Shown here: one piece after another, positions 1 to 38,509 of the stretch
Layout of the letters: each line of letters begins with the position of its first letter
Position numbering within the stretch: position 1 is the stretch's first letter
Source of the DNA: Bacillota bacterium
GTDB taxonomy: Bacteria > Bacillota > UBA4882 > UBA10575
Assembly (NCBI GenBank): GCA_012838955.1
Contig: DUOH01000014.1
Span: 1 to 38,509 of the forward strand
Length of the DNA: 38,509 nucleotides
Direction: 5' to 3'
Notes under the pieces: generated by a model
The model's database searches: none
Told to the model about the DNA's origin: nothing
The model's input: only the letters and a program-made list of their open reading frames with translations
Position numbers and translations under genes: made by a program

Positions 1-19
1 ATGCTTCGTCCCCTTATAA

Positions 20-48
20 ATACAAAAACCCTCTCCGTGAGAGAGGGT
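20..48 (-). terminator. Intrinsic terminator ending the putative riboswitch-controlled RNA
   Basis: On the minus strand an 8-bp stem (bases 28-35 pairing with 41-48, loop 36-40) is followed at once by TTTTTGTATTT. On the plus strand the hairpin is followed by alternating TA, not a T-run, so it reads as a minus-strand terminator. It closes the transcript that starts near 541 before any gene left of the window could be reached. Confidence 0.75.
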
Positions 49-55
49 ATATATA

Positions 56-390
56 TATAAAAGAGGGGGATTATCGTCGCCAATGTTGCTGATCATGCTT
101 GGAGGATTTGTACGACGCGCCGAAGAAGGAGTCATGTTGTATATTCATGGTTGTCTGTCGTAGTTGCCATCTGGTTGCGGCCTTCTTCGACTAAGTTTTC
201 TCTGGATGTCGTATCCGGGTGTCATGTCTGATATCTATCTGGTGTTATTTCTGGATGTCTGATCTGTTGTCTATCTGATGTCGTTTCTGGATGTCTGATC
301 TGTTGTCTATCTGATGTCGTTTCTGGATGTCTGATCTGTTGTCATACCTTAATGTCTATACTAGTTGGATGAACATCCCCCTCTTTTATA
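56..390. repeat. Perfect 16-bp inverted repeat pair enclosing 303 bp
   Basis: TATAAAAGAGGGGGAT at 56-71 is the exact reverse complement of bases 375-390. The arms sit directly inside the two minus-strand terminators. As RNA they would form a long-range closing helix; as DNA they could be the ends of a tiny mobile element. I see no flanking target-site duplication and no transposase, so the RNA-helix reading is preferred. Confidence 0.8.
205..350. repeat. 36-bp tandem repeats made of about 12-bp sub-repeats
   Basis: Two full units and most of a third (248-283, 284-319, 320-343) repeat with an exact 36-bp period. On the minus strand each unit splits into three similar pieces: GACAACAGATCA, GACATCCAGAAAC and GACATCAGATA. 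Degenerate pieces continue to about 205 and 355. The copies are contiguous with no spacers. Confidence 0.85.
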
Positions 391-421
391 GCAAAAACCC
401 CAATGCAAAGCATTGAGGTTT
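391..421 (-). terminator. Intrinsic terminator (expression platform of the c-di-GMP riboswitch)
   Basis: A 12-bp stem (minus-strand 421-410 with 406-395, one G-U pair, 3-nt loop) is followed by TTTTT. It begins about 8 nt after the aptamer ends. Its 5' arm contains ACCUCAA, which is exactly complementary to UUGAGGU inside the aptamer (about 502-508), so a mutually exclusive antiterminator is possible. That arrangement would suit ligand-controlled termination. Confidence 0.85.
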
Positions 422-429
422 CCGTACTT

Positions 430-541
430 GGCAACCGAGCTATCATGGCAGTCTTTCTCAACTTTTGCTTTAGCAAAAGCAAAAGACTGCTTTAGACCTC
501 AAGCTTTGCGTCCCTGTTTTTCAACAGGTTTGCCTTTATCA
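430..541 (-). promoter_or_regulatory. Cyclic di-GMP-I (GEMM-I) riboswitch aptamer
   Basis: Read on the minus strand, the aptamer shows the conserved elements in order. They are GGCAAACC, a stem capped by a GAAA tetraloop (CUGUU-GAAA-AACAG), GGGACGCAAAGC, then GGUCUAAAGC. A long hairpin follows (GCAGUCUUU... pairing with ...AAAGACUGC), then CAUGAUAGC and GGUUGCC at the 3' side. These match the Vibrio Vc2-type GEMM-I consensus, including the tetraloop. An intrinsic terminator follows at once. No diguanylate cyclase, phosphodiesterase, motility or adhesion gene lies in the window; the only sequence downstream is the putative non-coding RNA. Family assignment is confident from primary sequence; on/off direction is not determined. 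Confidence 0.93.
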
Positions 542-576
542 TTTTATAATTATAAATTATAATTTATACAATACAA
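542..576 (-). promoter_or_regulatory. Putative promoter of the riboswitch transcript with overlapping palindrome
   Basis: On the minus strand TTGTAT (571-576) and TATAAT (549-554) are separated by 16 bp and would start RNA near 540-542, at the riboswitch 5' end. The spacer and -10 region overlap a perfect 18-bp palindrome, TATAAATTATAATTTATA (551-568), which is well placed to be a repressor operator. The same motif occurs near the GntR and transketolase genes (34875-34892 and 34115-34130). Confidence 0.55.
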
Positions 577-647
577 ATATACCATAGCGCTCTATTTTTG
601 GCTAGTGTTTCATTGTAAACACTTTGTAAAGGCAACTTTCTGAATAA

Positions 648-746
648 AAGGATACCCGAAACGGCAAGCCCTGGGACGTCTGTGGTTATACCGATTTGGA
701 AATCTTGGCCGCTGGTCTGGAACTGGATCAGCTCCAAATACCATAA
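648..746 (+). pseudogene. Possible 3' remnant of an unidentified gene
   Basis: A 32-codon open stretch between two in-frame stops reads like a real protein tail (GKPWDVCGYTDLEILAAGLE) rather than random sequence. It has no start codon or ribosome binding site. I do not recognise the family. It could be chance, but the residue composition and its position beside the repeat/RNA region suggest a decayed gene end. Confidence 0.25.
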
Positions 747-802
747 ATTACTCTAAAGGAAGATGCTAAAGAAGAAGCTTGAAGGTAGACTAAGTGGATT
801 CC

Positions 803-2554
803 CTAGAACATCTCTTGCACAAGAAAGTGGAATTTCGGCCCAGAATCCGCGCCCCGGTCAGTCCAGGCAAAATCGAAACGTAGCTGGCCCAATGGAGTTA
901 TGTACCGCAAACCGGCGCCATATCCCTGGTAATATTCTTTATAGTCAACGGAGCCGAGGTCATGAAAGATCACGAGTTCGCAGCGGTCGTTCCCAGGAAA
1001 TCTCTGTCGCAGTTCCAGGTTGCACAGGAATAACTGATCGCCCTGGAGAAAGTTATTGTTATACCCCCGGATTGAGGTTGTTCCTCCCAATAGGAAGAAA
1101 CCCGTCTCCGGCACATTCCCCACCAGGGTCCCTCCTCTGATCCTGTACCCAAAAGTTGTATACTCTCCAGGGGAAAAAAACTGTTTAAATTCACCCACAT
1201 ATTTTTGATAATCATACTTTCCGCCCAAAAACCCGCCATAAAAATTCATATTCACCTGCGCCAGGTAACCACCGGTGGTATAAAAGAAATTGGCCAATAA
1301 ACGTTGGTCATCAACCAGACCAAACCCAAAACTATTATTCCAGTATGTTTCCACCTCCAGGGGAAGACTGGCATAATCCGGGGCCACCCAGGAGTCAAAC
1401 TCCGTCTCGACCAGCTCAAACTGGAGAGAGGTGCTGAGGCGGAGATTCCTTTGAAGCGGACGCCCCAGGGAGACCTCCACTCCGGTACTGCGTAGATCGT
1501 ACAGATATTCATGGGCCAAGCCGCCGGCTCTGTATACTGCTTCCTGGCCATAATCGAGATCGGAGTAGAGACGGATGCTCAACGACGTATTATGCTCATC
1601 CAGCCAAGGCTCTCTGAAGAACAGGTTAAAGTGGCATAGTTCTCCGGGATTTGTCTCCAGCCCAAATGAGATTTGCTGGCCTCTGCCCCGGAAGTTGGGA
1701 TCTGTGATGTAACCAAAACCCACTAGTTCACTGGTTTTTGGCGCATAACTAAAGCCGAAATTGAACTGAATGAGCTGCCCCTCGGTCAGTTCAAGGACTA
1801 CATCCATGATCTCCGGATCCGAGGTCGGTTGAAAATGTAGATCAATATCTTCAAAGATCTGTAACCGGCGTAGAACATTAAGATCTTCCCTGATCGTATT
1901 CACATTCAAGAGATCTCCTTCTTGCAAAGAGAGTTCTCTAGTTACCACAAACTCTGCTGTCTTCTTCAAGCCCTTAATGATTGTTTTACCTAGTTTCAGC
2001 TCAATAAGCCCTATGGTTACCACTCCATCCGGGGCTATCTCTGTTTTGGCCGGATCCAACGTCAATAACTGCCCGTTCTTCTCTTGAAACTTGGCGAAAG
2101 CTTCACGAAAAACCTGGTTAATCTCTACGCTGTTCACTACATGCCCCTTTTTTTCTTCAACACAAGCGAGGAGTTCGGCAGGGGAGACCGTCTCCAAGCC
2201 GACCAAGCGAAACTCTTTAAAAAGCGGATTCTCTTGTACAAAGAAGACTATTCTTATCCCGCTGCCTACCGCCTCAGTCCAATGGTCCACTGCGCGGAAA
2301 TAACCCAAGTCCATGATGGCCCGAGCATTCTTCTCCACTGTTTTTTCACTGAAAGGCTCACCCAGGCGTATATTGATCAGTTTTCGTAGGATAATCTCTG
2401 TAGCGACATGCTCATTCCCTCTCACCTCAATATCAAGCACAATAGGTGCGGTCTGCCCCTCCACCATTACTGCTGCAAAAAACAGGAGAACTGTGAAAAC
2501 CCACCTGAATAAGGATTGTAATACCGGGTATAAGCTTTTCTGAGCCTTGTTCAC
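803..2554 (-). CDS. Omp85/BamA-family outer membrane protein (POTRA repeats plus beta-barrel)
   Basis: A 583-residue protein starting at GTG after a strong GAGGAGGGG site. An N-terminal signal segment (about 11-34) is followed by roughly three POTRA-like repeats (about 38-105, 110-182, 190-258) and a C-terminal barrel. The barrel carries the Omp85 signature LGGTTSIRGY near residue 488, equivalent to the VRGF/Y motif of BamA lid loop 6. The chain ends in a terminal Phe (FHFLVQEMF), like an outer-membrane beta-signal. BamA is usually near 800 residues with five POTRAs, so this is a short form like TamA or the Omp85 of diderm Firmicutes. Its likely role is insertion of beta-barrel proteins into an outer membrane. 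No skp, lpx or lol gene is visible nearby. It is preceded by a truncated copy of its own 5' end. Confidence 0.9.
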   Translation of the reverse strand: MNKAQKSLYPVLQSLFRWVFTVLLFFAAVMVEGQTAPIVLDIEVRGNEHVATEIILRKLINIRLGEPFSEKTVEKNARAIMDLGYFRAVDHWTEAVGSGIRIVFFVQENPLFKEFRLVGLETVSPAELLACVEEKKGHVVNSVEINQVFREAFAKFQEKNGQLLTLDPAKTEIAPDGVVTIGLIELKLGKTIIKGLKKTAEFVVTRELSLQEGDLLNVNTIREDLNVLRRLQIFEDIDLHFQPTSDPEIMDVVLELTEGQLIQFNFGFSYAPKTSELVGFGYITDPNFRGRGQQISFGLETNPGELCHFNLFFREPWLDEHNTSLSIRLYSDLDYGQEAVYRAGGLAHEYLYDLRSTGVEVSLGRPLQRNLRLSTSLQFELVETEFDSWVAPDYASLPLEVETYWNNSFGFGLVDDQRLLANFFYTTGGYLAQVNMNFYGGFLGGKYDYQKYVGEFKQFFSPGEYTTFGYRIRGGTLVGNVPETGFFLLGGTTSIRGYNNNFLQGDQLFLCNLELRQRFPGNDRCELVIFHDLGSVDYKEYYQGYGAGLRYITPLGQLRFDFAWTDRGADSGPKFHFLVQEMF

Positions 2555-2735
2555 TCGTCCCCCCTCCTCTCTCCATAAACAAACTAAAATTTATCTTGCC
2601 AAACTCCATAGTAAGCATAATCGGTATACTTCGGTTCTCAGCCATTACTATCACAAAAAACAGGAGCGCTACGAAGAACCAACAGAGCAAGAAGATTACT
2701 ACCGGGCATAAGCTTTTCTGAACCCTGCTCACCAT
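2433..2735 (-). pseudogene. Truncated tandem duplicate of the Omp85 gene 5' end
   Basis: This 100-codon frame starts at ATG with its own AAGGAGGGGGG site. Its first 50 or so residues (VQKSLCPVV..., ...ALLFFVIVMAENRSIPIML) are clearly homologous to the signal peptide and first POTRA strand of the Omp85 gene downstream (AQKSLYPVL..., ...VLLFFAAVMVEGQTAPIVL). The DNA similarity runs from the ribosome binding site through about 150 bp, then stops abruptly. The frame continues out of phase through the start of the intact gene. I read it as the residue of a tandem paralogue largely deleted by recombination. It might still be translated as an exported peptide, or its translation could affect initiation of the overlapping Omp85 gene. 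Confidence 0.7.
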
Positions 2736-2995
2736 CGTTCCCCCCTCCTTCCCGGAAAACCAAGGAAATTCGGATCAGTACACCTAAGTATGTTATAATA
2801 TTTTTATAAATTGCCCTTAAAACAACTTAGGATAAATTCTTAAATTACTCTTGTCTTTTGGTAAAAAGATTTTTACTTTTATTTATGGCGAACTCAGAAA
2901 TACTTTGGCCTAATTTTATAGAAATTTTATAATTGTTCTTTATGATTATATATAATGCCATTATAATGACTGTCCGGTGGAAGCTGGGGGTTGTG

Positions 2996-4471
2996 ATGAC
3001 TATCCGCGCCAAACTAATCCTGTCCTATATTACCATGGTGATGATCCCGGTGATACTGATTCTGCTGGTGATGAGACTGGTCATTCCCATGTTCATCAGC
3101 AGTGACCCGGACTTCCCAAAACAAGGTTCACGCCAATTCAACATGGGTATAACTGTTCATGATCAAAACCGGAGTCGGTTGTTTGCCCAGCTCTCCGAAA
3201 CCGCCCATCGCCACCCGGAACGGTTTACTGATCTTCATTACTTGGCGGCTTTGGAAGAAGAATTGACAAAGCTGGTCTTAAAAACTTGGTTAGTGGTGAG
3301 AATAGGGGAACGGATCTTCTATATTTCTCCTGGGTTCTCCCTGGCTTACGACAGCGAACTACCGGAGTTTGGTTCATATCCGCAAAATAAGCAGATTACC
3401 ATAGGAGAGCAAAAATTTTCCCTCTCCCAATTTGATTTCCTTTCCCAACCTGAAGTGGCCGGTAGTGTATTCATGTTTTCTGATCTGACTCCACTGAACA
3501 AATTGTCCAGTAATTTCTTATCATTATTTATCGCGGTAACTGTCTTTGTTGTAATGGTTACCAACGGTCTATTGACCTTCTTTATTTCCCGGAGTATAAT
3601 CAAGCCTTTATACCTGCTAAAGAGAGCCGCTGAACAAATCAGCACAGGTGATCTGGATTTTATAATTACTTATGCCAAAAGAAACGAACTCGGAGAGTTG
3701 GCAAACGCTTTTGAATCAATGCGTTCCCAATTAAAGGACTCTCTGGAAAAACAAGAACAATATGAGATCAACCGCAAGGAGCTAATCTCCGGAATCTCGC
3801 ATGATCTGAAGACCCCGATTACCGCAATCAAAGGATATGTGGAAGGCATTATGGACGGGGTGGCTAATACCCCGGAAAAGTTGGAACGCTACCTTTTAAC
3901 CATCCACCGAAAAGCCAGCCAGTTGGATAGGTTAATTGATGAACTCTTCCTCTTCTCCAAACTGGATCTGGATAGAATGCCCTCCCACTTTGAAACGGTG
4001 GATATCACTTCTTTCCTCCAAGATTGCCTTGATGAACTCCGTTTTGATCTTAAGGACAAAAAAATCAACCTTATTTACCTGCCGGGCGCCGTTTCTCCCA
4101 TACAGGTAACCGCCGACCCGGAGAAACTACGGCGGGTCATGATGAATATTATCGATAATGCCATAAAATACATGGGTGAAGAGGAAAGATGCGGCCAGAT
4201 CAGCATTAATTTACACGACCGAGGGGAAAAGGTTATGGTCAGCATGACAGATAACGGCCCTGGAATCAGAGAAGAAGACCTGCCTTTCATCTTCGACCGC
4301 TTTTATAGAAGTGATCCGGCGCGCGGTTCCGCCGTGGGCGGTAGTGGCCTGGGGTTGGCCATCGCCAAACTGATCATCACGGAGCATGGCGGGGAGATCT
4401 GGGCCGAGAGTCAATTGGGACAAGGGGCGACCATCTGTTTTACTTTACCGAAGGCCTGCATTCCTGGTTAG
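2996..4471 (+). CDS. Membrane sensor histidine kinase (HAMP, HisKA, HATPase_c)
   Basis: With the start at ATG 2996 (GGGGG site upstream; an in-frame ATG at 2933 would add 21 residues) the protein has 491 residues. Membrane segments at about 7-32 and 174-197 flank an extracytoplasmic sensor of about 140 residues that I cannot assign to a family. A HAMP linker follows at about 198-252. The HisKA box GISHDLKTP has its phospho-acceptor at His269. The ATP-binding domain has N-box NIIDNAIKY (about 384-392), DNGPGI (419-424), FDRFYRSD and the glycine-rich GGSGLGLAIAKLI. It is complete. It pairs with the OmpR-type regulator 122 bp downstream; kinase-first order is less common than regulator-first. 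The signal sensed is unknown, though the neighbouring Omp85 gene makes an envelope signal a fair guess. Confidence 0.93.
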   Translation: MTIRAKLILSYITMVMIPVILILLVMRLVIPMFISSDPDFPKQGSRQFNMGITVHDQNRSRLFAQLSETAHRHPERFTDLHYLAALEEELTKLVLKTWLVVRIGERIFYISPGFSLAYDSELPEFGSYPQNKQITIGEQKFSLSQFDFLSQPEVAGSVFMFSDLTPLNKLSSNFLSLFIAVTVFVVMVTNGLLTFFISRSIIKPLYLLKRAAEQISTGDLDFIITYAKRNELGELANAFESMRSQLKDSLEKQEQYEINRKELISGISHDLKTPITAIKGYVEGIMDGVANTPEKLERYLLTIHRKASQLDRLIDELFLFSKLDLDRMPSHFETVDITSFLQDCLDELRFDLKDKKINLIYLPGAVSPIQVTADPEKLRRVMMNIIDNAIKYMGEEERCGQISINLHDRGEKVMVSMTDNGPGIREEDLPFIFDRFYRSDPARGSAVGGSGLGLAIAKLIITEHGGEIWAESQLGQGATICFTLPKACIPG

Positions 4472-4593
4472 ATTTGGAATAAAAAACAATTTGGCTTCGT
4501 TCAACTGTTTTTCCATTGTAAGTCCTGCCCACGTACGACTGGGCAATTTTATCTTCCCGGCGAAGCAGGGACCATAAGAATAGCTATGGAGGT

Positions 4594-5289
4594 ATGATGA
4601 TGAAGCGGATTTTAATCATCGAAGATGAAGAGAGCATCGCCGAACTGGAACGGGACTACCTGGAGATCAACGGTTTTTATGTAGAGATCGAATCCCGGGG
4701 CGATTCGGGAATCAAACGCGCGCTACACGGCGATTATGACCTGGTAATTTTAGATATCATGCTTCCGGGGATGAACGGTTTCGAAGTCTGCCGCTTGCTG
4801 CGGACGAAAAAAGATATCCCCGTCTTATTGGTCTCCGCTAAAAAAGAAGATATTGATAAGATCAGAGGCCTCGGCCTGGGGGCCGATGATTATATTACCA
4901 AGCCCTTTAGTCCGGGGGAACTGGTGGCTAGAGTCAAGGCCCACCTTTCTCGGTATGAACGCCTGACCGAATCGGCCGAACCGAAACGGGATGATCTAAA
5001 GATCCGGGGTTTGGTGATTGACACCAATGCCCGGCGTGTATACGTCAACGGTAAAGAAGTAACATTCACTGCCAAGGAATATGCGCTGTTGTTCTTTCTT
5101 GCCTCCAACCCCGACCGGGTCTTCAGCAAGGATGAGCTCTTTGAAAAAGTCTGGGGTTTGGATTCCATGGGTGATTTGGCTACCCTGACCGTGCATATCC
5201 GAAAAATCCGGGAAAAGATCGAAACCGACCCGGCTAACCCCCAATACATCAAGACCATCTGGGGGGTAGGTTACCGTTTTGAGTCATGA
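4594..5289 (+). CDS. OmpR/PhoB-family DNA-binding response regulator
   Basis: 231 residues, starting at the first of three consecutive ATG codons 5 nt after GGAGG. The receiver domain (about 4-118) has the acidic pair Glu10-Asp11, phospho-acceptor Asp54 in LVILDIMLPG, Ser81 in the switch Thr/Ser position and Lys103 in the ITKPF loop. The winged-helix output domain (about 135-230) ends with the typical KTIWGVGYRFES. It should be phosphorylated by the kinase encoded just upstream. Targets are not evident; the downstream reductase gene begins 98 bp later and could be one. Confidence 0.95.
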   Translation: MMMKRILIIEDEESIAELERDYLEINGFYVEIESRGDSGIKRALHGDYDLVILDIMLPGMNGFEVCRLLRTKKDIPVLLVSAKKEDIDKIRGLGLGADDYITKPFSPGELVARVKAHLSRYERLTESAEPKRDDLKIRGLVIDTNARRVYVNGKEVTFTAKEYALLFFLASNPDRVFSKDELFEKVWGLDSMGDLATLTVHIRKIREKIETDPANPQYIKTIWGVGYRFES

Positions 5290-5387
5290 AGCACCACTAT
5301 AGCTGTTTCCACTCGAAATGTTTTTATTTCCCGACAAACTGGATAACATAAAGTAGAAAAAGAGTATAGCCACGAAAGGAGAAAAAA

Positions 5388-7334
5388 ATGTCGGAATTTC
5401 CAATCCTCTTCAGTCCGGCCAAGATCGGAACTTTAGAGTTGAAGAACCGCCTGATTATGCCGGCGATGGGCACAGGGATGCAGAACAAAGACGGCACCGT
5501 CTCCGACCGTCTCTATCATTACCACCGGGTAAGAGGCGCCGGTGGCACAGGCATGATCACTGTGGAGATTGTGGCTGTGCACCGCACAACAGCCGGACCT
5601 ACCGGTTTAGGAATCTATGATGACAAATTCATTCCCGGCCTGAAAAGGCTGGCTGACGTCATCCATGAGGGCGGCGCCAAAGCTTGTGTCCAATTGTGGC
5701 ATGCCGGTCGGCAAACCAATTCCACCGTCACCGGGATGCCAATCATCGGCCCTTCGGCCATCCCCTGCCCCTTATGTCAGGAAGAGCCGGAAATGATGGA
5801 TAAAAAAATGATTCAGGAGATTGTGGAGAGCTACGGTGATGCCGCCCGCCGGGCCAAAGAGGCCGGGTTTGACTGCATTGAACTGCACGGGGCGCACGGA
5901 TATCTGATCGCCCAATTCATGTCCGCCTATTCGAATAAACGCACAGACGAATATGGCGGTAGCCTGGAGAACCGGGCCAGGTTCGCTTTAGAAATCATCG
6001 AAAATGTACGGCAAAAGGTCGGCCCTGATTATCCCATCCTCTATCGTCTCAGCGGCGAAGAAAGAGTCGAGGGCGGTCTGACCATTGAAGACAGTAAAAA
6101 AATCGCTCCCCTCCTGGTCAAGCAAGGAGCAGATTGTATCCATGTCTCAGTTGGCGTTTATGAAAGCCTGAGGTATGTGGTTCCCCCAATGGATCTGGAC
6201 CGGGGTTTCAACGCTTGGGCGGCGGAAGAAATTAAGAAAGTGGTGGACGTGCCGGTAGTGGCAGTAGGCAGGATCAACGATCCCTATGTGGCCGAAGAGA
6301 TCCTAAAGCAAGGTAAAGCTGATTTCATCGCCGTCGGCCGTAGCCTCTTAGCAGATCCCCAATGGCCCAACAAGGTGCAGAAGGGGCAATACGAAGAGAT
6401 GCGGCATTGTATCGCCTGTAATCAAGGATGTGTCGACCGCCTGTTGCTGGAAGGGCGCCATGCCTCCTGTATTCTCAACCCCGCCTGCGGTCGAGAAGAA
6501 GAGTTTGCTTTTGAACCGGTGACTGAAAGTAAGAAGGTGGTGGTCATCGGCGGCGGACCGGCCGGGATGGAAGCCGCCCGGATCGCCAAAGACCGCGGAT
6601 GTGAGGTGACACTCTTTGAAGCCACTGACAAGCTTGGCGGCCAATGGCGGCTGGCCGGTAAACCCCGGAAAAAATATGAAATTGCTGGTGATGTGGAGTG
6701 GTTGATCAATTGTCTCTTCCGCCGGGGAGTGGATATCCGCCTTAATACCCCAGCCACGAAAGAGAATGTCCAGGCTGAAAAGCCGGACGTGATCATCCTG
6801 GCTACCGGGTCCAAATCGGTCAAACCGCAAGTGGAAGGGATCGATAGTCCTAAAGTACTCCTGGCCCATGATGTTTTGGAGGACCCGTCAAAGGTCGGTC
6901 AGAAGGTGGTAATCGTCGGCGGCGGCGCCACTGGAATGGAAACCGCGGAAGTCCTGGGCGAAATGGGGAAAGACGTGACAGTGATCGAGGCCATGGAAGA
7001 TATAGCCAAAACCATCGGCCCGGCCAGAAAAGACTTTTTAATGGAACGACTCCGGCAGTATCAGGTGAATCTCCGTCTCCAGACAAAACTGAAGAGAGTT
7101 ACGAATACGGGAGTCGAGGTCTGTTGTGAAGAGAACAACTATATCCCGGCGGATAGTGTAGTAATCGCTGTAGGAGTGACCAGCGTCAACCATCTGGAGG
7201 AAGAGTTGAAAACTATTGCCCCGGTCAAAGTCATTGGCGATGCCAAAGAGCCCAGGACCGCCATGAACGCCTTTTATGAAGCCAACGAAGTGGCCAGGTC
7301 CTTATTTTTAGAGAAGGAATTGGCTGGAGTATAG
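5388..7334 (+). CDS. FMN/FAD/4Fe-4S NADH:flavin oxidoreductase (2-enoate / 2,4-dienoyl-CoA reductase type)
   Basis: 648 residues, the normal length of this family, with a GAAAGGAG site before the ATG. An N-terminal Old Yellow Enzyme TIM barrel (about 5-335) carries HGAHGYL near 167-173, with Tyr172 at the place of the active-site Tyr of dienoyl-CoA reductase. A Cys cluster CIACNQGC...SC (Cys341, 344, 348 and 361) binds the 4Fe-4S centre. Two dinucleotide folds follow: VVVIGGGPAGMEAA (about 384) for FAD and VVIVGGGATGMETA (about 509) for NAD(P)H. The family reduces activated C=C bonds of enoates, dienoyl-CoAs or related compounds in anaerobes. The substrate cannot be read from the sequence. 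It may form a unit with the two-component system upstream. Confidence 0.93.
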   Translation: MSEFPILFSPAKIGTLELKNRLIMPAMGTGMQNKDGTVSDRLYHYHRVRGAGGTGMITVEIVAVHRTTAGPTGLGIYDDKFIPGLKRLADVIHEGGAKACVQLWHAGRQTNSTVTGMPIIGPSAIPCPLCQEEPEMMDKKMIQEIVESYGDAARRAKEAGFDCIELHGAHGYLIAQFMSAYSNKRTDEYGGSLENRARFALEIIENVRQKVGPDYPILYRLSGEERVEGGLTIEDSKKIAPLLVKQGADCIHVSVGVYESLRYVVPPMDLDRGFNAWAAEEIKKVVDVPVVAVGRINDPYVAEEILKQGKADFIAVGRSLLADPQWPNKVQKGQYEEMRHCIACNQGCVDRLLLEGRHASCILNPACGREEEFAFEPVTESKKVVVIGGGPAGMEAARIAKDRGCEVTLFEATDKLGGQWRLAGKPRKKYEIAGDVEWLINCLFRRGVDIRLNTPATKENVQAEKPDVIILATGSKSVKPQVEGIDSPKVLLAHDVLEDPSKVGQKVVIVGGGATGMETAEVLGEMGKDVTVIEAMEDIAKTIGPARKDFLMERLRQYQVNLRLQTKLKRVTNTGVEVCCEENNYIPADSVVIAVGVTSVNHLEEELKTIAPVKVIGDAKEPRTAMNAFYEANEVARSLFLEKELAGV

Positions 7335-7358
7335 GTGAACTCTGTGCCCCGGGCCACG

Positions 7359-7549
7359 CGGGGCCTACGTTCACCCCGGCGACTGTGGAAAAGACAGTAT
7401 CCCCCGCTCTCAAAAATACTACTGACCGCCTATTCAGCAAAGCCCGATCCAAGCGGGGCCTACGTTTACCCCGAGCGACTGTGCAAAAGACAGTACCCCC
7501 CACTCGCAAAAACACAACTGACCGCCTATTCAGCAAAGCCCCGCTCAGG
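7359..7549. repeat. Tandem 95-bp direct repeat, two copies
   Basis: Unit 1 (7359-7453) and unit 2 (7454-7549) are about 85 percent identical by eye, sharing GGGGCCTACGTT, ACTGACCGCCTATTCAGCAA and other blocks with a 95-96 bp period. The array starts 24 bp after the reductase stop and ends in a terminator hairpin. Short open frames across it have no ribosome binding site and are not supported as genes. It may be a duplicated 3' untranslated/terminator region. Confidence 0.8.
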
Positions 7550-7555
7550 GGCTTT
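7535..7555 (+). terminator. Rho-independent terminator-like hairpin after the reductase gene
   Basis: AAAGCCCC (7535-7542) pairs perfectly with GGGGCTTT (7548-7555) around a 5-nt loop and is followed by CCTTTACC. The U-tract is weak. It lies at the end of the 95-bp tandem repeat and separates the reductase from the nucleotidase gene. Confidence 0.55.
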
Positions 7556-7652
7556 CCTTTACCGCATCATAAAAAAAGCTGATGAAGAAAGGGTTTTCTT
7601 GTCTCAAGTGGTATTATGTTACTATTGACTCTTCGCTTAGGAGGTTTTCCAG

Positions 7653-9203
7653 ATGAAAAAAACCCTATACCCATTGATACTGACTATGTGCTGCCTGCTA
7701 CTGGTCTTCTCTGTTCTATCGGTTACTGCGGAAGCGCCGGTAATAATAACCATCTTGCACACCAATGACATTCACGGCCGGGCGGAGTCAGGAGAGGGAA
7801 TGGGCTTATCCAAAATAGCGACCTTAGTCAAACGGATCAAATCGGAAAATCCCCGGACTTTACTCCTGGACGCCGGTGATACCATCCATGGTAAAACCTT
7901 TACCAATCTGACCAAGGGCGAGAGTATGATTAAGCTGATGAACGCCATGGGTTATACGGCCATGACTCCGGGGAACCACGATTTCAACTATGGATACCAA
8001 CGCTTGGTAAGCCTGGACACTCAGGTTGCGGACTTCCCTATACTTTGCGCCAATATAAAAAAAGATGAGGGATTCTTGTTCACACCATACATCATCACAG
8101 AAGTGGACGGCAAAAAAATCGCCATCTTCGGATTGGCCACTCCGGAGACGCTCTATAAATCCCATCCCAACAATACTAAAGGTTTGGAGTTCATTAACCC
8201 AAATACAGCCGCCCAAGACGTAGTAGATGCCGTCAGGGGCCGGGCGGACCTCATCATTGCCCTAACTCATCTGGGACTAGAGGCCGGTAGTGAGTTCACC
8301 AGTGAAAGGCTAGCCCGGGAAGTATCCGGTATTGACTTAATTGTGGACGGTCACAGCCACACTCCGCTCCCGGCCGGAAAAATGGTTGGCTCCACCCTGA
8401 TCGTGCAAACACAGGAGCATACGAAGTATCTGGGCCGGGTTGATCTGACCTTCACCGGCGCCGGTGTAGAGATGAAGGCCTCCCTGATCTCCGGGGCGGA
8501 AGCGGCCGGCATCGATGAAGACCAGGAGATTGTCGGTTTGATCGCCACCGAACAGGCCAACCAGCAAGCAATCCTGGAAACTGTAATCGGGGAAACCTCG
8601 ATCCGACTTATCGGTGAAAGGCAGTCGGTGCGGACCGGCGAGACAAACCTGGGCAACCTGATCACCGACGCCATGCGTGCGCTCTCCAGGGCGGAGATTG
8701 CCCTGACCAACGGCGGCGGGATCAGGGCTTCGATCGAAGCCGGAAAGATTACTGTTGAAGATGTCTTGGAGGTCCTGCCTTTCGGTAACACGATAGTAGT
8801 GAAAGAAATGAAGGGTTCCGATCTCCTCTCCTGCCTGGAACACGGAGTCTCACTCTATCCGGAGCCTAGCGGTGCTTTTCCGCAGGTCAGCGGGGTGTCT
8901 TTCACAATCGATCCAACTAAACCGGCGGGGGAAAGAATCAGCGCTATCCAAGTAAACGGCAAGCCCCTGCTCCCCAACGAAATCTATACAGTGGCCACCA
9001 ACGATTTCTTAGCCGCCGGCGGAGACGGATATACCTGGTTCGCTCCAGCAAAGAACGTTGGCGAACTAGGCGGTCTGGACGAAGTCTTAGTCGAGTACAT
9101 ACAATCCAATGGCGTGATCGCTCCGGAGGCTGAGGGAAGAATACGCGTTGGAGACACGTCGACGCAAGCGCCTGGGTCCATAGAAACTGTAGCCTGTTTT
9201 TAG
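7653..9203 (+). CDS. Secreted 5'-nucleotidase / UDP-sugar hydrolase (UshA/YfkN-like metallophosphatase)
   Basis: 516 residues with an AGGAGG site and a signal peptide (about 1-28, ending TAEA). The calcineurin-like metallophosphatase domain has all metal motifs. These are HTNDIHG (Asp39, His41), LLDAGDT (Asp76), GNHDF (Asn108, His109), THLG (His206) and VDGHSHT (His234, His236). The C-terminal 5'-nucleotidase domain (about 305-490) has GNLITDAM, LTNGGGIRA and the substrate-binding ATNDFLAAGGDGY. Such enzymes hydrolyse extracellular nucleotides to recover nucleosides and phosphate. No C-terminal anchor or S-layer domain is seen, so the protein should be periplasmic or released. It is transcribed alone, with a terminator 80 bp downstream. 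Confidence 0.94.
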   Translation: MKKTLYPLILTMCCLLLVFSVLSVTAEAPVIITILHTNDIHGRAESGEGMGLSKIATLVKRIKSENPRTLLLDAGDTIHGKTFTNLTKGESMIKLMNAMGYTAMTPGNHDFNYGYQRLVSLDTQVADFPILCANIKKDEGFLFTPYIITEVDGKKIAIFGLATPETLYKSHPNNTKGLEFINPNTAAQDVVDAVRGRADLIIALTHLGLEAGSEFTSERLAREVSGIDLIVDGHSHTPLPAGKMVGSTLIVQTQEHTKYLGRVDLTFTGAGVEMKASLISGAEAAGIDEDQEIVGLIATEQANQQAILETVIGETSIRLIGERQSVRTGETNLGNLITDAMRALSRAEIALTNGGGIRASIEAGKITVEDVLEVLPFGNTIVVKEMKGSDLLSCLEHGVSLYPEPSGAFPQVSGVSFTIDPTKPAGERISAIQVNGKPLLPNEIYTVATNDFLAAGGDGYTWFAPAKNVGELGGLDEVLVEYIQSNGVIAPEAEGRIRVGDTSTQAPGSIETVACF

Positions 9204-9281
9204 CAGAAAAATACCTATTTCAAGCTCACCCCCACAAGACAGAAGATAAAAGTCTATTCAAATTTGGCTATAGAATACATA

Positions 9282-9308
9282 AGCGGCCGGATCCAAGCAT
9301 CGGCCGCT
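9282..9308 (+). terminator. Rho-independent terminator for the 5'-nucleotidase gene
   Basis: AGCGGCCG (9282-9289) pairs with CGGCCGCT (9301-9308); CCTTTGTTGTT follows on the plus strand. It lies between convergent genes. Confidence 0.8.
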
Positions 9309-9331
9309 CCTTTGTTGTTATAAAAAAATCT

Positions 9332-9361
9332 AAGACCACTACCTGCTTGGCAGTGGTTCTT
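9332..9361 (-). terminator. Rho-independent terminator for the yej-type operon
   Basis: AAGACCACT (9332-9340) pairs with AGTGGTTCTT (9352-9361), including a G-U pair. On the minus strand the hairpin is followed within a few bases by ATTTTTTTATAA. It ends the leftward ABC transporter transcript. Confidence 0.7.
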
Positions 9362-9408
9362 TCCTGTCATCATCAACTACTGGTCCGAACTTTTCCTCCT
9401 CTGTGCTC

Positions 9409-10467
9409 CTAACCGGCGTAGAAACATTTGACCTCATGATCTTGACCGACGCAGACCGATGGTGGTTCACTCCGCCTGCATTCCTCCCCGGCCTGTGGAC
9501 AGCGTCCGGCAAACCGGCATCCCTGTCCGGGAATGGTCTCCGCGCCTACTTCACCCGATAGAATCAACCGCTCTCTTTTATACTCCGGGTCCGGTACGGG
9601 AATAGCCGCCAGTAGAGCCTTGGTATACGGATGCAGAGGCCTGGCAAATAATTCCGCTGTGGGGGCCAGCTCTACGATCTGCCCTAAATACATCACGGCG
9701 ACCCGGTGGGAAATATGCTTCACTACCGCTAGATCGTGGGCGATAAAGAGATAAGCCATCTTCGATTCCTGCCGCAGCTCCATCAGTAAATTAATAATCT
9801 GGGCTTGAATGGAGACGTCAAGCGCGGAGACTGCTTCATCGCAGACCAGTAACTCCGGTTTTAACGCAATCGCCCGGGCAATGGCGATTCTCTGCCGTTG
9901 CCCGCCGGAGAATTCATGAGGATAACGGTACAGAAAATCTGCGGAGAGCCCCACCCGCTCCAAGACTTCGACCACCAAATCCTTCTTCTCCTGCGCCGTC
10001 CGGGCCAGACCGTGCTCGCTCAAGCCCTCTCCCACCAAGTCCAAGACGACCATCCGCGGATTTAGCGAAGAATAGGGGTCTTGGGAGACCACCTGCATCT
10101 TGGGGCGTAACGCCCGCATCCTGCGCTTGGACAAAGCCGTCAACTCAACCCCCTGAAAAAAGACTTCTCCTCCAGTGGGTTCGATCAGCCTCAAAATACT
10201 CCGACCCACAGTGGTCTTGCCGCAACCGGATTCGCCCACCAACCCCAGAGTCTCTCCAGGAGCCATAGTGAAACTAACCCGGTCAACAGCACGCACCCAA
10301 CTGCGGGTCAATCCCAGCAGACCGGAACGCACAGGAAAATATTTCTTCAGATTATTCACTTCAAGCAAATTAGCCATCTTTATTCCCATTCCTTTGTTCA
10401 CCACCGAGAACCCGGCACTAGTCAGTAGTTTTCTTGACCGCTCACCCTCAACGCGTATAAGCGCCAT
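9409..10467 (-). CDS. Peptide ABC transporter ATP-binding protein (OppF/DppF type)
   Basis: Up to 352 residues. Homology to the family begins at MANLLEVNNLKKYF (start 10377); the 30 preceding residues have no family counterpart, although the ATG at 10467 has an AAGGG site. The ATPase shows Walker A GLVGESGCGKTT, signature FSGGQRQRIAIARA, Walker B LLVCDEAVSALD and the switch His in AHDLAVV. The C-terminal oligopeptide-transporter extension has the usual Cys-rich CRFAGRCPQAGEEC. It forms the second ATPase of the importer and is last in the operon, 49 bp after the OppD-type gene. E. coli YejF fuses both ATPases in one chain; here they are separate. Confidence 0.93.
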   Translation of the reverse strand: MALIRVEGERSRKLLTSAGFSVVNKGMGIKMANLLEVNNLKKYFPVRSGLLGLTRSWVRAVDRVSFTMAPGETLGLVGESGCGKTTVGRSILRLIEPTGGEVFFQGVELTALSKRRMRALRPKMQVVSQDPYSSLNPRMVVLDLVGEGLSEHGLARTAQEKKDLVVEVLERVGLSADFLYRYPHEFSGGQRQRIAIARAIALKPELLVCDEAVSALDVSIQAQIINLLMELRQESKMAYLFIAHDLAVVKHISHRVAVMYLGQIVELAPTAELFARPLHPYTKALLAAIPVPDPEYKRERLILSGEVGAETIPGQGCRFAGRCPQAGEECRRSEPPSVCVGQDHEVKCFYAG

Positions 10468-10516
10468 ATTTAACCCTTTATGCTGACTCCTGAATTCTGA
10501 CTGATCTCCGCTCTCA

Positions 10517-11479
10517 CTAATACAGCCAGCAGGCCACCGTATGACCGGGAGAAACCTCCCTGGTCAAGGGGTACTCCTGGTGGCAGCGTTCCGTAGCCCT
10601 GGAACATCTGGGCGCAAAATAACAACCGGCGGGCAAATGCAGAAAGTCGGGGGCCATTCCTGGGATGGCCTGCAGAGCCTCTTCCCTGTCCAGCCGAGGT
10701 ATGGAGGATAACAAACCTTGGGTATAGGGGTGCAAGGGATTCACCAATAAATCCCGGACTTTTGCCAGTTCCACGATTTTCCCCAGGTACATTACTGCCA
10801 CCCGGTGGGCAATCTCCGTGATGATACCCAAATTATGCGTGATCAACAGGATGGACATCCCTTCAGCCTGCTGCAATTCTTTGAGCAAATCCAGGATCTG
10901 TGCTTGAATCGTTACATCCAAGGCGGTAGTCGGCTCGTCAGCCACCACCAGTTGCGGCCGACAGATTAAAGCCATGGCAATCATGGCGCGCTGTCTCATC
11001 CCTCCTGATAATTCGTGGGGATAAGCATTAAAACACCTTTGCGGATCGTGAATCCCGACTCTGTGCAACATCTCCAGCGCTCGGCGGCGGATCTCCTGCG
11101 GTGGCCAGGAGGTATGCATCTCCAGCACTTCACAGATCTGTCGGCCGATCTTGTGCACCGGATTAAAACTGGTCATCGGTTCTTGAAAAATCAGCCCAAT
11201 CTCTTTCCCGCGTATCTTAATCAACTCCTCATGCGGGAGTTGCCAAAGATTCCGTTCTTCCCAGATAACTTCCCCTCCCGCCAGGATCGCCGGCGGTGAA
11301 GGCAACAGCTTCAACAGGGACAAGGCGGTAACCGATTTCCCGCAGCCGGACTCCCCCACCAGACCGAAGGCTTCCCCGGCTAAGATTTGTAGAGAAACCC
11401 CGTCAACCGCTTTGCTGACTCCGTTCTCGGCTTTAAAGTGTATCTCCAGATCTCTAACCTCAAGTAATGTTCGTTCCAT
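10517..11479 (-). CDS. Peptide ABC transporter ATP-binding protein (OppD/DppD type)
   Basis: 320 residues, starting 3 bp after the permease stop codon, so translation is probably coupled. Walker A is GLVGESGCGKSVTALSLL, the signature is LSGGMRQRAMIAMAL, Walker B is LVVADEPTTALD and the switch region is ITHNLGI. The C-terminal extension has the Cys residues typical of the oligopeptide subfamily. It is the first of the two ATPases energising uptake through the YejB/YejE-like permeases. Confidence 0.94.
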   Translation of the reverse strand: MERTLLEVRDLEIHFKAENGVSKAVDGVSLQILAGEAFGLVGESGCGKSVTALSLLKLLPSPPAILAGGEVIWEERNLWQLPHEELIKIRGKEIGLIFQEPMTSFNPVHKIGRQICEVLEMHTSWPPQEIRRRALEMLHRVGIHDPQRCFNAYPHELSGGMRQRAMIAMALICRPQLVVADEPTTALDVTIQAQILDLLKELQQAEGMSILLITHNLGIITEIAHRVAVMYLGKIVELAKVRDLLVNPLHPYTQGLLSSIPRLDREEALQAIPGMAPDFLHLPAGCYFAPRCSRATERCHQEYPLTREVSPGHTVACWLY

Positions 11480-11482
11480 CTT

Positions 11483-12520
11483 CTACTCCATTCTCTGATA
11501 TTCTCTTGGATCAAAAGCCTCCCGCACGCCTTCACCGACAAAGGCGATGAGGAGCAGCACCCCGAATAAGGCAAGCACCGGGAAGAAAGAGAGCCAATAG
11601 GAGAAGATATTCCCCATCCCCTGTCTCATCAACTCTCCCCAACTAGGGGTCGGCGCTGGCAGACCAAAACCCAGAAAATCCAGGGCCGACAGAGAAGTAA
11701 TCGCCCCGATGAGGCTGAAGGGTAAAAAGGTAATAATCGGCGTAAGAGCGTTAGGCAACATATGCCGGAACATAATCTTCCAGTCCCTCACCCCCAACGC
11801 CCGGGCGGCCTCCACAAACTGCGCCTCCCGGAGCCGTAAAAACTCGGAACGCATATAGTAAGAGATCCCAATCCAGTCAAAGATGATGAAGATCAGTAAC
11901 AAAGTAAGAAAACCGGTCCCGAGGGAACTGCCGACAATAATCACCACATATAGAAAGGGCAAGGTGGAGAAGATCTCGATCAGGCGCTGCATAGTAAGAT
12001 CAAACCAGCCCCGCAGATAACCTTGGAGGGCACCGATGATTACCCCCAATGTCATACTGGAGACAGTAATCAGCAGGGCGAAGCTGAAACTGATTCTGTA
12101 TCCATAGAGCAGCCTGATAAAAATATCCCGACCCCGGTCATCAGTGCCCAAGATATTCTTCCTTGTCGGCGGAGTGGGAGGGTAGCCTGGAAGATCACGA
12201 ATGGTTTCATTTGGACCGTATGGAATGGGTGGAAAGACCATGAAGTTACCTGTGCCCTCCGCAAAAGCGGGGGAGGCCTTCAATTCTTTATAGACAGGTT
12301 TTTCCGCCGGACTCAAGCCGAAATGACTTCCATCATAAAAACGCAGCACGGGAAAGTAGTATTTACCTTCATACTTGACGAGAAGTGGTTGATCATTGGC
12401 GATGAAATTGGCAAAAAGTGAAATAAAATAAAGTCCGAGCAGGATCAGGAGTGAATAATAAGCCCGTTTCATCTCCTTAAATTTTTGTAAGCGCCTACGC
12501 GTGATGGGAGACAAACGCAC
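11483..12520 (-). CDS. yejE: Peptide ABC transporter permease, YejE/OppC-like
   Basis: The best start is GTG at 12520, 5 nt after GGAGGTGA, giving about 345 residues; the open frame extends 6 codons further to a TTG. A first membrane segment (about 22-42) is followed by a long extracytoplasmic loop with NDQPLLVKYEGKYYFPVL and ILGTDDRGRDIFIRLLYGYRISF, which is diagnostic of YejE rather than DppC. Five more membrane segments follow, with the coupling motif EAARALGVRDWKIMFRHMLPNA. YejABEF imports peptides and is the route for microcin C in E. coli. Overlap and spacing tie it to the ATPase genes. Confidence 0.9.
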   Translation of the reverse strand: MRLSPITRRRLQKFKEMKRAYYSLLILLGLYFISLFANFIANDQPLLVKYEGKYYFPVLRFYDGSHFGLSPAEKPVYKELKASPAFAEGTGNFMVFPPIPYGPNETIRDLPGYPPTPPTRKNILGTDDRGRDIFIRLLYGYRISFSFALLITVSSMTLGVIIGALQGYLRGWFDLTMQRLIEIFSTLPFLYVVIIVGSSLGTGFLTLLLIFIIFDWIGISYYMRSEFLRLREAQFVEAARALGVRDWKIMFRHMLPNALTPIITFLPFSLIGAITSLSALDFLGFGLPAPTPSWGELMRQGMGNIFSYWLSFFPVLALFGVLLLIAFVGEGVREAFDPREYQRME

Positions 12521-12707
12521 AATCTCACCTCCAGCCAAAAGCCGACATAAAGATGCCAGACCCTAAGAAATGTTGGAAAAAGAAGCTATCAGTAGTAAAC
12601 AGCCAACCCTTCACCGGTCTTTCCTCAACAAGTTACGCACGATATGCGGTTCATGACAAATCGCCCTCTCCGGCGTCCGCCGAGGCTTCCTCGTTTTCAA
12701 AGCCGGG

Positions 12708-13739
12708 TCATTTATATTTAATCCTGGGATCAACCAAAGCCAGGCAGATGTCGGAGAGGAGCCGACCGACCAGCATCAAGAGGCTGGAAATGACTAAAAG
12801 ACCTAAGGCTACTGGATAGTCCCGATCCACTATGGACTGATAACCGAGGAGACCCATACCGTCAATGGTAAAGATGGTCTCGATCAAGAATGAACCGGAG
12901 AGGATCACACCTATGATCATCCCGATATTGGTAGCGATCGGGATCAGGGCATTACGCAAGGCATGTCTGAAGACCGCCTGCCGATAAGTGAGGCCTTTGG
13001 CCAAAGCGGTCCGGATATAATCCCGGTTCAACTCTTCCATTAAGGAGTTCTTCATGAGTAAGGTTAAAGAGGCAAAGCCACCAATGGTATAACAGAAGAG
13101 GGGCAAAAACATATGGTGGAAAACGTCCAGGATCTTCCCTGGGATGGTGAGTTCTTCAAAGTAATCGGAGACAAACCCACTGATGGGAAAGAGATCCAAG
13201 AAGCTGCCCCCGCCGAGAAAGACAATTAAGAGGAGGCCCAAGGCAAAAGAAGGGATAGAATAGCCCAGGAAAACCAGGACACTGCTGACCTTGTCATATA
13301 GCTCTCCATGTTTGAGGGCTTTTTTGATCCCCAGGGGGATACAGACCGAGTAAGTCAAGAAGAGACCTGTTAAGCCAAAGGTCAACGAGACAGGAATCCG
13401 GCTGGCAATCACCTCAAGCACCGGTTTTTCATAGGTGTAAGAGATCCCCAAATCCAAGCGGAGCAGGTTTTTCAGCCACCGGAGATACCTGGTCAGCACA
13501 GGCTGGTCAAAACCATAATACCTCTTGATATTCTCCACTTCCGTCTCGGTAATTGCCGCCTGCAGACCGGCGCCGCCCAATCCCGGCCCGGCCTCGGTCT
13601 GCTCCGCCATCTTCATCCGCTGCAGCGCTTGCTCCACCGGGCCTCCGGGAACCATTTGCATAATCAAGAAACAGACCAAGGTAATTCCGAGTAAAGTCGG
13701 GATGATCAAGAGAAGTCGTTTGACAAAATAAGCGTACAT
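12708..13739 (-). CDS. yejB: Peptide ABC transporter permease, YejB/OppB-like
   Basis: 343 residues starting at ATG 13739, 8 nt after GGGGAG. About six membrane segments are seen. The loop after the first segment reads QMVPGGPVEQALQRM, as in YejB, and the ABC coupling motif is RTALAKGLTYRQAVFRHALRNA. It pairs with the YejE-like permease 187 bp downstream. The gap between the two permease genes is unusually large for subunits of one complex and holds no gene that I can find. Confidence 0.9.
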   Translation of the reverse strand: MYAYFVKRLLLIIPTLLGITLVCFLIMQMVPGGPVEQALQRMKMAEQTEAGPGLGGAGLQAAITETEVENIKRYYGFDQPVLTRYLRWLKNLLRLDLGISYTYEKPVLEVIASRIPVSLTFGLTGLFLTYSVCIPLGIKKALKHGELYDKVSSVLVFLGYSIPSFALGLLLIVFLGGGSFLDLFPISGFVSDYFEELTIPGKILDVFHHMFLPLFCYTIGGFASLTLLMKNSLMEELNRDYIRTALAKGLTYRQAVFRHALRNALIPIATNIGMIIGVILSGSFLIETIFTIDGMGLLGYQSIVDRDYPVALGLLVISSLLMLVGRLLSDICLALVDPRIKYK

Positions 13740-13908
13740 CAACTAATCTCCCCTGTAAATATCCATCTTTTTCCGGTCCTTCCACCGCTTCTGCCTGATC
13801 CTGGGCGATCTGACCGGAAGTAAGTCCGGTTCAGGGACGCAGAGTTTTACCTCTCTTAAGTGGAATGGGTACTTGATCTTACCGGATGTGGGCTTTCAAT
13901 CTAAGTAG

Positions 13909-15663
13909 TTATTCTGCGGCCAGTTGATCATAGTAGATCTCCACCGGTTCGCCCGGCAGAGCTTGCCGGTTTTTCACTGCTTCCTCGTACCGCTTTACTT
14001 TTTCCGGATCGAACCGCCAATACTTGATAATCCCCGAACTATATTTGGCGAAGACTGTCTTCGGCCGGCTGAAAATATTCCTATAAAAGATCCGGCTATA
14101 ATCGGCTTCCCAGAGTAAAAGGTAAGGAACGTCTCGATAGATCAGTTTATCTATGGCCTTAATGATCTCCGTTCGTTTCTGTAGATTATAGATTTCCGGC
14201 AGGGAATCGATGAGCCGGTCGACTTCAGGGTTTTGGTAAGCCGAAAGGTTACTGCCACCGGGTTCATTGATATGCCTGGAATGCCAGAGCTGTTCCGGAT
14301 CGGGAAAGAGCGTGCCGGTCCACCCCATAAGCACCGTATCAAAATCGTATTTCTCCATCTTCTTGAGGAGCGTCGCCCAGGAGAAGCGCTCCAGATTCAC
14401 TTTCGCTCCTGCTCTTTTGCAGTCTTCCACAAAGACGGTTAAGAATTTCTCGCTCTCTTCGCTGACATAAGCGATGGAGAACTCCAGTAACTTGCCTGCT
14501 CCATTCATCAGATAACCCTCTTGGTTCAGGCGGTCATATCCCGCCTCGCGCAAGAGTTCTTTGGCCAAATCAGGGTCATACTCAATCAGCGGATTGGACG
14601 GTTCTCCTTTTTCGTACAGATATGGCCAATAGGAAGTTAACGGCTGGTACTGGCCGAATAAAATCTTTTCCAGAATCAACTTTCTGTTCAGAAGATGCGC
14701 CAAAGCACGCCGTACCCGTAAGTCCTGGAACAACGGCCTGCGCATATTCAGCGCCAACCCTTGAAAACCGCGGGGCGCGTAATTATGAATCTTCTGCTTG
14801 ACAAGCCAGTTCTTTGCAAAGTGCTCGCTGCCGGTATCCTCCACCCACCGTTTCGCTGTGATCCCCGTATAAAGATCAAACTCCCCCTTTTTAAAGGCTT
14901 CAAAGGCCACCACCGGATTCATCACTCGGAACTTGATCCGGTCAAAGTTATATGTCCCCTTCATATGCGGCAACTGGTCGGCCCAGTAGTCCTTCTTCCG
15001 GGTCAGCACATAATATCTTCCTTCTTTTACTTCAGTCAGTTCATAGGGACCGCTGCCTCCAGGCAGACTCATATTGAATTCTCTATTAAAGTTCTTCCCC
15101 TCGAATAAATGTTTGGGCAGAATATTAAACCCGGCAACCATCTCTAAGTTCTTGTAATGCGCTGTTTTGGCGGTAAACTTCACTGTATACTCGTCAATAA
15201 TCTCCGGAGGAGATAAGCGTCCAAGATACATCCGCATTACCGAGGTGAGATTCTCCGGATTCATGATCGTGTCATAAGTGAATTTGACATCCTCCGCAGT
15301 AATCGGCGTACCATCTGCCCAGCGGGCAATAGGATTAATCTTCACGGTAATCTCTTTCCGGTCCGGGGAAATACTCCAAGACTCCGCAATCAACGGTTGA
15401 TATTCCAAGGTATAATCATCCAGTTCCAGCAGGGTACTGTATACTAAATTAAAGACTTGGGAGGCGTCAGCCGAGTTGCTTACATATGCATTAAATGACT
15501 TGGGAAACTCCGACGTGTGTAAGGTCAATTCTCCGGTATTCACCAGTCTGGGTTGCACCGGAGCACGGTCACCGGAAGTAACGAAATAAAGGATAATACC
15601 ACCGATGATGACCAAAAAACCGGTCAAAAGGGTTTTTGCGCGTAGGCGCCTTACTTTCTTCAT
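13909..15663 (-). CDS. yejA: Peptide-binding protein, family 5 extracellular solute-binding (YejA-like)
   Basis: 584 residues from ATG 15663, 8 nt after GGAGG (an upstream in-frame GTG at 15684 lies before that site). An Arg/Lys-rich N-terminus and one hydrophobic segment (about 12-29) give an uncleaved anchor or signal peptide. No lipobox Cys is present. The body has family-5 landmarks such as the RWADGTPITAEDVKFTYD region and FNRE...GGSGPYELTEV. It delivers peptides to the permease encoded downstream. It is first in the transporter operon, with an 8-bp dyad (15731-15750) about 70 bp upstream. Confidence 0.9.
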   Translation of the reverse strand: MKKVRRLRAKTLLTGFLVIIGGIILYFVTSGDRAPVQPRLVNTGELTLHTSEFPKSFNAYVSNSADASQVFNLVYSTLLELDDYTLEYQPLIAESWSISPDRKEITVKINPIARWADGTPITAEDVKFTYDTIMNPENLTSVMRMYLGRLSPPEIIDEYTVKFTAKTAHYKNLEMVAGFNILPKHLFEGKNFNREFNMSLPGGSGPYELTEVKEGRYYVLTRKKDYWADQLPHMKGTYNFDRIKFRVMNPVVAFEAFKKGEFDLYTGITAKRWVEDTGSEHFAKNWLVKQKIHNYAPRGFQGLALNMRRPLFQDLRVRRALAHLLNRKLILEKILFGQYQPLTSYWPYLYEKGEPSNPLIEYDPDLAKELLREAGYDRLNQEGYLMNGAGKLLEFSIAYVSEESEKFLTVFVEDCKRAGAKVNLERFSWATLLKKMEKYDFDTVLMGWTGTLFPDPEQLWHSRHINEPGGSNLSAYQNPEVDRLIDSLPEIYNLQKRTEIIKAIDKLIYRDVPYLLLWEADYSRIFYRNIFSRPKTVFAKYSSGIIKYWRFDPEKVKRYEEAVKNRQALPGEPVEIYYDQLAAE

Positions 15664-15730
15664 TTGCTCATCCTCCACTACCACGCAAGCTTGTGAAATG
15701 TTTTCGACGGAAATTCAGAAAAACCTGTTT

Positions 15731-15750
15731 TGATTTGACTATTCAAATCA
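15731..15750. promoter_or_regulatory. 8-bp perfect dyad upstream of the yej-type operon
   Basis: TGATTTGA (15731-15738) and TCAAATCA (15743-15750) form a perfect dyad with a 4-bp centre. It lies between the pfk terminator and the solute-binding protein gene. This is a candidate operator; no regulator can be named. Confidence 0.4.
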
Positions 15751-15765
15751 CGGGTAAAAAGAAAA

Positions 15766-15806
15766 CCAGGGAACGCGCTCAATAGAGGGCGCTTCTCATC
15801 CCCTGG
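15766..15806 (-). terminator. Rho-independent terminator of the phosphofructokinase gene
   Basis: On the minus strand CCAGGG (15806-15801) pairs with CCCTGG (15771-15766), with an inner GCGC-containing stem, then TTTTCTTTTT. It isolates pfk from the transporter operon downstream. Confidence 0.75.
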
Positions 15807-15835
15807 CAAATAAAGGCTCAGGCGGTCCCGGCCAA

Positions 15836-16915
15836 TTATGCTCCGAAACAGATCCCCAAACTCCTGGCGGTGGTCACCAATTGTCCGGTAGGAGAGACCT
15901 TCCGCAGACCGTCAACGGCTTCCTCCAGAGGAACCGCGACAATCTCCGTTCCCTGCAAGGCCGCCATCATCCCAAACGCCCCACGCCTCGCCATCTCCAC
16001 AGCGGCTACCCCATATCTGCTGGCCAGGATCCGGTCGTAGGCCGATGGTTTACCCCCCCGTTGCAGGTGACCCAGGACCGTGACCCGCGTTTCCAATCCG
16101 GTCAGCTCCTCCAGAGCAGCGGAGATACTGTTCCCGATCCCGCCCAGGCGGACCGGATCCGGACTACCTTGCACCACCCTGCTGACGGTCATCTCACCTC
16201 CGACCGGTTTAGCGCCTTCGGCCACCACTACAATACTGAAGCTCCGCCCTCGTTCCTTCCGTTGCCGGATCTTCTCAGCCACCTGCTCCAAGGAGAAAGG
16301 AATCTCTGGGATGAGAACCACATCAGCACCGCCTGCGATCCCCGATTGTAAAGCGATCCACCCGGCGTACCTCCCCATCACCTCCAGGATCATAATCCGA
16401 TGGTGGGATTCGGCGGTGGTATGTAACTTCTCCAGGGCATCCGTGGCCGTATCAACCGCAGTCATAAACCCAAAGGTCAGATCCGTGGCTTTTAAATCAT
16501 TATCAATAGTCTTGGGCACCCCAATGATCTTGACTCCCATCCTCATAAAGTCCCGGGCGCAGGAGAGAGTCCCATCTCCGCCAATCACAATCAGACAGTC
16601 TAGGTTATGGTGATGCAAATTCCGGATCACATCCGCCGAGCGGTCAATATAGACGGTCTCCCCACTTTTTTCCATTCTAAAGTGAAAAGGATTATCGCGG
16701 TTCGTCGACCCTAAGATGGTACCACCTTTAATTAAAATCCCCACTACCTCGGCAGGGGTCAATCGGAGATACTCATTTACAACAGCCCCGCGGAAACCAT
16801 CTTTAAAACCGATGACTTCAATCCCGTGTTCATCAGCGGTCTTTACCACCGCCCTGATTACCGCATTCAAGCCTGGACAGTCTCCCCCTCCGGTTAAGAT
16901 CCCGATTCGTCTCAT
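15836..16915 (-). CDS. pfkA: 6-phosphofructokinase, group III Gly/Lys type (ATP or PPi)
   Basis: 359 residues from ATG 16915, preceded by AAAGGAGG; the open frame runs 17 codons further upstream without a site. The N-terminus GILTGGGDCPGLNAVIRAVV binds nucleotide. The phosphoryl-donor loop is GGDGT (Gly115) and the catalytic segment is PKTIDND (Lys135, Asp138 and Asp140). Classical ATP enzymes have Gly-Gly (PGTIDND) and classical PPi enzymes Asp-Lys. The Gly-Lys combination is found in actinomycete enzymes of either donor specificity, so the donor cannot be decided here. It catalyses fructose 6-phosphate to fructose 1,6-bisphosphate in glycolysis. It is monocistronic with a leader of about 250 nt or more. 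Confidence 0.93.
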   Translation of the reverse strand: MRRIGILTGGGDCPGLNAVIRAVVKTADEHGIEVIGFKDGFRGAVVNEYLRLTPAEVVGILIKGGTILGSTNRDNPFHFRMEKSGETVYIDRSADVIRNLHHHNLDCLIVIGGDGTLSCARDFMRMGVKIIGVPKTIDNDLKATDLTFGFMTAVDTATDALEKLHTTAESHHRIMILEVMGRYAGWIALQSGIAGGADVVLIPEIPFSLEQVAEKIRQRKERGRSFSIVVVAEGAKPVGGEMTVSRVVQGSPDPVRLGGIGNSISAALEELTGLETRVTVLGHLQRGGKPSAYDRILASRYGVAAVEMARRGAFGMMAALQGTEIVAVPLEEAVDGLRKVSPTGQLVTTARSLGICFGA

Positions 16916-17390
16916 AATTAATCCTCCTTTAAAATCTGTGCTTTGATGCCTTCCTCTCCGCTTCAACCCGGACAGACTGAGGCTCTGCTAGCAGCAGGCT
17001 GTGGCAGATACCCCATAGTCCCTCTTTGACCCCTCAACGCCTCTGCTTATTCGTTGACATCTACTCGTCAGCACTGTTCCGAAAGGGCGCGGGTCAAAAG
17101 GATGCCTGTGTTATGCTGTTAAACGTCGCATACCGGCATACTGAGAAGATTACTCCCTGGACCGCGACTTAGTTGTATTTCATATCATGTAATCACAATT
17201 ATATCACAGACGCTAAGCCGAACTGAACAGGTACTTTCCCTCGCTCCTTCGTAAATAGCCAAAATAGTACAAGATGTACACAGAATACCGGCGTTTTTTT
17301 GTGCAGAAAACCAATGATTTTTTTGCGGCCTTCGGATATAATTAAGAAAAACTTTGTTAACACTGTGTTTCTTTATTGAAGGTGGTCATG
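16916..17390. other. Divergent intergenic region with long pfk leader and MBL-gene promoter
   Basis: About 475 bp separate pfk (leftward) from the metallo-hydrolase gene (rightward). AT-rich promoter-like DNA lies at about 17180-17215 (minus strand) and 17335-17370 (plus strand). A small dyad, GTAC-5-GTAC, is at 17268-17280. The stretch 16967-17180 is more GC-rich and would be transcribed as a pfk leader. I recognise no riboswitch, tRNA or ORF in it. Confidence 0.4.
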
Positions 17391-18245
17391 ATGAAAGTAA
17401 GAATTACAACTTTAGTCGAGAATTCCTTAGGCGAAAATTTGGCGCTCCAAAATGAACACGGTCTTTCTTTCTTTATTGAAACCAGCGACCTGTCGCGCAC
17501 TTCCAAATGCACACGTCTTCTCTTTGATACTGGGCAAAGCAATAGATTTATCTATAACGCGGGCTTGCTGAATATCGACCTAAGCAAAACGGAGAAAATA
17601 ATCCTCAGCCATGGCCATTACGATCATAGTGGTGGACTCAGAGATTTTGTGCAAACTTTCGGCCCCACTTTTGAATTAACAGTCGGAACAGGGTTTTTTA
17701 CCCCCAAATACGCTTATAACAATGGAACCTGGCAGTATTTGGGGAACAATTTTGACTGCCGATATTTAGAGAAAAAATCCATTGGCGCCACATTTTTATC
17801 TGCAGATACCACGGAGATCGCCCCCGGCATTTATGTGGTGACCAACTTTCCCAGGACTTGTCCTTTTGAAAAACCTAATCAAAGATATTTTACTTATAAC
17901 GGGCGTTCTTATGAACAGGACTCGTTTACAGATGAGTTAATCATCGTATTGGAAGTAACTGCCGGCTTAGTGGTGTTGTTGGGCTGTTCCCACCCCGGAC
18001 TGATCAACATCTTAGAAACAGTGCGCGCCAGATTTAGTAAACCCATTCACTGCCTGATCGGCGGTACCCACTTGGTGGAAGCGGATGAAGTCCGCTTGGA
18101 GCAGACCCTGGATTTTCTACGCGGGTTGAACCTTTCCATGCTGGGCATCTCTCATTGTACAGGTGAGCGGGCCACACTCCGTCTGAAGGAGGGGCAAAAA
18201 AACTTTTTCGTGAATTCTACAGGAACCAGCCTTTATTTTGACTGA
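17391..18245 (+). CDS. Metallo-beta-lactamase-fold hydrolase
   Basis: 284 residues, with the start taken as ATG 17391 because the GAAGGTGG site is too close to the ATG at 17388. The zinc motif SHGHYDHSGG gives His74, His76, Asp78 and His79. Further ligands are probable in GCSHPGLIN and GGTHLVE, and a late ISHCTGE carries the last His. The arrangement resembles the COG1237 family, in which archaeal members are dihydropterin/ribofuranosyl-aminobenzene phosphate synthases. Most bacterial members have no proven substrate. It stands alone upstream of the diacid-type regulator, with 100 bp between them. Confidence 0.85.
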   Translation: MKVRITTLVENSLGENLALQNEHGLSFFIETSDLSRTSKCTRLLFDTGQSNRFIYNAGLLNIDLSKTEKIILSHGHYDHSGGLRDFVQTFGPTFELTVGTGFFTPKYAYNNGTWQYLGNNFDCRYLEKKSIGATFLSADTTEIAPGIYVVTNFPRTCPFEKPNQRYFTYNGRSYEQDSFTDELIIVLEVTAGLVVLLGCSHPGLINILETVRARFSKPIHCLIGGTHLVEADEVRLEQTLDFLRGLNLSMLGISHCTGERATLRLKEGQKNFFVNSTGTSLYFD

Positions 18246-18347
18246 ATAATCCGGCCGATCAGTTTTCTTCGGGTCAATCTTCTCCGGATCAGCCAACGAA
18301 GTCATAGCAAAACGCATAAAATAACATTATGTATTATGGAGGTCTCC

Positions 18348-19517
18348 ATGCATTTACACGAAATAGCCCAGAAGATTGTGGATGCTACTATGGAAGTGAT
18401 TGACAACCGGAACGTCAATATTATGGACCGGGACGGCATGATCATCGCCTCCGGCGAAAAAAACCGGATCAATACTTATCATAAAGGCGCAGACGATGTG
18501 ATTAAATCAGGAAAGATTATTGAAATCTATCCGGAGGAAGTGCCGGAGTACCCCGGCGCCAAGGAAGGAGTAAACCTACCGATCCAGGTCGGTGATAAAA
18601 CTGTTGGTGTGGTAGGTGTCTACGGTCATCCGAATGAGGTCAGGATCATTGCCAACCTGGTCAAAAAAGCAGTAGAGTTGAATCTGGAGCAACACCTCCT
18701 CTCTCAGCAGGTCAAATTGGTTACCGATCTGAAACAGCAGATTCTGAGAAAACTCATCTACGATAAAAACCTGGAAAAACAGGATGAGGAGATCCTCTGC
18801 TTAGCTAAGTTGGTCAATTTGGATCTCAACGTAAACCGCTACGCCATCATTCTTGAAGTCAAAAACTATTCCATCCAAGATTCTTTGGAGTTTCTAAAGA
18901 TCGCAGGCCAACTGGAGAAGTTTCTCCTTGCCCGGCGCTATCTGGAGGAAGGGGACTTCTACGGGGTACTCAATCAATATCTGGTTATCTTCAAGAAATT
19001 TCCTGTGACCGGCTTCTCCGGCGGACAAGACCTCCCACACTTGATCAGCCAAGAGATTTACCGGCAATACGGCTATGAAATTAGAATTGCCAGAGGAAGC
19101 TTTCACCCGGGGCTCTCCGGATATGGAAAATCGTATCAAGAAGCCCGTACACTGTTGAAGATGGATGACGATACTTCTGTTAGAGATATTTCCGAATTGG
19201 AAGTACAAGTCGATTATTTATTAAATCAAATCAGTGCCGAAGACCTGGAACATTTTGTCCGGCCTGTTTACCAAAAGATCCTGAATAAAAAAGGACGCAT
19301 CCAACCCTGGATCATCAAGACCCTGAAAGCCCTCTTTCAACATAACTTCAAACTGGCCGAAGCGGCGAATTCATTGTTTATCCATAAAAATACCATGGCT
19401 TACCGGGTAAAGCGAATTGAAGAGATTACCGGTCTTTCCATCAGTCAGAGTTTTTATCATACAGTAATGCTGAACTTCTTAGTGATTTACGTGGACCGGC
19501 TAGAAAAAACCCCATGA
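18348..19517 (+). CDS. CdaR/PucR-family sugar-diacid transcriptional regulator
   Basis: 389 residues from ATG 18348, 5 nt after GGAGG; the in-frame ATG at 18336 lies before that site. The N-terminal putative sugar-diacid recognition domain (about 1-130) begins HEIAQKIVDATMEVIDNRNVNIMDRDGMIIASG, a hallmark of CdaR (quoted in part; residues 4-37). A central GGDEF-like PucR domain leads to the C-terminal helix-turn-helix (HKNTMAYRVKRIEEITGLS, about 340-375). CdaR in E. coli activates glucarate/galactarate/glycerate genes. Here glycerate kinase is the next gene on the same strand, 240 bp away, and is the probable target. Confidence 0.9.
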   Translation: MHLHEIAQKIVDATMEVIDNRNVNIMDRDGMIIASGEKNRINTYHKGADDVIKSGKIIEIYPEEVPEYPGAKEGVNLPIQVGDKTVGVVGVYGHPNEVRIIANLVKKAVELNLEQHLLSQQVKLVTDLKQQILRKLIYDKNLEKQDEEILCLAKLVNLDLNVNRYAIILEVKNYSIQDSLEFLKIAGQLEKFLLARRYLEEGDFYGVLNQYLVIFKKFPVTGFSGGQDLPHLISQEIYRQYGYEIRIARGSFHPGLSGYGKSYQEARTLLKMDDDTSVRDISELEVQVDYLLNQISAEDLEHFVRPVYQKILNKKGRIQPWIIKTLKALFQHNFKLAEAANSLFIHKNTMAYRVKRIEEITGLSISQSFYHTVMLNFLVIYVDRLEKTP

Positions 19518-19757
19518 ACACAGGAACTTCTCTGACTTCACCGGCCATTCCGTAATTCTCTTGTTTTCCAGGGCCTACTTCGTCTTTATATTAATGCGAA
19601 GAAGGAAAGAGACAATAGAGTTTGGTGATTAGCTAAGAGCAACGTTTAATTAAATATTGATAAAGAAGAAAGCAGAAAGTCGCCGGACTCACCTCTACTA
19701 TAGCATTTAGAATTATCACGCGCGAAGTAATCGGGACTTTAGAAAGGAGATTTCAAG

Positions 19758-20894
19758 ATGAAAAAAGTAGTCATCGCTGTAGATTCATTCAAAGGAACCA
19801 TGAGCTCAATTGAAGTATGTAACATCATTGAAGAAGGTTTTCAAAAAATACTACCTAACATAGCAATAGTTAAAGTGCCGATTGCGGACGGTGGTGAAGG
19901 AACAGTCGACACCTTTCTCAGCGCGCTGGGCGGAGAAAAGATTCAAGTCAGAGTAAAAGATCCCTTATTCCAGGAGATTAACTCCTTCTATGGAATTCTG
20001 CCGGATCAAAAGACCGCTATCATAGAGATGGCGGCAGCCTCCGGATTGCCCCTGGTAGAAGAGGAAAAGAATCCCCGTTTAACTTCCACATACGGCACGG
20101 GAGAATTAATTTTGGACGCCCTCAACCGGGGATGTAATAAACTGATCATCGGGATCGGAGGCAGCGCCACCAACGACGGCGGGATCGGGATGGCGGCGGC
20201 CTTGGGGGTTAGATTCCTGGATCAGGCGGGAAACCCTATTTCCCTCAACGGTGAAGGACTGGAGAGACTGAGCCATATTGACGTATCCGGAAAAGACAGG
20301 AGGATCGATGCTTGCCAAGTCTTGGTCGCCTGTGATGTAGATAATCCGTTGTATGGGGAGAACGGCGCGGCTTATGTCTTTGCTCCGCAAAAAGGCGCGG
20401 ACCAAGCCATGGTTGAGTACCTGGACCGTAACCTCAAAAACTATGCCGCTGTTCTCCAAAGAGATCTTGGCCTTCGCGTTCAAGAAATTCCTGGTTCCGG
20501 GGCGGCTGGTGGCTTAGGCGCAGGCCTGGTCGCTTTCACTCCGGCTCAACTCAAACCCGGTATTGATATAGTGCTGGACTCCGTTAACTTCAATGGCATC
20601 ATCGCTGATGCGGATCTAATCATCACCGGTGAAGGAAAGATCGACGGCCAAAGTTTGCGGGGGAAAGTTCCCATCGGGATTGCCGACCGGGCGAGCGCCA
20701 GCGGTGTGCCTGTAATTGCAGTCGTCGGGGATGTAGGTGATGAAATTGAAGAGGTTTATAAACGTGGAATCAAGGCGGTCTTCAGCATTAACCGGGTAGC
20801 CATCCCCTTTACTGAAGCCCGGCGCCGCTCAAAAAGAGACCTCTTGGAGACTAGTGAATCAATTGCCCGCCTCTTAAAGATTACCGGGTGGTAA
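19758..20894 (+). CDS. glxK: Glycerate 2-kinase (GarK/GlxK family)
   Basis: 378 residues, full length for the family, with AAAGGAG 8 nt before the ATG. Characteristic segments are IAVDSFKGTMSS at the N-terminus, PIADGGEGTVD (about 40-50), GIGGSATNDGGIGMAAALG (about 132-150) and GSGAAGGLGAGL (about 249). It phosphorylates D-glycerate at C2 to give 2-phosphoglycerate, the exit point of glucarate, galactarate and glyoxylate catabolism. Neither aldolase nor tartronate-semialdehyde reductase is visible nearby. Regulation by the CdaR-type protein upstream is inferred from synteny. Confidence 0.94.
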   Translation: MKKVVIAVDSFKGTMSSIEVCNIIEEGFQKILPNIAIVKVPIADGGEGTVDTFLSALGGEKIQVRVKDPLFQEINSFYGILPDQKTAIIEMAAASGLPLVEEEKNPRLTSTYGTGELILDALNRGCNKLIIGIGGSATNDGGIGMAAALGVRFLDQAGNPISLNGEGLERLSHIDVSGKDRRIDACQVLVACDVDNPLYGENGAAYVFAPQKGADQAMVEYLDRNLKNYAAVLQRDLGLRVQEIPGSGAAGGLGAGLVAFTPAQLKPGIDIVLDSVNFNGIIADADLIITGEGKIDGQSLRGKVPIGIADRASASGVPVIAVVGDVGDEIEEVYKRGIKAVFSINRVAIPFTEARRRSKRDLLETSESIARLLKITGW

Positions 20895-20987
20895 ACAACA
20901 GTTCAACCATATGCGGAAAACCAAATTATGATAGAAATTTAGCGCAAAACAGAATTCATCTATGGAAAGGTATGGTTATCATCCCAA

Positions 20988-21019
20988 CAGAAAAGGCCTT
21001 TCTGAGCAGGCCTTTTCTG
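20988..21019. terminator. Bidirectional rho-independent terminator
   Basis: CAGAAAAGGCCT (20988-20999) and AGGCCTTTTCTG (21008-21019) form a perfect 12-bp stem with an 8-nt loop and T-rich flank (TTTTATTC on plus). It lies between convergent glycerate kinase and amidohydrolase genes and can serve both. Confidence 0.9.
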
Positions 21020-21021
21020 TT

Positions 21022-22263
21022 TTATTCTATTCCCATAAACTCCTCAAAATTACGGAAGAAGAGCCTTTCCACATCCTGCTTTATTCCAGCCGCGCTCAGC
21101 TTCCATCCGGTCTCCGCCAAAGCAGTATACGCTTCCGTCAATACTTCGATAATCAACTGCTTACTATGACTCCATTTGTAGATCAGTTGATCCAGAACTC
21201 TGGCGTCCGAGTGCTGAGGGACAAAACTAAGACCCAATAACTCCAGACGCATTCTGGTAATCTCCCGGATTAAACTGGGGTTGTTCAAAAACCACCAACA
21301 TCCGAACGGCATCAGATTACCGAACTTCCTGGCTGCCACCACCAGCTCATGCTGGTTTTCTCTGGCCAGCATGGTCAGGAAGAATTTGACCTCCGGATTT
21401 TCTACACAAAGACTTTCCACTGTATTAATGAGCGCTTTTCCCACACTGTCTCCGGCCAGCCTGAGACTGGGGTTGACCAGCTTCTTCACGCCGATCATCA
21501 AAGCCAACGGTTTCCCGTGTTCTTGACAGAACGGTAGAATCACTTCTTTGAGCAGTCGACCCCGGGGCGCCGGATCAGGATAAATAAAATCCGGAGGGAG
21601 TGACACCGCCAAGTATAATGGGTTCATCCTCTTGGCCCAGTCAGTCAGAAAACGCCGCACCTCCGCGGAAGTCTGCCCGGAAAGATCCGCCTGTACCTCA
21701 TAACCCTCAGCCTCCAGTGACCCTGCTGTCTCCGGCCATCTATTCAAGAGCGGATCCAGCCGCAAGGCCGCTCTAAACCGGGGATCGACGCCCACACCTT
21801 GTTGCCAATAGACCTTTTCCACCGGTTCAAAGGGATCGTTCGTCATCACCACATATTTTAAGTTGGCTTCTTTAAAGACGATATCCACCTGTGCTTCCGG
21901 GTCCAGTCCGGCAAAGAACCGGCGGTAAGCGGTTAGATCCCGGCAGCCAAGGTCCAGGCCGTATGCTCGCAAGACAGTTAATACTCCCCGGCACGCCTCA
22001 CTCACCGGAGACCGCTCGATAAAAAGCGTCTGCCAGACCAAGTCTGCCTGTTTCTGAACGGAGAGTCGCCAAAATTCCTCCGTCTTTTCCGGATGATACC
22101 GCAGTGTCTCCGCGACCAGATAATGATAGGTTAAAAGATCATCTATCCCTCTCAACAAGAGTCCGGGAAAAGCCGGGGTAAAAAGATGAGTATGGGCATC
22201 CACCACCGGAACACTCCGGACCGCCTGGGCAATTACTTCTTGAAGTTGGTTCTGAGTCATCAC
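21022..22263 (-). CDS. Amidohydrolase-superfamily protein, uronate (glucuronate) isomerase-like
   Basis: 413 residues (GTG start at 22263, or ATG 3 bp later). The N-terminal metal motif is VVDAHTHLFTP (about 18-28), followed by LLTYHYLVAET. Late motifs are GNLMPFGCWWFLNNP and FVPQHSDARVLDQLIYKW, with an Asp/Arg pair as in uronate isomerases. True UxaC proteins are about 460-475 residues; this shorter form belongs to a divergent branch usually annotated glucuronate isomerase-like without proof. Aldose-ketose isomerisation of a sugar acid fits the neighbourhood, but hydrolase activity is possible. The ribosome binding site is weak and no partner gene is adjacent. Confidence 0.7.
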   Translation of the reverse strand: MMTQNQLQEVIAQAVRSVPVVDAHTHLFTPAFPGLLLRGIDDLLTYHYLVAETLRYHPEKTEEFWRLSVQKQADLVWQTLFIERSPVSEACRGVLTVLRAYGLDLGCRDLTAYRRFFAGLDPEAQVDIVFKEANLKYVVMTNDPFEPVEKVYWQQGVGVDPRFRAALRLDPLLNRWPETAGSLEAEGYEVQADLSGQTSAEVRRFLTDWAKRMNPLYLAVSLPPDFIYPDPAPRGRLLKEVILPFCQEHGKPLALMIGVKKLVNPSLRLAGDSVGKALINTVESLCVENPEVKFFLTMLARENQHELVVAARKFGNLMPFGCWWFLNNPSLIREITRMRLELLGLSFVPQHSDARVLDQLIYKWSHSKQLIIEVLTEAYTALAETGWKLSAAGIKQDVERLFFRNFEEFMGIE

Positions 22264-22928
22264 TTTTTAAGGGCCCCCCTTCATACATTGGTCGCGGGAA
22301 AAACTCTACTATTCTCCTCATACAAAAGATACTTAATATTATTTATTATAATATCAAATATGTCTTAATTTTCGCAACTGATCTCTTAAAAACTTAAATC
22401 TGCCGACTTGTCCTGTAACGTGTCAGCTTCAAGCTTCCAAGCCTGACTGGCTAAAGAGTAAATAGTTGGCTGCTCTAAATTAAAACCCCAAAGAGGAACA
22501 GTTTTAAGCCAATAACCAATCAGCCGATCAACGATAACGCGCTATTTTATATCCTACCCATCATCTGCACTACTTGGTATACGTCTTTATCCCCGCGGCC
22601 GGAGAGATTGACCAAGATAAATTCCTCCTTGGGCAGGGTCGGCGCGAGTTTCAGAGCGTAGGCCACCGCATGGGAACTTTCCAAGGCCGGGATAATCCCT
22701 TCTGCTCGAATTTACTTATCGGGCAGCCCTGAACAAACCTGTACTGTGGTATCGGCCATATTTTAGGCCGTCCAGTTACTGGAGGGTCAAAGAGCTTTAA
22801 ATAAAAACAACCGGATTAACCGGCTACTCAAGAAGTAATAAACGGTTAATATTCCAATAGATTTATGGTACAATTGACTTGATACTTTCAACGGAAACTA
22901 TCAGCATAAACTCTTAAACACAGATGGG
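22264..22928. other. 665-bp intergenic region with gene decay
   Basis: AT-rich sequence at 22300-22400 is probably the promoter area of the amidohydrolase gene. Bases 22547-22711 encode a broken trpB tail on the minus strand. The remainder (22400-22540 and 22720-22900) shows no recognisable gene; 22850-22900 precedes the lipoprotein gene and may hold its promoter. Confidence 0.5.
22547..22711 (-). pseudogene. trpB: trpB remnant: C-terminal tail of tryptophan synthase beta chain
   Basis: Reading the minus strand from 22711 gives 54 codons ending in TAA. They match the conserved TrpB C-terminus: [20 protein letters not shown] followed by a [12 protein letters not shown] motif and VVQMMG. An in-frame TAA lies immediately upstream and the rest of the gene is absent, as are other trp genes. 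The intact motif (no internal stop or frameshift) implies fairly recent loss. It is confidently a TrpB fragment and cannot be functional on its own. Confidence 0.88.
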
Positions 22929-23543
22929 GTGATGATCATAAAAAAGCTTCTTCTTTGCTTATTCATTCCGGTTCTGATGATCAGTGCAGGCTGTGAAGAA
23001 GACAAAGCGAGTCTCCTGGATCAGTACGCCGGCAAACGGTTGGGCGTAACCCTGGAGTCTGGTAAATCAGTACCATCCTCCAGTCTATGCACAACAATAG
23101 TTGATTACATAAGCAAACGTGTTGATCTACAAGTTGTTAATCCGGAATTATTATTAGATACTTCGGATCATACCAACTCTTTTAATGGTTCCATTGAAGA
23201 ACTCTATCGCACAGAATTAGGATTGGATCTGCTACTCAAAGTAAAACTCAGTGATCTACTGGTCAAAAAAAACTTCCCCAGCTTTAAATTTAAACAGGAT
23301 TATATGGAAATTAAAACCACTTATACCTGTTCACTTACGCTTTCTTATGTCCTCCATGACCTGCATTCCGATAAAATTCTCAACCTGGGTCAAAGTAAGG
23401 GCGAATCAAAAAAAGCAATTAAACTCGGAGCCGGTAAAGGCAAAATAAAAATAGATAACGTGGGCACGGAATTAGAAGAAGCTGACCGTATTGAGCTATT
23501 AGAGAGTGCAATCCGCAACGCCTTACGGAATACCGACCTATAA
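22929..23543 (+). CDS. Hypothetical lipoprotein
   Basis: 204 residues (GTG 22929 or ATG 22932). A basic start and hydrophobic segment end in a lipobox-like SAGC, Cys about 22, so the protein is probably lipid-anchored in a membrane. The mature part is mixed alpha/beta with a Lys/Gly-rich stretch (KLGAGKGKIKID, about 167-178) and an acidic C-terminal helix. An early GKRLGVTLESGK and a cysteine pair (Cys58, Cys112 region) are visible. I do not recognise the family. It resembles in outline the small periplasmic lipoproteins of outer-membrane assembly, but no motif supports that. A GGGACAGGGACCTGTC-type repeat follows the stop. Confidence 0.7.
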   Translation: MMIIKKLLLCLFIPVLMISAGCEEDKASLLDQYAGKRLGVTLESGKSVPSSSLCTTIVDYISKRVDLQVVNPELLLDTSDHTNSFNGSIEELYRTELGLDLLLKVKLSDLLVKKNFPSFKFKQDYMEIKTTYTCSLTLSYVLHDLHSDKILNLGQSKGESKKAIKLGAGKGKIKIDNVGTELEEADRIELLESAIRNALRNTDL

Positions 23544-23544
23544 C

Positions 23545-23575
23545 GGACAAGGGAACAGGGACCTGTCTGAAACAG
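23545..23575. repeat. Dispersed palindromic repeat (GGGACAGGGACCTGTC type)
   Basis: GGAACAGGGACCTGTCTGAA lies directly after the lipoprotein stop. Related copies occur at 25083-25133, 29200-29235, 29320-29420 and 36308-36340. Each contains ACAGG-GA-CCTGT or a near variant. Confidence 0.6.
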
Positions 23576-23755
23576 TCAAAGGAGAGAGACGTTGGCAAGA
23601 GGATGATAGAGGGGAAAGACCTTATCACTAAACTCCGCTGTCAACAGTTTCGCTTGGGAGATGTAACTAACAGCTTGAATAGACAAGACAGCAATGAAAC
23701 GACTATAGATTAATGTAGTTAATACCCTACTACCCTATATGTGGAGGTTAAACCA

Positions 23756-24511
23756 ATGTTCCGTACCTTAATCTGGTTTGTCTACTTCTGGCTTTATCTA
23801 CTTTCTGTCCTACCGCTTTGGATACGCCTAAAACACCTGGCCAAGCAGGAGCGGGAAACCGAAGTAGATGATCTACTCTTTGCGGAAGCCCGTAAATGGG
23901 CCCGGGCGTTACTCAACTTAGCCGGAGCAAGAGTTTTTCTAACAGGAGCGGAGCATGTGCCTGCCTCCGGATCCGTGTTGTTTGTCTGCAATCACCAAGG
24001 ATACTTTGATATTCCCGTACTGTTGGGATATGTAGAAAAGCCACTGGCCTTTATTGCAAAAGTCGAAGCTAGAAAAATCCCCTTTATCAACTCCTGGATG
24101 ACCATGATGAAATGTGTTTTTATGAAACGAGAAAGCTTGAGGCAGTCTCACGAGGCGATTCAAGAAGGATGTAGAGTGTTGAAGACAGGACGATCCTTGG
24201 TGATCTTCCCGGAAGGCACCCGTAGCAAAAGCGGTGAACTGGGCTCCTTCAAGCCTGGGAGTTTAAAACTTGCCCTCAAAGCTCAGGTTCCCATCGTTCC
24301 CATCACCATCAATGGCACATATAAACTCCTGGAACGCCAAGGTTTTCTGATTCGCCCGGCCGAGGTTAGTCTACACATCGGTGCCCCTATCTTCCCCCAA
24401 GAGAATAATACAACCAGAGACTTGGCAAACCGGGTGCGGGAAATTATCCAAACCAACTTAAAGGAAGACCGAAACCAGCCTCTCTCCAGCCGACTTAGTC
24501 AAGGCGCTTAA
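23756..24511 (+). CDS. plsC: 1-acyl-sn-glycerol-3-phosphate acyltransferase (PlsC)
   Basis: 251 residues from ATG 23756, 7 nt after GGAGG; the frame is open 5 codons upstream of that. An N-terminal membrane segment (about 5-25) precedes the acyltransferase domain. The catalytic motif NHQGYFD gives His80 and Asp85. A second motif, FPEGTRSKSG (Glu153), binds the glycerophosphate, and VPIVPITING follows. The enzyme acylates lysophosphatidate to phosphatidate on the inner membrane face. It appears monocistronic. Confidence 0.93.
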   Translation: MFRTLIWFVYFWLYLLSVLPLWIRLKHLAKQERETEVDDLLFAEARKWARALLNLAGARVFLTGAEHVPASGSVLFVCNHQGYFDIPVLLGYVEKPLAFIAKVEARKIPFINSWMTMMKCVFMKRESLRQSHEAIQEGCRVLKTGRSLVIFPEGTRSKSGELGSFKPGSLKLALKAQVPIVPITINGTYKLLERQGFLIRPAEVSLHIGAPIFPQENNTTRDLANRVREIIQTNLKEDRNQPLSSRLSQGA

Positions 24512-24569
24512 TCACTGGCAACATATCGTGGGTAAATTTCTCCCGGGTTTTTCTGTCCAAAGTTTAAGT

Positions 24570-25070
24570 TCATTGTGGCTGTGGAAGACGCTCCCGAAAC
24601 ACACCTCTTTCCCGGTCCTTAATCACATTATCCCAGGCGAAGACCTGTCCGTTCAGAACAATATAAACACCTGGGGATAGCAGCTGTACCGCAACTAAAC
24701 TACCTCCCAAGTTAAAAAGGGCATCAGAGTTTTTAAAAGCATAAGGGATCATCGCTCCGGTGAGAACAATCACCTTATCAAGACCGGCTTCCCCTAAAAC
24801 CCGGGCTGTTTCCGTCATGGTATCGGTCCCATGCGTAATCACAATCCTCCGCTCCTCCGCCTTTTTACAAGCCTCCAAAATCAGCACACGGTTCGCCTGA
24901 CGCATCTTGAGGCTATCAATCAACTGATTAAGCTCCATTCTAACCTCGACCGTACACCGGACACGCTCCAGAATCTCCGGTAGATGTGTGTGCTTAAAAG
25001 TTAGCCTTCCTTGAACTTCATCATACTGCTTATCAAAAGTACCGCCTGTAACAATCAGACGAATTGCCAC
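24570..25070 (-). CDS. Single-domain asparaginase-like protein
   Basis: 166 residues with a GTG start after GGAGGTG. The N-terminal asparaginase nucleophile motif TGGTFDK (Thr11) and the second motif THGTDTM (Thr79, Asp83) are intact, as is the Lys-containing VLTGAMIPYAFKNSD region. The whole C-terminal domain of bacterial L-asparaginases (about 150 residues) is missing and the protein ends naturally. Such short homologues occur in many bacteria and their activity is uncertain. It is a separate family rather than a truncation, because the C-terminus is clean and followed by non-coding DNA. Confidence 0.82.
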   Translation of the reverse strand: MAIRLIVTGGTFDKQYDEVQGRLTFKHTHLPEILERVRCTVEVRMELNQLIDSLKMRQANRVLILEACKKAEERRIVITHGTDTMTETARVLGEAGLDKVIVLTGAMIPYAFKNSDALFNLGGSLVAVQLLSPGVYIVLNGQVFAWDNVIKDRERGVFRERLPQPQ

Positions 25071-25082
25071 CTACCCACCTCC

Positions 25083-25133
25083 GAGACAAGGGGACAAGAA
25101 CCTTGTCCGATACAATGAAACAAGGTCTTGTCT
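25083..25133. repeat. Dispersed repeat with nested inverted repeats
   Basis: GACAAGGGGACAAGAACCTTGTCC, in two parts ACAAG..CTTGT, is followed by a second CAAGGTCTTGTC. Hairpins can form in several registers. It is a variant of the GGGACAGGGACCTGTC family. The rest of the intergenic region 25134-25342 shows nothing further. Confidence 0.5.
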
Positions 25134-25342
25134 TAATGGAGGGAAAAAGTTCTGTCTCACTCTATATTTTTCCTCAAGTATCTTTTCTGCACAGGTCCTA
25201 TATTTTTCTTTGCAATCCAAACAAATACCTTCATTACTCTTATTCAATCACATAACTTAAGCATATTCTCTGCATTATAGGAGATTTCTACACTACTATC
25301 ACGCCACAACAGATGAACATGGGCAGGTCCCCCTTCTCCGGA

Positions 25343-26758
25343 TTACTGTAAAAACTCTTGGTTATTCTGAGGAATAACCTCTTCTCTTCCGAATGGCACC
25401 CCAACCCCAATCTCATGTTCCACCGGTTGAGCAGCGCTCCTGTAGGCCCACCGGATCCGGCAAAGGGCTGCTAAATCCTTGTCTACAGAACACAGATCCG
25501 CCCGGTTCACCGCAAGAATAGACTTCTTACCCATAGCATAACAAGCCATACGCATTTCTTCCTGACATGAATGGAGATAATTAGCTAGATTCTCCGCCCC
25601 TTTGTCCTGATCAAGCTCGTCTTTGAATACTCCGGTGTAAAGAGCAATCTGTACTGGAGGCTCAAATGGAAGGGCTTTGGTCATCTGAGTGTGCAAAAGG
25701 GCGATCAGCGCGATGGTCCCGATATATACCGCATCCGCGCCCAAAGCTTTTGCCTTGAGAAAATGCCCGGGGGTAGTCAATCCACCTGACGCGATAATAC
25801 TTACTCTATCCCGCACCCCTAAATCCTCCAGATAATTAGAGGTTCTGGCCAAAGCGATCAAGGTTGGTAGGCCCAGATCATCCTGGAGAATGGTGGGCCC
25901 GGCATGGGTGCCGGCTTCCGCTCCGTCAACCACCACATAGTCGACACCGGCATCAACCATAATCTTAAGCTCATCTTCCATATAATCGGTAGCAGCAAAT
26001 TTCACTCCTACCGGAACACCGTACTTTTTCAATTCCATCACTAATTGGTAGAAGTCATTCAGGTTATTTACACCTTTTAAACGGGTCGGGATCTTGGCGG
26101 GCTTTCCTTCCGGAGAATTTGTCAAGTCACGCATATCTTCTCCAATAAAACGGGAGGGCTGAAAGACTGGAGCCGCCCCCTGCGCTCCCTGGCCCAATTG
26201 AATCTCAATGGCATCCAGTTGTTTCAGATCTTCCACCTTACTGATCAGTCCGCCTCGGGAATACTGTCCCACCAGGAGTTTAGCGGCTTGCCGTTCTTCT
26301 TTCAGCAGTGGCGCTTCTCCTGTATTGGTGGCGGTACCTACCATTGAGGCCCCTTTAGCCAAAGCCACCTTCATCTTTATGCTCAAGGCAGACCCCCAGG
26401 ACATGCCAGAGATCATAATTGGAATAGCTAATTTCAGTGGACGCTCCGCCAACGGACCAATTGTGGTGGAAGTATCGATCTTCTCTTGGTCGTCTACGGG
26501 AAAACGATGCAGGTGAACGGGGTTCAAAAGCAGTTTTTCCCAGGGAGAGAGCACCACCGGGCTACCCAACGGTCTGTCCAAAACCTCCCCGTCCGTGGCC
26601 CGAAGGTTAGCCTCAACCATCTCTCGTATTCCTGTTTTTTGCAAAACCGGAATCATGGCAAAGAGATTGCGGGTATAATTATCCGAAACAATCTTCGTCC
26701 ACAACTCCTGGGTGTTTTCAATAATCATTCTTCTCATGTAGTCTGCCAGAAGCGACAT
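25343..26758 (-). CDS. FMN-binding glutamate synthase-family protein (GltB core domain)
   Basis: 471 residues from ATG after GGAGGGG. The TIM-barrel core of glutamate synthase is present, with SGMSWGSALS (about 111-120), ATNTGEAPLLKEE (about 136) and QLGQGAQGA (about 190-198). The FMN/substrate region has VVVDGAEAGTHAGP (about 272-285), and IIASGGL and GADAVYIGT follow. The amidotransferase domain and the 3Fe-4S CxxxxxCxxxxC pattern of full GltB are absent; three dispersed Cys at the C-terminus (about 405-440) are of unclear role. Stand-alone homologues are often labelled archaeal-type glutamate synthase, but the real reaction is unproven and no ferredoxin or GltD partner lies adjacent. Confidence 0.85.
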   Translation of the reverse strand: MSLLADYMRRMIIENTQELWTKIVSDNYTRNLFAMIPVLQKTGIREMVEANLRATDGEVLDRPLGSPVVLSPWEKLLLNPVHLHRFPVDDQEKIDTSTTIGPLAERPLKLAIPIMISGMSWGSALSIKMKVALAKGASMVGTATNTGEAPLLKEERQAAKLLVGQYSRGGLISKVEDLKQLDAIEIQLGQGAQGAAPVFQPSRFIGEDMRDLTNSPEGKPAKIPTRLKGVNNLNDFYQLVMELKKYGVPVGVKFAATDYMEDELKIMVDAGVDYVVVDGAEAGTHAGPTILQDDLGLPTLIALARTSNYLEDLGVRDRVSIIASGGLTTPGHFLKAKALGADAVYIGTIALIALLHTQMTKALPFEPPVQIALYTGVFKDELDQDKGAENLANYLHSCQEEMRMACYAMGKKSILAVNRADLCSVDKDLAALCRIRWAYRSAAQPVEHEIGVGVPFGREEVIPQNNQEFLQ

Positions 26759-26933
26759 GTCTTCCCCTCCAAACTTTTATGTTTGATCAATATTTTACCT
26801 CTAAAACAAATAAAAAAACCCCTGTATTTTCATGGCGGATTAGCCTTTACGGGAATCTTTCTTTCAATGTCTACGCGTAAAATACCGGCCTTGCACGGAC
26901 GGAATCCTTTGGAAATCCGCCAAACGTTTACGG

Positions 26934-27947
26934 TTACAACTTAAGAAAAATAAGCTGAAATATGTTGTTCAGTAAATACCTCTGAACTAAGACAATACCT
27001 GTTGAAAAAACCAGTACTGCAAAAAAAGCGAGGAAACCATAGGTCAAAGTGGCTTTACTAATTCCAATATGAATAAATAACGCATTGAACTCAACCAACA
27101 CAAAGACATGTACTAAAAAGAGTTCATATGAGATTCCGGAGAGAAAACGAAAGAAGGAGATGAATCCTTTCGGCCAAGATTGACAAGTAAAGACTAAAGC
27201 GCCAAAGGCTAAGCTATACAGCATCACACTAGGCCGTATATTCGATAATGAATAGACCAGACCCTTACCAGCCGCAAGATTAGTTTTTGCCTCCAACAGC
27301 ATCCCGGTCAAGCAAAGTAAGAACGTGGTGAAGATCACCGGCCGTCTTGACTGAAGTTCTCGTTGCCACGTAGCAAGCCTGGGCGCACACCAGAGGCCCA
27401 AGACAAAAAAGAAGAGCCAATTGAGGAAGAACCTTTGATCTGCCAAAAGCGATTTGGGAAGATATACATGTGAAGCCTGTAAGGCCAGGGTAATGAAGAA
27501 TGAAAGCACAAGCCCGCTACTGGCCTGAAAATACCTGCGCAAAAGAGGAAATAACAGATAAAATTGGATAATTAGGGGGACAAAATACAATTGATAGGAA
27601 GCGTTGCCGGTAAACACTGCTTTGCAGTAGGTTTTTAAAGAAAGAATTGGGCCTCCGAAGGGCAGTGGAAAAAGATAAATGGCTGTCCAAAGAGAATAAA
27701 GGGGGATAATCTTTCGAAGGCGTTGTCCAACAAAATCAATATATCCGGAGTATGGTCTCTTGGAGAGACCCAAACCTAAACCGGAAAGGAAGATATAGAC
27801 CGGAACGGCAAATCGAATCACTTGATTAAAAAAGATCCCCAAGAATGTAGTCTTCACATAGAGGGTCTCCGCGGCCACATGTCCGGTGATCACCCCCAAG
27901 ATGGCCAGTCCTCTTAGTATATCCATTTCAATAATGCGTTTTGGCAA
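26934..27947 (-). CDS. Acyltransferase-3 family integral membrane protein
   Basis: 337 residues with a TTG start, chosen because GGAGG lies 6 nt upstream and the family motif starts at once. MDILRGLAILGVITGHV (about 8-24) is the hallmark of acyltransferase-3 proteins; its His is the catalytic candidate. About ten membrane segments fill the rest. These enzymes O-acetylate or O-succinylate cell-surface polysaccharides, peptidoglycan or antibiotics. No glycan cluster is adjacent, so the acceptor is unknown. The next gene in the direction of transcription, the glutamate-synthase-like gene, lies 175 bp away. Confidence 0.88.
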   Translation of the reverse strand: MPKRIIEMDILRGLAILGVITGHVAAETLYVKTTFLGIFFNQVIRFAVPVYIFLSGLGLGLSKRPYSGYIDFVGQRLRKIIPLYSLWTAIYLFPLPFGGPILSLKTYCKAVFTGNASYQLYFVPLIIQFYLLFPLLRRYFQASSGLVLSFFITLALQASHVYLPKSLLADQRFFLNWLFFFVLGLWCAPRLATWQRELQSRRPVIFTTFLLCLTGMLLEAKTNLAAGKGLVYSLSNIRPSVMLYSLAFGALVFTCQSWPKGFISFFRFLSGISYELFLVHVFVLVEFNALFIHIGISKATLTYGFLAFFAVLVFSTGIVLVQRYLLNNIFQLIFLKL

Positions 27948-28079
27948 GAGTATCCTCCGGATATGTTATTGCCATAGGCCCAACCCGTTTTATCTCCTCA
28001 TTATTCTAAATCTCTCCCATTCACTTTAAATTATGTGTTGGATTCCGTACTAGACCATCAGCAGACTAAGTAAGAGAAC

Positions 28080-28994
28080 CTAATAAAGTAAACCGAAGCT
28101 ATGTAATACTTCTTCCATCCTCTTGTCGGAGATGAAACGACCATATTCCCCTAGAAAAATAGCTGGTTTTGTTTTTCCGTGATAATCACTGCCACCGGTA
28201 ACCAGAAGCTGGTTCTCTTCTCCCCACTGGTAAAGCTCGCGGATGGTCTCCTCATTATGATAGCTGCTGCAGGCTTCAATACCATCCAGGCCAAGCAAAA
28301 CTAGATCATTAAGTAAATCAAACTTTCCTGCCAGATTAAGGCCGGGGTGGGCTAAGACCGCAACGCCTTTGTTTTTATGTATTATGGAAATCACCTGTTC
28401 TAAACCGGGCAACTGCAGCTCGACATAACACGGTTTCCCCTGCGCGCAAAGATCCCAATAAAAGTTGACATATGGATTATCACTACGCAGCCCGCCAGGT
28501 CGGTAGGGCTTTAAGAGCTGATGATCGAAGTATTCCGGTTTTCCCAAAAGCACCTCTGCAAATATTTCGCCTGTCCAGACACTTCCCCTGGAGTCGGCGC
28601 TAGCCACCGCGTTCAGCTCTGCCTCTGATACTTCAAAACCCATCTGCCGGATTAGTCGCCAGCGTTCTCTAGACGCCAAAACATTCTGTTCGGCGATATT
28701 CTCTTCCAATATTTCAAAGTCAATACTGTCAAAAGCAATTCCATATCCGAGTATATGTAGGTTTACTCCTTGAAAACTGCAGTCTATTTCGATTCCTGAA
28801 ATATACTCTATGCCATACTTAGCCGCTTCTTTGGCCGCTTCTACGTTTGCCTTCACACAGTTATGATCCGTGATCGACATAACTTTGATTCCCGCCTGCC
28901 TACAAAGGTCAACTAATTCTAGAGGAGTAAACTCTCCGTCATCGCTATACTTTGAGTGCATATGCAAATCAATGAAGCATTCTGATGAATTCAT
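28080..28994 (-). CDS. PHP-domain metal-dependent phosphoesterase
   Basis: 304 residues from ATG 28994, 5 nt after AGGAGGG; the open frame extends 6 codons upstream. PHP motifs in order are DLHMHSKYSDD (about 8-18), SITDHN (about 40-45), SGIEID (about 66), VLAHPG (about 212) and GSDYHG (about 266). The family includes the E. coli RNase AM / 3',5'-nucleoside bisphosphatase YciV/TrpH. That activity is plausible, but the protein is only described here as a phosphoesterase. Confidence 0.88.
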   Translation of the reverse strand: MNSSECFIDLHMHSKYSDDGEFTPLELVDLCRQAGIKVMSITDHNCVKANVEAAKEAAKYGIEYISGIEIDCSFQGVNLHILGYGIAFDSIDFEILEENIAEQNVLASRERWRLIRQMGFEVSEAELNAVASADSRGSVWTGEIFAEVLLGKPEYFDHQLLKPYRPGGLRSDNPYVNFYWDLCAQGKPCYVELQLPGLEQVISIIHKNKGVAVLAHPGLNLAGKFDLLNDLVLLGLDGIEACSSYHNEETIRELYQWGEENQLLVTGGSDYHGKTKPAIFLGEYGRFISDKRMEEVLHSFGLLY

Positions 28995-29386
28995 ACTTAC
29001 CCTCCTATCCAATAGTATAATCCTCTACACGCTACACCCTCTAAAATCTCCTTAGCTATCTTTAGTCTTCCATAAAATAAAAAAAGTACCTTCAGCTAAT
29101 AGCAGAAAAGGTACACAATAATTATAACATAGATAGATACTTTTCAGTTTCTAGAAGAAGGATATCCATCGCGGATAGGAACTTATCTGGGACAGAGAGA
29201 CAGACACAGAGGGTCAGGGACTTGTCTGGTCTGTGCGAAGTGTAAAGAAAAAATATAAGGAGCGGGTAGCCTGCATACCACTCCGGAAGACGAGACCCCT
29301 ACTCTGCCTGGTTTTCAGTTTCCCGGACAAGACCCTGTCCCCTTGTTTCATATCTTGTTCCTTATCCCTGTTCCTTGCCTGTGGAG
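28995..29386. other. Intergenic region with terminator and dispersed repeats
   Basis: It contains the PHP gene promoter area, the larA terminator (29086-29114), an AT-rich stretch to 29160 and then GGGACAG/CCTGTCC-type repeats from about 29190 to 29400. No protein gene is supported. Confidence 0.6.
29086..29114 (-). terminator. Rho-independent terminator downstream of larA
   Basis: On the minus strand GTACCTT (29114-29108) pairs with AAGGTAC (29092-29086), with an inner GCT/AGC pairing, followed by TTTTTTTATTTTAT. This is the probable end of the long catabolic transcript. Confidence 0.85.
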
Positions 29387-29420
29387 TCAGGTAGGTCCCT
29401 GTCCCTCTGTCTGATTCACC
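29190..29420. repeat. Cluster of dispersed GGGACAGG/CCTGTCCC repeats
   Basis: At least three variant copies lie here: about 29188-29240, 29322-29346 and 29385-29420. The last overlaps the 3' end of larA and encodes its final residues. Copies occur in both orientations. Confidence 0.6.
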
Positions 29421-30787
29421 GGGACACCATATGGTCCATCCGCTAAGAAGGCTATGGTCATTTCCTCTGCGCCCGGAGTCTCCAGGCAGGAGCGGATGGC
29501 ATTTTCTATGAATAAACCAATGGTCTCCGGACGTCCGGTATACCAAAGTTCTTCCGGGAGAAATTTATTCCCGTTGACGCCTGGGATGATCTGATAGTCT
29601 CTGGCAGGAACTTGCGGCGAGTAATAGTACAGATCCGCCATGTCAATCTTCTGGAATACTTTGGCCCACATCTGCACCTGCCACTGATCCGGAACGAAGG
29701 TCCAGTCCGGTGAGAGCAGAAGCTTATTAAATTTTTCTGCTCCCATCAAGGTGAGTAGATGCAGGACCGTACGGTAATTATTGCTGCCTACGGGATCAAG
29801 ATCCGTAATGTCAGCCGCAATAATCATCTTTCCCCCGGGTTTGACCGCCAGGGCGGCGCTCACCGCAGTCTTGGCCGTCTGATAATGGTTGAGCCCGACA
29901 AATCCTCCATGAGTCACAACCAGGTCGTACTCATGCTCAATAGGAATGGTCGTATATTCTCTAAGCTTCTCTACGGCCTTTTCATGGGCCTTCTCCAAGT
30001 CCCCGGCGAAAATCCCGGTCAGATTATAATCACAGTCCAGGGTGACGTTTACTATAAAATCCACCCCGGCCATCTTCGCCACTTCCAGCGCTTCTTCATG
30101 ACAAGGATTCCCTTGCAAGATCATTAAATCAGCTTGGGGCGAGGCCAGTAACGGAGCTCCGTGAAAAATATAGGTGCTCTGCTCCCCGATCAGTCCGGGG
30201 CAGACGGATTTTCGTCCCCCGGAAACCCCGGCCATGAAGTGGCTTTCTACCAAACCTGTGAGGATCTTAAGGTCCGCTCGCATATAATCCCGGTTGATAT
30301 AGACTTGCGACCCCCGGGAGGTCTGCCCCAAAAAAACCAGATCTTCTCCATTCCGGCAATCATGGTTTTTTACGCGGATCCCCGCAGCGAAGATCGATGG
30401 ATCCAACATCTCCTCGAGTTCTTCCTCGGACAAAGCCCGGTGGGTTCCGTTGGCGACCAGAATCAGGATCTGGTCGCTCTCCATCCCGCAATCCATTAAG
30501 GTTTTTACTATCGGCCAAAGGATACCGCTTTCTCCCCGATAGGGCACGGGACGGGTGTTATCGGAGATTACCACCACCGCCTGGGCGTCTGACTTTTCCC
30601 TTAGTTTTTCTCGGACTATCCGCTCCAAAGGTGGCGCGGCAATGGGTGCTTTCAAAGCCTGGGCGACAGTGGCTGCCGGGTCAGACAGAAGTTGAGCAGT
30701 CTTCATGGCTAATACATCGGTCTTGGCTGGCAAGTTTAGTTCAAGCGCGACGCTGCCGATTGTTACCGGAACCGTTTTCGTCTTCAT
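29387..30787 (-). CDS. larA: LarA-family nickel-dependent 2-hydroxyacid racemase/epimerase
   Basis: 466 residues from ATG after GAGGTG. The LarA residues that hold the nickel-pincer nucleotide and act in catalysis are present. They are SDNTRP (Asp76, Arg79), GTHR (His116), ESH (His183), GRKS (Lys193) and IFHG (His209), equivalent to His108, His174, Lys184 and His200 of the Lactobacillus enzyme. Homologues racemise lactate, malate and other 2-hydroxy acids or epimerise sugar acids, so lactate is not assured. The larB, larC and larE cofactor genes are not in the window. It follows Fe-ADH by 60 bp in what looks like one transcript. The last residues (QTEGQGPT) are encoded by a dispersed repeat. 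Confidence 0.9.
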   Translation of the reverse strand: MKTKTVPVTIGSVALELNLPAKTDVLAMKTAQLLSDPAATVAQALKAPIAAPPLERIVREKLREKSDAQAVVVISDNTRPVPYRGESGILWPIVKTLMDCGMESDQILILVANGTHRALSEEELEEMLDPSIFAAGIRVKNHDCRNGEDLVFLGQTSRGSQVYINRDYMRADLKILTGLVESHFMAGVSGGRKSVCPGLIGEQSTYIFHGAPLLASPQADLMILQGNPCHEEALEVAKMAGVDFIVNVTLDCDYNLTGIFAGDLEKAHEKAVEKLREYTTIPIEHEYDLVVTHGGFVGLNHYQTAKTAVSAALAVKPGGKMIIAADITDLDPVGSNNYRTVLHLLTLMGAEKFNKLLLSPDWTFVPDQWQVQMWAKVFQKIDMADLYYYSPQVPARDYQIIPGVNGNKFLPEELWYTGRPETIGLFIENAIRSCLETPGAEEMTIAFLADGPYGVPVNQTEGQGPT

Positions 30788-30847
30788 TCTGTCACCTCTT
30801 TAAGAATTATCCGGTTGGGCATGACTTTCTGTCGGAGACGATACGGT

Positions 30848-32134
30848 TTACTGCATATTCTTGATTAGCGTAAAATCTCCGGTTTTGGCTGCTTCTAAAA
30901 TCGGCGCCATATACTCATCCACTAAGGAAGCGTTCAAAGGCACCGGCATATTCTTTAGTTTCATATCGAGTTGCGGATCCTTGGCCGCCTTCAATGCCCG
31001 CGTAATATGCTCTTCACTAAACCCTGGCAGTTCCGCTAAGGTAGTGGGGGAATTTATACTCTTACTAAAGGCCGTCATCCCCTTCGCCACGGCAATTCCC
31101 AGTTCTTTCCCGCTCAGTTTGGACAGGTCTTCTTTGATGAATCCAACCTTTTTAAAGATCTCACCCACGTTTCTCACCCGGTCCTCAACAGCCGGAGTAA
31201 AGAATACAGTATAATACGGGTTCATTATACCGCAAGCCCGCCCGTGACTGGTGATATCCACCAAGGAAAAGCTAGTCAAATGCGCGCCATTGGTACCGCC
31301 CACCATAATGGCGTAGCCGCCCAGGTCAGTGGCTAAACCCAGTGCTTCTCTGGCCACCAAGTCTTTGGGATTTTCCAATACTTTCGGCGCATACTTCAAA
31401 ACTAACTCAATGGTGACCTCCGCAATCTTCCTCGCCTCTTCTGCTTTCTCCTCAGCAATACCTAAATATACCTCCAGACAATGAGCGATCCCATCCAAAG
31501 CGCCGTCAATCGTCAACTCCACCGGCATACTCTCAGTGACCGCATAATCAAAAACAGCGCGGTCCGGAATGATCGCATCATCCACAATGAGCTTCTTCTG
31601 TCCTGCCACCGGATTGGTAATATTGGAGTATTTAGTCAAGTGTGCGCCGGAACTTGCCGACGTTTGCACCGCAATCAACGGCAATAACTTCTTCCCGGTC
31701 TTTTTCAGCGCTTCAGAAACCACCCCGGTACCAAAATAAGGATCGATCTCAGGAGTGTGTTCACCAAGCGTGGCCAGGACATCAGCGGCTTTTGCCGCAT
31801 CAATAGAGCTTCCTCCGCCGATTACTACAATGCAATCAGGCTTAAAATGCAGAATATAACTTTCAATCCGGTAAACATCTTCCCGGGGGGCATTGGGGCC
31901 GGCATCGGGTACGATTCTCTCCCCAGCCAGCTCCACACCGTGTTTTTTCAAAGAAGCCACTACTTGATCGGCCACGGGTTTTAGATAAGTAGTGTTGGAG
32001 ATGAGCAAAGCCGTCTTTCCAAATTGGGCGGCAAATTCGCCTACCTTGTCCATGACATGCAAACCAAAGGCATACGTATCTCCTTTATACTCTTTTAGTA
32101 TTTGTGCTGCTCTTTCTTTTAATTCCATTCGCAA
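30848..32134 (-). CDS. Iron-containing alcohol dehydrogenase
   Basis: 428 residues; TTG at 32134 is 5 nt from AAGGAG, with an in-frame ATG two codons later as alternative. The NAD(P)-binding motif is GGGSSID (106-112). Predicted metal ligands are Asp214, His218, His285 and His297 in IDGALDGIAH, NGAHLT and SHGRA. The family interconverts alcohols and aldehydes or ketones, including polyol and phosphonate/sulfonate aldehydes. It lies between transketolase and LarA and may reduce an aldehyde released by the transketolase. The substrate is unknown. Confidence 0.9.
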   Translation of the reverse strand: MRMELKERAAQILKEYKGDTYAFGLHVMDKVGEFAAQFGKTALLISNTTYLKPVADQVVASLKKHGVELAGERIVPDAGPNAPREDVYRIESYILHFKPDCIVVIGGGSSIDAAKAADVLATLGEHTPEIDPYFGTGVVSEALKKTGKKLLPLIAVQTSASSGAHLTKYSNITNPVAGQKKLIVDDAIIPDRAVFDYAVTESMPVELTIDGALDGIAHCLEVYLGIAEEKAEEARKIAEVTIELVLKYAPKVLENPKDLVAREALGLATDLGGYAIMVGGTNGAHLTSFSLVDITSHGRACGIMNPYYTVFFTPAVEDRVRNVGEIFKKVGFIKEDLSKLSGKELGIAVAKGMTAFSKSINSPTTLAELPGFSEEHITRALKAAKDPQLDMKLKNMPVPLNASLVDEYMAPILEAAKTGDFTLIKNMQ

Positions 32135-32215
32135 GTCACTCCTTCAGATAATATTTGTAGAGCAAACTATATCCATCCGGAAAGATCCGGAAAGCTCTTG
32201 GTCAGCTCCCATCCA

Positions 32216-33163
32216 TCACTTTTTAAGCGCATGAGCCTCTTTTGCCGCTTTCACAATATCCTGAACGGACAAGCCGTATCTATCCAAGAGCTCCTCGTAG
32301 GGGCCGGTATCTGCGAACGTATCCGGAATACCCACTCTCTTGACGGGCGTCGGATACTGATCAGCCACCGTTTCACAGACAGCCGCCCCTAAGCCACCTA
32401 AAATCGTGTGTTCTTCGACTGTAACAAGGGCCCCGGTTTTCCGGGCGGCAGCCAATATCGACTCCTGATCCAATGGTTTTAGAGTAGAAATTGACATCAC
32501 CGTTGGTTTTAGCCCTTCCTTACGCAAGAGTTCGGCGGCTTCCATCACCCGTCCCAACATTGTGCCTATGCTGATTAAGGTAAGATCAGGGCCTTCTTGC
32601 AAGATACTGGCTTTCCCAATGGTAAATTCATAATCATCACCATAAATAACAGGAGAGGGGTTTCTGGATAGACGGAACCAAACCGGGCCGTTATAGTTAG
32701 CCAAGACAGGTAAAGCCTTTTCCACCTCGACCGCATCAGCCGGCACCACCACGGTTAGGCCGGGCAGGGCTCGAACCATCGATAAATCAGCGATTGATTG
32801 GTGGGTCGGTCCGTCAAAGGAATCAGAAAGCCCTCCGTAAGTGGCGGCTATTTTCACATTGGCCTTTGGATAGACCACCGAAGACCTTAACTGGTCGGCA
32901 GCCCGGTATGTGGCGAGAAAACTAAAGGTATTGACGAAGGGAATCATTCCGCTCTTCGCCATACCGGCCGCGGCCGCCATCATGTTCTGCTCAGCAATAC
33001 CGAAGTTAAAGAAGCGTTTCGGAAATTCCTGAGCAAAGTGTACGGTTTTCGTTGATTTAGAGACATCCGCATCCAACACGGCCACATTAGGGTTTACCTT
33101 CCCCAGCTCAACCAAGGCTAATCCGTAAGCGTCTCTCTGTGCAACCAGCTTTTTTTCGCTCAT
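32216..33163 (-). CDS. Transketolase, C-terminal subunit (Pyr and C-terminal domains)
   Basis: 315 residues. ATG 33163 overlaps the stop of the N-terminal subunit (TGATG), so the two are translationally coupled. FNFGIAEQNMM contains the catalytic Glu58 of the pyrimidine domain, and the SDSFDGPTHQSIADLSMVRALP segment (about residues 100-121) has the conserved His. The C-terminal domain starts near residue 190. Together with the upstream gene it makes a complete split transketolase of archaeal/clostridial type. Position between a GntR regulator and Fe-ADH suggests a dedicated catabolic role rather than the housekeeping pentose phosphate enzyme. Confidence 0.92.
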   Translation of the reverse strand: MSEKKLVAQRDAYGLALVELGKVNPNVAVLDADVSKSTKTVHFAQEFPKRFFNFGIAEQNMMAAAAGMAKSGMIPFVNTFSFLATYRAADQLRSSVVYPKANVKIAATYGGLSDSFDGPTHQSIADLSMVRALPGLTVVVPADAVEVEKALPVLANYNGPVWFRLSRNPSPVIYGDDYEFTIGKASILQEGPDLTLISIGTMLGRVMEAAELLRKEGLKPTVMSISTLKPLDQESILAAARKTGALVTVEEHTILGGLGAAVCETVADQYPTPVKRVGIPDTFADTGPYEELLDRYGLSVQDIVKAAKEAHALKK

Positions 33164-34002
33164 CAACTCACACCATCCTGTCTATCTAATTCCGCCAAAG
33201 CTTGCCTAAACTCTTCTTCTGTAGGAACCTTGCCATGCCAGTCCGCCTTACCTTCCATAAAGGAGACTCCCTTACCCTTAACAGTACGGGCAATAATCAC
33301 CACCGGCCCTTGTTGGCTGCGTTCTATGGCCTGATCCAAGGCGGGCAAGATTTCATTTAAATTATGCCCATCCGCCTGCAAAACTTCCCAATTAAAAGCG
33401 CGCCATTTATCGGCTAAAGGTTCTACCTCCATAATCTCATCGACCGTACCGTCAAGTTGTACCCGGTTATAGTCGACAATGGCGATTAAGTTGTTAATCT
33501 TGAATTGAGCCGCAGCCATGGCCGCCTCCCAGACTTGGCCCTCTTGAATTTCACCGTCGCCAAGTAAAACAAATACCCGGTAATCTTCACCTTTGGCCCG
33601 GCCAGCCAATCTCATCCCCAATCCGACGGAAAGGCCATGGCCCAAAGAACCACTGGTCATTTCCACTCCCGGCGTTTTGAAACACGCTGGGTGACCCGAT
33701 AATTTGCTTCCTATTTTTCGTAAGGTTTCCAGTTCTTTTACGGGGAAATATCCTCTCATCGCCAAAGTAGCATAAAGAGCCGGTCCAGCATGTCCTTTGC
33801 TGAGAATAAACCGATCACGTCCTTGCCAATCCGGTTCTTCGGGTTTGAGTCGCATCTTCTCAAAATATAAAGCAGTCAGTAGATCCGTAGCCGATAGAGA
33901 CCCCCCCAAATGTCCCGACCTTGCCCGATAAATACTTTTGACCACTTCGGTTCTGATGTCGTTGGCAATCCGCTCTAATTCCGTAACTCGCTTATTATCC
34001 AT
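33163..34002 (-). CDS. Transketolase, N-terminal subunit (TPP-binding domain)
   Basis: 279 residues from ATG 34002 after GGGGGT; a GTG at 34029 is an in-frame alternative without a site. Motifs are SGHLGGSLSATDLL (His for substrate), ILSKGHAGPALYA and the TPP motif GDGEIQEGQVWEAAMAAA ending near IAIVDYN. It transfers two-carbon ketol units with thiamine diphosphate and Mg, as a heterodimer with the product of the overlapping downstream gene. A 211-bp leader separates it from the GntR gene and contains a candidate operator. Confidence 0.93.
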   Translation of the reverse strand: MDNKRVTELERIANDIRTEVVKSIYRARSGHLGGSLSATDLLTALYFEKMRLKPEEPDWQGRDRFILSKGHAGPALYATLAMRGYFPVKELETLRKIGSKLSGHPACFKTPGVEMTSGSLGHGLSVGLGMRLAGRAKGEDYRVFVLLGDGEIQEGQVWEAAMAAAQFKINNLIAIVDYNRVQLDGTVDEIMEVEPLADKWRAFNWEVLQADGHNLNEILPALDQAIERSQQGPVVIIARTVKGKGVSFMEGKADWHGKVPTEEEFRQALAELDRQDGVS

Positions 34003-34071
34003 TGCTTGACCCCCGTTTTCTTCGCGCACGGCGCGCGTGATTGTAGAATTGTTTCCCTACGGTGAAGTGTT

Positions 34072-34089
34072 TCACTGATCCCCGGGCAT
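34072..34089 (-). other. Five-codon mini-ORF with a strong ribosome binding site
   Basis: AAAAAAGGAGGGATT precedes ATG-CCC-GGG-GAT-CAG-TGA on the minus strand, directly downstream of the AT-rich candidate promoter and about 70 nt before the transketolase start. It could be a leader peptide, or the remains of a deleted gene start. Nothing else supports translation. Confidence 0.25.
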
Positions 34090-34105
34090 AATCCCTCCTT
34101 TTTTC

Positions 34106-34132
34106 ATTATAAATTATAAATTATAATGTCTA
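34106..34132. promoter_or_regulatory. AT-rich operator-like site before the split transketolase genes
   Basis: Three direct ATTATAA heptamers end in a sequence sharing the first 13 bases (TATAAATTATAAT) of the palindrome seen at 551-568 and 34875-34892. It overlaps possible -10 hexamers for leftward transcription. It is a candidate site for the neighbouring GntR regulator. Confidence 0.4.
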
Positions 34133-34213
34133 CTTTACTCATACACTTCCTGACATATACTCTTATACACTTTCTTAACTTAGACCCGCACCGTCCTACC
34201 TGTAAGGACAGGC

Positions 34214-34855
34214 TTATTCCTTACCCAAACCCAGGTGTTCTTCGAGACTATAAATATTATTAATCAGTTCTTTCCTGGCCATTTCCGTATCACCGCTTTT
34301 TACATAAGCCAGGATCTTTTTATGTTGATTTAAGGCTTTTTCCGCCCGGTCCTTTGGCATCGTCTTCTTCTCCATAGCCCGGGCAATGTGCATAAAATCA
34401 TCAATTTCCGAAAGAAACTTGATTAGTCTCTGATTCTTAGTAACCTTGGCAATTCTCATATGAAAGGCGCTATCGTACTTGTTACACTTCTTAAAATCTT
34501 CCTCTGCCAACGCTTCCTCATACAATTTAATATACTGGTCTAACTCATCAAGATCCTCACCGGTTATCTTCTCTACGCATTGTTCAATGGATAACATCTC
34601 CAAATACTTTCGCACACTCAAAAGATCCGCAATCTCTTTTTGCGTGAGCTCAATACAATAAAGGCCTTTGCGGGGGATATTTTTAATATAGCCTTCAGCT
34701 GTTAACTGATTAATCGCCTCCCGCACGGGCGTTCTGCTCATCTGTATCTCCTCAGCCAACAGGTCTTCCCGGATTCGGGCGCCCGGTGTGAACTCTTGAT
34801 TTAAAAGCTTTTCCTTTATAAGCTGGTATGCTCGTTGCTTCAGGCTCAAATGCAT
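34214..34855 (-). CDS. GntR-family transcriptional regulator, FadR/FCD subfamily
   Basis: 213 residues from ATG after GGGAGA. The winged helix (about 5-70) has REDLLAEEIQMSRTPVREAI and LTAEGYIKNIPRKG, standard for the subfamily. The all-helical FCD effector domain (about 78-205) includes YDSAFHMRIAK and NQHKKIL, whose Asp and His residues match metal-ligand positions. FCD regulators usually bind hydroxy or sugar acids and act as repressors. The gene lies inside the catabolic block, between the VOC and transketolase genes, with a palindrome just upstream (34875-34892), suggesting autoregulation and local control. Confidence 0.93.
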   Translation of the reverse strand: MHLSLKQRAYQLIKEKLLNQEFTPGARIREDLLAEEIQMSRTPVREAINQLTAEGYIKNIPRKGLYCIELTQKEIADLLSVRKYLEMLSIEQCVEKITGEDLDELDQYIKLYEEALAEEDFKKCNKYDSAFHMRIAKVTKNQRLIKFLSEIDDFMHIARAMEKKTMPKDRAEKALNQHKKILAYVKSGDTEMARKELINNIYSLEEHLGLGKE

Positions 34856-34867
34856 ATTAATTCTCCC

Positions 34868-34892
34868 TATAAATTATAAATTATAATTTACA
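34868..34892. promoter_or_regulatory. Palindromic operator-like site upstream of the GntR gene
   Basis: TATAAATTATAATTTACA (34875-34892) matches 17 of 18 bases of the perfect palindrome at 551-568. It lies about 20 bp before the GntR start, where binding would block its own promoter. Confidence 0.5.
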
Positions 34893-34965
34893 GGTTTATC
34901 TTATCTCAACTTTTTCTTCCTGTCAAGTAACAGGGAAAGTAGTAAATCTTCTGATCATAACCCTT

Positions 34966-35343
34966 TTACGCCCAAATCTTTTTCGGCCTATACACCAAAT
35001 GCAAGACATTATCTTCTATATCCCGGAAAAAGACTACTTTACCACCGGCAAAGATTTCTAATGGTTCTTCTACTGTCACACCCGCGCTCTTTAACCGTTG
35101 CACAGCGCCTTCAAAATCATCGACCTCAATAGCGATGTGTGTTTTTTTATCTTTCGCACCGGAGATGCCTTCCTCCCAAGGGATAATCTCAATCACGCCC
35201 TTTTCCTGGCCGGCAATAAAAAAAGCCGGAGGGGTGGAAGCTGTTTTATAGATAACCCGGAAGTCCAAGACTTCTTCATACCACTGCGCCAGTTTTTCCG
35301 GGTCTTTTGCCATTAAACCCAAATGTTCAATACCTTTAATCAC
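34966..35343 (-). CDS. VOC-superfamily (glyoxalase/dioxygenase fold) protein
   Basis: 125 residues with a GTG start 9 nt after GGGG. Two beta-alpha-beta-beta-beta modules are visible. The first begins IEHLGLMAKDPEKLAQWYEE, the second IAIEVDDFEGAVQRLKSAG, and the end is VLHLVYRP. Metal-ligand candidates are His7, the Glu of GVIEIIP, the His of KTHIAIEV and the Glu/His near the end. VOC enzymes include lyases, isomerases, epimerases and dioxygenases. Here it probably acts on a pathway intermediate. The substrate is unknown. Confidence 0.85.
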   Translation of the reverse strand: MIKGIEHLGLMAKDPEKLAQWYEEVLDFRVIYKTASTPPAFFIAGQEKGVIEIIPWEEGISGAKDKKTHIAIEVDDFEGAVQRLKSAGVTVEEPLEIFAGGKVVFFRDIEDNVLHLVYRPKKIWA

Positions 35344-35459
35344 TTTTATTTCCCCTTTCCTTCATACTGTCATCCTTCGTTAGCTGCCGTTTCCCATCAT
35401 TTCCACTATTTTTGTATAAACCCGTTTTCCGAATTAGGCCGGCATTTTCTCCAAACAAC

Positions 35460-36275
35460 TCAGCAGTATTTCCGTAAATATTGAATAGCCTCTCTGGCCG
35501 CTATATCCGGTTCAGGATAAGGCAGGATCTCCACAGTCGCAAAGCCCTTATAATCAAGAGCGGTCAAGGTGTTGAAGATGGAGAGAAAATCCAGGTGCCC
35601 CCGGCCCGGCGCGTGCCGGTTTGAATCGGCAAAGTGGATATAGGCGATGTGATCAATGTATTTGCAGAGAGAACCCTCGATAGATGGATCCTCGATATTC
35701 ATATGGAAGATATCCGGCATTAGTTTAACATTTTCCCGGCCTAAACGGTTAAGTATCTCCACTCCCTCGGCGCAGGAATTGATGAAATCAATTTCGTATC
35801 TGTTCACCGGTTCCAAAATCAATGCAACTCCCAGCGTTCTTCCGAGATCGGAGAGTTTTTCCAAGGAACGGAGAAAATTGTCTTCCGCTTCCGGACGGCT
35901 GATCGTGGGGAAATACGGCCCGCGCACCCGCCCGATATTAACCATGGCGCCAAACTCCGCTGCCACTTCCATTAATCCTTTAAACTGTGCAAGCGCTCTT
36001 TCTCTCCTGGACTCATCCGGATCGGTGAAGCACAGCCCGGTCTCACCATATATTTGGCCGGTAGAAATCACCGGAAGCTCCAAGCCATACTCGGCCAATA
36101 ATTTCTTGATGTGCCCGACATCTGCCTGGCTTTTCTCCAAAAGCGCTAATTCAATCCCGTCATAACCCAAGCGCGCCGCCTTCTCTATGCTGGTCTCCAA
36201 CCGGTCACGGAAAACCACAAAGGCCGAGGGTAAAGCTGTTTCCGGAGCGATGGCCAACCCTATTTTTAAAGTCAT
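35460..36275 (-). CDS. TIM-barrel sugar isomerase/epimerase (AP endonuclease-2 fold)
   Basis: 271 residues from ATG after AAGGATG. Expected divalent-metal ligands are seen: the Glu in ILEPVNRYE, MPDIFHMNIED, IAYIHFADSNRHAPGRGHLDF and the Glu in FATVEILPYP. This resembles D-tagatose/psicose 3-epimerases, hydroxypyruvate isomerase and the 2-oxo-tetronate isomerase OtnI. OtnI occurs in four-carbon sugar-acid pathways together with PdxA2-type enzymes, which fits the cluster, but the sequence does not decide between isomerase and epimerase. Confidence 0.87.
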   Translation of the reverse strand: MTLKIGLAIAPETALPSAFVVFRDRLETSIEKAARLGYDGIELALLEKSQADVGHIKKLLAEYGLELPVISTGQIYGETGLCFTDPDESRRERALAQFKGLMEVAAEFGAMVNIGRVRGPYFPTISRPEAEDNFLRSLEKLSDLGRTLGVALILEPVNRYEIDFINSCAEGVEILNRLGRENVKLMPDIFHMNIEDPSIEGSLCKYIDHIAYIHFADSNRHAPGRGHLDFLSIFNTLTALDYKGFATVEILPYPEPDIAAREAIQYLRKYC

Positions 36276-36307
36276 TGCTGCTCATCCTTTCTACTGCTGT
36301 AATCCAG

Positions 36308-36340
36308 AGAAGGGGACAGGGACCTGTCAGAACCCCTTCT
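36308..36340. repeat. Dispersed palindromic repeat forming a long hairpin
   Basis: AGAAGGGG (36308-36315) pairs with CCCCTTCT (36333-36340), and an inner GACAGG-GA-CCTGTC (36315-36328) is itself palindromic. It begins 1 bp after the racemase stop. This is the best-formed copy of the repeat family. No T-run follows, so termination is doubtful. Confidence 0.65.
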
Positions 36341-36341
36341 G

Positions 36342-36986
36342 TTATTCTAGTCTGGCCAATAATGTGTTGATAAAATTCAAACTTGAAAAAACCCTCTCTC
36401 TGACCTCCGGGTTAACCTGCTCGATTACACGGGCAATGGAAATCTGGGCCAGCAGTACTACTTCCACCTCACGCAACAGGGTTTCGACTGCCTCGATTAC
36501 CATCGCATCATGCCCCTGTACGTCCCCGTAGTTGAGCCGGCTAAACGCCTGTTCGCATAGGTTGTATTCTACTTTGACCTCTTTATCAAGTCGCCCGGCT
36601 ACTTCCTGCAACAAATCGGTAGTCGGTTCATAAGTAGTGGGATTGGTCATCACCACCCCGATTTTTTGATGATTCCGCACCGCCCATTCGATCATCGGCT
36701 CATCAATCTTGAGCAGTGGTGTCCTGAGGTTTCTGCGTATTTCATCAACATATGGAGACAGTGATGAACAGGTAAGAATATTTAGATCCGCGCCGTCTTC
36801 CTCCAACTTCTCCGCCATAGCAATCAATCTCCGGGTAATCCGGTAATTTTCCTCTTTCTGTAGGCATTTTAATAACCCTTCATCCAGAGTATGAATGATC
36901 TTCACCTCCGGACCAGCCTGAGAGACAGCCCGGTGAACGGCATCAATGATCAATCTGGTTGAATGAATCAGCCCCACAGTCGGCAT
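36342..36986 (-). CDS. Aspartate/glutamate racemase-superfamily protein, one-cysteine variant
   Basis: 214 residues from ATG after GGGGGG. The first catalytic Cys is present in LTCSSLSPYVDEI (about residue 73), and the two-domain Asp/Glu racemase layout is kept. At the second catalytic position the sequence is LLAQISIARV, without Cys. Classical two-base racemases need both, so amino-acid racemisation is unlikely. Relatives include hydantoin racemase, maleate isomerase and decarboxylases that use one Cys. A role in isomerising or decarboxylating a pathway acid is possible. Confidence 0.8.
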   Translation of the reverse strand: MPTVGLIHSTRLIIDAVHRAVSQAGPEVKIIHTLDEGLLKCLQKEENYRITRRLIAMAEKLEEDGADLNILTCSSLSPYVDEIRRNLRTPLLKIDEPMIEWAVRNHQKIGVVMTNPTTYEPTTDLLQEVAGRLDKEVKVEYNLCEQAFSRLNYGDVQGHDAMVIEAVETLLREVEVVLLAQISIARVIEQVNPEVRERVFSSLNFINTLLARLE

Positions 36987-37014
36987 GTTTTACCCCCCTG
37001 ACCCCTAATTGTAT

Positions 37015-37049
37015 TTAGGGTTGCCCCTTTTATCCAGGAACAACCCTAA
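37015..37049. repeat. 9-bp inverted repeat between cupin and racemase-like genes
   Basis: TTAGGGTTG (37015-37023) pairs perfectly with CAACCCTAA (37041-37049) across a 17-nt loop. Neither flank has a clear T-run. It may attenuate transcription or stabilise mRNA between the two genes (157-bp gap). Confidence 0.5.
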
Positions 37050-37142
37050 TATTTATATATTTTAGTGAATATATCTTCAGATCCACCTTAATCAACTGGT
37101 ATCTCCCTAAAAATGCTTCTCTCTTCATCAACCTGCAGCTGG

Positions 37143-37526
37143 TCAGGAAAAAACGTCTTCATCATAGATGACATACGAATCGGGACTGGTTGGCGCGGAG
37201 AAGATGGAGGCGGTAACCAGCGGTCCGTCGCCTGTATTACGCACCTGGTGTTTAGAGTCGGCAGGGAAGAGAACAGCATCTCCCTTTCGGAAGAAAGCCC
37301 GGTCCCCATCAACGTATGCCTCACCTTCCCCTTCTAAAATCAGGATGACTTCTTCGATCCCTTTGTGACTATGCAAAGGTTTGACAATGGACTTAGCGGG
37401 ACAGGTCATAATGGCGACGGAAAGTTGTTCCGCGCCGATCGTCTCCTTGGTGACGAGCCATTGCAGATCCCGACCGGGTAAATGTTGAGGTTCAATCGAT
37501 TTCAGACTGGAAATTCGAACCGGCAT
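37143..37526 (-). CDS. Small cupin-domain protein
   Basis: 127 residues from ATG after AGGAAGGTG, 14 bp after the PdxA-like stop and so cotranscribed. Cupin motif 1 is PLHSHKGIEEVILILEGEGE (two His and Glu metal ligands, about 51-60) and motif 2 is GDAVLFPADSKHQVRNTG (His about 89). Small cupins in such operons act as sugar or sugar-acid isomerases, or as sensors. No specific substrate can be named. Confidence 0.88.
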   Translation of the reverse strand: MPVRISSLKSIEPQHLPGRDLQWLVTKETIGAEQLSVAIMTCPAKSIVKPLHSHKGIEEVILILEGEGEAYVDGDRAFFRKGDAVLFPADSKHQVRNTGDGPLVTASIFSAPTSPDSYVIYDEDVFS

Positions 37527-37540
37527 CTGATCACACCTTC

Positions 37541-38509
37541 CTATAACTGAGCTGTCTTTTTCTGGTTGGCAGCCATCCGACTGACAATAGCAAAGGCACG
37601 CTTGAGCCCTGAGACATTTGCTTTTCCCTGCCCGGCAATGTCAAAAGCCGTACCATGAGCGGCAGTGGCGATGGGGACGGGTAGACCGGCGTGGACCGTG
37701 ACTCCCTTATCAAACCCCAGGAGTTTCAAGGCAATTTGTCCTTGATCGTGGTACATGGAGACAACCGCGTCATACTCTCCGGCCATGACCTTCAGAAATA
37801 TGGTGTCACAGGGGAACGGCCCGGATACATTGATTCCTTCCGCTTTAGCCTTTTCAATCGCAGGGATGATGGCGTCCTGTTCTTCCGAACCAAAGATCCC
37901 GCCCTCGCCACCGTGAGGATTAAAAGCGGAAACCGCCAACCGGGGCTCCTGCTTTCCATAGGCTTTTAAAGATTGATAAACAAAGCAGATCGTCTCATAC
38001 ACACTCTGCACCGTGAGCAACGAACCGACCTGGCTCAAACCCACGTGGGAGGTTACCCGGGAGTTCCAGATCTCGTCCAACACATTTAATTCGCCCCGCA
38101 CTTCGGGCCTATTGAACTCGGCCTTAAAGAGGTCCAGCTCTGTTTCGTACGGACAACCGCATAAATGCATGGCTTGTTTATTAAAGGGAGCAAAGATAAA
38201 TCCGTCAAGCTTCCCTTCTTTCGCCAGGTTGATGCTGTATAATAAAGTATCCAGCACAGACTGGCCCGCCTTGGCATTGATCTTTCCCATCTCCACTTCA
38301 GCCGGATCCAGGGTGGGAAAATCCAAAAGAACCGGTCGTTCCAAAGGAAAACGAATATCTTCATATTTTTTTACTACAGGAACCTCGGTATCGGTCTTCG
38401 CGATGCTTTGACCGGCCTGAAAGATCCGGTAATCACCGATGATCACTATATTCGCCTGGTCGTAGACTCCTTCGTCAGCTGCCAATTTAGCGACTAATTC
38501 CGGCCCAAT
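37541..38509 (-). CDS. pdxA2: PdxA2-like 4-phospho-hydroxyacid dehydrogenase (partial, cut by window edge)
   Basis: The frame is open to the window end. The last bases encode IGPELVAKL, which matches the GDPAGIGPE region near the PdxA N-terminus, so only about 15-20 residues are missing. The ATG at 38485 is internal. Metal-binding His occur in RVTSHVGLSQV, MYHDQGQIALKLLGF and TAAHGTAFDIAGQG. Its context without pyridoxal genes and the sugar-acid neighbours suggest PdxA2, which oxidises and decarboxylates 4-phospho-D-threonate/erythronate to dihydroxyacetone phosphate. It could instead be true PdxA. The kinase needed for PdxA2 (DUF1537) would lie outside the window. Confidence 0.88.
   Translation of the reverse strand: MGPELVAKLAADEGVYDQANIVIIGDYRIFQAGQSIAKTDTEVPVVKKYEDIRFPLERPVLLDFPTLDPAEVEMGKINAKAGQSVLDTLLYSINLAKEGKLDGFIFAPFNKQAMHLCGCPYETELDLFKAEFNRPEVRGELNVLDEIWNSRVTSHVGLSQVGSLLTVQSVYETICFVYQSLKAYGKQEPRLAVSAFNPHGGEGGIFGSEEQDAIIPAIEKAKAEGINVSGPFPCDTIFLKVMAGEYDAVVSMYHDQGQIALKLLGFDKGVTVHAGLPVPIATAAHGTAFDIAGQGKANVSGLKRAFAIVSRMAANQKKTAQL

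Follow-up and report, generated by a model that had tools for sequence, protein, structure and literature searches.

A predicted c-di-GMP-I riboswitch unit with no credible open reading frame between its two terminators

Introduction

A c-di-GMP riboswitch in an RNA that lacks a conserved open reading frame (ORF) has a precedent. The 445-nt merRNA of Bdellovibrio carries such a riboswitch, has no conserved ORF downstream, is massively expressed and has been proposed to serve as a store of c-di-GMP (PMC3627812). Riboswitches that control non-coding RNAs are known from Listeria, where AspocR and Rli55 are terminated early by vitamin B12 riboswitches (PMC8079631). Moreover, in one survey the c-di-GMP riboswitches were the family with the highest tendency to be placed antisense to genes (PMC9943018).

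Here we describe a c-di-GMP-I (GEMM-I) riboswitch at one end of a Bacillota contig. The window that we analysed is the whole of this contig, C62 of a 67-contig draft, and is 38,509 nt long. Like other GEMM-I riboswitches with an intrinsic-terminator platform (RF01051), the locus has a complete aptamer, a terminator directly after it and a predicted, mutually exclusive antiterminator; unlike them, it has no protein gene before a second terminator or within 824 nt. It resembles merRNA in the length of its predicted RNA, in its c-di-GMP riboswitch and in the lack of a conserved ORF downstream, but here a predicted termination switch separates the aptamer from the interval that follows. With AspocR and Rli55 it shares a ligand predicted to end a non-coding transcript early and the absence of a coding gene under riboswitch control (the interval is ORF-less and the next gene lies 824 nt away). 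It differs from these in its ligand, in having no antisense partner gene that overlaps the interval and in that no ANTAR elements were recognised (without a model search). As in the antisense-acting c-di-GMP riboswitches (PMC9943018), the switch does not precede a gene on its own strand; those riboswitches have an opposite-strand gene downstream, however, whereas no credible one lies opposite the interval here (plus-strand ORFs of at most 32 aa). Given merRNA, AspocR, Rli55 and the antisense cases, a non-coding RNA at this locus would be a variant of known themes.

Results

The riboswitch and its two terminators

The features of the locus, in order of transcription with the neighbouring gene and the contig end last, are as follows.

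576–604, minus strand: promoter-like site upstream of the aptamer, TAGCCA-17-TATATT with an extended -10 (consensus scan, 9/12 matches)
427–544, minus strand: c-di-GMP-I (GEMM-I) riboswitch aptamer with an enlarged P3 hairpin (cmscan, RF01051)
496–509, minus strand: predicted 5' strand of the antiterminator, GCAAAGCUUGAGGU, within the aptamer (duplex with 405–419)
405–419, minus strand: predicted 3' strand of the antiterminator, which is the 5' arm and loop of terminator 1 (folding)
393–422, minus strand: intrinsic terminator 1, which serves as expression platform of the riboswitch (hairpin of 13 bp with a U-run, -16.0 kcal/mol; counterpart in six relatives)
368–390, minus strand: 5' arm of the closing stem, including the Shine–Dalgarno (SD)-like AAAGAGGGGG (inverted repeat with 56–78)
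79–367, minus strand: interval without a credible ORF; the same slot holds a 54–64 aa ORF in relatives (ORF scan; fold z=+0.12)
205–343, minus strand: tandem array with 3.9 copies of a 36-nt repeat, rich in A and C on the transcribed strand (TRF score 206)
56–78, minus strand: 3' arm of the closing stem, AUCCCCCUCUUUUAUA, anti-SD-like (inverted repeat, shuffles, covariation)
28–48, minus strand: intrinsic terminator 2 (consensus scan)
803–2,554, minus strand: upstream same-strand gene for a POTRA/Omp85 outer-membrane protein (Pfam PF01103, E=4.6e-34; PF07244, E=6e-17)
1–127, no strand: contig-end overlap, identical to C23:57657–57783 (127 nt at 100%, flush with the ends of both contigs)

A first-pass annotation, made from the sequence, had claimed a complete GEMM-I aptamer with its own intrinsic terminator, about 340 nt with no plausible ORF and a second intrinsic terminator on the same strand. 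Each of these elements was borne out. The Rfam model RF01051 matches positions 544–427 (minus strand) over its whole length (model positions 1–87) with 78.7 bits against a gathering score of 35 (E=5e-14), and the aptamer is predicted to bind c-di-GMP. Terminator 1 is a 13-bp hairpin at 422–394 followed by a U-run; it was located by folding, and a simple terminator scanner gave no entry for it. The scanner places terminator 2 at 48–28 (minus strand). The promoter-like site at 576–604 is weak, with about two sites arising from shuffles of the same region.

The aptamer and its platform have an alternative pairing. A predicted antiterminator of 14 pairs (496–509 with 405–419, -20.2 kcal/mol), as opposed to the 13 pairs of the terminator, is the minimum free energy fold of the nascent transcript in the window. 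An antiterminator between the aptamer and the 5' arm of the terminator is possible in all seven units of the subtype described below, and in six of them it is the predicted nascent fold, joining GCAAAGC..GAGGU of the aptamer to the terminator 5' arm. In the absence of c-di-GMP, the 5' arm of terminator 1 would be taken up by aptamer bases 509–496, so that transcription would continue as far as terminator 2 and leave an RNA of about 540 nt. Once c-di-GMP is bound, the aptamer would fold, terminator 1 would form and the product would be limited to an RNA of about 150–175 nt. Because the ligand-bound aptamer would block the antiterminator and allow terminator 1 to form, c-di-GMP is predicted to turn read-through off. 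The window probably holds a free-standing c-di-GMP-I riboswitch transcription unit of OFF type, belonging to a small family-specific group; we infer its transcription and the direction of switching.

The interval between the terminators

There is no ORF of at least 50 aa on the minus strand in 49–390, where the longest complete ones reach 25–26 aa, and the plus strand of the same region has only ORFs of up to 32 aa. The interval is repeat-rich, as had been stated, with 3.9 copies of a 36-nt unit at 205–343; the transcribed strand of these repeats has an A content of 45% and a U content of 12%. A 12-nt sub-period runs through the 36-nt repeat, seen as 7.5 copies of GATGTCTGATCT on the plus strand. 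The accompanying description of the product as a structured RNA fits the stem that closes the interval but not what lies inside it, since 79–367 folds no better than its shuffles (z=+0.12).

No homologue of the interval was detected among the genomes searched, an Rfam scan gave only sub-threshold matches (the best, EF3314_EF3315, with 25.1 bits against a gathering score of 100) and Hfq-type ARN motifs are not enriched. The interval is single-copy in its own genome, contig overlap aside. We rejected a mobile element or dispersed repeat on the basis of this single copy and of target-site duplications, which were sought by eye with none clear. A phage origin was likewise rejected: no match was found in phage records, and the subtype pattern had none in viral contigs.

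The closing stem is absent from the first-pass annotation. A perfect 16-nt inverted repeat (56–71 with 375–390) encloses the interval and extends to 23 nt at 87% (56–78 with 368–390); the longest comparable inverted repeat in 500 dinucleotide shuffles was 10 nt. The SD-like 5' arm and the 3' arm pair in the window and in two relatives, G010 and G003, and 4 of the 12 pairs have changed on both sides. This covariation, which 9 of 500 shuffles equal, comes from hand-chosen arms in three sequences only, two of them coding units. By inspection, shorter versions of the stem are possible in G002a, G007 and G002b but not in G005, and that of the window is the longest among all units.

Downstream of the unit

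The first 127 nt of the window are the last 127 nt of contig C23, which ends there. Such an identity at both contig ends is the signature of an assembly-graph overlap, and strongly suggests that C23 continues the window sequence. The next gene on the same strand encodes a GntR/FCD regulator; its GTG start lies 824 nt from the aptamer, behind terminator 2, and it is preceded by a promoter-like site of its own (TTGACA-17-TATCTT). Given the overlap with C23, we rejected a hidden target gene beyond the contig end: an ordinary target downstream of base 1 is unlikely to have been missed, although some transcripts may run past terminator 2. The claim that the riboswitch has no protein target is supported: we found none in the interval, and the GntR gene is distant and has its own promoter-like site.

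Our survey covered 33 GEMM-I loci in the bacterial family and 18 outside it. All 50 loci other than the window have an ORF of at least 50 aa within 467 nt, a limit that is the script value for L027, whose nearer ORF the script missed.

Related units and a small-protein family

Seven units, including that of the window, have the same aptamer subtype (AGCUCGGUUGCC) and a CUUUGC-containing terminator, and all are found in one bacterial family. A scan of GTDB-220 contigs with the subtype pattern, in a collection that may lack the record of the window itself, hit only six places, which correspond to the six relatives in this family.

The slot after terminator 1 holds a 54–64 aa ORF in four of the seven units (G002a, G003, G010 and G005). 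Small ORFs of G002, G003 and G005 are 47–56% identical to that of G010, and the four align on a common core, L...L..I....L...N..T......YR (alignment A1). They match their profile with E values of 1.8e-24 to 7.9e-33, figures that are partly circular since the same ORFs built the profile. The loci are L009 1666–1848 (plus strand), L017 500–664 (plus strand), L071 (minus strand) and L027 (after the aptamer). Nothing convincing was found for the small protein in Pfam or PHROGs, and among 398 genomes of the phylum only family members matched. An eighth place, in G008, has a broken copy in which an internal tandem duplication changes the frame (L102 1434–1683 on G008:C127, minus strand, at a contig end); such damage to the small-protein gene is therefore seen within the family. 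Where the ORF is present, the ribosome-binding region may form a helix with sequence downstream of the stop codon (in G003 and G010, shorter in G002a, not in G005), and in the finished transcript this could mask the ribosome-binding site. The stem of the window would have no such task because no ORF follows it.

The remaining three units (the window, G007 and G002b) are ORF-less. Neither the window genome nor the interval gave any match in searches with the small-protein profile. When the interval was aligned at the nucleotide level with each of the four ORFs, three scores fell within those of shuffles (57, 249 and 195 of 300 as high). The fourth, a 33-nt match to the G005 ORF that 8 of 300 shuffles equal, falls short of significance given that four tests were made. 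Neither the profile nor local alignment thus detected a decayed ORF. With neither an ORF nor a profile match, the window is not classed as a coding member of the small-protein unit.

The G007 and G002b units both lie directly after the tmRNA gene. In G002 (L070, on G002:C5, minus strand) the aptamer (1501–1588) lies about 16 nt past the 3' end of tmRNA (1604–1956), which leaves hardly any room for a promoter of its own; in G007 (L008) tmRNA and aptamer are about 150 nt apart. Their intervals between the two terminators are 59 and 58 nt long and 84% identical over aligned positions, and the one-base difference in length shifts the frame, which speaks against a coding role. Between G007 and G002b, the next coding ORF downstream is 83% identical, similar to the interval, while the spacer after terminator 2 differs greatly in length (306 against 172 nt).

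Discussion

We favour, at roughly even confidence, the view that the window unit descends from a small-protein unit under c-di-GMP control and has lost the ORF while its switch is still intact; the descent is what we infer. In the window genome, the coding part would have been lost or replaced by tandem repeats, so that read-through would give an RNA without a credible ORF, held together by the long closing stem. Three observations speak for this view: most of the closest counterparts are coding, the G008 gene has been broken by a tandem duplication and the window interval consists largely of tandem repeats. The argument for descent is one of architecture only, since no ORF-bearing unit has a homologue of the window neighbours next to it. 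Some observations weigh on the other side. By the sequence comparisons above, no ORF remnant appears to survive in the interval; the aptamer, both terminators and the longest stem of all units are intact, which is more than a decaying relic would need; and two species retain ORF-less versions (G007 and G002b). Less probably, descent went further, so that a coding unit turned into an RNA unit under second-messenger control, with sister species keeping a shorter ORF-less version beside tmRNA.

An alternative that we hold more tentatively than descent from a coding unit is that the locus makes a functional, c-di-GMP-gated non-coding RNA. At low c-di-GMP, the RNA of about 540 nt would act in trans through its closing stem and A/C-rich repeats, for example by sequestering an RNA-binding protein (in the way that Rli55 captures EutV) or as an antisense RNA. 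This would account for the missing ORF and downstream target, the intact switch and terminators and a stem kept with compensatory changes, and it would fit the ORF-less units of G007 and G002b, whose short intervals are conserved while the spacer varies in length. Riboswitch-controlled non-coding RNAs are, moreover, known (AspocR and Rli55, PMC8079631; merRNA, PMC3627812). However, the interval is unique to the window genome among those searched, its fold inside the stem is no better than that of shuffles, no Rfam family exceeds its threshold, ARN motifs are not enriched, and two of the three sequences behind the stem covariation are coding units. The regulatory-RNA proposal of the first-pass annotation is accordingly supported only in part: the lack of a protein target and the ORF-less state of G007 and G002b speak for it, but it is weakened by an interval that has no detected relatives and folds no better than shuffles within the stem. 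A coding gene in the same slot of relatives would count against it, and the search for one turned up a conserved small ORF in four and a broken copy in a fifth, which partly undercuts it.

Two further explanations are less likely than either of these, and we consider each improbable. Translation of a very short or non-standard peptide might begin from the SD-like AAAGAGGGGG, giving for instance MFIQLV, MTTDQTSRNDIR or the 25-aa MNIQHDSFFGASYKSSKHDQQHWRR. The SD-like arm is kept, and the frame of the 25-aa MNIQHDSFFGASYKSSKHDQQHWRR ends just before the 3' stem arm, in the same relative place as the ORFs of the relatives; but the start codons are badly positioned with respect to the SD-like site, every repeat unit contains a TAG in the frame that has the ATG, and there is no similarity to the small protein or to Pfam. 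The riboswitch could instead be mainly a 3'-end device for the upstream gene (Omp85 here, tmRNA in G002b), providing two alternative c-di-GMP-dependent 3' ends. The Omp85 gene ends about 260 nt upstream of the aptamer on the same strand with no terminator found between them, the G002b aptamer starts very close to the tmRNA 3' end, and riboswitches at the 3' ends of genes are mentioned in PMC3627812. Against this stand the promoter-like site upstream of the aptamer and the setting of the ORF-bearing relatives, in which the unit sits among unrelated genes.

If the RNA proves functional, it would be a c-di-GMP-gated regulatory RNA, a link between second-messenger state and RNA regulation of which just a few isolated examples are known so far. 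If the ordinary reading is right instead, the relatives still define an undescribed family of small proteins under c-di-GMP-I control. Coding and ORF-less versions coexist under the same switch, and the passage from coding to non-coding is thereby open to study.

The survey also yielded other GEMM-I loci. The window genome (G000) has two further copies. One (L003 1501–1614, minus strand, G000:C36) has a terminator after it, beyond which a 60-aa protein with paired cysteines is encoded (MAEEYVCIQCGMETNEIRCPRCK...). The other (L002 1501–1597, plus strand, G000:C5) is followed by a U-tailed hairpin and a second strong hairpin, with the first ORF, lipoprotein-like, 373 nt away, a gap that is also unusually long. 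A target that recurs after GEMM-I in the family (L013, L030, L031, L065, L067, L068, L072, L074, L086 and L087) is a protein of roughly 170 aa; its start resembles a signal peptide (..QFAGILLL..), and it is conserved in several genera.
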